Positions 1 through 64,000 of a stretch of 64,000 nt of DNA are shown in pieces (positions within the stretch are counted from its first letter, which is position 1; each line of letters starts with the position of its first letter). Under the pieces are notes generated by a model. That model ran no database searches. It had not been told where the DNA came from and saw only the letters and a program-made list of their open reading frames with translations. Both the position numbers and the translations under genes were made by a program. The stretch comes from Porphyromonas pogonae (GTDB taxonomy: Bacteria; Bacteroidota; Bacteroidia; Bacteroidales; Porphyromonadaceae): positions 558,001-622,000 of the forward strand of contig NZ_CP143258.1 of NCBI RefSeq assembly GCF_036320655.1, read 5' to 3'.

Positions 1-109
1 TGCCCATGCGCCCTGCCAAAGAGATATCTACAATAGATAGCAGAGGTACGGTAATATTGGATATGATATTAGGTACAGCTAAGTTGAGTATTCGCCTTGT
101 CATCTTCAT
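1..109 (-). CDS. MATE-family transporter, N-terminal fragment (runs off window)
   Basis: The first 36 codons of a membrane protein are read leftwards from the ATG at 109. The peptide starts MKMTRRILNLAVPNI and continues with a PLLSIVDISLAGRMG-like stretch, the typical first helix of MATE/NorM/DinF multidrug or organic-cation antiporters. Only the start is visible, so substrate and subfamily cannot be judged. A Bacteroidota -7 box (TACCTTTG on the minus strand, 122-115) lies only 5 nt before the ATG, which suggests a very short or absent 5' leader. Confidence 0.75.
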   Translation of the reverse strand, partial: MKMTRRILNLAVPNIISNITVPLLSIVDISLAGRMG

Positions 110-114
110 ACTCA

Positions 115-122
115 CAAAGGTA
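115..122 (-). promoter_or_regulatory. Bacteroidota -7 box for the MATE gene
   Basis: The minus strand reads TACCTTTG, a match to TAnnTTTG. It ends 5 nt before the start codon, so transcription would begin at or next to the ATG. Confidence 0.5.
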
Positions 123-143
123 GTAAAAACACACTCGATATTA

Positions 144-330
144 GAGACTGTTGCAAAAGTCAACAGTCTCCTGGATTTTGGAGGCAAAGCCGACAAAAGA
201 CACTTTGACCGGGCAGAGAAGGTAAAGTGCAAGGCGCTAAGAGTGATTGCACAGGGAGTTTACTTCCGGTAAATGACCAAGCGCGAATCTCGCAAGCAAC
301 GAAGCAATTTGCCTGCTATGCAACGGTCTC
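144..330 (+). mobile_element. 187-bp MITE, copy 1
   Basis: The element runs from GAGACTGTTGCAAAAG to CTATGCAACGGTCTC. Its ends are imperfect inverted repeats (GAGAC[T/C]GTTGCA). The left end is also a hairpin: GAGACTGTTG and CAACAGTCTC around a 7-nt loop. It is flanked on both sides by TATTA, a 5-bp target duplication. It encodes no transposase. Three more copies of identical length lie at 6178, 17843 and 45717. Confidence 0.9.
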
Positions 331-422
331 TATTAGAGTAGCCTCGTGGTACTATGTAGCCCTGTTCATAGTAAAGCTACAAGTGTGTCGAGCCTGATCT
401 TGAAAAAAAATTGCTTCACCTC

Positions 423-454
423 TTGACAAAGGGGGGTACGATGTTGTACCTTTA
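423..454 (+). promoter_or_regulatory. Promoter of element A (TTGACA / TACCTTTA)
   Basis: TTGACA at 423-428 is followed after 18 bp by TACCTTTA at 447-454. The whole stretch, TTGACAAAGGGG..GTAC.ATGTTGTA.CTTT, is nearly identical at 23614-23644 and, inverted, at 59013-58982. Confidence 0.65.
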
Positions 455-510
455 TGGCTGTAGTGTTTATTTTATACCCTGATTATGTACTTATTTATAA
501 CGTGGTGCAA

Positions 511-627
511 ATGAAAGCTAATACAACTAATGACTTGATACTCTATTTCGGTGAATATTTATACCCCCGGAAGTCTTGTGTGGATGTATACACCCCAAAG
601 GTTACATTTTGTCAATACCGACGATAA
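511..627 (+). CDS. Possible 38-aa small protein in element A
   Basis: A short ORF starts MKANTTNDL and ends TFCQYRR, about 57 nt after the element A promoter. An in-frame ATG also exists at 454. Element C has a 41-aa ORF at the equivalent place that also starts MKA. However, the DNA shared by A and C is read in different frames, which argues for conservation as DNA or RNA rather than as protein. No known family is recognised. Confidence 0.25.
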   Translation: MKANTTNDLILYFGEYLYPRKSCVDVYTPKVTFCQYRR

Positions 628-687
628 AAAAGAAAATATCATTTTGTCATTCAGGGAGTAGTTGCATACCTATTACTTTACCATACC

Positions 688-727
688 ACCGCATGCAGAG
701 GTCATGACTCTGTATGCGGTTTTTTTG
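688..727 (+). terminator. Rho-independent terminator of element A
   Basis: ACCGCATGCAGAG (688-700) pairs with CTCTGTATGCGGT (708-720) with one mismatch, followed by a T-run at 720-726. Confidence 0.8.
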
Positions 728-756
728 TTTTGTAGCTCTAAATCTGTTTTTATTAC

Positions 757-880
757 AGCTAAAACACAATCGTGTTTTAACTAAAATGACTCCATGTTAC
801 AACTAAAACGTTGTGGTATCTTAACTAAAATGTTTTTGTGTTATAACTAAAATACCCTTTAGTTACAATTAAAACGCAGA
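757..880 (+). repeat. Six-copy 22-bp array, core AACTAAAA
   Basis: AACTAAAA or a one-base variant starts at 757, 779, 801, 823, 845 and 867, exactly 22 bp apart. About 14 bp around the core is conserved (TGTTA.AACTAAAA) and the remaining 8 bp varies. The 500 bp that follow, up to 1390, show nothing recognisable. Confidence 0.9.
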
Positions 881-1390
881 AGTCCCACTTCCCACACCCG
901 AAAATCTTGTAGAAAAGTAGCCCAAGTGCCTCAAATTCGATTGGGGTGTCGAAGCTCTTTGTAAGTAAATGTGTTTGTTTTTCTGTCAATTTGCGTCATA
1001 TATGCTTGGTTTGTATTGCATATTGTAATGCGGTTTCGCTTGGTTTATAAACATAAATGCTTTATTCGGACTCCTCTGATTATGATTAATTTAAATCTCT
1101 GATAGGGTAGTTAGCTATAAAGTTTATATCCCCGTTATTGTCAGATTAGTTGTTTTATTATACGGTAGTATTTTATTGATACAAAGAGTGTTAATTTGGA
1201 GCCGTTATTGCTTTCTAAATAATAATTTTTATATTCGTGGCGAAAAATATTCTGAACTATACCATACTCTATTGTTGCTGTTTTCAAGACTGCCATGCGT
1301 CGGCTCCTGTTGCCGATGAGTTTCTTAATTATCTATAAACGATAATCGATAACTATAAATACTTATTATTAATACCCTGAAGTTTTGTTT

Positions 1391-1672
1391 ATGAAAAAAA
1401 GTATTCTTTTTTGCTTACTGATTGCATCAGCTCTATTCATCGCCTGCACATCGGGATGCCGTAAGGACGAGCCTTATCAAACTAAACAGTTTACCATAGC
1501 ATCACTAAAACTAATTCTTCATTTCAACGAGGGTGTTACAGATCTTTATTACGTCAAGTATGATCATTCTGACCATTGGAATGCCCTCCCTTACAGTATA
1601 CAAGGATTTCACAAAAAGACTCGAACGTTCCAGGAAAAATGCAGCTCTATCATGAGCTTACCTTCATCATGA
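1391..1672 (+). CDS. Small putative lipoprotein, probably a gene remnant
   Basis: This ORF of 93 aa starts MKKSILFCLLIASALF with a lipobox-like FIAC, followed by TSGCRKDEP, so it has a type II signal peptide. The rest matches nothing I recognise. After its stop, another frame continues open to about 1933 (residues such as RFIDNIYFETGYLRFGATL), and the whole 1391-1933 stretch may be a frameshifted, decayed lipoprotein gene. I chose the ATG at 1391 over an upstream TTG because the signal peptide begins there. Confidence 0.45.
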   Translation: MKKSILFCLLIASALFIACTSGCRKDEPYQTKQFTIASLKLILHFNEGVTDLYYVKYDHSDHWNALPYSIQGFHKKTRTFQEKCSSIMSLPSS

Positions 1673-1996
1673 GGCTGTCAAGTAATATGCGCTAAAGGCT
1701 GTAATGGGGGAGTTTAATAAAATATTTTTACGGATTGAGCATGCTATGATTATAGCAAATCTCGTTTGGTCGAGCTCCTCCATCATACTATTGTAAATAG
1801 TTATTTTAGGTTTATCGATAATATATATTTTGAAACAGGATATTTGAGGTTCGGGGCTACACTTACAAAACCCAAAAAGGTTTGTCGTAAACATATCAGG
1901 ATTGATATTAGTGGTACTGACCATATTATATAAGGGTATGGCGTTTGATTAGATTTAATTGATATTTTATTCTGATGCCTCGTTGGGCATAAAGAG

Positions 1997-2030
1997 AAAG
2001 GGAGTTGCATGAGGCAACTCCCTTTCTTTG
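1997..2030. terminator. Hairpin downstream of metG
   Basis: AAAGGGAGTTGC (1997-2008) and GCAACTCCCTTT (2014-2025) form a perfect 12-bp stem between the lipoprotein remnant and the end of metG. T-rich flanks on both sides allow it to end transcription from either direction. Confidence 0.6.
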
Positions 2031-2046
2031 TTTGTAAGCGTTATTA

Positions 2047-4089
2047 CTATTTCACTTCACTACCGGGAGCGACATGCCCTTGAGGCATGATGACTTTCAA
2101 TGATCCGTCAGCACTTTCTGCTGAAAGGATCATCCCGTTTGATTCTATTCCTTTGAGCTTGCGAGGCGGTAGGTTGGCTATAAAGCATACTTGTTTGCCT
2201 ACCAAGTCTTCAGGGTTATAATGTTTGGCAATGCCGGATACGATAGTGCGACCGCCAAGACCATCATCGATTTTGAACTGTAGCAGTTTGTCGGCTTTGG
2301 GCACTTTGCTACACTCGAGTACGGTACCTACACGGATGTCTAACTTGAGGAACTGATCAAACTCAATATCCTCTGCTATGGGGTTGGCTTTGTGAGCTGC
2401 CAGCTCATTAGCTGCCTTTGTATCTTGCAATTTCTTTATTTGTGCCTCTATCACCTCATCTTCTATCTTCTCGAAGAGGAGCTCGGCATCGCCCAGTCGG
2501 TGTCCTGCAGGAAGTAAATCCACAGCACCCAGACGCTCCCATCCGAAAGGCTCCATGTTGAGCATCTTGAGCAACTTATCTGAACTAAAGGGCAAGAACG
2601 GCTCGAAAGCAATAGCCAGATTGGCGGTAATCTGCAATGCTACATTCATGATAGTAGCCACACGATCCATATCCGTCTTGGCAAGCTTCCATGGCTCTGT
2701 GTCTGCGAGGTATTTGTTACCGATGCGAGCCAAGTTCATGGCCTCTTTGAGCGCCTCGCGGAAGTGGAATTCGTCCAGGTTATGCTCCAGTACTTTTTTG
2801 ATTTCTTTGAAGTCTTGGATGGTGGCACGGTCGTAATCGGACAGTTCTCCACAAGCGGGCACTTGGTTGTCGAAATATTTAGCTGTGAGCACCAAGGCGC
2901 GATTGACAAAGTTGCCCAGTACTGCTACCAATTCGTTGTTGTTGCGTGCCTGAAAGTCTTTCCATGTAAAATCATTGTCCTTAGTCTCAGGAGCATTAGC
3001 CGTAAGCACATATCTCAAGACGTCCTGTTTGCCGGGGAAGTCTTCCAGATACTCATGTAGCCACACAGCCCAGTTGCGACTGGTGGAGATCTTATCTCCT
3101 TCAAGATTAAGAAACTCATTGGAGGGTACATTGTCCGGTAAAATAAATGAGCCCTCTGCTTTGAGCATTGCCGGGAATACGATACAATGGAATACGATAT
3201 TGTCCTTACCGATAAAATGTACTAAGCGTGTTTCAGGATCCTTCCACCAAGTCTCCCACGTATCGGGCAGTAACTCTTTGGTATTTGAGATGTATCCTAT
3301 AGGGGCATCGAACCATACGTACAGCACTTTGCCCTCTGCGCCTTCTACCGGCACAGGTATACCCCAGTCGAGGTCACGACTTACTGCACGCGGCTGCAAG
3401 CCCATGTCGAGCCAGCTTTTGCATTGTCCATACACGTTGCTGCGCCACTCTTTGTGCTCGTCCAGAATCCAGTGACGGAGAAAGGGCTCATGCTTGTCAA
3501 GGGGCAGGTACCAGTGCTTGGTATCACGCATGACAGGTATGCTGCCGCTGACGGCAGACTTGGGATTGATGAGGTCTGTAGCATTGAGCGACGTACCGCA
3601 AGCTTCGCACTGGTCGCCATACGCCTTCTCGTTACCGCAGTGAGGACAAGTGCCGGTGATATAGCGATCCGCAAGGAATTGATTGGCTTCTTCATCATAA
3701 TATTGACGGCTGGTCTGCTCGATAAACTCACCCTTATCATAGAGAGTACGGAAAAAGTTGCTTGCCATCTCATGATGTGTGGGGCTGGAGGTACGGCTGT
3801 AAATATCGAAGGTGATGCCAAACTCTTCAAACGATTTTTTGATAAGGAAGTGATAGCGATCCACTACATCTTGTGGTGTAGTACCCTCTTTTTTTGCTTT
3901 CAGGGCGATGGGTACGCCGTGTTCGTCTGATCCTCCTATCATGATTACATCATCTCCCTTGAGCCTCAGATACCTGGTATAGATATCTCCGGGAACATAC
4001 ACTCCTGCCAAGTGCCCAATGTGTACGGGGCCGTTGGCATAAGGCAAAGCTGTGGTGACAAGTGTGCGTTTGAACTTCTTTTCCATCAA
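2047..4089 (-). CDS. metG: Methionyl-tRNA synthetase
   Basis: MetG charges tRNA-Met with methionine in the cytoplasm. The 680-aa length matches the long bacterial form. The class I signature HIGH lies near residue 23 ([14 protein letters not shown]), a four-Cys zinc knuckle of the CPHCG..CEAC type near 145-160, and a KISTS version of the KMSKS loop near 335. The last ~110 residues are the EMAP/Arc1p-like tRNA-binding domain used for dimerisation ([23 protein letters not shown] region). The start is the ATG at 4089 or the next codon at 4086. A TACCTTTG promoter box lies at 4117-4110. Confidence 0.97.
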
Positions 4090-4109
4090 TTAAATAAATT
4101 TATTTGGCA

Positions 4110-4117
4110 CAAAGGTA
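4110..4117 (-). promoter_or_regulatory. -7 box of the metG promoter
   Basis: TACCTTTG on the minus strand, about 20 nt upstream of the metG start. Confidence 0.45.
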
Positions 4118-4322
4118 ATGATTTGTCATTTATTGTAAGGCGGTCAACAGCCTCAATATGAAGTGAAAGATAAATTGGTGCTTTTTTGCGCATCATACAG
4201 TATGCGACGGTTCGTAAGAAAAATCTTGTACTCATCTAAAATAAAAGCAAAGGAAATGTAGCCTAAAATACAATACTTTAGGGGCTATAAGCTACAGTAC
4301 ATAAAATGGATGTGTTATAGAG

Positions 4323-4353
4323 TTGTCAGGAAGATCTAATTTGCTTACCTTTG
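4323..4353 (+). promoter_or_regulatory. Promoter of the corA-like gene
   Basis: TTGTCA at 4323 is followed after 17 bp by TACCTTTG at 4346-4353. This leaves a leader of about 185 nt before the corA-like start, long enough for regulation. Confidence 0.55.
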
Positions 4354-4386
4354 CAACTGTTTTAATAAACAGATGTAATAATTAAT

Positions 4387-4467
4387 ATGGACGACTCAAT
4401 CCCCCCGAGTAAGCAATCCGTGGCATTGCCTATCATAGCACACAAATCAGTTATCATCTCCATTTAA
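4387..4467 (+). CDS. Possible 26-aa leader peptide upstream of corA
   Basis: A short ORF inside the corA-like leader reads MDDSIPPSKQSVALPIIAHK and ends a few residues later, with a Pro-Pro pair early. An AGGAGG sequence follows its stop. Leader peptides containing proline are known upstream of Mg2+ transporter genes in enterobacteria, but no homology is claimed and this may be a chance ORF. Confidence 0.3.
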   Translation: MDDSIPPSKQSVALPIIAHKSVIISI

Positions 4468-4541
4468 TTATTCAGGAGGTTTTGTCTCACTTGTGTTCTC
4501 CCCGGGCAACCACAATAAAGTTTTTAGGAGATTTACCAAGT

Positions 4542-5465
4542 ATGACAACTTTCATTGAAATGGAAGCCGGGCTCAAAATCCTGCCTGCTTTCGCAAATCG
4601 TTGCTGGGTCAATGTAGAATGCCCCGACGAAGACGACTTCAACTTCCTTACACAAGAACTTAATATCCCTGAAGAATTTCTGTCGGACATTGCAGACTTG
4701 GATGAGCGCCCGCGTACCGAGCACGAAGGTGACTGGCAGCTTACCATACTGCGTATCCCGGTAGAGAGTAATATTCAGGGAGCTCCTTACACTACTGTAC
4801 CTATAGGTATCATTACCAATGAACGGGCTACGGTATCCGTTTGCTATAAAAAATCGCAGATGCTGCCCGACTTTATCAATCATATTCGTCGCAAGAGTAT
4901 CAACTTCGAATCACAATCCGATTTTATCACTCGTCTCATCTATTCCTCAGCAGTTTGGTTTCTGAAATATCTCAAGATTATATATCTCGAAGTAACCACC
5001 GCAGAGAAAGCCCTCGAAAGCAGTATACGTAATGAAGACTTGCTACGCATCATGAGGTTGCAGAAATCACTGGTATACTTCAGCACCTCTATACGAGGCA
5101 ATGAGGCTATGCTGGGAAGACTGCGTACGGTGAATAAAGCCCAAATAGTGGATCCCGAGCTGATAGAAGATGTGGTGATAGAGCTGAGACAGGCATATAA
5201 TACGGTAAACATCTACAGCGATATCGTTACGGGTACAATGGATGCCTTTGCCAGTATCATATCCAACAATGTGAATACGATCATGAAACGTATGACTAGC
5301 TTGTCCATTGTACTCATGGTACCTACACTGATAGCGAGCTTCTACGGCATGAACGTGGATATCCATATAGGTAAAATACCTTATGCATTTGTGGGTATTG
5401 TACTCTTTTCTCTTCTACTCTCGGTATTGGCTTTTTATATTTTCAGAAAAATCAAATGGTTCTAA
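4542..5465 (+). CDS. corA: CorA-family magnesium/divalent cation transporter
   Basis: CorA-type proteins are pentameric inner-membrane channels for Mg2+ (or Co2+/Ni2+). The 307-aa product has a large cytoplasmic N-terminal domain with a long helix, then two C-terminal transmembrane helices. The family's signature YGMNV sits at the end of TM1 (SFYGMNVDIHIG). I chose the ATG at 4542, which has AGGAG 11 nt upstream and starts MTTFIEMEAGLKILP. A TTG at 4482 with AGGAGG before it would add 20 residues. It is preceded by a promoter and a possible leader ORF. Confidence 0.9.
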   Translation: MTTFIEMEAGLKILPAFANRCWVNVECPDEDDFNFLTQELNIPEEFLSDIADLDERPRTEHEGDWQLTILRIPVESNIQGAPYTTVPIGIITNERATVSVCYKKSQMLPDFINHIRRKSINFESQSDFITRLIYSSAVWFLKYLKIIYLEVTTAEKALESSIRNEDLLRIMRLQKSLVYFSTSIRGNEAMLGRLRTVNKAQIVDPELIEDVVIELRQAYNTVNIYSDIVTGTMDAFASIISNNVNTIMKRMTSLSIVLMVPTLIASFYGMNVDIHIGKIPYAFVGIVLFSLLLSVLAFYIFRKIKWF

Positions 5466-5557
5466 TTTCGGTGAGGATATAAACAGTTTATTATTGGGCG
5501 CTGTTATAAAAAACAAGGAGTACTTAAAAAATAACACTAATCACAAATCGGAATTAT

Positions 5558-5989
5558 ATGGCAAAGTTCATACAAGAGTTTAAAGAATTTGCTCTCAAGG
5601 GCAATGTAATGGACATGGCTGTGGGTATCATTATTGGAGGTGCATTCGGTAAGATTGTATCTTCTATGGTCAATGATATACTGATGCCACCGCTGGGACT
5701 ACTTATCGGAAATACATTTGCCGATAAGAAAACAATCCTTCACCCTGCTGTTATGGATCCTGCTACAGGAGAAGTTACCAAGGAAGCAATTACTCTCAAC
5801 TGGGGTATGTTTATCCAGAATACCGTTGATTTCCTAATCATAGCTTTTGTGATATTCTTGATGATCAAAGGCATCAACAGCCTCAGAAAGAAACAGCCTG
5901 AGCCCGTGGCAGAAGCTCCCGCAGATCCTGTGGATATACAATTGCTCAAAGAAATCCGTGACGAGCTGAAGAAATCAAATCAGCAGTAA
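5558..5989 (+). CDS. mscL: Large-conductance mechanosensitive channel MscL
   Basis: MscL is an inner-membrane pentamer that opens under membrane tension to release solutes during osmotic downshock. The 143-aa protein begins MAKFIQEFKEFALKGNVMD, the amphipathic N-terminal helix. TM1 (GIIIGGAFGKIVSSMVNDI) follows, then a periplasmic loop, TM2 (FLIIAFVIFLMIKGIN) and a charged cytoplasmic helix. It lies 92 bp after corA on the same strand. Confidence 0.96.
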   Translation: MAKFIQEFKEFALKGNVMDMAVGIIIGGAFGKIVSSMVNDILMPPLGLLIGNTFADKKTILHPAVMDPATGEVTKEAITLNWGMFIQNTVDFLIIAFVIFLMIKGINSLRKKQPEPVAEAPADPVDIQLLKEIRDELKKSNQQ

Positions 5990-6022
5990 ACGGTGATTAT
6001 CATCTCCGAGTTGTTTCGGAGT

Positions 6023-6050
6023 ATTGTCATCGAGCTTTTCGATGATAATT
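6023..6050 (+). terminator. Hairpin downstream of mscL
   Basis: ATTGTCATCGA (6023-6033) pairs with TCGATGATAAT (6039-6049) with one mismatch, followed by TTTTA. A smaller hairpin (CTCCGAG/CGGAG) lies just before it. Confidence 0.5.
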
Positions 6051-6177
6051 TTACAAATCAAGACTATCAGCGCATTTTGCCGGGTGTCACAGTATACCTC
6101 AAAGCAATTGCGTTGATAGTTTTCTTATTATACAGCAGATCATGAGACACAGCTCCCGGATACTTTGCACCTCATAC

Positions 6178-6364
6178 GAGACCGTTGCATAGCAGGCCAA
6201 TTGCTTCGTTGCTTGCGAGATTCTCGCTTGGTCATTTACCTGAAGTAAACTCCCTGTGCACTCACTCTTAGCGCCTTGCACTTTACCTTCTCTGCCCGGT
6301 CAAAGTGTCTTTTGTCGGCTTTGCCTCCAAAATCCACGAGACTGTTGACTTTTGCAACAGTCTC
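6178..6364 (-). mobile_element. 187-bp MITE, copy 2
   Basis: Same element as at 144, inverted. It is flanked on both sides by CATAC, a 5-bp target duplication. It ends 76 bp before the ruvB start, so it lies in the ruvB upstream region. Confidence 0.9.
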
Positions 6365-6440
6365 CATACAGAGACCAAACCGCAAGATAAGCAATGAGCT
6401 GTATGTGAAAATGACTATATTTGTATATTATCAATTGAAG

Positions 6441-7475
6441 ATGGAAAATCCTTTTGACATTCGTAACGAACAGTTGAGCTCCCAAGGAGAGAAAGAGATA
6501 GAAAACGTATTGCGCCCGCTGAGCTTCGAAAGCTTTAGCGGACAAGATAAAGTGGTCGAAAACCTGGGGATCTTTGTGCAAGCAGCCAAGCTCCGTGGCG
6601 AATCACTCGACCATGTACTTTTGCATGGTCCTCCGGGGTTAGGTAAAACTACCTTGTCTAATATTATAGCTTACGAACTGGGTGTGGGTATGAAGATCAC
6701 ATCCGGCCCTGTATTGGACAAGCCGGGAGATTTGGCGGGGCTGCTTACGTCACTTGAGCCCAATGATGTCCTTTTTATCGACGAAATACACCGACTAAGT
6801 CCCGTGGTGGAAGAGTATCTTTACTCTGCCATGGAAGATTATCGCATAGATATTATGCTGGACAAAGGTCCCAGCGCACGATCCATACAGATAGACCTCA
6901 GCCCGTTTACATTGGTAGGAGCCACTACGCGTAGCGGATTACTCACAGCCCCGTTGCGAGCCCGTTTTGGCATCAATTTGCACTTGGAGTACTACGATGC
7001 TATCACGATAAAGAAGATTATATTGCGGTCGGCCTCAATTCTGGATGTTTTCTGTGCTGATGATGCGGCGGCAGAAATCGCAAGTAGGAGCCGGGGTACT
7101 CCACGTATTGCCAATTCCCTTTTGAGACGAGTAAGAGACTTTGCACAAGTCAAAGGTAACGGAGCTATAGATAAACCCATTGCATGTTACGCCTTGGAAG
7201 CTCTCAATATTGACCGCTACGGACTGGATCAGATAGATAATAAATTGCTCACAACCATCATAGATAAGTTTGGCGGAGGCCCTGTAGGGCTCACCACTAT
7301 AGCTACAGCTTTGGGGGAAGATCCCGGTACCATAGAAGAGGTGTACGAGCCTTTCCTTATCAAAGAGGGTTTTATCAAGCGTACTCCTCGCGGACGCGAA
7401 GTAACAGAGCTTGCCTATAAGCATTTGGGAAGATCTATGCACCCATCTCAACCCACATTTTTTGATGAAATATAA
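6441..7475 (+). CDS. ruvB: Holliday junction branch-migration helicase RuvB
   Basis: RuvB is the AAA+ motor that, with RuvA, drives Holliday-junction branch migration before RuvC cleavage. The 344-aa product has Walker [13 protein letters not shown], Walker [12 protein letters not shown], the sensor region GATTRSGLL and the C-terminal winged helix ([20 protein letters not shown]). The ATG at 6441 ([11 protein letters not shown]) is the family start. The frame is open upstream to 6276, but that part is translated MITE sequence and should not be annotated as protein. Confidence 0.97.
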
Positions 7476-7556
7476 AGGTTTTTCAACGGATCTGAGATGG
7501 TATCATGAGAATCAAGGAGGAAAATGCTTGGATATAATTTAAATTAAAAGTCTTTT

Positions 7557-9059
7557 ATGGCTTCGACGATAAAGAGTTTGATGAAAGATACTGCCATATA
7601 CGGATTGAGCAGTATTTTAGGACGTTTCCTCAATTGGATGTTGGTCCCTTTGCATGTTAGAGCCGTCAGTTCTACCGGTGAATATGGTATTATAAGCAAT
7701 CTTTATGCATGGACTGCCATGGTGATGATAATCCTTATTTTTGGCTTGGAAACGGGTCTTTTCCGATACATCAACCAAAGCAAAGAGCCCAATAAAGTAT
7801 ACACCACCACTCTATGGAGTGTGGGTTTTAATGTATTGGTGTTTTTAGTACTGGGTTTGTTTTTTCTTTCTCCTATCAGTACGGCTCTGGGATATGCTGG
7901 TAACAGTGATATTGTGGCTATGTTGATGATAATAGTAGCCATGGACTCTTTTTCTGCAATACCTTTTGCTTATTTACGTTACAAAAAACGTCCCGTAAGA
8001 TTCGCTCTTGTCAAATTGATCTCCATAGGCCTCACAATATTCTTCAACTGTTTCTTCTTGCTTGCATGTCCATGGTTGTTGAATCATTTTCCCGCTTCCG
8101 TCAATTGGTTTTATACTCCCGGCTATGTAATAGGATATATATTTATTGCTAATCTTATCTCCAGTGCTATGACATTGTTGCTGCTGTCTCCCCAGTTACG
8201 TCATGTGGGCAGGGTGTTTGACCTTCAATTATGGAAGAAGATGATGCATTATTCTTTCCCATTATTATTGTTGGGCATAGCAGGGAATTTCAACAAAATG
8301 GCGGATAAGATACTTTTTCCATTGCTCTTTGAAGACCGTGCCTATGCAGACCAACAGCTAGGTATCTATGCTGCGTGCTTCAAGATTGCTGTAGTAATGG
8401 TGATGTTCACGCAGGCCTTTCGCTATGCGTATGAGCCTTTTATTTTCAATAAGAAAGAAGGACACGACGCTGATGAGAGAGTTGCTTATGCATCTGCGAT
8501 GAAATATTTTATTATTTCCTCGCTCTTTATTTATGTGGGGGTAATAGGATATCTGGATATTCTCAAACATTTTGTATCGTCGGCCTATTATGCAGGGCTT
8601 GCTGTAGTACCGCTCGTAATGTTCGGGGAGATGATGTTCGGGATATATTCCAACTTGTCTCTGTGGTACAAAATAACCGATAAGACTTTTTGGGGAACTA
8701 TATTTTCAGTCGCAGGCTGTGCCCTTACTGTGCTTATCATTATCTTTGGAGCTCCCCGCTTCGGTTTCATGGCTTGTGCATGGGCATCTGTAATCAGTAA
8801 TACATTGATTATGCTCCTGTCCTATTTTATTGGTAAGAAATACTATCATGTACCTTATGATCTGAGATCAATAGGTTTTTATGTGCTTATTGCTTCAGTT
8901 TTGGTAAGTTTGGAGCTACTGGGATGGAATTATATCCCTGACAGCATGAGCTGGCTCAGAATCATGATAAATACTTTACTTATTTTGATCATGCTTTATG
9001 TAATTATTAAGCGAGATATACCTCTCGGTCAGATATCACTACTCAGGAAAAAACAGTAA
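7557..9059 (+). CDS. Polysaccharide flippase (Wzx/MVF-type)
   Basis: A 500-aa integral membrane protein with about 12-14 hydrophobic helices. The N-terminus (KDTAIYGLSSILGRFLNWMLVPLHV) is typical of Wzx/RfbX polysaccharide-biosynthesis flippases of the MOP superfamily. These flip lipid-linked oligosaccharide units across the inner membrane. The cargo cannot be predicted because no sugar biosynthesis genes lie nearby. It follows ruvB by 81 bp and precedes the DUF389 gene by 7 bp, so the last two are probably co-transcribed. Confidence 0.88.
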   Translation: MASTIKSLMKDTAIYGLSSILGRFLNWMLVPLHVRAVSSTGEYGIISNLYAWTAMVMIILIFGLETGLFRYINQSKEPNKVYTTTLWSVGFNVLVFLVLGLFFLSPISTALGYAGNSDIVAMLMIIVAMDSFSAIPFAYLRYKKRPVRFALVKLISIGLTIFFNCFFLLACPWLLNHFPASVNWFYTPGYVIGYIFIANLISSAMTLLLLSPQLRHVGRVFDLQLWKKMMHYSFPLLLLGIAGNFNKMADKILFPLLFEDRAYADQQLGIYAACFKIAVVMVMFTQAFRYAYEPFIFNKKEGHDADERVAYASAMKYFIISSLFIYVGVIGYLDILKHFVSSAYYAGLAVVPLVMFGEMMFGIYSNLSLWYKITDKTFWGTIFSVAGCALTVLIIIFGAPRFGFMACAWASVISNTLIMLLSYFIGKKYYHVPYDLRSIGFYVLIASVLVSLELLGWNYIPDSMSWLRIMINTLLILIMLYVIIKRDIPLGQISLLRKKQ

Positions 9060-9066
9060 AAAGATT

Positions 9067-10473
9067 ATGAACTCGGAAAATAATAATACTAAGGTAAGTG
9101 CAAGTGCATCTGCAAACCCGCAAGAACCCAATGTGACGTTCAAAGTTTTTTTAGAAAAGATTTTCAATCTCAATTATGATAAGGAAAATGATTTCCGTAC
9201 TATAGAAACCATCAAAGCAGATGTAGATTTTCGGGGTACCAAGCTATGGATACTTATTTGTGCCATTATGATTGCATCCTTGGGGCTTAATGTAAACTCT
9301 ACGGCTGTTATTATCGGTGCCATGCTTATCTCCCCTCTTATGGGCCCTATTATCGGATTCGGACTGGGATTGGGTATTTCGGACTTTGAACTGATCAAAA
9401 GGTCTCTGAGAAATCTTGCTCTTACTACGCTTTTCAGTATTCTCACCGCTACCATTTACTTCTTACTCTCCCCGTTGAGCAAAGCTCAGAGTGAGTTGCT
9501 CGCCCGTACCCAACCCACTATCTATGATGTACTCATTGCCTTTGTGGGTGGTATAGCCGGTATACTTGCCAGTAGTACTAAAACCAAAGGTAATGTAATC
9601 CCCGGCGTGGCTATTGCTACAGCTTTGATGCCTCCGTTGTGTACTGCAGGTTATGGACTGGCACAGTTGAATATGCAATTCTTCTTCGGTGCTTTTTATC
9701 TCTACATCATCAACTCGGTTTTTATCGCTTTGGCCACCTTTTTGATGGTAAGAGCTTTGAAATTTCCCCGTAAAGCAATGGTGGATAAGGCTAGAGAGCA
9801 ACGTATACGCAAATTAGTCGCATTTATTGCCATTTGTACAATAGTACCAAGTATCTATTTAGGATTCAAACTTATCAAAGATAGTGTAATTGAAGACGGT
9901 GCCCATCGTTTTGTAAAAGAGAACCTCAACTTAGCAGGTACGCAGGTGATCAAAGATCAGTTGGTGACGGAGAAAGGGGCTTACAAACTTGAAGTAATAC
10001 TTCTGGGGCAAACCCTGACTAAACCGTATATCGATAGCATTACAGCGCTGATGCCCAAATACGGACTGAAAGATATTCCCCTTGTGATCAAGCAGGGCTT
10101 AGAGCCCCAGACTGATTATGATGTGAGCGAACTCAAGAGTGTATTGTTGCAGGATCTGTACAATAACTCTGACAAAATCATCAAGGATCAACAGCAGAAA
10201 ATAGACTCTTTGCAAAATCTTCTCAACGTTTATGGACAATACAACCGCATGATACCCGATATTAATAGCGAAGCTAAAGTAGTCTTCCCGGAAGTGAAGA
10301 AAATTACATTTGCTCCTACACCCGCTTTGGCATTAGGGCAGGATTCCGTATTGTTGGTAATTGTGAAAAAAGAAAAGAATATATCCAACAAAGACCAGAC
10401 ACGATTAAACGAATGGTTGAAAAATAGAACTAAAACAAAATATGTCAATATAATTTACGATAATTCAAAATAG
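9067..10473 (+). CDS. DUF389 (TIGR00341-type) membrane protein
   Basis: A 468-aa protein of the DUF389 family, whose function is unknown. A ~60-aa soluble N-terminus is followed by about six transmembrane helices. The conserved core is recognisable (SLGLNVNSTAVIIGAMLISPLMGPIIG, then FVGGIAGILASS and NVIPGVAIATALMPPLCTAGYGL). The C-terminal ~200 residues are hydrophilic with a short coiled-coil stretch (IIKDQQQKIDSLQNLL). It lies 7 bp after the flippase gene and 6 bp before the peptidase gene. Confidence 0.93.
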   Translation: MNSENNNTKVSASASANPQEPNVTFKVFLEKIFNLNYDKENDFRTIETIKADVDFRGTKLWILICAIMIASLGLNVNSTAVIIGAMLISPLMGPIIGFGLGLGISDFELIKRSLRNLALTTLFSILTATIYFLLSPLSKAQSELLARTQPTIYDVLIAFVGGIAGILASSTKTKGNVIPGVAIATALMPPLCTAGYGLAQLNMQFFFGAFYLYIINSVFIALATFLMVRALKFPRKAMVDKAREQRIRKLVAFIAICTIVPSIYLGFKLIKDSVIEDGAHRFVKENLNLAGTQVIKDQLVTEKGAYKLEVILLGQTLTKPYIDSITALMPKYGLKDIPLVIKQGLEPQTDYDVSELKSVLLQDLYNNSDKIIKDQQQKIDSLQNLLNVYGQYNRMIPDINSEAKVVFPEVKKITFAPTPALALGQDSVLLVIVKKEKNISNKDQTRLNEWLKNRTKTKYVNIIYDNSK

Positions 10474-10479
10474 AAACTT

Positions 10480-12618
10480 ATGAAACACCATTTTAAAACC
10501 CTAGTACTTGGGGCTTGCCTTTTCCTTGGTTTAGGTTCTATCGCCAAAGCTGATAAAGGAATGTGGATCCTCAACGAGCTCAACAAGCAAAACATCGAAA
10601 AGATGAAGGAGTTAGGCTTCAAGCTATCAGCCGATTCTCTTTACAGTCTCAACAAACCGTCTATTGCCAATGCTGTAGTTATTTTTGGTGGAGGATGTAC
10701 CGGTATCACCGTTTCCAATACGGGACTTATCTTTACCAATCACCACTGCGGCTACTCTTCTATTCAGAGTAAGAGCTCTGTAGATCATGATTATTTGCGT
10801 GATGGTTTTGTGTCACAATCAATCAATGATGAGATTCCTATCGAAGGTCTTAAAGTCAAATATCTACGTTCTGTAAAAGATGTGACCAAGGAAGTTCTTG
10901 ACGCCATCAAGGACTCTAAGGATGAGATGGAACGTCTGCAAAAAGCCGGTAAAGTATGCAGCGAGATGGCTGCCAAAGAAAATGAAAAGCTGGGAAAACA
11001 TGCACAGGTTATTGTAGAACCTTTCTATGCAAACAATGCCTACTACATGATTGCCTATGATGTGTTTGAAGATGTACGTATGGTATTTGCTCCTCCCAGT
11101 TCTATAGGTAAGTTCGGAGGTGACACGGACAACTGGATGTGGCCAAGACATACAGGCGACTTCTCAGTGTTTCGTGTATATGCCGACAAAGACAATAATC
11201 CGGCATCATACAATAAAGATAATAAGCCATATAAGCCTAAATATTTTGCAGCAGTAAGTATGCAGGGCTACAAACCCGGAGACTATGCTATGACTATAGG
11301 ATTTCCCGGAAGTACCGAAAGATATATCCCTTCGTGGGGAGTGAAAAGCCGTATGGAGAATGAAAATGCTCCACGTATCGAAGTGCGAGGTGTAAAGCAG
11401 GAGATATGGAAAAAGGCCATGCAGGCAGATCAGGCTACACGTATTAAATATGCTTCAAAATATGCTCAGAGTGCCAACTATTGGAAAAACTCTATAGGGA
11501 TGAACCGAGGTATTCAGAAGCTGGATGTTATCGGACGCAAGGAAGCGGAAGAGAGAGCTTTTGCCGATTGGGTAAAAAAAGGTAATAAATCTATGTATTC
11601 GGATGTACTGTCTTCTATGGAACAGGCATATAAAGCATCCGGACAAGGAGCCAGAGATATGGGTTATATGTACGAAGCCTTGATCGGTGGTGCAGAAATA
11701 GGACGCATCAGCCAATATGTAGATGCTATGGCTACTATGCCACAACGCCGTGCTGATCTCTTGAATTATGTAAACGAGCACAACTACAAGGACTATCTTC
11801 CTGCATTAGATAAGAAAGTATTGCCTGCTATGCTCGATCTTGTACGCAAAAAAGTTCCTGCTGACAAATTACCGGATATTTATCAGACTATTGACAAACA
11901 GTTTGGTGGTAGTACCCAAAAGTATACCGACTATTTGTTTAGCAACAGTATTGTGCCCTACAAAGAAAAAGTAAATGAGATCATGAAGAATCCGTCGGCA
12001 GATCTATCCAATTTATCCAAAACTGATCCGGGTATTATCTTTGGAAAATCTGTTCTTGCCGCTGCACGAAAATTACAGACGGAAAACGAAGCTTATGCTA
12101 TGGCTATTGAAAAGGGTAATCGCTTGTACTTTGCCGGACGTCGTGAGATGGATCCCAAAAGACTTATGCCCAGCGACGCTAACTTTACAATGCGTATGAG
12201 CTATGGTTCTATCAAGGGATACGAACCTGCCGATGCTGTGACATATAGATACTACACCACAGATAAAGGTCTGCTTGAAAAGTATGACCCGAACTCAGAT
12301 GAGTTTAATCTGCAAAAAGATATTCTGGATTTGGTAAAGCGTAAAGATTTCGGCAAATATGGTGTGAATGGAAATCTCAATATTGCATTCCTTTCTACCA
12401 ACGACATCACAGGCGGAAACTCTGGAAGTCCTGTATTTGACAAAAACGGACGTCTCATTGGTTTGGCTTTCGATGGAAACTGGGAGGCAATGAGTGGTGA
12501 TATCGAATTTGAACCTGACTTACAACGCACTATATCTGTGGATATTCGTTACGTGCTTTGGACAATAGACAAATGGGGTAAATGTCCTCGTCTTATCAAG
12601 GAGCTTAAGATGATGTAA
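10480..12618 (+). CDS. S46-family dipeptidyl peptidase, DPP7-like
   Basis: S46 enzymes release dipeptides from oligopeptide N-termini in the periplasm and feed amino-acid-fermenting Bacteroidota. The 712-aa product has a signal peptide (cleavage after SIAKA, before DKGMW). The triad is visible: His in TNHHCGY near 88, Asp in GGDTDNWMWPRH near 225 and Ser in GGNSGSPVFD near 645. The specificity position in LAFDGNWEAMSGD is Gly, which from memory marks DPP7 (hydrophobic P1) rather than DPP11 (Arg, acidic P1). That assignment is inferred. A terminator follows. Confidence 0.93.
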   Translation: MKHHFKTLVLGACLFLGLGSIAKADKGMWILNELNKQNIEKMKELGFKLSADSLYSLNKPSIANAVVIFGGGCTGITVSNTGLIFTNHHCGYSSIQSKSSVDHDYLRDGFVSQSINDEIPIEGLKVKYLRSVKDVTKEVLDAIKDSKDEMERLQKAGKVCSEMAAKENEKLGKHAQVIVEPFYANNAYYMIAYDVFEDVRMVFAPPSSIGKFGGDTDNWMWPRHTGDFSVFRVYADKDNNPASYNKDNKPYKPKYFAAVSMQGYKPGDYAMTIGFPGSTERYIPSWGVKSRMENENAPRIEVRGVKQEIWKKAMQADQATRIKYASKYAQSANYWKNSIGMNRGIQKLDVIGRKEAEERAFADWVKKGNKSMYSDVLSSMEQAYKASGQGARDMGYMYEALIGGAEIGRISQYVDAMATMPQRRADLLNYVNEHNYKDYLPALDKKVLPAMLDLVRKKVPADKLPDIYQTIDKQFGGSTQKYTDYLFSNSIVPYKEKVNEIMKNPSADLSNLSKTDPGIIFGKSVLAAARKLQTENEAYAMAIEKGNRLYFAGRREMDPKRLMPSDANFTMRMSYGSIKGYEPADAVTYRYYTTDKGLLEKYDPNSDEFNLQKDILDLVKRKDFGKYGVNGNLNIAFLSTNDITGGNSGSPVFDKNGRLIGLAFDGNWEAMSGDIEFEPDLQRTISVDIRYVLWTIDKWGKCPRLIKELKMM

Positions 12619-12643
12619 AAAAGCATTATTGATACAAACAATG

Positions 12644-12684
12644 AAGCGGCTAAAGATTTTATACTCTTTAGTCGCTTTATTTTA
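12644..12684 (+). terminator. Terminator after the S46 peptidase gene
   Basis: AAGCGGCTAAAGA (12644-12656) pairs with TCTTTAGTCGCTT (12665-12677) with one mismatch, followed by TATTTTATT. Confidence 0.75.
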
Positions 12685-12849
12685 TTAAATTTATAGGAGT
12701 AATAAAGAGTGTGATAGATAATATGTTAGATCAGAGCATCCCTTATCGCTCATGCAGAGAAAAGGTGTTGCTGTGGTTTAGGAATAACATATGCAAAATG
12801 GTTTCTTATTATAAATAGTTCTTGCTAAATACCAAAACAAAATATTATT

Positions 12850-13065
12850 ATGTCAATCGTATCAAAAATATTCAACATTCAAGGAATGATGTGCGAGGGC
12901 TGCGTATCAGCCGTCAAGAAAGTCTTGGAAGAGCAAAATGGTGTAATATCGGCACAAGTCGTTTTGGAAGCAAATACTGCTGATGTGACCTATGATGACG
13001 CAGTGACTTCTCCACACGTATTAGCTCAAAAAATCACAGAGGCCGGCTACGACTGTGATTTGTAA
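12850..13065 (+). CDS. copZ: Heavy-metal-binding (HMA) copper chaperone, CopZ-like
   Basis: A 71-aa single HMA domain with the metal-binding motif GMMCEGCV near residue 12, a variant of GMxCxxC. Proteins of this size bind Cu(I) with the two cysteines and hand it to the partner ATPase. The gene lies 61 bp upstream of a copper ATPase gene on the same strand, which supports that role. Confidence 0.9.
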   Translation: MSIVSKIFNIQGMMCEGCVSAVKKVLEEQNGVISAQVVLEANTADVTYDDAVTSPHVLAQKITEAGYDCDL

Positions 13066-13126
13066 TTAATAAATACTTATCACGCATTCGACATAGGACG
13101 GTCGTGATATATTTAATCTAATCTTT

Positions 13127-15346
13127 ATGCGAAAAATATTTCCTGTGATAGGAATGCGCTGCGCCGCTTGTGCCGGTAATGTGGAGAAAGCTCTCTCGAA
13201 GCTTACGGGAGTGATGTCTGCCAATGTTTTATTATCGGAAAACACGGTCAATGTTCACTATGACGAGACTAAATGCAGCCAAGATGAGTTACGTGACGCC
13301 GTAAGGAAGATCGGCTTTGATATTGTAATCGAAAGTACCGGAGAAGATATCTCTGAGCAGCAAGATAAGATATACCGCCGGGAACTAAGCGGTATGAAGC
13401 GAGATCTTATTATAGCATGGGCATGTACAGTGGTTATGATGCTTATTATGTTTACATCTCATCATTCCGCTTACGTCAATTACATTATGTTTTTTCTCAC
13501 CCTTCCTGTTTATTTATGGTCGGGGAGGTTGTTTCATATCAATGCCTTGCGCCAGTTACGTCATGGTATGACGTCTATGGATACTCTGGTGTCACTCAGT
13601 ACCTCTATTGCATTTCTCTACAGCTTTATATTACTTATAAGTGATTCTTTGCACGGCAATCATGCTATGTATCATTTGTATTTCGATGCTTCTGCCATGA
13701 TCATCGCCTTTGTATTATTGGGTAAATTCATGGAGAAGCGGTCCAATTACAATACTGGTTCTGCCATCAGGAGCCTCATTGGGCTACAGCCGCGTGAAGC
13801 CTTGCTTGTCAAGGGACGACAGGAGATATTAGTTCCCATCAGCATGCTTCAACCTGAAGATTTGATAAGAGTACGCTCAGGGGAAAGAATCCCGGTAGAT
13901 GGAGAAATAAAAGAAGGAATATCCACTATAGATGAAAGCATGATCAATGGCGAGCCCTTGCCCCGTGAGAAATCCGTAGGGCAACCCGTATTTGCGGGGA
14001 CAGTCAACGAAGCTAACCCTTTGCTTATCCGAACACGCTCGGTAGGACAAGATACTTTATTGGGTGGAATCATCCGCACCGTGAGGGAGTCTCAGGCAAC
14101 CAAAGCTCCAATACAAAGACTAGCCGATAAGATTGCTTCCGTATTTGTTCCCGTCGTGTTGGTCATAGCTCTTCTTACTTATATCGGATGGTCGCTATGG
14201 GGTGGTGATAGTGGCACTTCATTAGGATTTGTTTTTGCTGTCTCTGTGCTTGTCATTGCATGCCCATGTGCTTTGGGATTAGCTACGCCCACTGCGCTCG
14301 TGGTAGGAATCGGTAAAGCAGCCCAAAATCATATACTGATCAAAGATGCTCTTGCCCTGGAGAGGTTAGTAAAAACAGATGTCGCTGTATTTGATAAGAC
14401 CGGCACTATTACTTCGGGTACACCTGAGGTAACACACGTGTCTTACGCAGGGGATTCATCAGAAGAGCTTTTGTACAAACAACTCCTATATTCTGCTGAG
14501 CTACGGAGTACTCATCCCATGGCAAAAGCTGTGCTGGAGTATCTCAAACTGGATCAGTTGCAAACTGTAGACATCACTGATGTAAGGAATATTCCCGGTA
14601 AAGGCATCACATTTTCTTATCAGGAAGATCACTATGCCATAGGAAGTCCGTCTTTTATCAAAGAGTATATCAAATCCGAAGAGACTATGGTACTGAAGTC
14701 TTATGCCAGTGATAAAGACCGCACTTCATTGGGGAGTATATGGATGAGCCAAGAAAACAAAATCATAGCCATAGCTGATGTTACCGATAGACTCCCCTCG
14801 ACCTCCATAGAAGCTATAGGCAAGCTCAAATCGATGGGTATCGGTACTATTATGCTTACCGGTGATAAGCATGAGGCAGCCCAAGCTATTGCTGATCGTA
14901 TAGGAATAGAATCTTGTGTAGCCGAAGTAATGCCCGATGAAAAAAATAAATTCATCAAGGAAATGCAAAAACAAGGTAAGGTTGTTCTCATGGCCGGTGA
15001 TGGCATCAATGATACAGAAGCCCTCAATCAGGCCGATATCAGCGTTGCCATGAGCGAAGGCAGTGACATTGCTATGGATGTCTCTATGATTACCATTATG
15101 CATTCTGATCTCCGCCTCATCCCTGAAGCTATTGAGCTCTCACGCCGTACTTATCGCATTATCAAGCAAAACTTATTTTGGGCTATGATTTACAACCTTA
15201 TAGCTATCCCTATTGCTGCGGGAGTATTATATCCTATCAATGGTTTTGTCATGAATCCCGGCATTGCAGGTGCTGCCATGGCTCTCAGTTCTATTTCTGT
15301 GGTGACAAATAGTTTGCGTCTCAAGCGTTATCATTTCGGGTCATAA
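13127..15346 (+). CDS. copA: Copper-translocating P1B-type ATPase
   Basis: A 739-aa inner-membrane pump that uses ATP to export Cu(I) or Ag(I) from the cytoplasm. It has one N-terminal HMA domain (GMRCAACAG), the transmembrane metal site CPC (IACPCALGLATPTALVVG), the phosphorylation motif DKTGTIT, and the hinge MAGDGINDTEALNQAD. These are the marks of P1B-1 ATPases. It forms a unit with the chaperone gene just upstream. Confidence 0.96.
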   Translation: MRKIFPVIGMRCAACAGNVEKALSKLTGVMSANVLLSENTVNVHYDETKCSQDELRDAVRKIGFDIVIESTGEDISEQQDKIYRRELSGMKRDLIIAWACTVVMMLIMFTSHHSAYVNYIMFFLTLPVYLWSGRLFHINALRQLRHGMTSMDTLVSLSTSIAFLYSFILLISDSLHGNHAMYHLYFDASAMIIAFVLLGKFMEKRSNYNTGSAIRSLIGLQPREALLVKGRQEILVPISMLQPEDLIRVRSGERIPVDGEIKEGISTIDESMINGEPLPREKSVGQPVFAGTVNEANPLLIRTRSVGQDTLLGGIIRTVRESQATKAPIQRLADKIASVFVPVVLVIALLTYIGWSLWGGDSGTSLGFVFAVSVLVIACPCALGLATPTALVVGIGKAAQNHILIKDALALERLVKTDVAVFDKTGTITSGTPEVTHVSYAGDSSEELLYKQLLYSAELRSTHPMAKAVLEYLKLDQLQTVDITDVRNIPGKGITFSYQEDHYAIGSPSFIKEYIKSEETMVLKSYASDKDRTSLGSIWMSQENKIIAIADVTDRLPSTSIEAIGKLKSMGIGTIMLTGDKHEAAQAIADRIGIESCVAEVMPDEKNKFIKEMQKQGKVVLMAGDGINDTEALNQADISVAMSEGSDIAMDVSMITIMHSDLRLIPEAIELSRRTYRIIKQNLFWAMIYNLIAIPIAAGVLYPINGFVMNPGIAGAAMALSSISVVTNSLRLKRYHFGS

Positions 15347-15464
15347 CAGCTTGCCCAGACCATTCCTAATGGTTGATAAACGTTTTTTCGACTGAGTTTC
15401 AAGCCGGTGTAATGGTCTTTTAGTATATTTCTTAACTTTGCTGTCAGTTAATTTCGCAAAAAGC

Positions 15465-17693
15465 ATGTATAAGTCCGATCAACATAAAGTGGCTTTAGCC
15501 ACTGTCCTTTTCTTTTTTGTACTGTTCATCTTGGGCAGTTGTGCCAATATGGGCTCTCCCGAGGGAGGGCCTTTCGACACAACTCCACCTCGTATGATCA
15601 AAGCTACACCTCCGCCCAACTCAGTAAATGTTAAACCCAAAAAGATTACACTCTATTTTGATGAGAACATCAATTTGGAAAAACAGCGCGAGAAAGTGAT
15701 AGTATCTCCTCCGCAGACCAAGGAGCCCAAGTTCAACGCTGTGGGTAAAACATTGGATATAGAGTTTGAAGAAGAGCTTATGAATAACACAACCTATAGC
15801 TTCAATTTCAATGATGCTATAGTTGATTATACTGAGGGGAACAAACTTAAAGGATTCACCTATGCGTTTTCTACAGGACCCACTATCGATACTATGCAAA
15901 TGAGTGGTATTATGTTAGATGCTCGTACATTAGAGCCTGTTCAGAATAAGGTCGTAGGAGTATATCAAGCAGGACAAGACTCTCTTTTCAAATCAAAGAA
16001 ATTCAAATACGCTACCCGTACGGACAATGAAGGGCAGTTTAAACTACTCAACTTGTCAACCGGAAAGTATAGGATATTCGGCTTGGAAGACAACGATAAT
16101 AATTTCTATTTCAGCCAACCTAATGAAGGAATAGCTTTTGACAAAACAGAGTATCTCACCACAGTTAAACCTGCTAATCGCACGGATACTATCAAGATCA
16201 AAGAGCTCAATGCCCTTCGTGATACGGTGGTAAGGGACTCTCTTATTACCGAAAAGTATATAAGATATCAACCTGACAACATTGTGCTCAGGCTCTTCAA
16301 AGAGAATTTACAACGTATGGGTATATCACGCTCTACACGTCCAGACTCCTTATTCTTTACCGTGGATTTTCTTACTCCGCCCACACGCTTGGTTCCTGTC
16401 AAGTTGGTTGATCAGTCTGGCATTGATGCCGATAAGGCTATATTTATCACTCGGGGAGAGAAGAATATGCTGGAGTACTGGTTTACGGATCCTCGCTTAG
16501 TACGAGCAGAGTCTGTAAAAATGCTTATTACGTATGACAAAACCGATTCTTTGGGAAAAGTGTTGGCAGCAACGGACACTTTAGACTTCAACCGCTCCAA
16601 ATTCAAAGAAAAGAAATCAGGTAAAAACCAAGATGAACCGCTGCTCAACCTGCAGATTACAGGCTCCAAAGGCGTATATGGGGGCACTCCGGGTGATACT
16701 ATTAAACTTATAGCCAACCGGCCTTTGTCTCCTTTTGATGAGTCAAAGATCAAAATCAATAAAGTCGTAGACTCTGTGAGTACGCCCATCTCTTTCACTA
16801 TCAAACAAGACTCCATGTATCGCAAACAATATTACTTGATGCACCAATGGGAATTTGATACTCAATACAAAGTCAATATTGACTCAGCAGCTATCAAGGA
16901 TGTGTATGGAGTAGGGTGTAACAAGACGGAATTTGGTTTACGTATTCAAGCTGAGAAAGAATTGAGTAGCTTGGAGATTACTCTTGAAAATACAGATGAT
17001 CGTGCTATTGTAGAGCTATTGGATAAATCCGACAATGTAGTTGCCGTGATTCCTGCAAAATATCTTGCCCCGTCTGCCAATACGGATTCTACTGTAAACA
17101 AAAAAATGGGTGATACAGCACGAGGGGTTCGAGATTCAGCTTCATCAAATAATCTTATCCCGCAAAAACAGCCGACTCAAACGTCTACAACGGATAGTGT
17201 TGCTGCAAAATCTCCACCTTTGATTATTGCCAACAAAGACTCTTTGACGATACCCAAAGACAGTACTGTGGTAGCAGATTCTTTAGCGGCAACTTCCGGA
17301 GCTGCGGATAAGAAGTTGATGGCAAAGTTCGATCACATACAACCGGGCGATTACTACGCACGTCTCTTCGTTGATGCCAATGGCAATGGCGTTTGGGATA
17401 CGGGGGAGTACCCGGACAAGCAGCCTGAAGATGTATATTACTGTCCTATAATGTTTGCTCTCAAGAAAGGATTTACCACGGGAGAGACGTGGCAAGTAAA
17501 CAAGATTCCTCTCAATAAACAGAAGCCCCTTGAGTTGAGAAAGGTTAAGCCTGAAGAAAACAAAGAAGAAGTGGATAAGAATATCGAATACAACAAGCGT
17601 ATGGACGAACGTAAAAGAGAGCGATCCAAAGACAAAGACTCGAACAAAGCTCAGGAACCGTTCCGAGAAGTTCATCGAGTGACAGGTTCTTGA
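15465..17693 (+). CDS. Ig-like domain lipoprotein
   Basis: A 742-aa lipoprotein: MYKSDQHKVALATVLFFF, then the lipobox FILGSC with Cys at 26. After a Pro-rich stretch (FDTTPPRMIKATPPPNSVNV) comes a bacterial Ig-like (Big_5-type) domain (KKITLYFDENINL). A low-complexity Ser/Thr/Asp/Lys stretch lies near residues 540-620. The C-terminus (DHIQPGDYYARLFVDANGNGVWDTGEY) is a carboxypeptidase-regulatory-like sandwich, followed by a highly charged tail. Such proteins are widespread in Bacteroidota with unknown function. The ATG at 15465 is chosen over a TTG at 15438. Confidence 0.8.
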   Translation: MYKSDQHKVALATVLFFFVLFILGSCANMGSPEGGPFDTTPPRMIKATPPPNSVNVKPKKITLYFDENINLEKQREKVIVSPPQTKEPKFNAVGKTLDIEFEEELMNNTTYSFNFNDAIVDYTEGNKLKGFTYAFSTGPTIDTMQMSGIMLDARTLEPVQNKVVGVYQAGQDSLFKSKKFKYATRTDNEGQFKLLNLSTGKYRIFGLEDNDNNFYFSQPNEGIAFDKTEYLTTVKPANRTDTIKIKELNALRDTVVRDSLITEKYIRYQPDNIVLRLFKENLQRMGISRSTRPDSLFFTVDFLTPPTRLVPVKLVDQSGIDADKAIFITRGEKNMLEYWFTDPRLVRAESVKMLITYDKTDSLGKVLAATDTLDFNRSKFKEKKSGKNQDEPLLNLQITGSKGVYGGTPGDTIKLIANRPLSPFDESKIKINKVVDSVSTPISFTIKQDSMYRKQYYLMHQWEFDTQYKVNIDSAAIKDVYGVGCNKTEFGLRIQAEKELSSLEITLENTDDRAIVELLDKSDNVVAVIPAKYLAPSANTDSTVNKKMGDTARGVRDSASSNNLIPQKQPTQTSTTDSVAAKSPPLIIANKDSLTIPKDSTVVADSLAATSGAADKKLMAKFDHIQPGDYYARLFVDANGNGVWDTGEYPDKQPEDVYYCPIMFALKKGFTTGETWQVNKIPLNKQKPLELRKVKPEENKEEVDKNIEYNKRMDERKRERSKDKDSNKAQEPFREVHRVTGS

Positions 17694-17720
17694 TATTTGG
17701 ATTAATGCCTCTATGTATAT

Positions 17721-17757
17721 CACCTCCGTGGAATAGTTGTTCTATGGAGGTGTTTTT
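17721..17757 (+). terminator. Terminator after the Ig-like lipoprotein gene
   Basis: CACCTCC (17721-17727) pairs with GGAGGTG (17746-17752), with an inner ATAG/CTAT stem, followed by TTTTT. Confidence 0.7.
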
Positions 17758-17842
17758 GCACTATTAGATTATGGAGACGATCCAATATCCCGATACTGGA
17801 TACTGTCTCCAAAAAGTGTGTAAGACTCAAGAATGTTATCTT

Positions 17843-18029
17843 GAGACCGTTGCATAGCAGGCCAATTGCTTCATTGCTTGCGAGATTCGCGCTTGGTCAT
17901 TTACCTGAAGTAAACTCCCTGTGCACTCACTCTTAGCGCCTTGCACTTTACCTTCTCTGCCCGGTCAAAGTGTCTTTTGTCGGCTTTGCCTCCAAAATTC
18001 AGGAGACTGTTGACTTTTGCAACAGTCTC
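17843..18029 (-). mobile_element. 187-bp MITE, copy 3
   Basis: Same element as at 144, inverted and flanked on both sides by the 5-bp duplication ATCTT. It lies between two convergent genes. The rest of this ~620-bp gap holds a terminator on its left and a 22-bp array on its right. Confidence 0.9.
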
Positions 18030-18219
18030 ATCTTAGATTTGTAAAGGAAAAAAAGAATAACAATAATGAGACTTACACAGGTGCAATTTAAGGAAACTAT
18101 TTTGGGTTTGATGACTTCTTTGCAAGGAGGAGGGAGGGGCTAAAGCGGGCGTGAGTTTGTAGCCCTGAGTGTGAGCAATGGGCCCATGCCGGCGATGAGC
18201 AATGGTGGCATTTTGCAAT

Positions 18220-18308
18220 GTCGACATATTTTGCCGAAAACTGTCGACATATTCGCTTGAAACTGTCGACATATTTGCTTGAAACTGTCGACATATTCTT
18301 TGGGAATA
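18220..18308. repeat. Four-copy 22-bp array, core GTCGACATATT (locus D)
   Basis: GTCGACATATT starts at 18220, 18243, 18265 and 18287, i.e. spacings of 23, 22 and 22 bp. The rest of the unit is GCTTGAAACT or a close variant. It lies just downstream of the zinc metallopeptidase gene. Unlike the other three arrays it has no TTGACAAAGGGG promoter nearby. Confidence 0.85.
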
Positions 18309-18319
18309 CTACCAAGATA

Positions 18320-19192
18320 TTAATTGAGAGAGGTATCTCCAAAGGTGTCACCTTGTGAAAAATCACCGGTAACAAATCCCTTTTTGAACCAATATACACG
18401 TTGGGCAGATGTGCCATGTGTAAATGAGTCCGGCACTGTATAGCCTTGCGCTGCCTTTTGTAAAGCATCGTCTCCTATAGCTTGTGCCGCAGCTATGGCC
18501 GATTCCAAGTCGCCTTCTTCGAGTTTGATAATACCCATCTTGTCAGCGTAATGAGCCCATAAACCTCCGAAGAAATCTGCTTGCAGCTCCAGCTTCACAC
18601 TTAGTCTGTTATATTCTTTGTCGCTGATGCGTCCACGCATGCTATGCAGTTTGTCTGAGATTCCCAGAAGGTTTTGTACGTGATGTCCCACTTCATGGGC
18701 AGTCACGTATGCCATGGCAAGATCTCCGGGAGCCTTGAAGCGTTCGGCGAGTTCTTTGAAAAAAGATAAGTCAATATACACCTTAGTATCTGCAGGGCAG
18801 TAAAAAGGCCCCATAGAAGCCGATGCGCCTCCGCATGCAGATGTTGTTTGATCTGTAAAAGCGACTAATGTAGGCTTGGTATACTCTTGTTTCAGTTCTT
18901 CACGGAATATCTTTGACCAAACATCATTGCAACTATTGAATACCCCCAGCGTAAAATCCTTCCACTCCTCATAGGCATGAGCCTTTTCGGGGTCAACGCT
19001 CTCTTGCGAATTGCCATCACCACCGGCTACACTATTGGCCATGTCCATCATCTTACCGGGATCTTGTCCCAAAAACAGAGCCAGTAGTATCACTATGATA
19101 CCTCCTACGCCGCCAATGGCAATACTCTTGCCACGACGGCCTCTTCTGTCTTCAAAGTTGGATGTGTCGTTGTTTCTATTTAACCATTTCAT
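18320..19192 (-). CDS. Membrane-anchored neutral zinc metallopeptidase (YpfJ family)
   Basis: A 290-aa protein of the YpfJ/KPN_00173 family. It has a charged N-terminus, one transmembrane helix at about 25-42 (GGVGGIIVILLALFLG) and an extracytoplasmic domain with the zinc motif HEVGHH. The Asp-containing downstream segment (LELQADFFGGLWAHY) fits the third ligand region of related zincins. Family members are presumed peptidases, but substrates are unknown. Confidence 0.9.
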   Translation of the reverse strand: MKWLNRNNDTSNFEDRRGRRGKSIAIGGVGGIIVILLALFLGQDPGKMMDMANSVAGGDGNSQESVDPEKAHAYEEWKDFTLGVFNSCNDVWSKIFREELKQEYTKPTLVAFTDQTTSACGGASASMGPFYCPADTKVYIDLSFFKELAERFKAPGDLAMAYVTAHEVGHHVQNLLGISDKLHSMRGRISDKEYNRLSVKLELQADFFGGLWAHYADKMGIIKLEEGDLESAIAAAQAIGDDALQKAAQGYTVPDSFTHGTSAQRVYWFKKGFVTGDFSQGDTFGDTSLN

Positions 19193-19243
19193 ACGCTCAA
19201 AATCTTTCTTTTGTTATGACATTATGATATATCGTATCTCCCG

Positions 19244-20266
19244 TTACAGAAGTTTATGATCACGGGCGTATTTTACTGTTTCTCTGATACCCTTTTCAAG
19301 ATCATATAACGGCTTAAAGCCAAGAAGGAAGAGAGGGGAGGCATCACATCGCCAGTTGCGTTGAGCCAGGATAGCGTACTTGTCTTTGTTGAGAGGCAGG
19401 ATATTTCCCGTAAGGTCGCCCCAGCGTTGCCCTAAATGGCATCCCAGTTTCACAAAATGAAGGGGGACTCTCAAGTGTAATACCCGCTTACGACCCAAAA
19501 TCTTTTGCACCAAACGGCCAAACTCCATATCGGTATAGGTATTCCCATCTGAAACGATGTAACGCTGCCCGATACTCTCGGGCTTGTCCAAAATAAAGAG
19601 GGCAGCACGTGCAACGTCCTCGCCATATACAAACGTCAGCATCTGAGGAGTGGGGCCGGTGATAAAATCAAATCCCTTGTTGATGGCCTTGATGGCCATA
19701 AGGTAGTCTTTGTCACCGGGACCATATACTCCTGTGGGCATAAGGATACTATAGCGTAATTTGCTCTGCGTTATATACTGCTCGGCAAGGAGCTTGCTGC
19801 GGCCGTACTCCGTACAGGGATTTTGCGGATCGGTACAATAGAGTGGATCTGTGTTATTGGGCGTTGCGCCATAGCTTCCCATACTGCTCATAAGAACGAA
19901 GTGCAAAGGAGGTTGTAGGGATTTGCTCAATCCTTCGATAAGACGGCGTGTATTCTCTGCATTGATTTCCCGAAAATCACTGAGGTTTTTTACTTTTGTT
20001 ACACCGGCATTGTGTACAACGTAGTGAAATGCCGGCTCTTCGGCAGATGGCGCGAGTTGATCACACATACGGGCGATAGCTTCCGGGTTAGTGTAGTCAA
20101 TCTCGATAAGTCGTATATCTTTTTGTTTCAGGCGGGAGGTGTTGCTGTTTTTCCTTATGGCAGCGTACACTTCATAGCCTTTTTTGACCGCTTCTTGTAC
20201 TAAATAGCCTCCGATAAAACCGGAGGCTCCTGTGATAAGTATTCTCTTTGTCTCTTTGTCAGGCAT
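19244..20266 (-). CDS. NAD-dependent epimerase/dehydratase family protein
   Basis: A 340-aa extended SDR enzyme. The Rossmann motif GASGFIGGYL is at residues 13-22, the catalytic Ser is in LMSSMGSYG and the YxxxK pair is in YGRSK. These act on nucleotide sugars or on steroid/flavonoid-like ketones. No sugar-pathway gene is adjacent, so the substrate is open. It is followed by the metallopeptidase gene and preceded by the MCE-domain gene on the same strand. Confidence 0.9.
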   Translation of the reverse strand: MPDKETKRILITGASGFIGGYLVQEAVKKGYEVYAAIRKNSNTSRLKQKDIRLIEIDYTNPEAIARMCDQLAPSAEEPAFHYVVHNAGVTKVKNLSDFREINAENTRRLIEGLSKSLQPPLHFVLMSSMGSYGATPNNTDPLYCTDPQNPCTEYGRSKLLAEQYITQSKLRYSILMPTGVYGPGDKDYLMAIKAINKGFDFITGPTPQMLTFVYGEDVARAALFILDKPESIGQRYIVSDGNTYTDMEFGRLVQKILGRKRVLHLRVPLHFVKLGCHLGQRWGDLTGNILPLNKDKYAILAQRNWRCDASPLFLLGFKPLYDLEKGIRETVKYARDHKLL

Positions 20267-20277
20267 TAAGCTTTTGT

Positions 20278-21162
20278 TTAGAAAACAGAAAAATGTACAT
20301 ATCTCTTCGGATTCTCTCTGATATCTCTCATCAGCATCTCCGCACTTCTTGCCAGGCTGTCTATACGATTGTATAAGGCGGGGTCATTGAAAAGAAGTCC
20401 TGCTGTATTATCCTTGGAGTTGAATTTCTGTGTTGTCGTTTTTATTGAAGCTGATGCTTCGTTGAGATTGTTTATGATCTCCTGTAGATTTACTTGGCGG
20501 AGATCTTTTGTAAATACTTCAGCATTAGCCGTGCTTCGCTCTATTTTGTTCATAATCTCAGGGAGGTTAGAAGTAGAGCTTTTCAGAGCCATGGCTACAT
20601 CCTTGACGTCGAGAGATGTTTGATATAACACTCTGAGCGTAGAGTCGATATTGGGGTTGTTTACCTTTTGGTTTACACCCGTAAGTACCGAGTCTATCTT
20701 GGGCATAAGCTTGTCTACCATGGGCAGGATTTTCTCATAAGTAAGCGAGAATATATCACCGCCCGACTCCAATGACGGTATGGTAGAGCCCGGCTCAAGA
20801 TACCCTTTGGCTGTGTCTCCCATATACAGGATTATCTCAGCTCCGCTGAGAGCATTTTGTTTGATCTTGAGAGCAGATCCCACAGGGATTTTTATTTTCT
20901 TATCAAACCTGATTTCCAACTGTGCTCCTTTGCCGGCTTTGTAATTAAAGTCCATGTCCTTTACTGAGCCTACTTTGAAGCCTCCCACAGTCACAGGGGT
21001 AGCTATAGACACGTTGTTTACAGAGACAAAATTGGTATAATAAGTGTTTTTGGGGCTAAAGATATTTATCCCCTTCAGGAAGTTAATCCCAAAATAAGTT
21101 ATGATCAGAGCTCCTAAGGTAACTAATCCGATTTTTATTTCTCTTGAATATTTCTTATCCAT
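20278..21162 (-). CDS. MlaD-family (MCE domain) protein
   Basis: A 294-aa protein with one N-terminal transmembrane helix (IKIGLVTLGALIITYFGINFLKG) followed by an MCE/MlaD domain (TPVTVGGFKVGSVKDMDF, ALSGAEIILYMGD). The rest is helical. MCE proteins are periplasmic substrate-binding subunits of ABC systems that move phospholipids between the membranes. The partner ATPase and permease genes are not in this window. It lies 9 bp downstream of the amidase gene, so the two are probably co-transcribed. Confidence 0.9.
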   Translation of the reverse strand: MDKKYSREIKIGLVTLGALIITYFGINFLKGINIFSPKNTYYTNFVSVNNVSIATPVTVGGFKVGSVKDMDFNYKAGKGAQLEIRFDKKIKIPVGSALKIKQNALSGAEIILYMGDTAKGYLEPGSTIPSLESGGDIFSLTYEKILPMVDKLMPKIDSVLTGVNQKVNNPNIDSTLRVLYQTSLDVKDVAMALKSSTSNLPEIMNKIERSTANAEVFTKDLRQVNLQEIINNLNEASASIKTTTQKFNSKDNTAGLLFNDPALYNRIDSLARSAEMLMRDIRENPKRYVHFSVF

Positions 21163-21171
21163 AGCCGATAA

Positions 21172-22419
21172 TTAATTATAGATTTGTCCTGTACGTTTTC
21201 CGTTTTTATAAATAACAATGTATGCTCCATTGAATTTCTTTGCCATTTGGGCCCTTAGCTTTTTGGCTTCTTTGAGCGATGAGCAGTTGCCCACCATATA
21301 ATAATTAAACTTTGCACCCTTTTCTTCACTTATTTTCTCTTTGATGCCTTTAAACTCACTGCTACCCGGTTTGATCTTTTTTACAGAAGCTAATATCTGT
21401 ACCTTGTAAATAGTTCCGCGGTTGCTTACAGCATCTGTTTTGTTTGTGCTACGCTCTGCCGACGATTTCTTAGCGGTAGGAGGATCTTGCTGTTCGTTAT
21501 TGACCTTCGATGCTATTCCTGTATTTTGTACGGTAGTATCTTTCTCAGTCTCTTCACCGCCATTCACATCATCGTCTTTGCTTTTTGACTCCTCACTATC
21601 CGATCCGGTACTTTTCGCAACTCCTTTTTTCCCATATCTGCTGTAGTATCGGGAAAATGCATTGGCTATAGACTCCGCTGTTTTGGTCTGTCCAGAATTG
21701 CTTAGCAAAAAGGCGGCTTCTGTAGGATTGGATAAGAATCCCAGCTCTATCAGCACACTGGGCATCGCGGAATATACCTGTACCCAGAATACGTTTTGGC
21801 GTACCCCTCTGCTGTACCTGCCACCCGCTCTGAAATTACGTTCCACAGCTTCTGCCAAATAAATACTTTGATCAAGGAATCTATTTTGTATCATATCAAA
21901 AATAATATAGCTTTCTGTAGAGGTAGGATCAAACCCTCGATAGGTTTTCTCATAATCAGCCTCCAAGAGCATTGCCTTATTTTCCTTCATCGCCACATTG
22001 AGATTTTTCTGAAACTTCTCCAATCCCAATACATAAGTCTCACTACCCGTCACATTTTTGGCGCCTGCACTGTTTACGTGAATACTCATAAACAAATCGG
22101 CATGATTTCTATTGGCGAAATCAGCTCTATTTTGTAGTCCAATAAAAACATCACTGGATCGCGTATAAATCACCCTTACATCAGGATGTTTAGCCCTGAT
22201 CATTTCTCCGGCTTTCAATGCTACAGCAAGCACAATGTCCTTCTCTTTGCCTCCGTTTCCCATAGTCCCGGGGTCATGGCCTCCATGGCCGGGATCGAGC
22301 ACCAGTACAAACTGATTTGAACTTCTGTTACGGGATTGTGCCTGCGAAGTATATATATTTGACAAAAAAATAAGAGTGATTGTTAGTAACGTGAGTGGTA
22401 AAGTATTTCTAATCGACAT
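21172..22419 (-). CDS. N-acetylmuramoyl-L-alanine amidase with SPOR-like C-terminus
   Basis: A 415-aa exported enzyme that cuts the bond between muramic acid and the stem peptide of peptidoglycan. A signal peptide (MSIRNTLPLTLLTITLIF...TSQAQ) is followed by an Amidase_3 domain at about 35-260, with zinc ligands in DPGHGGHDPG and MSIHVNSA and the late Glu in VLIELGFLSN. A Ser/Asp/Glu/Lys-rich linker leads to a C-terminal SPOR-like domain (IYKVQILASVKKI) that would bind denuded glycan at division sites. Confidence 0.93.
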   Translation of the reverse strand: MSIRNTLPLTLLTITLIFLSNIYTSQAQSRNRSSNQFVLVLDPGHGGHDPGTMGNGGKEKDIVLAVALKAGEMIRAKHPDVRVIYTRSSDVFIGLQNRADFANRNHADLFMSIHVNSAGAKNVTGSETYVLGLEKFQKNLNVAMKENKAMLLEADYEKTYRGFDPTSTESYIIFDMIQNRFLDQSIYLAEAVERNFRAGGRYSRGVRQNVFWVQVYSAMPSVLIELGFLSNPTEAAFLLSNSGQTKTAESIANAFSRYYSRYGKKGVAKSTGSDSEESKSKDDDVNGGEETEKDTTVQNTGIASKVNNEQQDPPTAKKSSAERSTNKTDAVSNRGTIYKVQILASVKKIKPGSSEFKGIKEKISEEKGAKFNYYMVGNCSSLKEAKKLRAQMAKKFNGAYIVIYKNGKRTGQIYN

Positions 22420-22561
22420 CGTCTGTTCCTACTTTTTTTAAGACAATTAACCCAATAACAATCAAAAATACAGTAAAATTTTATATTTACATTTGTTATC
22501 AGGTAGGAATTATAATCTTTTCTACCCAATGTTTTAATTCACTCATTATAAAAGTATCAGA

Positions 22562-23311
22562 ATGGATAATTTTCAACTCGAAATTTGTGCCAATTCGGCT
22601 CTTAGCTGTGTGGAGGCGGAGAGGGGAGGAGCTACACGTGTGGAGCTCTGCGCAGGGATACCTGAGGGTGGTACTACACCATCGGCTGGGGAGATTAGAG
22701 AAGCTCGTAAGCTTATCAAGATACCTATTCACGTCATTATCCGTGCCCGTGCAGGCGATTTCTGTTATTCGCCTTCGGAACTCGATGCTATGGCTTATGA
22801 TATAGAGGTAGCTCGCTCACTGGGCGCTGATGGTGTGGTATTTGGTTGTTTGGATACAGATGGTAATTATGATGCTTATGCCAATCGTTTACTCATGAGT
22901 AAAGCTAAGGGGATGCAAGTTACCTTTCACAGGGCCTTTGACATGTGCCGTTACCCCACGGAAGTATTAGAACGGCTCATTGATGACGGCTTTCATCGTG
23001 TGCTTACTTCGGGATGTGCTCCTACAGCTCCGGAGGGTGTGGATTTGCTGACCGATCTCGTACGACAATCTCAGGGACGTATTGGTATTATGGCGGGGTG
23101 TGGCGTGAGAGCTGCTAATATAGCTGAGTTGGCAAGACGCACGGGTATCACCCAATTTCATACGTCCTTACGCTCCAATATGGAGAGCCCTATGAAGTTT
23201 CGCCGTCGGGAAGTAAGTATGGGGGGAACGGTTATGATCGATGAATACCGACTTCCCGTTACTGATGCTTTTCTCGTGGAGCAAACGGTAGATATCTTGA
23301 AGAAGTTATAA
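22562..23311 (+). CDS. cutC: CutC family protein
   Basis: A 249-aa TIM-barrel protein of the CutC family, with the typical N-terminus LEICANSALSCVEAERGGATRVELC and the later segments IHVIIRARAGDFCYS and VTFHRAFDMC. The family was named for copper homeostasis, but its biochemical role is not settled. The gene is transcribed away from the amidase gene. Confidence 0.94.
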   Translation: MDNFQLEICANSALSCVEAERGGATRVELCAGIPEGGTTPSAGEIREARKLIKIPIHVIIRARAGDFCYSPSELDAMAYDIEVARSLGADGVVFGCLDTDGNYDAYANRLLMSKAKGMQVTFHRAFDMCRYPTEVLERLIDDGFHRVLTSGCAPTAPEGVDLLTDLVRQSQGRIGIMAGCGVRAANIAELARRTGITQFHTSLRSNMESPMKFRRREVSMGGTVMIDEYRLPVTDAFLVEQTVDILKKL

Positions 23312-23342
23312 GAATGCTCCATTCCTCACATTAAAATATATC

Positions 23343-23356
23343 GTTGGAATTCCAAC
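23343..23356. repeat. 14-bp perfect palindrome after cutC
   Basis: GTTGGAATTCCAAC starts 32 bp after the cutC stop. It could be a small hairpin or a protein-binding site. The rest of 23357-23580 shows nothing recognisable except TATCATTTTGTCAA near 23540-23556. Confidence 0.35.
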
Positions 23357-23613
23357 CTAACAAGAGAGTCTACCGGCAAAAAGAACTAAAGAAATAGCAT
23401 ATCAATGGATCAGAGCGTTTATGCTCAATAAAAGGAGTATTATCTGTAATAGGTTGGTTTATGGATTTGTTTCAAAGAATGTGTCTCACGATGCACTGCT
23501 AATTAAAAGGTGCACTACTTCTCCCCGCTAACTCGTATAACTATCATTTTGTCAATTTCGGGCACAAAGCATTGGACCATGTGTTCCAGCTTTGTTTCTC
23601 TATGTTAGAGCTC

Positions 23614-23644
23614 TTGACAAAGGGGTGTACATGTTGTATCTTTG
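23614..23644 (+). promoter_or_regulatory. Promoter of element B (TTGACA / TATCTTTG)
   Basis: TTGACA at 23614-23619 is followed after 17 bp by TATCTTTG at 23637-23644, a full match to the Bacteroidota -7 box. The sequence between is nearly the same as in elements A and C. Confidence 0.75.
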
Positions 23645-23694
23645 TGATTGCCCCATTTACATCCCACGAATTACATTATTACAAAAAAAGAGTT

Positions 23695-23826
23695 ATGACG
23701 ATAAATACTTTACATCCTTGTCCAGACAAGAGCTTATCCTTAGAGGGATATACAGGGTGTATGCATCTGACTCGATTGCCGTTCCTCACCTCCTATGGGG
23801 CAAGTCTTTGCCTCCTCAGTGAATGA
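23695..23826 (+). CDS. Possible 43-aa small protein in element B
   Basis: A short ORF, 50 nt after the element B promoter, starts MTINTLHPCPDKSLSLEGYTG and ends before the hairpin at 23836. The frame is open upstream to 23572, but that part would include the promoter. The segment SLEGYTG..HL loosely resembles SVETYSGLHF of the ORF in element C. This is weak evidence and no family is recognised. Confidence 0.3.
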   Translation: MTINTLHPCPDKSLSLEGYTGCMHLTRLPFLTSYGASLCLLSE

Positions 23827-23835
23827 TACAAGCTG

Positions 23836-23873
23836 AGAAGTATCATACCGGGCATAACCGCTCTGATACTTCT
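23836..23873 (+). terminator. Hairpin of element B
   Basis: AGAAGTATCA (23836-23845) pairs perfectly with TGATACTTCT (23864-23873). There is no T-run, so termination is uncertain. It occupies the same place as the terminators of elements A and C. Confidence 0.45.
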
Positions 23874-23921
23874 GTACATTACTTACTGAAACATCAACAA
23901 CCCCGCATCTGCCCCCTCTGT

Positions 23922-24053
23922 GACGTATCATAATAAGTTGGCTGATTCATCGTATAGAGTCAGCTGACTTATCGTATACGGACAATCGACTTATCGTATC
24001 AAGTCGGTTGACTTATCATAATAGGTCATTAGACTTATCGTATACCCATGGTG
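23922..24053 (+). repeat. Six-copy 22-bp array, core GACTTATCGTATA
   Basis: Units start at 23922, 23944, 23966, 23988, 24010 and 24032, exactly 22 bp apart. The consensus is GACTTATCGTATA plus 9 variable bases; the first two units are the most diverged. Confidence 0.9.
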
Positions 24054-24145
24054 ATCCTATTATGGTGAAATTTTGATACGTAATACAAGCCAACCAGCGT
24101 GCAGTCAGGGCGCATGGTGATCCTATTATGGTGAAATTTTGATCT
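24047..24145. repeat. 31-bp direct repeat, two copies
   Basis: The 31-bp sequence starting CATGGTGATCCTATTATGG and ending TTTTGAT occurs at 24047-24077 and 24115-24145, 68 bp apart. The first copy overlaps the end of the element B array. The following stretch to 24600 is AT-rich with no gene; it contains the palindrome TTGACATTATGTCAA at about 24448. Confidence 0.85.
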
Positions 24146-24608
24146 CAAATTCTATCCTCACAAAATTGGTGTGCAAGGTAAAGAAATAGAATAATACCGC
24201 GGCATATTTTACCATTATTCATTTTGGAGGGAAAAGTATAGCCGCAGATTTATTTAGCACGTATTTCAGGTCGATTCTGATACTCAAAATAGAGGATTCT
24301 TATTTAGACTTTGTATAAATAAGCGTATAATTGTAACTAAGACTCGATAAATTCTGAGCCTTATCAAAAATTAAGAAATTTATTTAATATACTTGTGTAT
24401 ATACCGTTGCGTATTTCAGGGCTATTTAAGTAAAAGCGGTTTATTTTGACATTATGTCAAGATGATAGGGCATTTTAGAGATGAATACCAATGATAGCAT
24501 CTGTAACGGTATAGTTCCAAATCTCAAATGCCGGTGGAAAATATAATTGTCGATGTATGTTTTCACTATTCATTTTTATTGCAGCCATGCAAAAATTCTA
24601 TAAAAATA

Positions 24609-24644
24609 GAGAGCCGTAGGGACTGCTCTTTCCCCACGGCTCTC
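24609..24644 (-). terminator. Terminator of the PorV/PorQ-like gene
   Basis: GAGAGCCGTAGGG (24609-24621) pairs with CCCCACGGCTCTC (24632-24644) with one mismatch. On the minus strand it is followed by TATTTTTA. Confidence 0.75.
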
Positions 24645-24669
24645 CTCTTAGGAATAATTGATTAGAAAT

Positions 24670-25620
24670 TTAAAAACTTACCCCAAGGGTAATTATTGCA
24701 GCTTTGGGTGCATTATCGTTGGCTTTTGTATGATAAGAACCATCGAGACGCAGCATCTTATAGGCTACTCCCGCACCGAAAGCAAAGTGACTCATATCGT
24801 GTTCCTGATAGTTATAACCTGCACGTGCAAAGATCATTTTGCCAAAAGAATATTCGCCTCCGATATTTGCAGAGAATGCTTTGGCTTTCTTAGGCAAGTA
24901 GAAGTATTGCATACCACCGGCAAGACTTACACGGTGTACAGTGGCAAATTCCATACCTATCTCACCACCGCCACCAAATGAAGCAGGTAAGTTAGCAGAG
25001 CTGTATTTTTTGCCATAATCAATCTTGGGACCCATGTTCATCCCCTTAATACCTACAACATAATCAAATTCCATATCAGACATGGTGAAGGTATTGCGGT
25101 AGAAAGCACCTATATTGAAGGCTACAGTCTGTGCTTTCTTGCCAATGTAGCTATAGACTATAGACATGCTTCCATAGGCCGATATATTGTCATTGAACTT
25201 ATAAGCATAACCTAAATCGATAGTCCAATCGTAGGGCTTTACTTCTTTTTTCTCCACGCCCATCTCATTGATAGGAGTGTATTTCTGTCCGCCTAAATAA
25301 CGGTAACCAGCAAAAAAAGCATGATCCCCCCAGCGATAAGCACCGTTAATATTATACAGAATAGGCCTGTCGGAATCGACCATCTTTGAGAATCCTTTTG
25401 CACCTAAAGTCACATTCCACGTAACATCTTTGTAGAGAAGTGAAGTGGGATTGATGTAGATGTACGATGAAGATGTCTCCCCGAAGATATTCCCTCCCAT
25501 GGCACCGGAGCGAGCATCCGGATTCTGATCGAGAATAGGCAATGGTCGGCCTTGCTGAGCATTTGCTCCGAGGCTTACAGCTATGAATGATGCTAAAAGA
25601 ATGATATATTTTACTTTCAT
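24670..25620 (-). CDS. PorV/PorQ-like outer-membrane barrel protein
   Basis: A 316-aa exported protein with a signal peptide (MKVKYIILLASFIAVSLGANAQ) and alternating beta-strand patterns to a C-terminal aromatic (TLGVSF). The N-terminal motif PILDQNPDARSGAMGG resembles the DAR..MG start of the PorV/PorQ family. These FadL-like barrels carry or hold T9SS cargo at the cell surface. It lies 14 bp downstream of a subtilase with a T9SS-type tail, which fits. Assignment to PorV itself is not claimed. Confidence 0.7.
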   Translation of the reverse strand: MKVKYIILLASFIAVSLGANAQQGRPLPILDQNPDARSGAMGGNIFGETSSSYIYINPTSLLYKDVTWNVTLGAKGFSKMVDSDRPILYNINGAYRWGDHAFFAGYRYLGGQKYTPINEMGVEKKEVKPYDWTIDLGYAYKFNDNISAYGSMSIVYSYIGKKAQTVAFNIGAFYRNTFTMSDMEFDYVVGIKGMNMGPKIDYGKKYSSANLPASFGGGGEIGMEFATVHRVSLAGGMQYFYLPKKAKAFSANIGGEYSFGKMIFARAGYNYQEHDMSHFAFGAGVAYKMLRLDGSYHTKANDNAPKAAIITLGVSF

Positions 25621-25634
25621 AATTCAGGATGGGA

Positions 25635-28388
25635 TTAGAGTTTTACAAAATTCTTCTTGTATGTAGCCTTTTCTGAAGTTACAATCAATGTGTAGCTACC
25701 CGGCACTAGCTTGGAAAGGCTCAGTGTTACGAGGTTCATACCATTGATATCATAACTGCGGTTGAATACCTCTTGTCCCATAGAGCTAACCACTACGAAA
25801 TTGGCTCGCTTGATGTCGGGATTTACCACAGCATTCAGTTGTTTTACTACAGGTATCGGATACACTACATATACAGCATCATCACTATTGGGTACTACAC
25901 GTACTTCAAAAGAGGTTTCTACAGGGTCACTCACACCATCAGTAGCGGTCACTTTGATGTTTGTGGTTCCATTCTGATGTGCTGTAAGTAAAAGTTTACC
26001 ATCTTCGCTAACTGCAACAGATGCTACAGATCCGTTTGCAGAAGAAGCCTTGAATTGTAACTTTTGATCACTTTCATGGCTGAATAGCGGAACCAAGTCA
26101 AGTACTTTAGTCTTTTGCTGTGTTCCCACAATCATAGGTTTTATGTTACCAAGCAATCTGGGCGGATTGTAAGTAAAGACCTCAAATGGGACTTCAGCGA
26201 CTATCTCTGCTCCTATCTCATCACGAGCTATGACTTTGATAGTATATTTACCTACCGGAGCTATTGCTCGAATACTGAAATTGATTTTGTTATTTTCGAT
26301 AGAATATGATACTCCTCTGTCTTCACCTTCGACATTGATTATTATATGATGCTTATCCGGATCGGACACATTGAGTTGGAATCTTGCAATGTTGGCTCCA
26401 CTAACTCTGATTGGTTTTTGTGGGAAGCCCAAGATTATAGGGGGATTATTCTTCAGGGTTTTAAATTGTGCAAACGCAGGTTTTGAGGTCAGTCCCCAAC
26501 GATCCACAGCTTCAATTCCAAAATAATAATGAGTATCTTGCTTAAGGCTTGTAAATTCATAGCCTAGCTCTGTACCTACCTTAAATCCGAATCCATTGAT
26601 CTTGATCGGAGCCACTGATTTATAATTGTTTTCATTGAGAGGTTGGTCACTTATGTATATATTGTAAATGGCAGCTGTAACATCATCTTCATCTGCTACG
26701 GTTTTCCATTTCAGCTTAATATTAACGTAACTCGCCTCTGCAGTCATTCCAGCTACCTGCTGTGGCTTTTTATTTTTATTTTCTGCAAAAGCTGCTCCGG
26801 CATCGATGTAACCAACACCCAACCGACCTTCAAAGCCTACATTCTGCTCATCAATATTCATAGGCCTCAGAGCTCCCAATATGCGTTTTCTCAACATCTC
26901 GTTGGTAAATCCCTTGCCTCCAAACTTAGATACAACGAGTGCTGCTATGCCCGAAACATGCGGACACGCCATAGATGTACCTTGCATATAACCATAGCCT
27001 TTGCCTCCCGTAATAGATGGAGCTAATGTACTGAGAACTTCTCCTTGTGGAAAATATTGGTCTCCACCCGGAGCCATAATATCCACCCAGTCTCCGCGGT
27101 TGGTGTACCATGCTTTTTTCCAGTTAGGAGCCATAGCAGATACTCCTACGACTCTTGGGTAAGCTCCCGGCCAAGAAACATAATCTTTATCATCATTACC
27201 CGCTGCGAAGATTACAAGCCCTCCTTTCATGGGGGAGTTGGCAAGCTGATTGCCATCCTTATCACATCCGGCATAATCGGTAAAATAATCAATTGCTACA
27301 CGGATGTGTTCCGGCAAGTTGATTGGCCCCGGATAGGTATATCCCCAAGAGTTTTGACTGATCACAGCACCATTATTAGCCGAATATACGTATGCATTTG
27401 CAGCCTCTCCTGCTTCATTTTTTTTGCCAAACTTTTGACAGGTCATTAATCGTACTCCCGTAGCTTCTGCTTTGGTAGCATCTCCTCCCGCAATGCCACA
27501 CACACCAATGCCATTATTATTGCGAGCAGCTATTGTACCGGCTACGTGTGTTCCATGGGAGCTAACATCGGGATAAATAGAACCATTTTGATGAATAAAG
27601 TTGAACCCGTAAATATCATCTACATAGCCATTATCATCATCATCTACTCCGGCTTTTCCATTGAGTTCTTTTTGGTTGATCCACATGTTGTCTTTCAGAT
27701 CTTCGTGGGTGTAATCAATACCTCCATCTACAACAGCAACGATAACCTTGGGATCTCCCACAGTAGTTTTCCATGCTTCAAATAGGTTTATATCTGCTCC
27801 TGCAACACTTTTGGGATATAAGCCTTGGTTGTCATAGTGCCATTGTTTGATCAATTGGGGATCATTGAAAGGCATCGCTTTAGCCGTGGGTAGTGCGTCA
27901 TTGTTGATTGCAGTGTATTTTGTATCAATCATCTCTGTGGCATAAGACTTCTCTACCAGCTCTACATCTTGTACCTTACTCATCAAAGTAATTGCTTCTT
28001 CGAGGTTTTTGGTCGGATCAAACCTGACTACATACCATTCATCGAGACCGGCTTTGTGCATGCGTTCTTCAAATCTGGGATCAGGAGTAAAGAGGCGTTC
28101 TACATTCGTAGCACCGAGTGTTGAGAGTGTAGTGCTCATAGTAGAAGATACACTTCTCATAGACACTTTGCCTGATGTATCTATATCAAGTTTGTCGACG
28201 GCGTTGTCTGACAACCTGACGTACATAATACCGGGCATTCCTGTCCCGGATAAATCTGTAGCTGATGATGCCCTAAGTTCTGTACTGCTTTGGTCAGGAT
28301 TCATAGTGCTAAGCTCTTGATCCCGGCTACAAGAGGATGTGATAAGCAGCGATGTAAAACCAATAGCATAAAGTATATTTTTTTTCAT
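25635..28388 (-). CDS. S8 subtilisin-like protease with T9SS-type C-terminal domain
   Basis: A 917-aa exported serine protease. The N-terminal hydrophobic segment ends ITSSC, a possible but poor lipobox. A propeptide of about 170 residues precedes the S8 domain, with Asp221 (VAVVDGGID), His278 (SSHGTHVAG) and Ser472 (GTSMACPHVSG). A fibronectin type III-like domain (about 550-650) and two cadherin/Ig-like modules follow. The last ~75 residues (YPIPVVKQLN..., SSMGQEVFNR, LVPGSYTLIVTSEKATYKKNFVKL) look like a T9SS sorting domain. It is probably co-transcribed with the PorV/PorQ-like gene. Confidence 0.92.
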   Translation of the reverse strand: MKKNILYAIGFTSLLITSSCSRDQELSTMNPDQSSTELRASSATDLSGTGMPGIMYVRLSDNAVDKLDIDTSGKVSMRSVSSTMSTTLSTLGATNVERLFTPDPRFEERMHKAGLDEWYVVRFDPTKNLEEAITLMSKVQDVELVEKSYATEMIDTKYTAINNDALPTAKAMPFNDPQLIKQWHYDNQGLYPKSVAGADINLFEAWKTTVGDPKVIVAVVDGGIDYTHEDLKDNMWINQKELNGKAGVDDDDNGYVDDIYGFNFIHQNGSIYPDVSSHGTHVAGTIAARNNNGIGVCGIAGGDATKAEATGVRLMTCQKFGKKNEAGEAANAYVYSANNGAVISQNSWGYTYPGPINLPEHIRVAIDYFTDYAGCDKDGNQLANSPMKGGLVIFAAGNDDKDYVSWPGAYPRVVGVSAMAPNWKKAWYTNRGDWVDIMAPGGDQYFPQGEVLSTLAPSITGGKGYGYMQGTSMACPHVSGIAALVVSKFGGKGFTNEMLRKRILGALRPMNIDEQNVGFEGRLGVGYIDAGAAFAENKNKKPQQVAGMTAEASYVNIKLKWKTVADEDDVTAAIYNIYISDQPLNENNYKSVAPIKINGFGFKVGTELGYEFTSLKQDTHYYFGIEAVDRWGLTSKPAFAQFKTLKNNPPIILGFPQKPIRVSGANIARFQLNVSDPDKHHIIINVEGEDRGVSYSIENNKINFSIRAIAPVGKYTIKVIARDEIGAEIVAEVPFEVFTYNPPRLLGNIKPMIVGTQQKTKVLDLVPLFSHESDQKLQFKASSANGSVASVAVSEDGKLLLTAHQNGTTNIKVTATDGVSDPVETSFEVRVVPNSDDAVYVVYPIPVVKQLNAVVNPDIKRANFVVVSSMGQEVFNRSYDINGMNLVTLSLSKLVPGSYTLIVTSEKATYKKNFVKL

Positions 28389-28578
28389 AAGAGAGACCGT
28401 ATTTTGTTATATGCAGACAATAATATTTCTCATGATAAATAGTGTAACATAAGTTGGTGTCCGAAATCAAACCTCACGATAAAATCAATATTGTAAGTTG
28501 GCAAAAGCAAAGGCAGGTGTGTTTAATTCTGAACAATTACTCATGAATGAGAAAGGAAAACATATTTGAGTTTGAAGA

Positions 28579-28641
28579 TTCTGTGCTTTTGACTGAAAAT
28601 CGACGGGAAACTATGCCTCCTTTCAGACCAAAAGCACAGAA
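28579..28641 (-). terminator. Long stem-loop between the BACON lipoprotein and subtilase genes
   Basis: About 20 bp at 28579 (TTCTGTGCTTTTGACTGAAA) can pair with 28621-28641 with one bulge around a ~22-nt loop. It lies 42 bp after the BACON gene stop. It may end transcription or protect an mRNA end. The rest of 28389-28682 shows no gene. Confidence 0.45.
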
Positions 28642-28682
28642 CAAACTATATCATTTTCATTTGATTTTAAAATGTGAAAAAT

Positions 28683-30308
28683 TTACTTCTTTAATTTCTT
28701 CATGATAACATCCATTTCGTTGTTTTGGCTTGATAGATGTTTCTTGTAGTTCATGAATTGTGCAACTGAGCTTTCCTTCAATTTCATCTTAAATGCTTGA
28801 AGATCCAAAACGATCTCTCCGTTATTATAATCTTTGAATTTTACAGGCTTAGCTGCAAGAACTATTGTCTTTGCTTTATTATAGAATATAAATGTGCCTT
28901 TATTGATGTATTTATATTCAAACCCTTCTTTCTCAACTAATGCTTTAAACTCATTAGTCATCATATAACCACCGCTAAACTCCCAGAATGCCAGATTAAT
29001 ATTATTTGCAATAACACGAGTGGCTTCTAATTCATTTATGAATGGATCATTGGCTGGTATATTGTCATCCCCTCCAGCTTTGATAAACCAATATGCTCTG
29101 GCGAGTAAAGGCTTCTCCGTTGCATTTAGGTTGTACCAATAGAACTCGGGTTTTTTACTAATATTTTCATCTAATACTGAACTCGTAGTTTTTTCGTATG
29201 CTTCAATAATAGGCTGTTTTTGTCCGTGAACTCCTCCGGTTCTGTCTGCTAACCATGGGAGTTGCTTTTCAAGCGGGAAGGTCTTGAATGTTTCGTATGG
29301 TTTAGGTTGTTTCGGTATATACTGAATTAACATTTGAGCACCACCGGTTGAAGGGAACATAACTAATGCTGTAAATGACATCTTCTCGTTAGTGTATAGT
29401 TGCTTGGTCTTATCACCGGCACCTTTTACAAAGCCATTTGATGTCATGAATTGGTCAAATTCCGCACCTTGCATTACTTTAGCATCTAATGAAACTACTA
29501 CTGCATTTTTATACATTGGAGCATTTTCATCGAAATTGTATTCCAAGAAAGGCATCACCTTGCTTGTGGTACCAAAGCGGAATGCTGTTCTGTTGAATAA
29601 GCCATCAGGAGTCTTGATTAAAATACCATCTCTTTCCTTTTCAAAAGCAGCAACATCAACCAGTGAAGCCGGATATTGCAACAATGGTAAAATGTAGTAA
29701 GGTATACCGGCCTGTATTACTTTTACTTCTTTTATTACTTTGCCTGCCGTAACGATAACTTTGGCCATGCGGTCAGTTTTCTCTTTATTCTCTTTTGCCG
29801 AAAGTACAAAGGTTGATTGACCTGCAACATACTTTACAGAGAGCCACTCTGCTGTTCCATCTGTTTCGACTTTAAGATCTTTGCTGTTAGAGCTAATTTC
29901 GACCTTCATTTCTCCACCCTTACTGCTGATTTTAAGATCTTCAGGTGTAGTACCCAAAATAATATCCGCTGCACTTTGTTTTACCTCTACTTTTACCGCG
30001 GCATCTCCGGAAGTAATCATGATCACGCCTTTTCTTTCCATGCCCAGGGTATTAGGCGTAACTTTTACTTTCAGGTTACTGCCTTCTTGTACAAGCTCGA
30101 TCCATGATCCTTCTTGAGGAGACATGGCAACCCACTGACTTTTGTTTGTCTGGATTGAGAGAACTTTTTCGGAGGCTTCTTTGGTAAATTGCATTGTGTT
30201 CTCTGACACTTTGAGGCTTGCTTCTTCGTAGCTGTTGTCCTCAGAGCATGACGAGACGAAAAACATCATCGTCATTAGGCCTAATAGAAACTGTAATTTT
30301 GATTTCAT
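28683..30308 (-). CDS. BACON-domain lipoprotein
   Basis: A 541-aa lipoprotein starting MKSKLQFLLGLMTMMFF, with the lipobox FVSSC and an acidic SEDNS after the Cys. Two or three BACON-type Ig-like repeats occupy about residues 20-210 (WVAMSPQEGSWIELV, LKVKVTPNTLGMERKGVIMITSGDAAVKVEVKQSA, and a second set ending KVIQAG). BACON domains in Bacteroidota are thought to bind carbohydrates or mucin. The C-terminal ~320 residues match nothing I recognise. The ATG at 30308 is used; an upstream ATG at 30380 would bury the signal peptide. Confidence 0.8.
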   Translation of the reverse strand: MKSKLQFLLGLMTMMFFVSSCSEDNSYEEASLKVSENTMQFTKEASEKVLSIQTNKSQWVAMSPQEGSWIELVQEGSNLKVKVTPNTLGMERKGVIMITSGDAAVKVEVKQSAADIILGTTPEDLKISSKGGEMKVEISSNSKDLKVETDGTAEWLSVKYVAGQSTFVLSAKENKEKTDRMAKVIVTAGKVIKEVKVIQAGIPYYILPLLQYPASLVDVAAFEKERDGILIKTPDGLFNRTAFRFGTTSKVMPFLEYNFDENAPMYKNAVVVSLDAKVMQGAEFDQFMTSNGFVKGAGDKTKQLYTNEKMSFTALVMFPSTGGAQMLIQYIPKQPKPYETFKTFPLEKQLPWLADRTGGVHGQKQPIIEAYEKTTSSVLDENISKKPEFYWYNLNATEKPLLARAYWFIKAGGDDNIPANDPFINELEATRVIANNINLAFWEFSGGYMMTNEFKALVEKEGFEYKYINKGTFIFYNKAKTIVLAAKPVKFKDYNNGEIVLDLQAFKMKLKESSVAQFMNYKKHLSSQNNEMDVIMKKLKK

Positions 30309-31070
30309 GTGCTTTTTTGATTTAAAAGAATTATTTCTCTTTAAACTTTCTAAAATAGAGTGCTGAATAACCATGAACATACGGTATAGAAATGATTTTT
30401 AGAGATAATACCTGACCTTCACGAATTAGGCATTAAAATCATTGTAAGAGGTTTTTACTTATTTAGGGAAATAAGTAAATTTTATTGTGCATATGAATAA
30501 GGTACTATGCAATGGTCAAGAGGTCCTTTTATAATTAAGGATGAAATAAATGATATATAACAGATGTAAAGGTATAGCTTTAGTCAGCCGATTTTTTAAA
30601 TTAAAAAATAATACTTTATCATGTGTGATGTCTTAATGATATAGGGTGGCTTAATCCCTTAATCTTGTTCATCACAATGCATATTTTATATAAAAATAAC
30701 CGGTTATTTTGTGTGTTAATTCTAAGATCAATTAACTTTTATAAATGTAAGTATATTTTTGATATGGACAATAAAAAAGATATAAAAAACAGAATAATTC
30801 TTACAAATGGCACTTAGAACGTACGGATATAATCCTTTTTACACTCAATTACTCTAAAATAATACTAACTACCAAAACAAGACCTATAACTACAAAGAAT
30901 TTCGAAAATTGAACTCTATAATAATATGTGTATTCAGTGATGCAATTTAGAGAGGCAACTAATGGTATTTCGAATTTGCGTTTTTGACAAAATGTCAATT
31001 GTAAAGCTATCCTGAAATAATCATATTTCCCTTGAAATATCCTCCTGTGATATATTTTGAACTTGAAATA
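30309..31070. other. AT-rich intergenic region without a visible gene
   Basis: About 760 bp between the divergent BACON lipoprotein gene and the thiamine operon. No coding sequence is apparent. A perfect palindrome, TTGACAAAATGTCAA, lies near 30984-30998. The thiamine promoter starts right after this region. Confidence 0.5.
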
Positions 31071-31102
31071 TTGGTTTTTCTACAGGTATTAGCTTATCTT
31101 TG
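31071..31102 (+). promoter_or_regulatory. Promoter of the thiamine operon
   Basis: TTGG at 31071-31074 and TATCTTTG at 31095-31102 are 20 bp apart, matching Bacteroidota -33/-7 spacing. The box lies 16 bp upstream of the riboswitch. Confidence 0.65.
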
Positions 31103-31117
31103 TTTCCATATAATAAC

Positions 31118-31193
31118 TCGGGGGTGCCGATGCATAGACATTGGCTGAGATCATACCCTATAACCTGATCCGGTTAGTACCGGCGTAGGTAGT
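31118..31193 (+). ncRNA. TPP riboswitch (THI element)
   Basis: The conserved blocks are in order: GGGGTGCC, CTGAGA..ATACCC, ACCTGATCCGGTTAGTACCGGCGTAGG. This is the thiamine-pyrophosphate sensor that lowers expression when TPP is high. It lies in the leader of thiS, about 85 nt before its start codon. An AAAGGAGG sequence at 31261-31268 before thiS could be the sequestered ribosome-binding site. Confidence 0.93.
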
Positions 31194-31278
31194 AGTGATA
31201 TTCTTTACCATACTGCAACCGCAGGAGCCTCCCGAACACGAGTCAAATAGAAACTTAAACAAAGGAGGTAAGATTTTC

Positions 31279-35219
<3,941 letters not shown>

Positions 35220-35239
35220 AAACAGAAGATACACGAATT

Positions 35240-36016
35240 ATGGAAACATTGGAAATTGCCGGAAAGCTATTTAACTCTCGGTTGTTCTTGGGCACAGGTA
35301 AGTTCTCATCGGTCGAGAAGATGTCACACGCTATCGTAGCCTCCGGCTCGGAACTAGTAACTGTGGCTCTTAAGAGAGTTGATGCGCATGAGGGAGGACA
35401 AGATGACTTGGTAAGATCGGTCAAGCAGCCTTTGGTAAACCTCTTACCCAATACCTCAGGAGTCAGGACTGCCCAAGAAGCTGTATTGGCCGCTGAGCTT
35501 GCCCGAGAAGCGTTGGAAACTGACTGGCTGAAACTGGAGATACACCCGGACCCCAAATATCTCTTGCCTGATCCGATAGAGACGCTCAAAGCGACAGAGG
35601 AGCTCGCCAAACGCGGGTTTATCGTAATGCCTTATGTACAAGCAGACCCTATTCTGTGCAAACATCTGGAGGATGCAGGAGCTGCTACTGTGATGCCACT
35701 TGGTGCTCCTATTGGAAGTAACAAAGGGATCAAGACCAAAGACTTCTTACGTATTATTATAGAACAGTCCAGAGTGCCTGTAGTCGTGGATGCGGGGATA
35801 GGCAGACCCTCGCATGCGGCTCAAGCTATGGAGATGGGGGCAGATGCTGTGTTGGTCAATACCGCGATTGCTGCTTCCCAAGATCCTGTAGCCATGGCCC
35901 GAGCCTTCAGTCTTGCCGTACAAGCCGGGCGTATGGCTTATGAGGCCAAACTAGCTCCAATAAAAGATGAAGCACAAGCAAGTTCTCCTCTCACATCATT
36001 TCTCAATATCAAATAA
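35240..36016 (+). CDS. thiG: Thiazole synthase ThiG
   Basis: ThiG makes the thiazole phosphate of thiamine from DXP, ThiS thiocarboxylate and dehydroglycine. The 258-aa TIM barrel has the typical start [19 protein letters not shown], the substrate segment [17 protein letters not shown] with its Schiff-base Lys region, and [10 protein letters not shown] and [30 protein letters not shown]. It lies 20 bp after the fusion gene. Confidence 0.97.
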
Positions 36017-36029
36017 ATATCCTGATATC

Positions 36030-37139
36030 ATGAATACTTTTTATAATGAACTCAGGAAATATGATTGGGATGAAGTGGAGCATCGTATCGCTAATTGCAA
36101 TGCTCATGATGTGGAAGTGGCACTGAGCCATTCCCGACGAGATCTCAATGACTTTGCTGCACTTATTTCTCCGGCTGCCATACCTTATCTGGAGCCCATG
36201 GCTCAGGAAGCACACCGCTTGACGGTAGAGCGTTTCGGCTACACTATGCAAATGTATATTCCCCTCTACCTCTCTAATATCTGTACTAATGCCTGTGTGT
36301 ATTGCGGATTCAACAGGCATAATAAGATTCATCGTCGTAAACTGACAGTTGAGGAGGTCGATCGCGAGGTAGAGGCTATACTACGCTTGGGCTATAAACA
36401 TCTACTCTTGGTATCAGGCGAAGCGGAAGTGGCTACAAGTGCCGACTATTATGAAGAGATGGTGCGAAGGGTAAGGCCTCATTTCTCTCAAATATCATTA
36501 GAGGTACAACCTCTCTCCACAGAAGAGTATCGCTCACTCCATGATGCAGGTGTAGGATACGTATGTGTGTACCAAGAGACTTATAACGAAAAAGCTTATC
36601 CTCAATATCACCCTACGGGGAAAAAATCAAACTTCAGGTATCGACTCGAGACTCCCGATAGAATAGGGCGTGCCAATATCCAAAAAATCGGAATAGGGGC
36701 TTTGCTGGGATTGGAGAACTGGCGCACAGACTCCTTCTTCACAGCTTTGCACTTGCGCTATCTTGAAAAGACGTATTGGAGAACCAAATATTCCATCTCA
36801 CTCCCTCGCCTGCGACCTGCCACAGGCGGGTGGGAACCCAAAGATCCTATAGACGACATAGGCATGGTACAGCTCATTACAGCTTTCAGACTATTAGACC
36901 CTGAAGTAGAAATCTCTCTTTCCACCCGTGAGGGATCTTCTTTCCGTGATCATGTTACTCCTTTAGGTATTACGTCTATGAGTGCAGGCTCTAAGACTGA
37001 GCCTGGTGGCTATGCTGAACATCATGAAGATCTTGAGCAATTTGTTATCAATGATGCTCGTAGCCCGGAGGAATTTGCCCGAGCACTTCGTCTCCATGGA
37101 TACGAGGCTGTGTGGAAAGATTGGGACAGCTGGATGTAA
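36030..37139 (+). CDS. thiH: 2-iminoacetate synthase ThiH
   Basis: A radical SAM enzyme that splits tyrosine to give the dehydroglycine used by ThiG; ThiH is the anaerobe's choice in place of the oxygen-dependent ThiO. The 369-aa product has the CxxxCxxC cluster in NICTNACVYCGF and the conserved start FYNELRKYDWDEVEHRI. The ATG at 36030 is used; the open frame upstream to 35967 overlaps thiG. Confidence 0.96.
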   Translation: MNTFYNELRKYDWDEVEHRIANCNAHDVEVALSHSRRDLNDFAALISPAAIPYLEPMAQEAHRLTVERFGYTMQMYIPLYLSNICTNACVYCGFNRHNKIHRRKLTVEEVDREVEAILRLGYKHLLLVSGEAEVATSADYYEEMVRRVRPHFSQISLEVQPLSTEEYRSLHDAGVGYVCVYQETYNEKAYPQYHPTGKKSNFRYRLETPDRIGRANIQKIGIGALLGLENWRTDSFFTALHLRYLEKTYWRTKYSISLPRLRPATGGWEPKDPIDDIGMVQLITAFRLLDPEVEISLSTREGSSFRDHVTPLGITSMSAGSKTEPGGYAEHHEDLEQFVINDARSPEEFARALRLHGYEAVWKDWDSWM

Positions 37140-37159
37140 ATAACAACCCATATAGATCA

Positions 37160-37891
37160 ATGAATAAAACAAGATATGAAAGACAATTGAGCCTGCACGA
37201 GGTAGGAGAAGAAGGGCAGAAAAAACTCTCTGATGCCAAAGTTTTGGTAGTTGGCGCCGGAGGGCTGGGGTCGCCGGCGCTCCAATATCTCGTAGGTGCA
37301 GGGATAGGAAAGGTTGGTATTGTAGAGTATGATACCATTTCGGAGAGTAATCTTCAGCGTCAAATCTTGTATCGTGAGTCACAAGTGGGACTCTCCAAGA
37401 CCCAATGTGCAGGCCAAAGTTTGAAAGAGCTTAATAGAGCATGCGTCATTGAAACTTATCCGACTTATCTAAACCAAATAAATGCACCGGAAATAATCAA
37501 ATTTTATGATCTTGTTATAGATGCCACGGACAATGCTCCCACACGCTATCTTATTGATATTACCTGCCGTGAACTTTCAAAGCCTTGGATTTACGGGAGT
37601 ATAGAGGGGTGGTCAGGACAGTTGAGTGTATTCGGTTATTCTGCTACGCCTATCTATTATACTGATGTGTTCGGCTCATATGACTCTTCTTTCATGCACC
37701 TGACTATGCCTGATAATTCACAAAGAAATACATCTAAAGGAATCCCTGTCATAGCTCCTCTTCCAGGCGTAATCGGATCACTTCAGGCTATCGAGGCAAT
37801 AAAAATAATTTTGAATAGAAGAGGTGTTTTGCACAATAAACTGTTATTATTCGATGGATTAAACTCAACCTTTAGGCTTATAGAGTATTAA
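37160..37891 (+). CDS. thiF: ThiF/MoeB/HesA-family adenylyltransferase
   Basis: A 243-aa E1-like enzyme that adenylates the C-terminus of ThiS for sulfur transfer. It has the start RYERQLSLHEVGEEGQ, the nucleotide loop VLVVGAGGLGSPALQYL, the Arg-containing DTISESNLQRQILY and the Asp of VIDATDN. The CxxC zinc pairs found in many ThiF/MoeB proteins are not visible, as in some short homologues. Its position at the end of the operon supports the ThiF role. Confidence 0.93.
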   Translation: MNKTRYERQLSLHEVGEEGQKKLSDAKVLVVGAGGLGSPALQYLVGAGIGKVGIVEYDTISESNLQRQILYRESQVGLSKTQCAGQSLKELNRACVIETYPTYLNQINAPEIIKFYDLVIDATDNAPTRYLIDITCRELSKPWIYGSIEGWSGQLSVFGYSATPIYYTDVFGSYDSSFMHLTMPDNSQRNTSKGIPVIAPLPGVIGSLQAIEAIKIILNRRGVLHNKLLLFDGLNSTFRLIEY

Positions 37892-37907
37892 AATCGGAAA
37901 AATACGC

Positions 37908-37915
37908 TAACTTTG
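37908..37915 (+). promoter_or_regulatory. -7 box of the secDF promoter
   Basis: TAACTTTG matches TAnnTTTG, 51 nt before the secDF start codon. secDF can therefore be transcribed apart from the thiamine operon. Confidence 0.5.
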
Positions 37916-37966
37916 CACCCTAACTGTGAATATGCAATAAATAAACTAAATAATAAACAGACAACG

Positions 37967-40930
37967 ATGCAAAACAAAGGATTTGTGATCTTTATCACAA
38001 CGACTCTGGCCTTGATCTGTGCTTTTTACCTCTCATTCTCTTTTGTAACTAAAAAATATGACAAGAGAGCAGAAGAATTGGGACCTGTAAAAGGCATGGC
38101 CTATCTGGACTCTATGGCCAATGAAAAAGTTTGGATGGGTTATACCCTTAAAGAGGCACGCGCTCAACAAATCGGATTAGGTCTTGACCTGAAGGGTGGT
38201 ATGAACGTTATACTCAAGCTTAATGCGGGCGATCTACTCCGCAATTTGGCTAATAAGAGTGACGACCCTAATTTTACCAAAGCTTTGGAATTGGCTGAAA
38301 AAAGTAATTCACAGCAAGACTTTATCGACCAGTTTGTAGGCGAATACAAAAAACTCGACCCCAACGGAAAACTCACAGTCCTTTTCGGTGCAGGTGACTT
38401 GCGTGACCAAATCAACACCAAGACTACGGATGGTGAAGTAGTAAAGATGCTCAAGGAAAAATATAACAGTGCTATTGATGCTTCTTTCAACGTACTTCGC
38501 ACACGTATCGACCGTTTTGGTGTAGTAGCGCCCAACTTACAGAGACTCGAAGGTCAAGGACGTATCCTTGTCGAATTGCCCGGTGTAAAAGATCCCGAGC
38601 GTGTACGTGAACTTCTCCAAAGAAGTGCCAACCTCCAATTTTGGCGCACTTACAAGTTCGAAGAAGTACAAGAAGATCTAGCTGCTGCCGATCGCCGTCT
38701 TACCGAAATGGCAATACACCCTGCTCAACAAGTTGCCTCTGTAGAAGAACCAACAGCTCCCGCAGATTCTATCTCTGCTAAAGACTCCGTAGCTACACAA
38801 GTATCCGATACTGTAAAGCAAGAAGTCGCAAAAACAGAAGTAAAAGAAAATACACAGTCAAAGACCAATACACTTTTCAGCAAGCTTTCACCCATGTCTC
38901 GCGGTGGCGCTGTTGTAGGTATAGCTCGCAAAGCGGATATGAATGCCATAGACTCATTGCTAAAAATAGCAAAAGAGCAAAAAGTGATGCGTGAAGACCT
39001 TGCTCTTATGTGGGGAGCAAAAGCTGTGGAAGATCCTAAGACCAAGAAACCCACCGATTATTATGAGCTCTATGCTATACGCACCAACAGAACCGGTGAT
39101 CCCGATCTTAGTGGCGATGTAGTAAGATCAGCCAAGAGCGATATCCGCAATGACTTTGGTCACTCCGAACCTGAGGTTTCCATGAGCATGAATGAAGATG
39201 GTGCTCGTAAGTGGGCTCGCCTTACTAAAGAAAACATTAACAGAGCCATTGCTATTGTATTGGATGGGGTCGTTTATTCAGCTCCTAATGTAAATCAGGA
39301 AATCACTGGAGGCAATTCTCAAATATCAGGAAACTTCTCTGTAGAAGAAGCAAGTGACCTTGCCAACGTACTCAACTCCGGTAAAATGGAAACAACCATT
39401 GTTATCGAACAAGAAAATATAGTAGGTCCTTCTCTCGGACAAGAGTCTATCAATGCTGGTGTCATCTCTTTCATTGTAGCTCTCCTATTACTTATGATCT
39501 ATATGTGCATCTCTTATGGAGTTATTCCAGGCCTCATCGCTGACGGTGCTCTTATTATCAATAGCTTCTTTACTCTCGGTATTTTGGCATCATTCCATGC
39601 CGTACTTACCCTTTCAGGAATTGCCGGTTTGGTATTGACCTTGGGTATGGCCGTTGATGCTAACGTACTTATTTTCGAGCGTATCAAAGAAGAGTTGCGT
39701 AACGGCAAATCAATGAATAGAGCGATTGCCGATGGTTATGGTAATGCTTTCAGCGCTATCTTCGACTCCAACCTTACGACTATCATCACAGGTTTTGTGT
39801 TGTTCTTCTTTGGTACAGGTCCTATCCGTGGTTTCGCCACCACCCTTATCATAGGTCTTGTGGCTTCTTTCATTACTGCAGTATTCCTTACTCGTATTGT
39901 GGCGGAGGCTTTGGAAAAGAAAGGAAAGCTGAAAAATGTGACTTATACCACTGCTTTCAGTAAGAATATTCTTGTAAACCCCCATTACAATATCCTCGGA
40001 TGGCGCAAGAAAGGTTACGTTATACCTGCAATAATCATGCTTGCCGGTCTCGTTTCATTCTTTGCCATTGGACTGAATAAAGGTATTGAGTTCTCGGGAG
40101 GACGTAACTATATCGTAAAATTTGATAAAAAGATCAATAATAGCGATGTAAGAAAAGCTCTTGAAGTACCGTTTGAAGGCAAACTAATCGTAACCACGAT
40201 TGGTACGGAGGGCGATCAGGTACGTATATCTACAAACTATAAGATCGAAGACGAAAACGAAAATATAGAGCATGAGATTACTGACAAACTTTACGACGGT
40301 ATAAAGGGGCTTTACCAATCACAACCAAGCAAAGATCAATTTATAGACAGTGATATCGTAAGCTCGCAAAAAGTGAGCCCCAGCATGTCCAAAGACATCA
40401 AGCAGGGTGCTATTATTGCCGTCCTTTTGGCAATGCTCTTTATGGCTGTTTACATCCTTATACGTTTCCGAAATATAGCATTCTCTGTAGGTGCATTTGC
40501 ATCAGTAGCAGTAACAACATTCAGCATTATCGCCCTGTATACACTATTATGGAAGGTGATGCCGTTTACAATGGAGGTAGATCAAAACTTTGTTGCAGCA
40601 TTGCTTGCGATCATCGGATACGCTATTAATGACGTCGTGATTGTATTTGACCGTATTCGTGAAGAATTACATAATCACCCCAATGCTGACCGTTTTGAGG
40701 TGATCAATGGGGCTCTCAACTCTACCTTGTCACGTACGTTGAATACATCATTCACTACCTTCTTGGTTATGTTTATCATCTTCATCATGGGAGGTGCTAC
40801 TATGAGAAGCTTCACCTTTGCTATTCTTTTGGGTATCATTATCGGTACCTACTGTACACTCTTCGTAGCGACACCTATAGCATACGAGATGGCAAAGAAA
40901 AGCATCCAAAAAGCGACAGGCAATAAGTAA
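37967..40930 (+). CDS. secDF: Protein translocase subunit SecDF (fused)
   Basis: A 987-aa membrane protein combining SecD and SecF, the usual form in Bacteroidota. It uses the proton gradient to pull secreted proteins through the SecYEG channel. The SecD half has TM1 (GFVIFITTTLALICAFYLSF), the GLDLKGGMNV motif, a long periplasmic domain with an Ala/Pro/Lys-rich insert near 250-300, and GMAVDANVLIFERIKEE. The SecF half starts near 670 and has the matching GYAINDVVIVFDRIREEL. The ATG at 37967 is used. Confidence 0.97.
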   Translation: MQNKGFVIFITTTLALICAFYLSFSFVTKKYDKRAEELGPVKGMAYLDSMANEKVWMGYTLKEARAQQIGLGLDLKGGMNVILKLNAGDLLRNLANKSDDPNFTKALELAEKSNSQQDFIDQFVGEYKKLDPNGKLTVLFGAGDLRDQINTKTTDGEVVKMLKEKYNSAIDASFNVLRTRIDRFGVVAPNLQRLEGQGRILVELPGVKDPERVRELLQRSANLQFWRTYKFEEVQEDLAAADRRLTEMAIHPAQQVASVEEPTAPADSISAKDSVATQVSDTVKQEVAKTEVKENTQSKTNTLFSKLSPMSRGGAVVGIARKADMNAIDSLLKIAKEQKVMREDLALMWGAKAVEDPKTKKPTDYYELYAIRTNRTGDPDLSGDVVRSAKSDIRNDFGHSEPEVSMSMNEDGARKWARLTKENINRAIAIVLDGVVYSAPNVNQEITGGNSQISGNFSVEEASDLANVLNSGKMETTIVIEQENIVGPSLGQESINAGVISFIVALLLLMIYMCISYGVIPGLIADGALIINSFFTLGILASFHAVLTLSGIAGLVLTLGMAVDANVLIFERIKEELRNGKSMNRAIADGYGNAFSAIFDSNLTTIITGFVLFFFGTGPIRGFATTLIIGLVASFITAVFLTRIVAEALEKKGKLKNVTYTTAFSKNILVNPHYNILGWRKKGYVIPAIIMLAGLVSFFAIGLNKGIEFSGGRNYIVKFDKKINNSDVRKALEVPFEGKLIVTTIGTEGDQVRISTNYKIEDENENIEHEITDKLYDGIKGLYQSQPSKDQFIDSDIVSSQKVSPSMSKDIKQGAIIAVLLAMLFMAVYILIRFRNIAFSVGAFASVAVTTFSIIALYTLLWKVMPFTMEVDQNFVAALLAIIGYAINDVVIVFDRIREELHNHPNADRFEVINGALNSTLSRTLNTSFTTFLVMFIIFIMGGATMRSFTFAILLGIIIGTYCTLFVATPIAYEMAKKSIQKATGNK

Positions 40931-40987
40931 TTTTGACCTATACGCCGTAATTTTAGAGGCTATCTACAGATAGTCTAATACATAAGA

Positions 40988-41027
40988 AGGTGAGTCACTT
41001 GATCAAAAGTCGACTCACCTTTTTTTA
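40988..41027 (+). terminator. Terminator of secDF
   Basis: AGGTGAGTC (40988-40996) pairs with GACTCACCT (41012-41020), followed by TTTTTTT. Confidence 0.9.
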
Positions 41028-41084
41028 TTGCTGTCCGCTAAACTATGAGATGCTACTCAATAGGCCTTGCAATCCGAGTAAATA

Positions 41085-42514
41085 GTCGCCACTTAAAATC
41101 GTGTTTATTTCCTGATATACAGCAAATTGCACTCTTCTATTCTTTGATAAATCTGCAAGTTTTTGTATCTTTGGATGTAGAAACTTGCAGATTTTTTTAT
41201 GATACGCCCTACTCAAACAGTTCAATCACTATTCTCTTCACTGGACGATTTGCTTAACCAGCAACATCCTCTGTATAAACTTTCCCATAAAATCGATTGG
41301 AAAAGGTTCGAAGAGGCTTTTTCTTCCTTGTATTGCCCTGACAATGGTCGTCCCGGTAAGCCTATTCGTTTAATGTGTGGTCTTTTAATTCTCAAGCATT
41401 TGCGCAATATTTCAGATGAATCTGTTGTAGAACAATGGAGTGAGAACGCTTATTTTCAATATTTTTGTGGCATGCAGGAGTTTACTCCTTCCTTTCCCTG
41501 CAATGCCTCGGAACTGGTTCACTTCCGCAAACGTATCGGCGAAAGAGGGATAGAGCTTATTCTTGCAGAAAGTATTCGTGTGAATGATGACAAAAATGAT
41601 AAGGATCACCACGATACCGCTTTTATAGACTCCACCGTGCAGGAAAAGAATGTGACCTATCCTACAGATGCCAAGTTGCATAAGAAGATAGTAGGCAAGG
41701 TTCTCAAAATCGCAAGGGCTCTCAATCTACCCATTCGTCAAAGCTATACTTTCGTATTGAAAAGAATTTATCGGGATCAACGTTTTCGCAACCATCCCAA
41801 GAACCGTAAGAAAGCTCTTAAAGCGGATAAACGGTTACGAACAATAGCGGGACGTTTGGTTCGGGAACTTAAACGAAACCTGGGTAATAACAGGGAGTAC
41901 GACAAACTCATTTCCCTCTTTGAAAGGATTCTTTCGCAACGGCGTAATTCCACTCAAAAGATTTATTCTCTTCATGAACCGGATGTTCAATGCATCAGTA
42001 AAGGTAAGGAGCACAAAAAATATGAGTTTGGAAACAAAGTCTCGATTATACGCTCCATGACGGGAGTGATTTTGGGAGCCTCTTCTTTCCGTAATGAGTA
42101 CGACGGACATACCATAGAGCAAAGCCTCGATCAGGTGAAGAGACTCACGGGAGAAAGGATTAAGAAACTGGCCGGAGATAGAGGTTACCGTGGGAAAAAA
42201 GAAATAAACAGTACGCAAATATTGATTCCAGACACTCCAAAAGCTAAAGACAGTTATTATCAACGTAAAAAGAAGCATCGACTTTTCTGCAAGCGTGCAG
42301 GAATAGAACCAACTATCGGACATTTGAAGTCAGATTATCGCTTGGGACGTAACTTTTACAAAGGGCTCTTCGGGGATGCTATCAATGTAATGTTAGCTGC
42401 AGTGGCATATAACTTCAAAAGAGCCATGAAGCTTCTTTTGTACCTAATAAACAAAATCAGCGAAACACTCCCAATGGAGAGGATTTCGCTGAAATGTGCT
42501 TTTTAAGGGACGAC
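41085..42514 (+). mobile_element. IS5-like insertion sequence, copy 1 (1430 bp)
   Basis: The ends are inverted repeats, GTCGCCACTTAAAA on the left and TTTTTAAGGGACGAC on the right. The outer 6 bp are TAAATA and TATTTA, which are inverted to each other rather than direct copies. This copy therefore lacks a clean target duplication, which hints at recombination. It carries one transposase gene. A second copy of the same length lies at 56121-57550. Confidence 0.88.
41199..42506 (+). CDS. IS5-like DDE transposase, copy 1
   Basis: A 435-aa transposase with an N-terminal DUF772-type domain (CPDNGRPGKPIRLMCGLLILKHLRNISDESVVEQW) and a DDE domain with AFIDSTVQEKN, then LAGDRGYRGKKE and GIEPTIGHLKSDYRLGRNF. 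It differs from copy 2 at four residues that I can see (LGNN/LGSN, EINS/EING, AAVA/AAAA, RISL/RIAL). The frame is intact, so the element may be active. Confidence 0.92.
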   Translation: MIRPTQTVQSLFSSLDDLLNQQHPLYKLSHKIDWKRFEEAFSSLYCPDNGRPGKPIRLMCGLLILKHLRNISDESVVEQWSENAYFQYFCGMQEFTPSFPCNASELVHFRKRIGERGIELILAESIRVNDDKNDKDHHDTAFIDSTVQEKNVTYPTDAKLHKKIVGKVLKIARALNLPIRQSYTFVLKRIYRDQRFRNHPKNRKKALKADKRLRTIAGRLVRELKRNLGNNREYDKLISLFERILSQRRNSTQKIYSLHEPDVQCISKGKEHKKYEFGNKVSIIRSMTGVILGASSFRNEYDGHTIEQSLDQVKRLTGERIKKLAGDRGYRGKKEINSTQILIPDTPKAKDSYYQRKKKHRLFCKRAGIEPTIGHLKSDYRLGRNFYKGLFGDAINVMLAAVAYNFKRAMKLLLYLINKISETLPMERISLKCAF

Positions 42515-42692
42515 TATTTAGTATACGCATGCGAGCAATCGTATTAAGGAAGGGATATGTTGCTGATTTTCAGGCAATAAAATAAAGAGTGAATGTTATA
42601 TAGAACAACAACCCCGATAGCTTGACAAATCAAGGGTTATCGGGACACTTGGAAATAAACTATGTGGTTGCGTAATAAAAATGTAGAGTTTG

Positions 42693-43622
42693 CTATTTCT
42701 CTCGCCAAACAGGAAGTGATTGCCAATATTTTGGGAATCCCATATCTTTAAGGTCGAGCAGACGGCAATCGAATTTGAGCAATTCCTTGATATTCTTTTT
42801 GAAGTCACTTCCGGGACTGATAATATCAAGGATATACGCGATACAAGAAAGCACTGCAAACAATTTGTTTGTGCGTATTTGTCCGATTGTCGTTCGATCC
42901 ATGAACGGACAAAGAGTGTTGTATGGCAATGTTACGCTAACCATAAAACGGCGATTCCAAGTACGGCTGTGGTGAGCGCAACAATTACGGAGATTGGAAA
43001 TGGCGTGTAGCCATTTCTCTAATATAGCAACTTTCTTCAAACCGAATTGCTCTGTAATGTATTCCTTGCGGTAGTCTAACTTTAAGGATTGGAACAAGCG
43101 GCTCAATGTGGCAAGCGATACAACTTCGAGTGCCATCCAACTTGGTGGCATCGGAGGGTTGTCATACTTAGAACGGTAATGCTTGATGAAATCTTCGTTG
43201 CTACGGTTTACGTCAGCATTGATATGTTCCATCAAATCATCATAGCCGAAACGATACAAACTTTCATCATCGTACCAATGGCTATCACCTGTGCTTTCGG
43301 CATATACCTGTACGATTTTTGTGCGCACTGCCACTTCTATCTTTTCAATAGCATTGAAAATAAGTGAACGCAGTCTGCGGTCAAAACAATAAAGGTCTAT
43401 TATGTCTTTGAAGTGAATATCTTTGCGAGTAAAGTTGTGTTCAGAATCTTCACCATCCTCTTGGAATGGATAAGTGTATGCACGAAGTCGATAGTAACTG
43501 ATATTGAACAAATAAGCGGATGCCTCGCTTTCATCATCGAAAACAAGCCCCCGTTGTTTTAGCCGCGCAACTTGCTCGGCGATGGGCAACGGCTTCTTTG
43601 CATAATCTGTTTTATCAGTCAA
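42693..43622 (-). CDS. Abi_2-family abortive infection protein
   Basis: A 309-aa protein of the Abi_2 (AbiD/AbiF-like) family. It starts YAKKPLPIAEQVARLKQRGLVF, followed by YYRLRAYTYPFQ and, near residue 210, the RNCCAHHSRTWNR segment typical of the family (RNxxAHHxRxWN). Such genes stop phage growth at the cost of the host cell. It lies next to IS copy 1 at the edge of the accessory island. The 178 bp to the IS hold nothing recognisable. Confidence 0.88.
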   Translation of the reverse strand: MTDKTDYAKKPLPIAEQVARLKQRGLVFDDESEASAYLFNISYYRLRAYTYPFQEDGEDSEHNFTRKDIHFKDIIDLYCFDRRLRSLIFNAIEKIEVAVRTKIVQVYAESTGDSHWYDDESLYRFGYDDLMEHINADVNRSNEDFIKHYRSKYDNPPMPPSWMALEVVSLATLSRLFQSLKLDYRKEYITEQFGLKKVAILEKWLHAISNLRNCCAHHSRTWNRRFMVSVTLPYNTLCPFMDRTTIGQIRTNKLFAVLSCIAYILDIISPGSDFKKNIKELLKFDCRLLDLKDMGFPKYWQSLPVWREK

Positions 43623-44103
43623 TTTTATCAGAAGCTACTATATAAAAACTCGAAGACCTCCCCGGGTGCGCTGTTCTACGGGAAGCGTGGGAGGCCATAT
43701 CTGATGCAAAGGTAATACTTTTATTTAATACTGCAATGTACGTGGCAAAAATGTTTTCGACATTGTGAGATTCTACTTTCAATCAGCAACTGCAAAATTT
43801 CTACAATCTTCAAAAATGCAGTACGCTTAGTATAATATTGGTGGTTAAATGAGTTTCATCCTGTTGCTGGATTTTATCTATTTCTTGATAAATCCAACAG
43901 AATAGCTACAAACTATTATGGAGTGGTTTCAACCGTACCCATCTTAGACCATCAATGTCGATATAACCTCTCTTATTGTGGCGTGAAATAGTGATAAAAG
44001 AGATGTAGTAGTTTGTGATTAATTTGGGAGAAAACAAACAAGAAATGGGACCTTAACGGTATCATATATAGAGAAAACCGATACAAAACAACTGTATATT
44101 AAA

Positions 44104-45390
44104 TTAATATAAATCACACTTCGGTTCAATCGTGGCACTGCTATTCCCAGCCGTAGTATTCTGTTTGTATTGGATGATGCCGATAGCCGGGTAGATGGTA
44201 ATATTTTTCAATTGCCAATAGATCCCCGAGTAGAGATAACCCTTGTGCAAAGTTGTATGATAGATCTTGTCGGCATTATTCTGTCGCAAATGCAGGTACT
44301 CATATCTGGCACCCATATTAAATGAACCTCCTAAGATATTAGAGGAGTATACAGCATCTGAGATAAAAGAATAAGTATGGTTTTTGATATTGTTGTCAAG
44401 GTTGTAATTCATTGCCTCATGTGGTGCGAGTAGTTGCTGCCATAGGTGTTGATCTGAGTTTGCTTTAGACCAGGTGTTCACCATATTCAACGCAACAGAG
44501 CGGTTCTTACCCAATAGATAATTGTAGTAAAAGTCTGCTATCCATGACTGCGAATAGCTTTTCAGTTCATTTCCATTACTCCCCTGTATGCGATTTGCCC
44601 CGTCAATAATTTCCACCTCCGCAAGGTTATTTTGTTGGCGAGGATTCCATAAATATTTTATATTGGCATTTAATAGATGTTTTTTCTGAAAGCGCTGATA
44701 TGACATCTGTACAAACTGATAGATACCCTTGTATCGGTTATCTTTTCCTCGGTAAAAAGTCTGTTGTTCTTTGCCATAGTCATAGTGAGAATCGAGGTTG
44801 ATATCGCCAATATTTCGATAGTCAATCAGATGGTTTATTTTTATTTGGTTGAGCGAGTCAGCATAAGTGAGACTTGTTTGGTTAGTCCCAAAGCCTGTGT
44901 TAATAGCATTATTTGTATTGAGATAGGCAGTGTATAATCTGCTTTCATGTTTCTTCATGATAATATTGGCAACGGGACCTGAGGTAAAAGCCATATATCG
45001 GGCAGGTGCTACAGGATAGTATTCGACACTCTTGATATCCTCGCCTTTATAAGTCTTCAGATCAAAAGCTGACGAAGGTATACCATTGATAAGGATGAAC
45101 ACATTTTTATGATCAAACGAAGTTAGTTCGTTCTCATTAAGTTTGGTTCGAAAATAGTTTAGGGACGAAACTGCGTCAAGTGCATTGGTACCGAATTCCC
45201 TGTTTTCCTTGGATAGGTGTAGCAATTGGTGGTCTCCTTTGGCAATGATCTTCTTGGCTTTGATCACCAATTCCTGTAACTTCAGATCTTGTTCGACAGA
45301 GTCTTTACTGGCGTTTTGTGCTTGAGAATTCTGATACAAGGTTACGATACAACAAACACATAAAATAATCATTCTATTTTTTATATTCAT
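44104..45390 (-). pseudogene. Truncated outer-membrane beta-barrel receptor
   Basis: A 428-aa protein with a signal peptide (MNIKNRMIILCVCCIV...SQA), a TonB-receptor-like plug (VFILINGIPSSAFDLK, VEYYPVAPARYM, VANIIMKKH) and then barrel strands that stop early (SATIEPKCDLY). Relatives such as the 776-aa protein at 50310-52640 are nearly twice as long, so the C-terminal half of the barrel is missing. The following ~480 bp (43623-44103) hold no clear gene and may contain decayed remains. It may be a damaged member of the adjacent peptide cluster. Confidence 0.65.
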
Positions 45391-45716
45391 AATTGATATA
45401 ATCTATTGTCAATCTGATAGGCTTGTCCAATCTATACAAAATCATGGTTTAGATATTATTCCTTCTTAATCAATGCTACAACAACCTCCTATTTTTTATC
45501 ATTATAGTTAATTCGATTGTTTAACACGTGGTTTACTAATGCAATTTAATGATGAAGATTTATTTTACGATAAAATGTTTCCTTTCTAAAATGGATACTG
45601 CAAAGCTTTTAGACTATAAAAGTCATGATGAATATATGATTAGGTTTACAACCTAATGAATTTGTTTCGTCTGGTGATAATAAACTTTACTAAAAGTAGA
45701 TGATGAAAGGCATAAA

Positions 45717-45903
45717 GAGACTGTTGCAAAAGTCAACAGCCTTGTGGATTTTGGAGGCAAAGCCGACAAAAGACACTTTGACCGGGCAGAGAGGGTAAAG
45801 TGCAAGGCGCTAAGAGAGAGTGCACAGGGAGTTTACTTCAGGTAAATGACCAAGCGCGAATCTCGCAAGCAACGAAGCAATTTGCCTGCTATGCAACGGT
45901 CTC
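45717..45903 (+). mobile_element. 187-bp MITE, copy 4
   Basis: Same element as at 144 and in the same orientation, flanked by the 5-bp duplication ATAAA. It lies in the ~700-bp gap between the truncated receptor and the end of the peptide operon. A hairpin at 45910-45934 follows it. Confidence 0.9.
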
Positions 45904-45909
45904 ATAAAG

Positions 45910-45934
45910 GAGCCTTTTGCACGGTAAAAGGCTC
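45910..45934. terminator. Hairpin downstream of the peptide operon
   Basis: GAGCCTTTT (45910-45918) pairs perfectly with AAAAGGCTC (45926-45934). It may end the minus-strand operon, but the T-run is poor. The ~155 bp between it and 46092 carry an open 45-codon stretch in the minus-strand frame after the HlyD-like stop, of unknown meaning. Confidence 0.4.
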
Positions 45935-46092
45935 TATTATATCTTCTACACTGATGTAGCCATAGGCACTGTCCATAATTTGGTGTAAACTATACTCAAC
46001 AATGGACTTATCAATGATGATACATAAGACAGCGATTGTAGTACTTTACCATTTCCCACATCTGGATTATAGCCTATAAAAGTCAGTTCAAA

Positions 46093-46587
46093 TCACTTCA
46101 AGAAGCTGAGGAGACTCTCCAGCAGAGACCCCTGATATTGTGTAAGTATAAAGTCAACAGTCTGTCCTTGCATTTTTATAAGACTATCCTGTGGCAAGCC
46201 GATTATAGCTTCCTGCCTACCCAGCGTATCACGCACGGCAGATAATTTGATGAGTTTTCCTGCAAGATGTCCGTCGGGAGATTGAAGCATCAAGTCAGCC
46301 CCTTCTATCACTTGGGAATTGGGACGCTTTTCTCCAAATATTAGTAACAGCTTTGTTGCTTTAGCATTAGTTTCCAGCTCTCGCTCGGATACTCTTATGA
46401 TAGCTGTGCCGGAATAGACCTGTTTGTAAGGCAAGAAACAGGCTACCCCGAAGAGGCAAAGTAATACTACCCCAATCACGCTGATACCATAGCGAACCAG
46501 CGAGGAGGGAATTTGCCCCACGATACTGCGGACTTTTTCACTGCGAAGCTCGAAGCTTCGCTCTTGTTTCTTTTCTTCTCTGTCCAT
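46093..46587 (-). CDS. Short HlyD-like membrane protein (exporter partner)
   Basis: A 164-aa protein whose N-terminus (FELRSEKVRSIVGQIPSSLVRYGISVIG) matches the start of HlyD-type adaptors found beside Bacteroidota peptide exporters. It has one transmembrane helix at about 32-53 and then a beta-rich periplasmic part. Full adaptors are around 400 aa and have a lipoyl/coiled-coil hairpin that is absent here, so this is either a reduced adaptor or a truncation. Its start lies 1 bp after the ABC gene stop. Confidence 0.7.
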   Translation of the reverse strand: MDREEKKQERSFELRSEKVRSIVGQIPSSLVRYGISVIGVVLLCLFGVACFLPYKQVYSGTAIIRVSERELETNAKATKLLLIFGEKRPNSQVIEGADLMLQSPDGHLAGKLIKLSAVRDTLGRQEAIIGLPQDSLIKMQGQTVDFILTQYQGSLLESLLSFLK

Positions 46588-46588
46588 A

Positions 46589-48799
46589 TCAATTGCCGAG
46601 TTCTAATTGGTTCTTTACCAGGGCAAAGTATTTGCCACGCTTGGCGGTAAGCTCGTCATGTGTACCCACTTCTACGACCTTGCCCTCGTCCAATACCACG
46701 ATCTGATCGGCATGGCGCACCGTGGAGAGGCGATGTGCCACTACGATCACTGTTTTCCCTTGATAGAAATCCGATAGTTTCTCGGTAATGGCTCGCTCGT
46801 TGTTGGCATCAAGCGCATTGGTGGCTTCGTCCAAGAAGACGAACATCGGGTTCTTGTAAACCACCCTTGCTATCAGGATGCGTTGCCGTTGCCCTTGGCT
46901 CACGCCTTGCCCGTCCTGCCCGATCATCGTATTGTAGCCCAGTGGCAGCGCTTCTATATAATCGGCTATGTTTGCCACACGAGCGGCATAGCGGATACGT
47001 TCGATGTCTGGTTCGTCATCCGAGATGGCAATGTTCCTCGCAATGGTGTCGGAGAAGAGATACCCCTCCTGCATAACCGCTCCGCACTGATGCCGCCACC
47101 ATCCCAGATTATAATCACTGAGATTGGCTTTGCCCACTTCGATGGCTCCCGCTATCGGCTCATAGAAGCCGAGCAAGAGTTTGATCAGGGTAGTCTTGCC
47201 GCTACCGCTGGCTCCCACGATGGCTGTTACCTTACCGTTAGGGATCGAGAGATTGATGTCCGAAAGAACGTTCTTAGGACTATAGAGATCGTATTTGAAA
47301 GAAAGGTCTTTGATCGTGAGCGAATGTCCCTCATTGGCTTCACCGGTATAGCTATTCCGTGTCCGCTCGGTATTCTCTTCATTGGTTTCCGTATGGATCT
47401 CATTCATCCTATCCAAACTGATGCTCACGTCCTGCCATGAATAGATGAATTGAATAAGTTGCTCCACAGGATTGTTGAGCTGTCCGATGATGTATTGCAC
47501 GGCGAGCATCATACCCAGTGTCATACTTCCGTGGATTACGGCAGTGGCGGCCAGCACGGTAATGAGGATATTCTTTACCTCGTTGATGGTGATGCTTCCT
47601 GCCTGCTGTACTTGTTGCAGGTTGAGGGATTGTAGATTAACCTTGAAGAGGTCGGCTTGTACATCCTCCCACTCCCAGCGTTTGCGCTGCTCGCATCCTT
47701 GTAGCTTGATTTCCTGCATACCTCCTATCAGCTGGTAGGTCACATTGCGGTTGCGCCCTGCTTGCTCGAAGTATTTGTAATCCAGCGTGCGCCTTTTCTT
47801 CAAAAAGAGGATTATCCAGCCTGCATAGATGAGTGTGCCGACGAGAAAGACCAAGAAAATACCGAGATTGTACACCGCCAGCACGATGCCAAAGATGATA
47901 AAGGTAAAGAATGAGAAGAGCAAGCTCAGACTACTCGAGGTCAGAAACTGCTCCACCCTACGGTGGTCTTCGATGCGTTGCAAGAGATCGCCCATGAGCT
48001 TCGTATCGAAGAACTTCATCGGAAGCTTCATCAGCTTGATAAAGAAGTCTGAGATGAGCGAGATGTTGATACGAGTAGAGATGTGCAGAAGTATCTTGGA
48101 ACGTATGAAGTCAATGGCCGTACGGCTGAAAAGGAGCATCATCTCAGCCAAAAGGACAAGCCATACGAAGCCTATATCCTTGCCTCCAATACCTGTGTCA
48201 ACAATGGATTGTGTCAGGAAAGGAAAGATGAGTTGTAGTAGAGAGCCAAGTAGCAAGCCCAATATCAGTTGGGTGAAGAAACGTTTGTATTTCCGAAGAT
48301 AACTCCACAGAAATCCAACACGCTTTTTCTTTGGACTATTGTCTGTATGCTCTTGTTGGTAAAATTGCTCAGTAGGTTCCAGAAGCAGTGCAATACCCTT
48401 TCCCTCTCCATTGGTTTGGGTGCTAACCCAATGTTCGCAGAACTCTTCCTTGGTATAGGTTACAAGTCCTTTCCCCGGATCGGCCACATAGACAGTATAT
48501 TCCCCTTTCTTGTGCTTCTTTATCTTATAAACAACGACAAAATGGTTTTGATCCCAATGCACAATGCAAGGTTGTGTTATATCCTTTGCAAGAGAGGTGA
48601 AGTTTAGTCGTCCTCCCATGGTTTTAAAACCAATCTCTTCTGCAGCCTTACTAATCCCCAAGAGTGAAACACCATCTTTTCCTTGGTCACAAAACTTACT
48701 TAAGGCCTCCAAACTGGGATGTCGTCCATAGTGACTAATCACCATAGCTAAACTCACTGTTCCACAATTCATAGCATCTCGCTGTTTTATAAAGATCAT
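46589..48799 (-). CDS. Peptidase-containing ABC exporter (C39-PCAT)
   Basis: A 736-aa bacteriocin-type exporter that cuts the leader after Gly-Gly and exports the core peptide. The C39 peptidase domain at 1-135 has Cys12 (RDAMNCGT), His86 (DQNHFVVVY) and Asp107 (VADPGKG). Six transmembrane helices follow at about 170-440. The ATPase has Walker A GASGSGKTTL, signature SQGQRQRI and Walker B FVFLDEATNALD. Its DNA looks clearly richer in G+C than the genes upstream in the operon, suggesting a different origin. The matching substrate is the GG peptide at 55921. Confidence 0.95.
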   Translation of the reverse strand: MIFIKQRDAMNCGTVSLAMVISHYGRHPSLEALSKFCDQGKDGVSLLGISKAAEEIGFKTMGGRLNFTSLAKDITQPCIVHWDQNHFVVVYKIKKHKKGEYTVYVADPGKGLVTYTKEEFCEHWVSTQTNGEGKGIALLLEPTEQFYQQEHTDNSPKKKRVGFLWSYLRKYKRFFTQLILGLLLGSLLQLIFPFLTQSIVDTGIGGKDIGFVWLVLLAEMMLLFSRTAIDFIRSKILLHISTRINISLISDFFIKLMKLPMKFFDTKLMGDLLQRIEDHRRVEQFLTSSSLSLLFSFFTFIIFGIVLAVYNLGIFLVFLVGTLIYAGWIILFLKKRRTLDYKYFEQAGRNRNVTYQLIGGMQEIKLQGCEQRKRWEWEDVQADLFKVNLQSLNLQQVQQAGSITINEVKNILITVLAATAVIHGSMTLGMMLAVQYIIGQLNNPVEQLIQFIYSWQDVSISLDRMNEIHTETNEENTERTRNSYTGEANEGHSLTIKDLSFKYDLYSPKNVLSDINLSIPNGKVTAIVGASGSGKTTLIKLLLGFYEPIAGAIEVGKANLSDYNLGWWRHQCGAVMQEGYLFSDTIARNIAISDDEPDIERIRYAARVANIADYIEALPLGYNTMIGQDGQGVSQGQRQRILIARVVYKNPMFVFLDEATNALDANNERAITEKLSDFYQGKTVIVVAHRLSTVRHADQIVVLDEGKVVEVGTHDELTAKRGKYFALVKNQLELGN

Positions 48800-48845
48800 A
48801 GCCTATTCAATGTAAAATAACAGAGGAAATATAAACAACTATTTC

Positions 48846-49655
48846 TTAAATTAAATTGAATTTTGTCTTCCATGGCCAATGGTCTATATACTCCTTTAGA
48901 GCTGTCCTTGACATACTACATACTTTAAGTAATTCTTTTTCTAATAATATCCCTCTAGAATCCATTCCTGAAATCGAATTTATGCCTCTTGGATGATACA
49001 AATGGTATGCATTGCCATATACACGCTCAATGCGATTCCCTAGGATTAGGGTTCGCTTAGCTCGCTCTATATCTTCTGGTCCCCAGCCATAAAAATATTG
49101 ATTTTCTCCTCCTATACTCAAATATTTAGTTTTACTCACAAAGAAAGCCCCTCCATAAGATGGTCTACTAAATTGTATCAGTGATTGTTTTTTAAGATAT
49201 AAGTAGTTGAAAAGATCATCTTGGGTCATTTGTTGAGATATTAGATGTCTAGATGTTGAAGAATCTAAAAAGATAATCCCTTTAGTATAGGGATATACAA
49301 GTGTGCATTCCTCTTCTTTGAATATTTTAGTAGCCTTCTGAATCTGAATATTTGGAATGATGACATCAGTGTCCCAGATTCCACAAATTTCATTTTTACT
49401 GGATACAATTAGCTGATTAATATACTTTGTTCGATGAAATATAGGGTCATTGTCATAAATAAAAATATGCCTAAATAATTTGCCTAGAGGAATAGATAAG
49501 CGACTATGTGTGTCTGCTTCTAGGATAAGGATCTCATCAATATAAGGGAAAAAAGAGAGGTGCTTTATTACATACAATAAGTTTGATAGTCTTTCTTGAC
49601 TATCTACTCTAATAGGTATTAATACAGATATATATTTTATATTTGATGTATACAT
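48846..49655 (-). CDS. Galactosyltransferase-like family protein (GT-A fold)
   Basis: A 269-aa soluble protein with a GT-A layout: ISVLIPIRVDSQERLSNL at the N-terminus, a DxD-like metal motif in GIWDTDVIIP, and the C-terminal acceptor motif GGENQYFYGWGPEDIERAKR. This last motif is typical of the galactosyltransferase C-terminal domain shared with polypeptide-GalNAc-transferase-like enzymes. The donor sugar cannot be read from the sequence. Its position inside the peptide operon suggests it glycosylates the peptide or extends a first sugar. Confidence 0.78.
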   Translation of the reverse strand: MYTSNIKYISVLIPIRVDSQERLSNLLYVIKHLSFFPYIDEILILEADTHSRLSIPLGKLFRHIFIYDNDPIFHRTKYINQLIVSSKNEICGIWDTDVIIPNIQIQKATKIFKEEECTLVYPYTKGIIFLDSSTSRHLISQQMTQDDLFNYLYLKKQSLIQFSRPSYGGAFFVSKTKYLSIGGENQYFYGWGPEDIERAKRTLILGNRIERVYGNAYHLYHPRGINSISGMDSRGILLEKELLKVCSMSRTALKEYIDHWPWKTKFNLI

Positions 49656-49677
49656 GGAGTATATTATTAATGTGATT

Positions 49678-50310
49678 TTAACGTGGATATGGGTCTATAT
49701 TTTTCCGGTTTAATTTTAGAACAACTCTTCTCTTATATGGATAAATATACCGCTTGAGATCATGTAGCTCATCCTTTAATAACCCAATATGAAGGAGTCG
49801 CTCTATTAAATAGAAAACATGATGAGCTGTAAGGAGACACACTCTCTCGCTTTTTACTGATTCAGACAACCAGTCAATAAAGAATATGATATACTGTGCG
49901 ATGGTCAACTCTTTAAGATTATCACAGTCTTGAATATTTAGATTTTTACACCTTAAATAAAGATAATAACCAACACCACAGATCCCATTTCCAAGTGATG
50001 TTCCAGTAAGCAATCTTTTGTCAACTATTTTCATCGCAATAGAATCCAGTTCATAAATTAGTGGCATAAAATCATTATCTAGAATACCATCATTGAATAG
50101 CAATAAGATTCCACAGCCGATACCAATAATACCATCATCGTAATTTAATTTCTGAAAAATACATGGAGTCTGTAATAAATTGCGTAGTTGTGATTTACAT
50201 TCTTCAACCTTTGGGGAGATGTTAGATGAACTAAAGCATAATGTTTCGACAATATCTCTCATTTGTCCTTTATTGCTCATCCCTAACGAATTATATGCTT
50301 GCATAGCCAT
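49678..50310 (-). CDS. LanC-like protein lacking zinc ligands
   Basis: A 210-aa protein with two LanC-type alpha/alpha-toroid repeats: YDDGIIGIGCGILLLF and TSLGNGICGVGYYLYLR. True LanC cyclases are ~400 aa and have a Cys and a Cys-His pair that bind zinc; no CH pair is present. It may be a scaffold or half-toroid that works with the GT-LanC fusion upstream. Its ATG overlaps the stop of the barrel gene by one base (TAATG), so translation is coupled. Confidence 0.6.
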   Translation of the reverse strand: MAMQAYNSLGMSNKGQMRDIVETLCFSSSNISPKVEECKSQLRNLLQTPCIFQKLNYDDGIIGIGCGILLLFNDGILDNDFMPLIYELDSIAMKIVDKRLLTGTSLGNGICGVGYYLYLRCKNLNIQDCDNLKELTIAQYIIFFIDWLSESVKSERVCLLTAHHVFYLIERLLHIGLLKDELHDLKRYIYPYKRRVVLKLNRKNIDPYPR

Positions 50311-52640
50311 TACTTAAGTGTTCCACTATCAGAGTCCGAATTGTAAATATATCTATCGCTTGCTTCGAATCGCTTACCTGAGTGCAAGCTGATAGATAAC
50401 GAGAGATAAAAGGTGTTTCGGAAACTATCATTGAAACTACGAATTGAGGTATTGTAGCTATCTGCTAGATACTCCTTTTTACTTGTGAATCTACTCGCAT
50501 TAGTCATATAACCAAGTCCAATCTTATAATTGTGCTTTCGATAATCTATTCCTATATTAATGAGACCATTCCCTCTATAAAAAGATTCACCATTGAGGTT
50601 TGCTTGGTCTGAACGGTAGTTAGCCCAATACTTCAAATTTTTATGATTGTATGAAATGCTGGTATCATAGGAAAATGCTGTTCGTTTGTGGTTGTAAGTC
50701 TGAGACTTTGTTTGCATCAGGCGGAGTCCGCAACCTACTCCAACATTAAGTTTGCTATCAAGTAAAGAGCTTGATAGCCCGAAGTTAATATGGAATTGGT
50801 GATATTTGTCGGCATTGATAAGTTGTCGAATAATTTTATCGCCTTCTCCTTTATAGCTCTCCATAATGCTACCACTAGCGTAAGAGTCAAAAAGGCTGAG
50901 TGACAGCTTGTACCGCTTGGGTGAGTATGTAAAGCCCAACTGATTAATGAACTGATTATATGGTTTAAGGCTTGGGTTACCTCTGTGTATCACATAGCTA
51001 CTTACCGGATACTCTATCATATTACTCTCCCCTGTCGAGAATTTCTGAACCCTTACGCTACCGGAGTACCTAACCTGAAGACTTCTGCTTAGGAGTAGAG
51101 ACAGATTTAGCTGTGGTGTAATAAAATGTGATCTATTGAGGGCTGTATGCTCCTGTTTTTGTATATATAGAGTGTAGCCAAGTCCAAGGCTATAGACGAG
51201 CTTATTGTATACTCCCTTCCATTGAGCATAGGTGTAGGTATTATAATTCTTTAGCTCAATTTCTCTAGCGAGGGTCGTTGTATTCGTGAGTTCATTACGA
51301 TTTGTTCCCATTGAGTAATTAATCCCAGTAATCAACTGGCCACTCTTGAGTGAAGTTTGCCAGAAAACATCCCCAATAACCGAATATCTACTTCCGTCAA
51401 CGGCTGTAGAAATTTCATTTCTAAGATGCTCCTCATAACGCTCTCGCAGTTTATTTGAGGACGAGGAGGTAAAGGCGTTACCAACTATGTTTACGGCAAA
51501 TATATTTTTGTTGAATAACCTCTGATAATACAAATCAAAGGAAGGCTTTAGCTCCCTATATCGTCGCTCTTGATTATTGGATAGTGTTATAGGTCGTTGG
51601 ACATCATTCATTCTTTCTAACATCATCACCCTTTCATTGGATTTCTCTTTCCAGTAATCATATGAGACCTTCATCAAGAAGAATGTTTTGTCTAGGTCTG
51701 TATAGTTATAATGTAATGTGACTGTTGCGTAATCCTCCTTGAAGCTCGAAGGAATTCCTCTAATTTCTCTGCTTATTATTTTATCACTCGGGAACCGATA
51801 GTACTCTTTCCCCTCTGAATAACTTTTGGCATACTGATGTACTGTCCCTGATACACTCACCCCCAACTCAGATTTCCTCCAGTTATACGACATGTCTCCA
51901 TAAATATCTCCCCAAAGAGTGTGGAAGGTATTTCGAGAATCCCATGTTACTGCGATTCCGTGTATAGGCTCTTTAAGGATAATATCTATTACAGCTTCTG
52001 CATCACCATACCTCATTGAGGGGAAATCGTGATACTCAACTCTTTTTATTTGGTAGGGTGCTATCCTTAGATAATCTTTTTGGCTTGCAGGTGTCCCATT
52101 AATACGGACTAAAAGTTTCCCTTGTCGAGAAGTGCTGATACGATTCTGTGAAGGATCTATGTATAGACCCTGTATCATCATATTACCTAACACATCAATA
52201 GCATTACTTGCTCCCTTAAGTTGCGGAGTAGTTGGATAGAGGACTTGTTTGTCAATATGAGTCGTGCTTGAGAAAGGAGCCTCAATGACTACTTCTTCTA
52301 GGATTGAGGTCCTTGTCTTTACGATAATTTCTCCTAAATTGAGTGTTTCTCTAATGTGATTCAGATTTAGCTTGATAGTCTCAATAGCTACAGTCGCAAT
52401 AAATAATTCATAGCTCCGACCTTGTACTACACTAAATTTGAAATTTCCGAGCGAGTCAGTTATCTGAATGTCGGTTCTTTTGCTTTCGTCTAGGGATATG
52501 AGACGGATAGGAATTTGTGCAATCCCTATATGCTCTCCCTTTGTAGATTTAAGTCGTCCAGTAATGAACAAATTCTGTGCGGAGACGGAATATAGAGAAG
52601 TCAAGAACATAATCAAAAATAATAAGCACTTAGAGTTCAT
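50310..52640 (-). CDS. TonB-receptor-like outer-membrane protein of the peptide operon
   Basis: A 776-aa outer-membrane protein starting MNSKCLLFLIMFLTSLYSVSAQ (signal peptide). A carboxypeptidase-regulatory-like domain follows (FITGRLKSTKGEHIGIAQIPI), then a plug (LLVRINGTPASQKDY, AEAVIDIILKEP) and a large beta-barrel. It sits within the exporter operon, so it may carry the peptide across the outer membrane or take up a ligand linked to it. The start overlaps the upstream gene by 11 bp (ATGAACTCTAA), which decides against the longer frame at 52682. Confidence 0.82.
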   Translation of the reverse strand: MNSKCLLFLIMFLTSLYSVSAQNLFITGRLKSTKGEHIGIAQIPIRLISLDESKRTDIQITDSLGNFKFSVVQGRSYELFIATVAIETIKLNLNHIRETLNLGEIIVKTRTSILEEVVIEAPFSSTTHIDKQVLYPTTPQLKGASNAIDVLGNMMIQGLYIDPSQNRISTSRQGKLLVRINGTPASQKDYLRIAPYQIKRVEYHDFPSMRYGDAEAVIDIILKEPIHGIAVTWDSRNTFHTLWGDIYGDMSYNWRKSELGVSVSGTVHQYAKSYSEGKEYYRFPSDKIISREIRGIPSSFKEDYATVTLHYNYTDLDKTFFLMKVSYDYWKEKSNERVMMLERMNDVQRPITLSNNQERRYRELKPSFDLYYQRLFNKNIFAVNIVGNAFTSSSSNKLRERYEEHLRNEISTAVDGSRYSVIGDVFWQTSLKSGQLITGINYSMGTNRNELTNTTTLAREIELKNYNTYTYAQWKGVYNKLVYSLGLGYTLYIQKQEHTALNRSHFITPQLNLSLLLSRSLQVRYSGSVRVQKFSTGESNMIEYPVSSYVIHRGNPSLKPYNQFINQLGFTYSPKRYKLSLSLFDSYASGSIMESYKGEGDKIIRQLINADKYHQFHINFGLSSSLLDSKLNVGVGCGLRLMQTKSQTYNHKRTAFSYDTSISYNHKNLKYWANYRSDQANLNGESFYRGNGLINIGIDYRKHNYKIGLGYMTNASRFTSKKEYLADSYNTSIRSFNDSFRNTFYLSLSISLHSGKRFEASDRYIYNSDSDSGTLK

Positions 52641-54324
52641 AACTAAATTTTTTACTATAATTACCAATTGTTTCATACTCAAAAAATCTTAGCTCAGATA
52701 TACCTACACCTGCTAGACCATCAAGCCCCAAAGTGTATTTCGTTATGTCGAGGGGAGACGGAGTGTAAAAATAGGAAATATCAAATAAAGATGGTTTCAC
52801 TTCAATAAAGTCTTCAATGTTTATTAAATAAAAAAAGAATGTTCTAATTGATTGATACTCTGAAATAAAATGGGCTATATAGCCTCTCAGATCCAGAGAA
52901 ATGGGTTTTTCTTTCTCTATAAAAAGTCTGCATTCAAGGTATAATCCAATTGCATCTCTTAGGGTGATATTGTCACTTAACTGGTCTTTTAAGATATTAT
53001 TTAATAGTACATCGTCAATAAGCTCTATAAACTTTTCCATATCTATATCTAGTAAATGATATGTATTAACATACACCAAAAACCATCCCATTTCAAACAA
53101 TAAAACCTCATTGGATTTTATCATATTTAGAATTTCTTTAATTGTCTGGGTTGAATATGTCTCTGCAATCTGCTGAATAATAGAGCTTTGTTTTACTCTA
53201 GCATAAATGAGTAGATATAGTATACACCCCAAACGCCCTGAAAGCAAACCTAGTTCTCCAATATTGTGATAATTAGATATTATTCTTGATGTAATAGACT
53301 CGAGCTGTGATGCAGTATCTTGTCGTCCGCATTCAATGAGAAAGGCACGTGTGTTCATATCAATAATCTGCTCTATTGATTTTCCTCCTTTACTAAGATA
53401 AATATTTCGTTCTCTTTTTATCCAGTCTAAATTGTTATAAAACTCGAATAAAATAGATACTAAAATATCTTCGTCTGTAAAAGATTTAGCGGAGAGGTAT
53501 CCTTTAATATAGGGACATGGCAGGAAAAGCAATGATAAAAATAGAGAATTATAGAGCTGACTTTGCTTACTTATAGCATATGGTGCTCTATTTCTGTATA
53601 TATGCCCGATATATACATCCTCAATCATAACAGGAATTACTCCAGATAACCAAGCCTTAATACTTAAATAAGGCTCGTCAAGTCCATATTCTCTTAATCC
53701 ATATACCCCACCCAATTTTTGCCAAATCTCCTTAGAGAAAGTGTATGTAGCCCCTAAAATACAAAGTAAGGGTATCTCTTGAGGTCTAATCTTGTAAGGA
53801 TGGGCTAGAGATAGGATGCCTTGATGTTTGTAAAAACACCATCTAGGCTCAAACAAACGATCTAGCTCAATAAAATTGACGTATGCTCCATAAGATAAGT
53901 GATCCTCATCATGTTGAAGTATTTGATTCTTTTCATTTTTTCTTAAAACGACAGTTTGGGTGCAAATAAGCCGTCTAGAATCTTCCTCTAAATGCTTTAA
54001 TAGGCGAGACAACCAATCACTTTGATAAAATCTCATATGGGCATCAAGAAGCATAACATACAGACATGAAGCCATCTCTACGCCAATATTGCGTGATGAA
54101 GCAACACCTAACCTTATGGGGTTTTTAACATATATAACATCATAAAAGCTACATACTATTTTATAATCATAACCGTCATTTGAAGCATCATCTATAACAA
54201 TAACTTCTAATGCACCTTTGGCTGTATGGTTAAAAAGGCTATCGAACGTATTTTTGAGTTCATCTCCCTCATTGTGTAGTGTAATTATTACCGAGAGCTT
54301 TGTTGTTGTTTTTAGTCGTGGCAT
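52630..54324 (-). CDS. Glycosyltransferase fused to a LanC-like domain
   Basis: A 564-aa two-domain protein. Residues about 8-260 are a GT2/GT27-type transferase: LSVIITLHNEGDELKNTFDSL, IDDASNDGYD, the metal site MLLDAHMRF (compare DSHCE in polypeptide GalNAc-transferases) and EYGLDEPYLSIKAWLSG. Residues about 320-564 look LanC-like, with GELGLLSGRLGCILYLLIYA and YTLGLDGLAGVGISELRF, but no CH zinc pair. The fusion suggests the toroid presents the peptide to the transferase. The ATG at 54324 overlaps the radical SAM stop by 13 bp; the frame upstream to 54417 is overlap. Confidence 0.78.
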   Translation of the reverse strand: MPRLKTTTKLSVIITLHNEGDELKNTFDSLFNHTAKGALEVIVIDDASNDGYDYKIVCSFYDVIYVKNPIRLGVASSRNIGVEMASCLYVMLLDAHMRFYQSDWLSRLLKHLEEDSRRLICTQTVVLRKNEKNQILQHDEDHLSYGAYVNFIELDRLFEPRWCFYKHQGILSLAHPYKIRPQEIPLLCILGATYTFSKEIWQKLGGVYGLREYGLDEPYLSIKAWLSGVIPVMIEDVYIGHIYRNRAPYAISKQSQLYNSLFLSLLFLPCPYIKGYLSAKSFTDEDILVSILFEFYNNLDWIKRERNIYLSKGGKSIEQIIDMNTRAFLIECGRQDTASQLESITSRIISNYHNIGELGLLSGRLGCILYLLIYARVKQSSIIQQIAETYSTQTIKEILNMIKSNEVLLFEMGWFLVYVNTYHLLDIDMEKFIELIDDVLLNNILKDQLSDNITLRDAIGLYLECRLFIEKEKPISLDLRGYIAHFISEYQSIRTFFFYLINIEDFIEVKPSLFDISYFYTPSPLDITKYTLGLDGLAGVGISELRFFEYETIGNYSKKFSYEL

Positions 54325-55799
54325 AATGATTGGTCGAATTGAGGAGCATATATGCAGCGGGGATCTGGGTAATCCCATCCGCTTTTTCCATAGGCTTTGA
54401 TAATGTCTGCAATACACCTATTTCCATAGCTGAAGCAGTCTCTCCTAATTTCACATATAGAACAAGGGCTATTGCTAATAGTTTTATTAGGAATAAAATG
54501 ATATAATTCTTTAGCTCTTGCAGAGTTCCAAACATCAAAGATCGAAGTCGTAGGTTCTGATAAGTCTCCTATTATAAACTCTGGGAGCCAATATAATTGT
54601 TCACATATAGTAACTTTGCCATCAGGAAGTACTATCATATTGGAAATATTTGCAGAACATCTAGCTCCTTTGAAGAACCGGCTTCCTTGATATTCTGTTC
54701 TGTATTTGCTGTCTTGGTCAGGAGACCAAAGTATATTGAGTCTACTATTAACTCTAGTTTGCTTAATCCATTCCACTATAGTAGTTATTGAATCCCTCTT
54801 TGATTTAATGAGGTCAAAATTGGCTCTTGAATACAGAGATCGGAATCCTACTCTGATTTCCCATCGCTCTAAGTTTTTAAGGGTTTCTAGGAATAATTTA
54901 AGCGATTCTAAATTTGGGATATTATCATTATAATTTGTCAATACAGTTGCTATTTGATAATGAACACCCATTTCATCCAGCAGTCTTATAGACTTAATTA
55001 ATTTATCTGAATACAGAGATTCTACTTTTAACATGCTTTTTTGCGTATCAGAGTCAAGTGAATCTAAGGAAACTTGCACTCGGATTCCAAGAGTTTGGAT
55101 AGTCTCAATATCTGGTTTTTTTAGGGGGTACTTAGTAGAGAGTAAGTCGGGCTTATAACCTTTTTCACAAAGAAAGGAAACCAATTCTTTCCAATTATAA
55201 TAAGTGAAAATATCTCCACCAGTTAATATTAGATTTCCCACCCCAATATCAGCTGCTTCTTCTATGATTTCTTTGATGCGATAAAACGACATTTCCTTGT
55301 ATTGAGTTTCCGTATCCGCATAGCAATATACACATTTTGTGAAGCATTTATTGGTAGGCATAATCACTATAGACAATGGAGCGTTGAATGGTCTGTCCCT
55401 TTTTAGATCAACTTCATCAAATATGAAACTTTTTAGTTCATACGATTGGGGAGACATAAAGGCTTTACTTTCAGGGATAATTAGACCTATAGGAAAGCCA
55501 CTGATACCTTCTTTTAATCTAGAATGCAACGGGTTCTTAGCATAAATTAGATTGTTGATAAAATTGCTTATGGCTTTCTCCTCTATACCGATGAGTTGAG
55601 AGATTTTTCTATTAGCTTCATCAAGATTAATTGGAGCTGAAAATACAGATAATATCATCGCATATATAGGATGAATTACGGAAACCCATCCTATATTAAT
55701 AGATATTGAAGATTCATAATTAACATTACCTTGAGCAATGATATAGCATCTCTTTGAATCGTTTCGAAGTTTATAGTAGTGGTTAAGTATGTATTTCAT
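54312..55799 (-). CDS. Radical SAM/SPASM peptide-modifying enzyme
   Basis: A 495-aa radical SAM enzyme. The N-terminal ~140 residues may hold a peptide-binding region. The 4Fe4S motif CxxxCxxC is in KCFTKCVYCY at about 152-159, with the GGD-type SAM motif in LILTGGDIFTYY. The C-terminal SPASM domain has many cysteines (ARCSANISN, VTICEQLYW, SPCSICEIRRDCF, DPRC) for auxiliary clusters. Such enzymes make thioether or other cross-links in precursor peptides. It is the first enzyme gene after the Cys-rich peptide. The start MKYILNHYYKLRN at 55799 is chosen over 55847. Confidence 0.88.
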   Translation of the reverse strand: MKYILNHYYKLRNDSKRCYIIAQGNVNYESSISINIGWVSVIHPIYAMILSVFSAPINLDEANRKISQLIGIEEKAISNFINNLIYAKNPLHSRLKEGISGFPIGLIIPESKAFMSPQSYELKSFIFDEVDLKRDRPFNAPLSIVIMPTNKCFTKCVYCYADTETQYKEMSFYRIKEIIEEAADIGVGNLILTGGDIFTYYNWKELVSFLCEKGYKPDLLSTKYPLKKPDIETIQTLGIRVQVSLDSLDSDTQKSMLKVESLYSDKLIKSIRLLDEMGVHYQIATVLTNYNDNIPNLESLKLFLETLKNLERWEIRVGFRSLYSRANFDLIKSKRDSITTIVEWIKQTRVNSRLNILWSPDQDSKYRTEYQGSRFFKGARCSANISNMIVLPDGKVTICEQLYWLPEFIIGDLSEPTTSIFDVWNSARAKELYHFIPNKTISNSPCSICEIRRDCFSYGNRCIADIIKAYGKSGWDYPDPRCIYAPQFDQSLCHD

Positions 55800-55920
55800 A
55801 TGAATAATAATTAAAAAAATACACCAAGAGAAGCCATTCTGCTTCAATGAATTACTTCTCTTGGCTAATCTCCATATAAGGGAACTCCCATCCTTAAAAG
55901 GATTATATCGCCCTTGGATT

Positions 55921-56118
55921 TTATGGACCTACAGCACTCGTACACCAAGCACCTCCACTACAAAGCTCTTTTGCTCCAGCTCTTTTTTCTGCGCATACGT
56001 AGCTTTGGCAACCATCTTCAAGCAGATATCCTCCCTTAAGAGTTAGGAGCTGCTCGCTTGAGATCTTCCCTTCACCAAATAAATCAGTGAGTTTGATTTT
56101 TAGTTGTTCATTGTTATT
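55921..56118 (-). CDS. Cys-rich double-glycine precursor peptide (start codon missing)
   Basis: A 65-residue frame outside the IS. The leader has hydrophobics at -12, -7 and -4 (Ile, Leu, Leu) before Lys-Gly-Gly (SSEQLLTLKGG), the standard double-glycine pattern cut by C39 exporters. The core of 35 residues has four Cys spaced CX4CX10CX5C (GCQSYVCAEKR... ELCSGGAWCTSAVGP). No ATG, GTG or TTG is in frame back to a stop inside the adjoining IS at 56121, so the native start seems lost or displaced. It lies 121 bp upstream of the radical SAM gene. Confidence 0.75.
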   Translation of the reverse strand, partial: NNNEQLKIKLTDLFGEGKISSEQLLTLKGGYLLEDGCQSYVCAEKRAGAKELCSGGAWCTSAVGP

Positions 56119-56120
56119 TA

Positions 56121-57550
56121 GTCGCCCCTTAAAATCGTGTTTATTTTCTGATATACAGCAAATTGCACTCTTCTATTCTTTGATAAATCTGCAAGTTTTT
56201 GTATCTTTGGATATAGAAACTTGCAGATTTTTTTATGATACGCCCTACTCAAACAGTTCAATCTCTGTTCTCTTCGCTGGACGATTTGCTCAACCAGCAA
56301 CATCCTCTGTATAAACTTTCCCATAAAATCGATTGGAAAAGGTTCGAAGAGGCTTTTTCTTCCTTGTATTGCCCTGACAATGGTCGTCCAGGTAAGCCTA
56401 TTCGTTTAATGTGTGGTCTTTTAATTCTCAAGCATTTGCGCAATATTTCAGATGAATCTGTTGTAGAACAATGGAGTGAGAACGCTTATTTTCAATATTT
56501 TTGTGGCATGCAGGAGTTTACACCTTCCTTTCCCTGCAATGCCTCGGAACTGGTTCACTTCCGCAAACGTATCGGCGAAAGAGGGATAGAGCTTATTCTT
56601 GCAGAAAGTATTCGTGTGAATGATGACAAAAATGATAAGGATCACCACGATACCGCTTTTATAGACTCCACCGTGCAGGAAAAGAATGTGACCTATCCTA
56701 CAGATGCCAAGTTGCATAAGAAGATAGTAGGCAAGGTTCTCAAAATCGCAAGGGCTCTCAATCTACCCATTCGTCAAAGCTATACTTTCGTATTGAAAAG
56801 AATTTATCGGGATCAACGTTTTCGCAACCATCCCAAGAACCGTAAGAAAGCTCTTAAAGCGGATAAACGGTTACGAACAATAGCGGGACGTTTGGTTCGG
56901 GAACTTAAACGAAACCTAGGTAGTAACAGGGAGTACGACAAACTCATTTCCCTCTTTGAAAGGATTCTTTCGCAACGGCGTAATTCCACTCAAAAGATTT
57001 ATTCTCTTCATGAACCGGATGTTCAATGCATCAGTAAAGGTAAGGAGCACAAAAAATATGAGTTTGGAAACAAAGTCTCGATTATACGCTCCATGACGGG
57101 AGTGATTTTGGGAGCCTCTTCTTTCCGTAATGAGTACGACGGACATACCATAGAGCAAAGCCTCGATCAGGTGAAGAGACTCACGGGAGAAAGGATTAAG
57201 AAACTGGCCGGAGATAGAGGTTACCGTGGAAAAAAAGAAATAAACGGTACGCAGATATTGATTCCTGACACTCCAAAAGCTAAAGACAGTTATTATCAAC
57301 GTAAAAAGAAGCATCGACTTTTCTGCAAGCGTGCAGGAATAGAACCAACTATCGGACATTTAAAATCAGATTATCGCTTGGGACGTAACTTTTACAAAGG
57401 GCTCTTCGGGGATGCTATCAATGTAATGTTAGCTGCAGCGGCATATAACTTCAAAAGAGCCATGAAGCTTCTTTTGTACCTAATAAACAAAATCAGCGAA
57501 ACACTCCCAATGGAGAGGATTGCGCTGAAATGTGCTTTTTAAGGGACGAC
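56121..57550 (+). mobile_element. IS5-like insertion sequence, copy 2 (1430 bp)
   Basis: Same length, ends and orientation as copy 1. Both flanks read TATTTA, consistent with a target duplication of up to 6 bp. The left end touches the 5' side of the precursor peptide gene. On the far side, the minus strand has an ATGATGGGTAATC start-like sequence, but that frame meets a stop before the peptide frame. Confidence 0.9.
56235..57542 (+). CDS. IS5-like DDE transposase, copy 2
   Basis: A 435-aa intact transposase, about 99% identical to copy 1 by eye. The same DDE landmarks are present (AFIDSTVQEKN, LAGDRGYRGKKE, GIEPTIGHLKSDYR). Confidence 0.92.
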   Translation: MIRPTQTVQSLFSSLDDLLNQQHPLYKLSHKIDWKRFEEAFSSLYCPDNGRPGKPIRLMCGLLILKHLRNISDESVVEQWSENAYFQYFCGMQEFTPSFPCNASELVHFRKRIGERGIELILAESIRVNDDKNDKDHHDTAFIDSTVQEKNVTYPTDAKLHKKIVGKVLKIARALNLPIRQSYTFVLKRIYRDQRFRNHPKNRKKALKADKRLRTIAGRLVRELKRNLGSNREYDKLISLFERILSQRRNSTQKIYSLHEPDVQCISKGKEHKKYEFGNKVSIIRSMTGVILGASSFRNEYDGHTIEQSLDQVKRLTGERIKKLAGDRGYRGKKEINGTQILIPDTPKAKDSYYQRKKKHRLFCKRAGIEPTIGHLKSDYRLGRNFYKGLFGDAINVMLAAAAYNFKRAMKLLLYLINKISETLPMERIALKCAF

Positions 57551-58560
57551 TATTTATTGTAATAGATTACCCATCATTTAAACTTTCAAGACTGATGGGA
57601 ACACCTTTTATGTCTTTGCTTATCCTATACCTATTATTTGGGGGCCTATATTTTTTTATAATTATTGTAAAATCAAACAAACCTCCCTGTAGTTTTTCTC
57701 ATGGTCCTCAAAACTGCATACCTCTGATGTTCAAAATCAAGGCATTTTTAAATAGAATGATGTTATTATATTATAGCGTGTTGAGCCCTCTTTATTAAAC
57801 CATAATATTACATGGAAAATTCACTGTTGGATGCATAATTCCAGTATAAGTTACTACGTTATTATATCGTAAGCTATTTTAATTTTAACGGAATTTCTTA
57901 TTTAAAACTTGTATATCAGGATAATGTAAAGTTTTAGACAAACTTATTTAAGCCTATATGTAATTAGAGTCCTTTATTCACAATATGAGATTGATTGCTA
58001 ATTTAGTGATTATTAATTAATAACCAAAATAATTCATTATTTTCTTCTTTAGGCACATTCCAGTGTTAAGTACAACGGTATTATAAATTTAAGATAAAAT
58101 ATTTGAACGAGGATTCGGAATTCATTTTTTTGAGATCTATAGTTTAGGAAGCGTTCTATAAGTCTCGTTTGTTGAGGTATTATATTCTTGATTAAGGTAT
58201 TTCAATGATCTCTTTCCCTGAGGTTAGGCTATTGATATTTTCAATCTTTCATTTTTGCATTTTTACTGTTAATTTAGATCCATTTCGGAGCCTCTCAATC
58301 ACACTCCTCTGCTATGGATTTACGGGCAAACTTATACTTTGAGAAATATTCCAGTAAACAGCTCCTAAAAAATTGGTTTATTAACTGAATGGCAAAATAA
58401 AAACAGCTCGTCGACAATTACACTAAGCAAAAACTTGCATTTTGTTTTATTTATCCATCGTATATCTTATATTTATAGAATATCAAATAGTAGCATAAAA
58501 CGCATATTTTGAAACATAAAATATGGTAATATGCACCAAGCCGTATCTTTATGATAACAC
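57551..58560. other. AT-rich region without a visible gene
   Basis: About 1 kb with no convincing ORF on either strand. It lies upstream of the interrupted peptide operon and would be expected to hold its original promoter. I looked for a second Gly-Gly precursor on both strands and saw none. Confidence 0.5.
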
Positions 58561-58592
58561 TGTGTTTGGCTAAAATCCTCTTGGTATTTTTG

Positions 58593-58714
58593 TAACTAAG
58601 CCGCATTATTTTCTTAGTTACGTTACATTATTTTTCTAACTAAGAAACCGGAGTGACGTAGTTAGAAAAATATCATCATGTAGTTAGAAAAATAATAAAA
58701 CTTAGTTAAGAAAA
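58593..58714 (-). repeat. Six-copy 22-bp array, core TAGTTA/TAACTA
   Basis: TAACTA or its complement TAGTTA starts at 58593, 58615, 58637, 58659, 58681 and 58703, exactly 22 bp apart. Unlike arrays A and B, the core occurs in both orientations. AAAAATA often follows it. This is the array of element C. Confidence 0.9.
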
Positions 58715-58734
58715 ACACACATTACAGCACTGTA

Positions 58735-58779
58735 ACAAAAAAGCCGTAAAGAGGGTGTTAGATCCTCTATACGGCTTTT
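58735..58779 (-). terminator. Terminator of element C
   Basis: AAAAGCCGTAAAGAGG pairs with CCTCTATACGGCTTTT with one mismatch; on the minus strand the stem is followed by a T-run (TTTTTTGTT). Confidence 0.8.
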
Positions 58780-58824
58780 GTCCATGATTGTAATGGATTT
58801 TTTATATTCTGACAAATTGATATT

Positions 58825-58950
58825 TCATCTCTTTCGATTTATTTTGACAAAATGTAAGCCAGAGTAAGTCTCAACGCTCATAGGGTGTGCTATAGAGCAA
58901 ACCTCGGCAGAGGTGGCAGTATTGGGTATATAATTTGTTCGGGCTTTCAT
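58825..58950 (-). CDS. Possible 41-aa small protein in element C
   Basis: A short ORF starts MKARTNYIPNTATSAEVC and ends VKINRKR, lying between the element C promoter and terminator. It occupies the same place as the short ORFs of elements A and B. Similarity is limited to MKA at the start (A) and a SVETYSG..HF segment (B). No family is recognised. Confidence 0.3.
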   Translation of the reverse strand: MKARTNYIPNTATSAEVCSIAHPMSVETYSGLHFVKINRKR

Positions 58951-58981
58951 TGTCTTTTATATTCGCATTATTCTTATCCCT

Positions 58982-59013
58982 CAAAGATACAACATCAGTA
59001 CCCCCTTTGTCAA
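58982..59013 (-). promoter_or_regulatory. Promoter of element C (TTGACA / TATCTTTG)
   Basis: On the minus strand TTGACA (59013-59008) is followed after 18 bp by TATCTTTG (58989-58982). The sequence CTCTTGACAAAGGGGGTAC.GATGTTGTA is shared with element A. Confidence 0.75.
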
Positions 59014-59249
59014 GAGAGAAGGTCGTTTTTTTCAGAGAATTTATTATCCTTGTGCGTAAATTATGATGATGAAAAATAAAATTATTACTTCCCATTTTTA
59101 TACATCTTGTGTTTTTTATTGTTGATATTTTATTGCTCAAAAGTACAAAGCTCCTCCAATTACTTTGATCGGTACGCTTTTGAGAGGTGAGCATCTAAAA
59201 AATAAGCGTTTTTAAGCGCTCAAATAGGGACTTTATAAGGCTAAATATT

Positions 59250-59257
59250 TATCTTTG
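59250..59257 (+). promoter_or_regulatory. -7 box upstream of the DUF3467 gene
   Basis: TATCTTTG, 37 nt before the start codon. No clear -33 element is seen. Confidence 0.45.
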
Positions 59258-59294
59258 AAAAAAATATATAACACTAATCCTAATTACGTTAATA

Positions 59295-59618
59295 ATGGAT
59301 AAAAATATAGACACAGAAAATCAGTCTTTTAATATTGAACTTCCCGATGACATAGCTCAAGGCATATATAGTAACTTAGCCATTGTGATGCATTCACAAA
59401 GCGAATTTGTAATGGATTTTGTGCGCATGATACCCGGAAAACCCTCGGCAAAAGTATTCAGCAGAATTATTATGACTCCCGACAATGTGAAGCGACTCAT
59501 CAATACACTACAACAAAACGTCGTTGATTTCGAAGCTCAACATGGCAAGATAAATCTTGAAGAAGAACAAGGTGCAGCGGGAGTGATGAAGCCTCCGCAC
59601 ATCAAAGGAGAAGCCTAA
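59295..59618 (+). CDS. DUF3467 protein
   Basis: A 107-aa protein of the DUF3467 family (IYSNLAIVMHSQSEFVMDFVRMIPG, then AKVFSRIIMTPDNVKRLINTLQQNVVDFE). The function is unknown. In Bacteroidota it is often found beside RNA polymerase or metabolic genes. It lies 36 bp upstream of pdxB on the same strand. Confidence 0.93.
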   Translation: MDKNIDTENQSFNIELPDDIAQGIYSNLAIVMHSQSEFVMDFVRMIPGKPSAKVFSRIIMTPDNVKRLINTLQQNVVDFEAQHGKINLEEEQGAAGVMKPPHIKGEA

Positions 59619-59654
59619 TTACAATCATTAACAACCTGTTTTGGTATTATTAAT

Positions 59655-60794
59655 ATGGTCAAGTTAGCAGTAGAAAGATCTGTACCTTATATCCGCCATG
59701 TAGCGGATCAATTAGCTGAAGTAACCTATCTGGATAAAGAGGAATTTACAAACGAAAACCTCAAAAGACATGGCTTTGAAGCCCTTATTATCAGGAGCAT
59801 CAACCGATGCACGGCAGAGTTGCTGCAAGGCACAGCTGTAGAATTTATAGCAACGGCTACAGCCGGATATGACCATATCGACACCCAATACTGCAGGGAA
59901 CATAACATCTACTGGACGAATTCTCCGGGCTGCAATGCCCTTGCTGTGGCTCAGTATGTGATGTGCAGTCTTTCCAGGCTATCAATGAGAGACGGCTTTT
60001 CACTCAGAAGCAAGAGGCTCGGTATAGTAGGAGTGGGTAATGTAGGCAAGCAAGTCAAAAGGCTGGCTTTGGCCATGGGTATGGAGGTTATGCTTTGTGA
60101 TCCGCCCAGGGCAGAGCAGGAGGGTGATTCGGTTGAGGACTTTAGGGATCTGGATACACTGGCTTCTCAGTGTGATATCATTTCTTTTCACGTACCGCTT
60201 GAGAAAGGGGGCAAGTACCCTACTTATCATATGATAGGAAAAAGGTTCTTTGAAAGTTGTGCCAAGCAACCTATCGTCATAAATGCTTGTCGAGGAGCAG
60301 TGGGTGATACCCCTACGATATTCGATGCTAAGCGCAACAGGGTTATTACCAATCTTATCGTGGACTGCTGGGAAGGAGAACCTAACATCAGCAGAGAGCT
60401 TCTGCGTGTGGCTGATATAGCTACACCTCATATTGCGGGATTTTCTTCTGACGGCAAGGCCAACGGAGCTCGTATGTGTATGGATGCATTTTGTAAATAT
60501 TTCTCCATCGATCCCGGAGATAAGCTCCGTGATATAACACCGGAGCCTCCGCTCAGTCCCAGAATAGACATGTCTATGGCTACAGGGTTTCGCATAGAAA
60601 GAGCTTTACTCTACACATTTGATCCTGTCCCTACCGATAGGGCTCTAAGATCAAGCTACCTTACTTTCGAGGAACTGCGCAAAGCTTATAAATATCCTCG
60701 TGAGATGAGCGCATATCAAGTAATAAATGCTTTACCTCAGGACAAAGAGATCTTGAAGAATCTCGATTTTAATATTATTGAAAATGAAAAATGA
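59655..60794 (+). CDS. pdxB: 4-phosphoerythronate dehydrogenase PdxB
   Basis: PdxB oxidises 4-phosphoerythronate in the DXP-dependent route to vitamin B6. The 379-aa product belongs to the D-2-hydroxyacid dehydrogenases, with the NAD motif GIVGVGNVGKQVKRLA at about 116-131. The catalytic Arg and Glu regions are INACRGAVGDT and DCWEGEPNI, and the His is in ATPHIAGFSSDGKANGA. A C-terminal DUF3410-type dimer domain follows. The gene overlaps the SDR gene by 11 bp. Confidence 0.94.
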   Translation: MVKLAVERSVPYIRHVADQLAEVTYLDKEEFTNENLKRHGFEALIIRSINRCTAELLQGTAVEFIATATAGYDHIDTQYCREHNIYWTNSPGCNALAVAQYVMCSLSRLSMRDGFSLRSKRLGIVGVGNVGKQVKRLALAMGMEVMLCDPPRAEQEGDSVEDFRDLDTLASQCDIISFHVPLEKGGKYPTYHMIGKRFFESCAKQPIVINACRGAVGDTPTIFDAKRNRVITNLIVDCWEGEPNISRELLRVADIATPHIAGFSSDGKANGARMCMDAFCKYFSIDPGDKLRDITPEPPLSPRIDMSMATGFRIERALLYTFDPVPTDRALRSSYLTFEELRKAYKYPREMSAYQVINALPQDKEILKNLDFNIIENEK

Positions 60795-61560
60795 TACAGC
60801 CCACCATACTCCCAAAGCCTCAGCAGATGCCTCAAAACTTACAATATTTATCATGGGGGCAACTTCAGGTATGGGCAAGGAGTTGGCTATAAGATATGCT
60901 GCCGAGGGTCACAAATTGGCTCTGTGTGGCAGACACACGGAGCAATTGCAGGATATTCAAAGCCTTTATCCCAACAACGTATATTTAAAAAAAATAGATA
61001 TTACTCAACCCAATGCTGATACTCTCATCGAGGGTTTCATATCCGAGATGGGGGGCATTGATATTTACATTCACAGCTCCGGTGTGGGGTGGCAAAACAG
61101 AGACCTTGATCTGGACAAAGAATTGGCTACTGCCGCTGTCAATGTAGATGGTTTTATCCGCAGTGTGGGTACAGCTTTCCGCTATTTCCAGCAAAAAGGC
61201 TATGGTCACCTGGTGGCTATCACATCTATAGCTGCTTATAGAGGACTGGGTGTAGCTCCGGCTTATGCTTCGACTAAAGCTTTTCAGGCAAGGTATGTGC
61301 AGTCGCTCAAACAACTCTCGGCCATTCGCAACACCCCTATCAACATTACCGAGATAAAGCCGGGTTTTGTAGACACCCCTTTGCTCAAACAAGATAAATA
61401 TCCTCTTATGATGGATAAGACTTTTGTAGCAGGTGAAATAACAAAAGCGATAAGAAAAAAACGTCGACACAAGATTATAGACAGACGTTACGTTTTCCTT
61501 GTACGCGCTTGGCAGCTCCTACCACGTTGTATATGGGAGAGGTGGCGACTTACCAATTAA
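60784..61560 (+). CDS. Short-chain dehydrogenase/reductase
   Basis: A 258-aa classical SDR. It has the cofactor loop GATSGMGKELA near residue 27, HSSGVGWQN for the NAG-type motif, the Ser in AITSIAAYRG and the YxxxK in YASTK. Substrate is unknown. The ATG at 60784 lies inside the end of pdxB; a TTG at 60778 is less likely. Overlap suggests co-expression with pdxB. Confidence 0.92.
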   Translation: MKNDTAHHTPKASADASKLTIFIMGATSGMGKELAIRYAAEGHKLALCGRHTEQLQDIQSLYPNNVYLKKIDITQPNADTLIEGFISEMGGIDIYIHSSGVGWQNRDLDLDKELATAAVNVDGFIRSVGTAFRYFQQKGYGHLVAITSIAAYRGLGVAPAYASTKAFQARYVQSLKQLSAIRNTPINITEIKPGFVDTPLLKQDKYPLMMDKTFVAGEITKAIRKKRRHKIIDRRYVFLVRAWQLLPRCIWERWRLTN

Positions 61561-61636
61561 TGTAAACACCATTGTAAATATAAATTACCATTTAACTACT
61601 TTCTATTCTCATTTACCAATAAGATCTCATTTACAC

Positions 61637-64000
61637 ATGACAAATAATCAAACTTTACGTATATACCTGTTTTCAATATTACTTTTATTAGGAGGTCTGC
61701 CTACTGTTTATGCCCAATATACCGTAGGAGGTTTGCCTGCTTCATTGGCCGATAAAGGTGTAGGTGCCCGTGTCCAAACAAACCGAGGCTTATCCACGGT
61801 ACCTGCCAGTGCCATCTATAAAATGGCATCTCTTGATACCATGCAAATAATAAAACAAGAGACAAACGCAGCCCTTGGTAACAATGCACGATTCAGAGTG
61901 CTCAACTTTGCGATAGATAGAGCTGTGAGCATCAGCCCATCAGGTATAGGTGAGATTTTTACAAACGATCAAGGAACGCGTATATGGCGCATGAAGATCA
62001 AGTCCAATGGCGCTTACAGCCTTGGCTTTAAGCTTGAGCGCTTCAGGATACCTCAAGGGGGTAAGCTCTTTTTTTACAATGAATATGGAGCAATACATGG
62101 AGCATACACGGAAGAGAATAACAACCCTGATATGCAGCTGCAGATATCTCCCATCGAAGGAGATGAGGTGACTATAGAATATAATTTTCCACAAGGTTAT
62201 TCCCAAGCTACAGGTGCAGATGTGCCCTTTGTTATATCGCATGTATACCATGACTACAAAGGACTAAAGAGATTGTACAATGAATCTGTGTCAAGACTCG
62301 GAGGTAGCAATGTAGGTGAGCCTTGGTTTGAATTAGCAGGACTAAATTGTATCCCTAATGTGAAGAGTTTTCCGGAGACAGATAAACAAGCTCGCAGTGT
62401 AACCCTTATTATTGTCAATGGCACCACTGTGTGTTCAGGTGCCTTGATCAACAATCTCAGAAATGACGGTACACCTTATCTATTGACCGCCTCACATTGT
62501 GTCAATAATATATATAAGAATAAGGGGGATATGAACTATATCCACAATGCAGTGAAAACCATGGTTTTCTTTTTCGGGTTTCAGTCTCAAATTCCGGAAA
62601 AATATATTAGGGCTACTGAAGAACTTACGCTTTCAGGAGCTGAACTGGTAGCCTTGGATGAGACGTCTGATATGTGCTTGGTAAAGATAACCGGTGTACC
62701 CTCAACTAAGGGTGGGCTCAACAAATCTAAGATACCCGCTGAATACAATCCTTACTTTAGCGGATGGAATATAAGTACCGACGTCAAGGGCTCCCACTTC
62801 GGTATACATCATCCTTTGGCGTCGGTAAAAAGGTACTCCATGACTACAGCAACTTTGACTTTGGATGACTTTATTACAGAAGATCAAAATCGTATGATTA
62901 AATGGCACAAGCATCACTGGCTTATCAGTAAATGGGATATTGGTTGTACGGCGGGAGGATCTTCAGGATCTCCGCTTTTCGATCAAGACGGATTGATCAT
63001 AGGAGCTCTCACCGGCGGAGCGTCTTCCTGCGCGAGCCCTGCCAACGATGCTTATTATGCTATATATACTGCATGGAACAAACGCACTGAAGCTCCCATG
63101 GAAAATCAGGTACTAAGTGCATGGCTTGATCCTGATCACTCCGGAGCGAAGCAGTGCAATGGCTTTGATCCTCTGGAGGGACATCCTTTAGTAAGACATA
63201 GCGGGGTGCTGGGCTCAGTGTATAATCAGGATATAGAAGCTGCTCTACCGGGAGAAGGAGTCAGGGGCATAGGCAATAGGTATGATCTTGATCCCGGCAC
63301 TCGCATATTGGGCGCTTATGTCGTATTCAAAGGCAATCAAGTGATTGCCGGCAGTTTCCCTCAGCTCAAAGTAGCCCTGCGAGAAGTACAGCAAAACGGT
63401 GAGGTGGAAGGCTCCGCAGGGCAGTGGCACACAATAATGGGTTACCCCGGTTACTCGTCATACGATTTTAGTTCTTCGGGCTTCAATAAGAGACCTCGCA
63501 CTATCTCTGCGGATTCTTTAGAGGTATTTATTCCCTTGAGAGATAATCAAGGTAAGTACATTGATATCAATCAGGGTGGTAAATATCAGTTGAGTGTGGA
63601 ACTCAATGCCGGTAATAAATTTACACTCCCCGTCTTTCGTCTGAGAGATGGTTTTGCCCACCGCCGTATAGCTTATGTACAAGAAGCAGGAGGCAAGTGG
63701 ATCAATGCATCTGAATACCCCAGTCATCCGTACGACGGTGCCTATTGGATAGACTTGGTTACCCAGTCTTCATTCGATCATGGCAAGGCTCCTACCGATA
63801 CATCCATGTACGACTCCTATATTGTAAAGTGCGACGGGCGCAGGCTCATGATTCAATCGAAACGTCCTGCTTTGGGCAAGATAGAAGATCTTACAAAGCT
63901 CTCTGTCTATCATATGAGTGGCATCAGAGCTATCTATCTCAAGCTGGAAAGCTCTGTAACTTATATAGATTTGGCGAGCCGTTTACCACGTGGTGTATAT
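61637..64000 (+). CDS. Secreted Lys-C-like serine endopeptidase, partial
   Basis: The 788 codons from 61637 stay open to the window edge, so the C-terminus is missing. A signal peptide (MTNNQTLRIYLFSILLLLGGLPTVYAQ) and a ~230-aa propeptide-like region come first. The chymotrypsin-fold protease then shows His in TASHCV, Asp in SDMCLVKI and Ser in GGSSGSPLFD, the pattern of lysyl endopeptidases. The rest is beta-sandwich modules, as in T9SS cargo proteins, whose sorting domain would lie beyond the edge. The specificity for lysine is inferred. Confidence 0.87.
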   Translation, partial: MTNNQTLRIYLFSILLLLGGLPTVYAQYTVGGLPASLADKGVGARVQTNRGLSTVPASAIYKMASLDTMQIIKQETNAALGNNARFRVLNFAIDRAVSISPSGIGEIFTNDQGTRIWRMKIKSNGAYSLGFKLERFRIPQGGKLFFYNEYGAIHGAYTEENNNPDMQLQISPIEGDEVTIEYNFPQGYSQATGADVPFVISHVYHDYKGLKRLYNESVSRLGGSNVGEPWFELAGLNCIPNVKSFPETDKQARSVTLIIVNGTTVCSGALINNLRNDGTPYLLTASHCVNNIYKNKGDMNYIHNAVKTMVFFFGFQSQIPEKYIRATEELTLSGAELVALDETSDMCLVKITGVPSTKGGLNKSKIPAEYNPYFSGWNISTDVKGSHFGIHHPLASVKRYSMTTATLTLDDFITEDQNRMIKWHKHHWLISKWDIGCTAGGSSGSPLFDQDGLIIGALTGGASSCASPANDAYYAIYTAWNKRTEAPMENQVLSAWLDPDHSGAKQCNGFDPLEGHPLVRHSGVLGSVYNQDIEAALPGEGVRGIGNRYDLDPGTRILGAYVVFKGNQVIAGSFPQLKVALREVQQNGEVEGSAGQWHTIMGYPGYSSYDFSSSGFNKRPRTISADSLEVFIPLRDNQGKYIDINQGGKYQLSVELNAGNKFTLPVFRLRDGFAHRRIAYVQEAGGKWINASEYPSHPYDGAYWIDLVTQSSFDHGKAPTDTSMYDSYIVKCDGRRLMIQSKRPALGKIEDLTKLSVYHMSGIRAIYLKLESSVTYIDLASRLPRGVY

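What the first reader, a model, noticed from the sequence alone, without database searches (positions are those of the whole stretch)
418..880. New intergenic element family: conserved promoter, short transcript, hairpin, then six repeats in exact 22-bp register
Elements A (418-880), B (23614-24053) and C (59013-58593, minus strand) share TTGACAAAGGGG..GTAC.ATGTTGTA.CTTT as promoter, a transcribed stretch of ~200 bp, a hairpin, and an array that starts about 275-300 bp after the promoter. The repeat cores start at 757+22n, 23922+22n and 58593+22n for n=0-5 without a single slip. The cores differ completely (AACTAAAA, GACTTATCGTATA, TAGTTA), so spacing and copy number are kept while sequence is not. 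Two helical turns per unit would place a bound protein on one face, as with iterons. Tandem-repeat MITEs with ~23-nt units (named BrickBuilt) have been reported in P. gingivalis; whether these are related is open.
Basis: seen in the sequence. Interest (0 to 1): 0.82.

Follow-up and report, generated by a model that had tools for sequence, protein, structure and literature searches.

The report
HU-paralog genes paired with 22-bp arrays

Summary
In detail: three intergenic elements share a promoter, a short leader and a six-unit array at exactly 22 bp. It is larger than reported: 30 strict copies plus at least 20 more arrays of several core types in this genome. In unbiased scans of other Porphyromonadaceae, 22-bp arrays (some 21 or 23) dominate short tandem repeats, with different cores; the known BrickBuilt 23-mer is one of them.

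Evidence leads away from an sRNA or plain MITE reading. Array types have a copy beside different paralogs of the HU-HIG family (PF18291, HU-fold). Here types A, C, D, E and F each flank a different HU-HIG gene. Across 25 genomes, 60 of 104 HU-HIG genes have a 21-23 bp array within 450 bp upstream, against 37 of 302 control genes (p about 5e-19; 27 of 49 after clustering). A genome not used to form the idea gave 7 of 11. Dispersed arrays often match the array at a HU-HIG gene of the same genome. Cores are palindromic, without compensatory changes.

Best explanation: each array is a multi-site operator for its cognate HU-HIG dimer. Binding is inferred, not shown; the role is open; type B has no proven partner.

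The parts
423..453 (+). element A promoter (TTGACAAA -33 / TACCTTT -7)
511..627 (+). element A short ORF, 38 aa (not the first ATG; the excess of leader ORFs was tested for the class)
689..727 (+). element A terminator-like hairpin CCGCATGCAGAG..CTCTGTATGCGG + T-run
   Evidence: read directly
749..880 (.). element A array, type A (GTGTTTTARYTAAAACAC-like palindromes), 6 units of 22 bp; same type as the array 3' of HU-HIG gene G000:C1:527317-527775
23614..23643 (+). element B promoter
23695..23826 (+). element B short ORF, 43 aa
23837..23872 (+). element B inverted repeat GAAGTATCA..TGATACTTC, no T-run
   Evidence: read directly
23917..24048 (.). element B array, type B (GACYTATCNTATACGG), 6 units of 22 bp; cognate HU-HIG not identified
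58983..59013 (-). element C promoter
58825..58950 (-). element C short ORF, 41 aa (not the first ATG)
58737..58777 (-). element C terminator-like hairpin AAGCCGTATAGAGG..CCTCTTTACGGCTT + T-run
58584..58715 (.). element C array, type C (TTTTTCTAACTAAGAAAAA-like), 3 units + 3 inverted units of 22 bp; same type as the array 3' of HU-HIG gene G000:C1:2365179-2365649
18217..18298 (.). fourth array in the window, type D (ACTGTCGACATATT), same type as the array upstream of HU-HIG gene G000:C1:1480916-1481359

Best explanation
Each 22-bp array is a tandem row of binding sites for one HU-HIG paralog (PF18291: HU/IHF-fold DNA-binding domain with a variable, often Gly/Pro-rich tail). A HU-HIG homodimer would sit on each palindrome; a 22-bp step is about two helical turns, so successive dimers face the same side and can bind cooperatively. 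The gene of a paralog usually carries its own array just 5' of the coding region (autoregulation), or 3' of it for types A and C here. Copies of the same array are dispersed in intergenic DNA, in promoter-mini-ORF-terminator-array cassettes (A, B, C) or in MITEs. Shown: the arrays, their period, palindromy, the association with HU-HIG genes, and array matching within a genome. Inferred: binding, one-to-one specificity, autoregulation. Most likely role (my guess, about 35%): an addressed nucleoid protein that coats and silences or insulates array-bearing loci, with supply tuned by titration onto the dispersed arrays.
For: HU-HIG loci: 60/104 have a 21-23 bp array within 450 bp upstream (44 at lag 22; only 2 at all other lags 14-35); 3 of 103 downstream at 21-22. 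Controls 37/302, OR 9.8, p 5e-19; 27 of 49 clusters at 60% identity. Independent genome G092 of another family: 7 of 11, p 9e-5 against the control rate. Own genome: 6 HU-HIG genes, five beside five different array types A, C, D, E, F (F is weak). Dispersed arrays match an own-genome HU-HIG array in 27/66. Near-ortholog pairs (at least 70% identity) share core words in 25% of pairs, others in 0-3% (Mantel p 0.0005). Palindromy p<0.05 in 78% of HU-HIG arrays and 62% of dispersed arrays. No excess of compensatory changes in type A or C units. HU/IHF homology by profile against PDB.
Against: No binding data. 44 of 104 HU-HIG genes show no upstream array at this threshold. Type B, one of the commonest here, has no array-bearing HU-HIG gene. 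39 of 66 dispersed arrays have no match by the 9-mer test, so some partners are unknown or too diverged. Below 70% protein identity there is no correlation between protein and array similarity, and some 80-90% identical proteins have different arrays. Canonical HU shows little sequence specificity.
Confidence: 0.72

Rival explanations
1. Minisatellites of MITE-like elements with no protein partner; the HU-HIG association only reflects where such elements land or persist.
For: In G004 one array family lies in a ~600-bp repeat with IS5-type ends GAGACCATTGC..GCAACAGTCTC and 1-9 units; BrickBuilt is described as a MITE.
Against: Arrays with one core at different loci can share only the array, not flanks; landing bias does not explain why paralogs in a genome have different cores that match the dispersed arrays, nor the position upstream of the start codon in three families of the order.
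Confidence: 0.15
2. Arrays act as RNA: hairpins, terminators or an sRNA 3' end.
For: Strong promoter, and a covarying hairpin with U-run 5' of type C arrays and several type A arrays; some spacers are inverted repeats of each other (L019, L002, L024).
Against: Symmetric positions vary independently, no compensatory excess; the array lies 3' of the terminator; no Rfam family hits the elements; period locked to 22 bp.
Confidence: 0.05
3. Structural DNA: 6 x 22 = 132 bp is about one gyrase wrap; the arrays are bendable gyrase or curvature sites needing no specific protein.
For: Array length, two-turn period, and the 3+3 inverted symmetry of type C. The wrap length is from general knowledge.
Against: Arrays elsewhere run from about 3 to 17 units; cores are specific and shared with particular HU-HIG genes; cores such as GACCTATATAGGTC or ACCAGTACTGGT have no A-tracts.
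Confidence: 0.05

Closest known systems
BrickBuilt minisatellite MITE of Porphyromonas gingivalis (PMC4596501)
   Same: Intergenic, many copies, tandem repeats of ~2 helical turns (palindromic in G025), promoter activity reported. A BrickBuilt-like 23-mer array (GAGACCATAGTATCCTCTCATAT) lies beside a HU-HIG gene in G025; the paper's Table 1 lists a PF00216 DNA-binding protein gene next to BrickBuilt_14.
   Different: 22 not 23 bp, unrelated core, no IS5-type terminal repeats seen on A, B or C. The paper's main text has no mention of palindromes, histones or binding sites.
HU-HIG family (PF18291)
   Same: The proposed protein partner; several copies per genome in most Porphyromonadaceae sampled and in G059 and G092.
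   Different: No DNA target found in the papers I could search. From memory, Burroughs et al. 2017 proposed a role against mobile elements; that paper is not in the library.
IHF, ParB-parS, MatP-matS, plasmid iterons
   Same: Chromosomal or plasmid proteins with dispersed or tandem specific sites; iterons also step at about 22 bp (general knowledge).
   Different: Here a whole set of paralogs per genome, most with their own array type, turning over between species.

Membership tests
BrickBuilt MITE | 23-nt tandem repeat of the BrickBuilt core | tested here: not met
   A, B, C have 22-bp period and unrelated cores
BrickBuilt MITE | IS5-type terminal inverted repeats GAGACCTTTGCA / TGCAAAGGTCTC at the element ends | tested here: not met
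   None seen at the element ends. A separate ~190-bp repeat with ends GAGAC..GTCTC lies beside A and inside other elements
BrickBuilt MITE | intergenic, dispersed, multi-copy | tested here: met
HU-HIG (protein partner) | matches PF18291 above its curated cut-off | tested here: met
   Six own-genome proteins at 62-100 bits, cut-off 26.2
HU-HIG array system (proposed here) | a HU-HIG gene with an adjacent array of the same type as the window element | tested here: met
   A with L196, C with L198, D with L200; not met for B
HU-HIG array system (proposed here) | specific binding of the protein to the array | not testable with these tools
   needs EMSA, DAP-seq or ChIP-seq
Plasmid iteron origin | Rep gene and replication origin next to the iterons | tested here: inconclusive
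   Neighbours of the 30 strict copies are varied and unrelated by inspection of their ORFs; Rep models were not run

The most novel reading that the evidence does not exclude
A many-specificity chromatin system in bacteria: a set of paralogous HU-fold proteins, each reading its own palindromic array; array copies are spread across the genome (partly on MITEs) and their number is sensed by titration at the protein's own gene; protein and array diverge quickly between species, much as KRAB zinc-finger proteins and transposons do.
Probability: 0.3. Interest if true: 0.93.

Novelty: categorically new. Interest (0 to 1): 0.85.

Why it matters
It proposes a DNA target for an expanded bacterial protein family with no described target in the papers I could search, gives satellite repeats known in P. 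gingivalis a candidate partner, and offers many natural protein-site pairs for learning how an HU/IHF fold can read sequence. If binding is confirmed, one genome would hold several parallel addressing codes, which would matter for nucleoid organisation and for control of mobile elements. The repeat (BrickBuilt) and the protein family (HU-HIG) are each known; the pairing of paralogs with private arrays is what I find no precedent for.

Tried and rejected
sRNA family: no Rfam match in the elements. Strict promoter as the family marker: in other species it is an ordinary strong promoter without arrays. Early fixed-spacing pattern searches imposed 22 bp, so they were replaced by lag scans of stretches not chosen for arrays. 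Macrodomain distribution: apparent clustering of A and B came from truncated hit lists; dropped. Gene-orientation preference: none clear. Hairpin covariation within units: none. Type B partner L199: position-weight scan negative. Leader peptide families: no Pfam match above cut-off for nine leader ORFs tested. A file of the whole genome was not available; only stretches were taken. Structure prediction was not attempted because the stated rule limits it to other sources of loci.

Full report
CHECK OF THE OBSERVATION. Tandem Repeats Finder reports period 22 at each, and a lag scan of the whole window finds only lag-22 arrays: the three plus a fourth at 18217. Thirty exact copies of the promoter lie in this 2.9-Mb genome; 29 of them have lag 22 or 44 as the best lag in the next 900 bases, and L007 has a weak array. 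Sixty relatives have no exact copy, and seven matches in other genomes are ordinary gene promoters without arrays.

ANATOMY. Arrays have about 6-7 units in fixed phase and fall into types (D and E, F). A: GTGTTTTARYTAAAACAC. B: GACYTATCNTATACGG. C: TTTTTCTAACTAAGAAAAA, three units followed by three inverted units. D: ACTGTCGACATATT. E: CAATCTTTGA. F: GTAC-centred. In types B and C the units look position-specific (first, middle and last units differ consistently between copies; by eye). The promoter goes with the arrays: of 20 loci picked by array pattern alone, 15 have a TTGACA..TATNTTTG promoter 290-700 bp 5' of the array, against a background of 0.0225 per kb, while 0 of 7 D/E arrays have one. 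The leader carries a short ORF more often than chance: the first ATG opens at least 28 codons in 70% of 47 leaders, against 19% in Markov controls (maximum 32%) and 15% on the reverse strand. The peptides look unrelated to one another, and nine tested gave no Pfam match above cut-off. Symmetric positions in type A and C units vary without compensatory excess, which fits a dimer site on double-stranded DNA rather than a hairpin.

NOT ONLY THIS GENOME. In stretches not chosen for arrays, lag 22 dominates all lags from 10 to 59: 21 arrays in 200 kb of G004 (next best lag: 2), 7 at 22 and 6 at 23 in G025, 6 in 60 kb of G027, 13 in 464 kb of the own genome including the window; three genomes of other families gave none at 22 in 20-60 kb each. 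Two genomes (G018, G021) lean to 21 or 14 instead. In G004 one family sits in a MITE with IS5-type ends, while other arrays of one core share no flanks. G025 carries the BrickBuilt-like 23-mer; its length is what I recall for P. gingivalis ATCC 33277 (memory).

THE HU-HIG LINK. One array-first locus (L120) turned out to be promoter, intact HU-HIG gene, terminator, type A array. The genome has six HU-HIG genes besides two canonical HU genes. Five have an adjacent array, each of a different type: A (3'), C (3'), D, E and F (5'); the F array is weak (z 4.2) and was read by eye. I then predicted the same elsewhere. Among 104 HU-HIG loci from 25 genomes, 60 have a 21-23 bp array within 450 bp upstream, 2 have another best lag above threshold, and 3 of 103 have a 21-22 bp array downstream. 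Control genes with free upstream DNA in the same genomes: 37 of 302. The result survives clustering of the proteins at 60% identity, 27 of 49. G092, from a family not used before, gave 7 of 11 at the same threshold. Most of the other Bacteroidales and Bacteroidia sampled carry only canonical HU or nothing at the strict threshold. The best 88-bp array window typically spans about -200 to -110 from the start codon.

PAIRING. In G000, G004 and G025, 27 of 66 dispersed arrays share at least two repeated 9-mers with an own-genome HU-HIG array; 18 match a foreign one, mostly at near-orthologs. Examples: GCTATATAGC of the G004 MITE with L229, ACCAGTACTGGT with L221, BrickBuilt with L216. Protein and array similarity correlate only among close relatives; some orthologous groups show drifting but related cores, for instance ACGTATACGT in L225 and GTATACGT in L218. 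Type B has no array-bearing HU-HIG gene; L199 is a candidate only by elimination and shared promoter.

READING. The economical account is one HU-HIG dimer per palindrome, rows of dimers two turns apart, autoregulation at the gene, and dispersed array copies as further sites. What these sites do is not settled; silencing or insulation of array-bearing loci is my first guess. Main limits: no binding data, orthologous loci are not fully independent, detection thresholds miss short or decayed arrays, the null for the lag z-score is approximate, and I could not read the 2017 HU superfamily paper.

Noticed in passing
window 18217-18298: Fourth 22-bp array (type D, ACTGTCGACATATT), same type as the array upstream of HU-HIG gene L200; no promoter of the A-C kind within 900 bp.
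   Followed up: yes
L009, L018, L023, L025 (upstream of promoter): An insertion sequence (transposase MTRRVDGVM.. seen at three of them) sits exactly in the promoter -33 box with about 10-bp duplication CTTGACAAAG, in 4 of 30 elements: the element promoter is a preferred target.
   Followed up: partly
window 56111-57556; also L022 and L198: Another insertion sequence (transposase MIRPTQTVQSL..) lies beyond type C arrays at three loci; in L022 and L198 it starts at a TAGTTA sequence like the array centre.
   Followed up: no
window 139-335: ~190-bp repeat (about 95% identical copies) with ends GAGAC..GTCTC beside element A; also inserted inside elements L003 and L026.
   Followed up: partly
L013 and L015 (window ~23536-24476): Element B and its 93% copy share boundaries with inverted ends CTATCATTTTGTCA / TGTCAAGATGATAG, suggesting one moved as a ~940-bp unit.
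   Followed up: partly
types C and some A, e.g. window 58866-58800 (minus): Conserved TTACATTTTGTCA..ATATCAAATTGTCARAATGTA module between short ORF and terminator; function unknown.
   Followed up: no
window 31110-31209; L008 1869-2064: TPP riboswitch in the window; cobalamin riboswitch near the element of L008.
   Followed up: no
G018, G021 stretches (L181-L184): Other short-period intergenic arrays (14 bp, CTCTAATCTCTAAC; 21 bp, AAACTTCGGAGGAATGAAATG) in two genomes that have few HU-HIG genes.
   Followed up: no
G025 L153:127 and nearby: 41-42-bp tandem repeats, probably the known PgRS/MITE464 repeats of P. gingivalis.
   Followed up: no

Follow-up and report, generated by a model that had tools for sequence, protein, structure and literature searches.

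What is made by the compact gene array on the minus strand at 46093–56112, and can the genome that carries it still make it? The window, that is, the whole stretch of 64,000 nucleotides analysed, corresponds to positions 558001–622000 of the Porphyromonas pogonae genome, a single contig of 2.92 Mb; the genus is represented in our set by 26 genomes, the others having 1.4–2.5 Mb. We read the array as an operon for the biosynthesis and export of a radical SAM (rSAM) RiPP, with modules for glycosylation, at a probability of about 0.6. The cluster is real, and its modules for glycosylation and export set it apart among rSAM RiPP clusters, but this copy is probably disabled.

Coordinates, open reading frames and Pfam/NCBIfam profiles yield seven intact large genes and a reading frame for a Cys-rich precursor with a GG motif, all on the minus strand. 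The precursor frame (55921–56112) is followed by the gene of a radical SAM/SPASM peptide maturase (54312–55799, frame open to 55847; PF04055 with E-value 3.6e-17, and PF13186), and that of a GT27/ppGalNAc-T-like glycosyltransferase (GT) fused to half of a LanC-like domain (52630–54321, open to 54417). Then come a TonB-receptor-like outer-membrane barrel with a carboxypeptidase-regulatory-like domain and a plug region (50310–52640, open to 52682), a 210-aa LanC-like half-domain protein (49678–50310), a GT7/beta-1,4-galactosyltransferase-like GT with Glyco_transf_7C and the DTD and GWGPE motifs (48846–49655), an ABC exporter with a C39 peptidase (46589–48799), and a short, 164-aa HlyD-like periplasmic adaptor with a single transmembrane segment (46093–46587). 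With the likely starts, the maturase and GT genes overlap by about 10 bp, the GT and barrel genes by about 11 bp, and the barrel and 210-aa protein genes by 1 bp; the other gaps are 22, 46 and 1 bp. The tight packing noted in the preliminary description is borne out except between the precursor frame and the maturase gene, which are 121 bp apart. The HlyD-like label was retained for the short one-segment form, although Pfam does not match it.

The core order precursor–rSAM–barrel–C39–HlyD recurs in other genomes. Since it is found in relatives in many genomes, the operon is not a chance assembly. The flanking genes show no conserved synteny in the genus: in the single-contig relatives the two flanks of the operon lie apart, and hence an empty site cannot be demonstrated. 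Searches for a plasmid or phage home gave only distant rSAM matches. On a Paenibacillus plasmid (locus L037; loci are cited below by such numbers) the rSAM is split over two genes, and two small Cys-rich frames without GG lie nearby.

The window rSAM has an N-terminal domain of about 140 aa and retains CxxxCxYC and the SPASM cysteines. With an alignment of the rSAM as query, a scan of the species genomes in GTDB yielded 140 relatives, nearly all of them in Bacteroidota, as seen from the 79 loci that were read. The enzyme occurs in one of 38 genomes in the family-level survey, the one with the window, being missing from the other 37, and in 12 of 393 genomes of the order-level sample. Four loci are labelled Lachnospiraceae (L110, L111, L122, L152). 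The rSAM of L111 is identical to that of L109 from a Bacteroidales bin, hence binning errors are likely. A tree of the rSAM proteins places that of the window next to the one from Palleniella muris (47% identity, support 100/99), and both belong to a supported clade with 13 members, L083 and L084 among them.

Neither the window rSAM nor nine relatives score above the cut-off of any NCBIfam equivalog, so the family seems to be uncurated there. The best match of the window protein, to a family other than TIGR04148, scores 60.3 bits, all matches are below 61 bits, and TIGR04148 is absent from the best 25 of 57. The matches to enzymes of quinohemoprotein or PQQ maturation, the former being named in the preliminary description as a possible refutation, are weak, generic rSAM matches far under the cut-offs. 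The operon belongs to a large family of radical SAM/SPASM RiPP clusters that apparently has no name.

The precursor frame has a leader ending in KIKLTDLFGEGKISSEQLLTLKGG and the core YLLEDGCQSYVCAEKRAGAKELCSGGAWCTSAVGP. In phmmer searches it retrieves its homologs, the precursors of L075–L085, at E-values from 1e-7 to 7e-5. In the alignment of these near relatives, GG, four core cysteines and one serine are invariant, and the window has the same GG and four cysteines; most of the near-relative precursors end with C-x-SG[VI]G or similar. Thus a short precursor with a leader and a core lies beside modifying enzymes and is conserved in relatives, although the window copy is startless, and a SPASM rSAM adjoins a Cys-rich core, as in sactipeptides and ranthipeptides. 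In the family as a whole, a candidate was sought near the rSAM by rule alone (GG 12–60 residues in, at least two later cysteines, a charged leader) and found at 68 of 79 loci; the candidates of L145 and L148 are probably spurious, leaving about 66 of 79. The counter-case named in the preliminary description, homologous loci consistently without a GG precursor, thus fails; its view of a dedicated peptide-modification and export operon is supported. Judged by sequence, the precursor evidence is stronger for the near relatives of the window than for this rule-based count.

The preliminary description knew of no pathway with such a gene set. Here it was too sweeping: Fernandez-Cantos et al. (2023; PMC10352776) report 41 areas with rSAM, LanC and an S-glycosyltransferase (GlyS) in 1,136 Bacteroidales genomes. 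According to the parts of that paper considered here, these LanC proteins are missing the zinc motif, LanB is absent, the authors regard such LanC as likely not involved in lanthipeptide synthesis, and GG precursors are linked with C39 exporters. BGC3–5 of the same paper resemble the window in having an rSAM, a LanC-like protein without the zinc motif, a glycosyltransferase and no LanB. Unlike the window, they have pseudo-rSAMs, BGC3 and BGC5 have no C39 exporter, and neither a GT–LanC fusion nor a relation to GT27 or a dedicated barrel was found for them in those parts.

A close, curated counterpart is the GG-Bacteroidales type of system, with rSAM TIGR04148, precursor TIGR04149 and pseudo-rSAM TIGR04150. 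Both it and the window have Cys-containing GG precursors, a SPASM rSAM and a C39 exporter, and a representative, L051, shares HlyD, GT, GT–LanC and zinc-less LanC with the window as well. However, the window rSAM is of another family, as seen from its best matches, and its precursor matches TIGR04149 only weakly (14.5 bits, cut-off 25). No operon protein matches the pseudo-rSAM TIGR04150, found in L051 and L084, whereas the barrel and the short HlyD are present.

The tacit assumption of an intact precursor is not supported for the window. The frame, reading LKIKLTDLFGEGKISSEQLLTLKGG and then YLLEDGCQSYVCAEKRAGAKELCSGGAWCTSAVGP, is open back to 56172 and contains no ATG, GTG or TTG. The sole ATG in the vicinity (56111) is shifted by one base against the precursor frame, and the host genome has no second copy of the precursor. 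An insertion sequence with a 435-aa transposase (56121–57550, plus strand) ends about 10 bp before this ATG and parts the operon from the upstream DNA; it is bounded on both sides by the 6-bp target duplication TATTTA, of the TAnnTA type. Given the startless precursor and the insertion this close upstream, the window copy is probably impaired, and this genome probably does not express the pathway or gains no product from it, unless a rare start codon is used or the sequence is in error.

A second copy of the element flanks the region at its opposite end (41085–42514, plus strand). The pair is not a simple composite transposon, since the flanks of the second copy do not match each other, and neither do the outer flanks of the pair (TAAATA vs. 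TATTTA); only one copy has a matching duplication.

We give about even odds to the view that the locus is a decaying remnant of a once-active rSAM RiPP system, its precursor frameshifted and cut off by the insertion sequence, with no present function. In addition to the single, startless precursor and the clean target duplication just upstream of the only ATG, this view is favoured by the presence in the genome of about 20 nearly complete copies of the element, by the absence of the cluster from the other 37 genomes searched in the family, and by a C-terminally truncated paralogue of the barrel (44104–45390, minus strand; 428 aa of about 780), probably itself a remnant, which the barrel homologs of L022, L029 and L034 match too. 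However, all seven large genes retain intact open frames and conserved catalytic residues, the damage to the precursor could be a sequencing error or reflect a non-standard start codon, and the insertion sequence could provide transcription. The remnant view is compatible with the roles that the biosynthesis and export reading assigns to the enzymes.

The export genes form the second distinctive part. The C39 exporter has the Cys, His and Asp residues and is predicted to cleave the GG leader. The window adaptor is not of the long HlyD type used in type I, TolC-dependent secretion. Full-length C39 exporters of the family loci were grouped according to the transmembrane gene that follows them directly, short (under 260 aa, n=31) or long (n=18). 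A same-strand barrel within 3 kb accompanies 26 of the 31 short forms and one of the 18 long forms (Fisher test, 6e-8, with kinship of the loci ignored and with a barrel model built from barrels of the same loci). The sole long case with a barrel, L118 (681 aa), is probably not HlyD, and hence dropping it would sharpen the contrast. Some of the short cases, with 60–83 aa, could be gene fragments or membrane proteins of another kind. In L085, with a long HlyD, a TolC-like gene adjoins, as judged by reading the locus. The window has both the short HlyD and the barrel in one operon, and a relative of its barrel, in L100, matches PF14905/PF00593.

This association supports the dedicated barrel postulated in the preliminary description and fits a role of the barrel as the exit. 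The barrel could instead be an uptake or immunity receptor, as import is the usual task of TonB-receptor-like proteins, visual inspection shows a plug-like region, and barrels are also found, at a greater distance, in some of the loci with a long HlyD. We consider this possible but doubtful, given the strong tie to a HlyD too short for the usual TolC-reaching hairpin. Export through such barrels is not a new idea: TonB-receptor-like proteins were already proposed as exporters of Bacteroidetes graspetides (PMC8939145), whose clusters share GG leaders and a SPASM enzyme with the window, unlike which they have an ATP-grasp ligase.

The third part is glycosylation. Pfam assigns the fused GT to GT family 2, followed by a C-terminal helical domain. 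In a sequence search of the PDB its closest matches are polypeptide GalNAc-transferases (E-value 2.5e-10, and 6e-13 for the relative in L095), and these are also nearest to the predicted fold of the GT domain (E-value about 1e-14); the model is good for the GT part and poor in places in the C-terminal part, so that the confident matches concern the GT domain only. The DxH, GHxxR and PY motifs are invariant in seven relatives. Thus the GT resembles the eukaryotic GT27 enzymes in sequence, predicted fold and catalytic motifs, whereas in place of their C-terminal ricin-type lectin domain it has the LanC-like domain. The latter label is right only through a chain of homology: Pfam matches no LanC family to the window proteins themselves, but the C-terminal domain is homologous (2e-12) to that of L084, which passes PF05147 (LANC_like), and in the fusion of L095 the LanC domain is complete (104 bits).

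The GT–LanC fusion accompanies the rSAM in three further loci, L083, L084 and L095. Its gene is the next one after that of the rSAM in the window, in L083 (interrupted near the contig end) and in L084; in L095, with the order rSAM–GT–GT–(GT–LanC), it stands three genes on. It also occurs in L051, with the TIGR04148 rSAM, TIGR04150 pseudo-rSAM and TIGR04149 precursor, and in L052, beside a GG peptide scoring over the TIGR04149 cut-off, with a weaker match to a lanthipeptide leader. An early contig scan with GT–LanC alone as query found nothing. Since the fusion is present in no more than three of the 77 tree rows apart from the window, glycosylation is an accessory rather than core trait, and since the rSAM tree requires three changes for this label, the fusion has been repeatedly gained or lost.

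The likeness to polypeptide GalNAc-transferases makes glycosylation of the peptide plausible and strengthens the earlier suggestion, although it proves neither a peptide acceptor nor a GalNAc donor. The alternative is that the GTs make a glycan of the surface or capsule and are in the operon only by coincidence: many enzymes of glycan synthesis have GT2 or GT7-like folds, and L028 and L095 have several further GTs. This is improbable, as the nearest solved structures are peptide glycosyltransferases, and GT–LanC recurs by the rSAM of the window type, by the TIGR04148 rSAM and by a GG peptide. Pairing of an rSAM with a glycosyltransferase on a ribosomal peptide is known from mycofactocin (MftC and MftF); however, the window GT matches TIGR03965 at 42.7 bits, far under the cut-off of 280, and the peptide, export and domain make-up are different. 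Searches of open-access literature yielded nothing specific on GT27-like or LanC-fused glycosyltransferases in RiPPs.

The 210-aa LanC-like protein and the GT7-like enzyme form a separate recurring pair. Their genes adjoin each other in L162 and L163, where C39, HlyD and a GG peptide lie next to them, and in L164, a short contig on which another GT lies next to them. In L028 a match (probability 13.7, E-value 0.002) is only suggestive of a fusion between a LanC-like half domain and GT7. The low-confidence model of the 210-aa protein (pLDDT 59) yields weak fold matches, the lanthipeptide cyclase MadC ranking first (E-value 0.13), and is taken as no more than a supporting hint. CHG and WCxG, the zinc motifs of lanthipeptide cyclases, are absent from all of twelve LanC-like proteins, the 210-aa protein has no zinc-ligand motifs, and no operon protein matches a LanB or LanM dehydratase in Pfam/NCBIfam. 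Hence this is not a lanthipeptide system, in agreement with the preliminary description; a true one with the dehydratase elsewhere in the genome, for which the LanC-like domains and the Ser, Thr and Cys of the core might speak, is very improbable, as the zinc motifs are missing throughout the set, the operon has no dehydratase and the conserved partner is the rSAM.

As LanC-like domains go with two GTs of dissimilar type, the zinc-less domains may hold the peptide rather than cyclise it. More tentative is a wider proposal, that they are a general peptide-holding module of bacterial GalNAc- and galactosyltransferase-type GTs, in place of the lectin domain of the animal enzymes, and that together with a SPASM rSAM they would yield a cross-linked RiPP with mucin-type-like glycosylation, leaving through the dedicated TonB-receptor-like barrel and shortened adaptor.

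In the biosynthesis and export reading, the rSAM enzyme would bind the leader of the precursor, probably via its N-terminal domain, and cross-link the Cys-rich core, most likely by thioethers. Two enzymes, the GT27-like/LanC-like fusion and the GT7-like one together with its LanC-like partner, may add sugars to the peptide, which the zinc-less domains would hold. The C39 exporter would then, in this presumed order of events, cut after GG and carry the product over the inner membrane; from there it may be passed by the short HlyD-like protein to the barrel, which would replace TolC. Use of the product in competition is a guess; a bacteriocin or a signal was considered.

The host, related to mouth and gut Bacteroidales, thus appears to carry a gene set for peptide cross-linking, mucin-type glycosylation and dedicated export. 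The locus points to a broad, apparently uncurated rSAM RiPP family among the Bacteroidales of gut and mouth, whose precursors can be tested. It also hints at what the zinc-less LanC proteins found there alongside rSAM enzymes may do, namely act as partners of peptide glycosyltransferases. A further prediction is that a TonB-receptor-like barrel can be the outer-membrane exit for C39-exported peptides, and the relatives with intact precursor starts make the idea testable outside the host genome.

Two copies of an insertion sequence lie in the window, at 41085-42514 and 56121-57550. The element is abundant, with about 20 near-full-length copies in the whole genome, most of them flanked by 6-bp TAnnTA duplications, and the genome exceeds those of the congeners in size. 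Between the left copy and the RiPP operon lies a gene at 42693-43622 encoding an abortive-infection-like Abi_2 family protein (PF07751, E 8e-56), homologues of which are present in L106 and L110, two loci with related radical SAM clusters. Downstream of the operon, a C-terminally truncated paralogue of its TonB-receptor-like barrel (44104-45390) is perhaps the leftover of a second barrel.

In L030, L034, L125 and L141, related loci in other genomes, the radical SAM gene is followed by a tandem series of GG precursors, two or three per locus, that contain CxxxC repeats; by eye, a small formylglycine-enzyme-like protein is seen in L030 (2415-3155) and L034 (7504-8241). In L078, L079 and L082, a radical SAM enzyme closely related to that of the window is followed by secreted-looking proteins of about 500 aa standing in place of the barrel and exporter, perhaps peptidases or a different type of system. 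L084 (1222-14779) combines two radical SAM families in a single cluster, TIGR04148 (with the pseudo-radical SAM protein TIGR04150) and the window type, both around one window-type precursor; GT-LanC and C39 are also present. The radical SAM gene of L037 (11553-13439, Paenibacillus peoriae plasmid), split over two frames, lies downstream of a pair of small ORFs that are Cys-rich and lack a GG leader; it is a distant family relative in the Bacillota.

In L052 (10029-19998), the GT-LanC fusion adjoins a GG peptide with a lanthipeptide-like leader. Two proteins nearby read like a split LanB, and neither has an NCBIfam match. If they are one, this would be a Bacteroidales dehydratase, contrary to the absence of this enzyme from the order reported in a survey of areas combining radical SAM, LanC and glycosyltransferase genes (PMC10352776).
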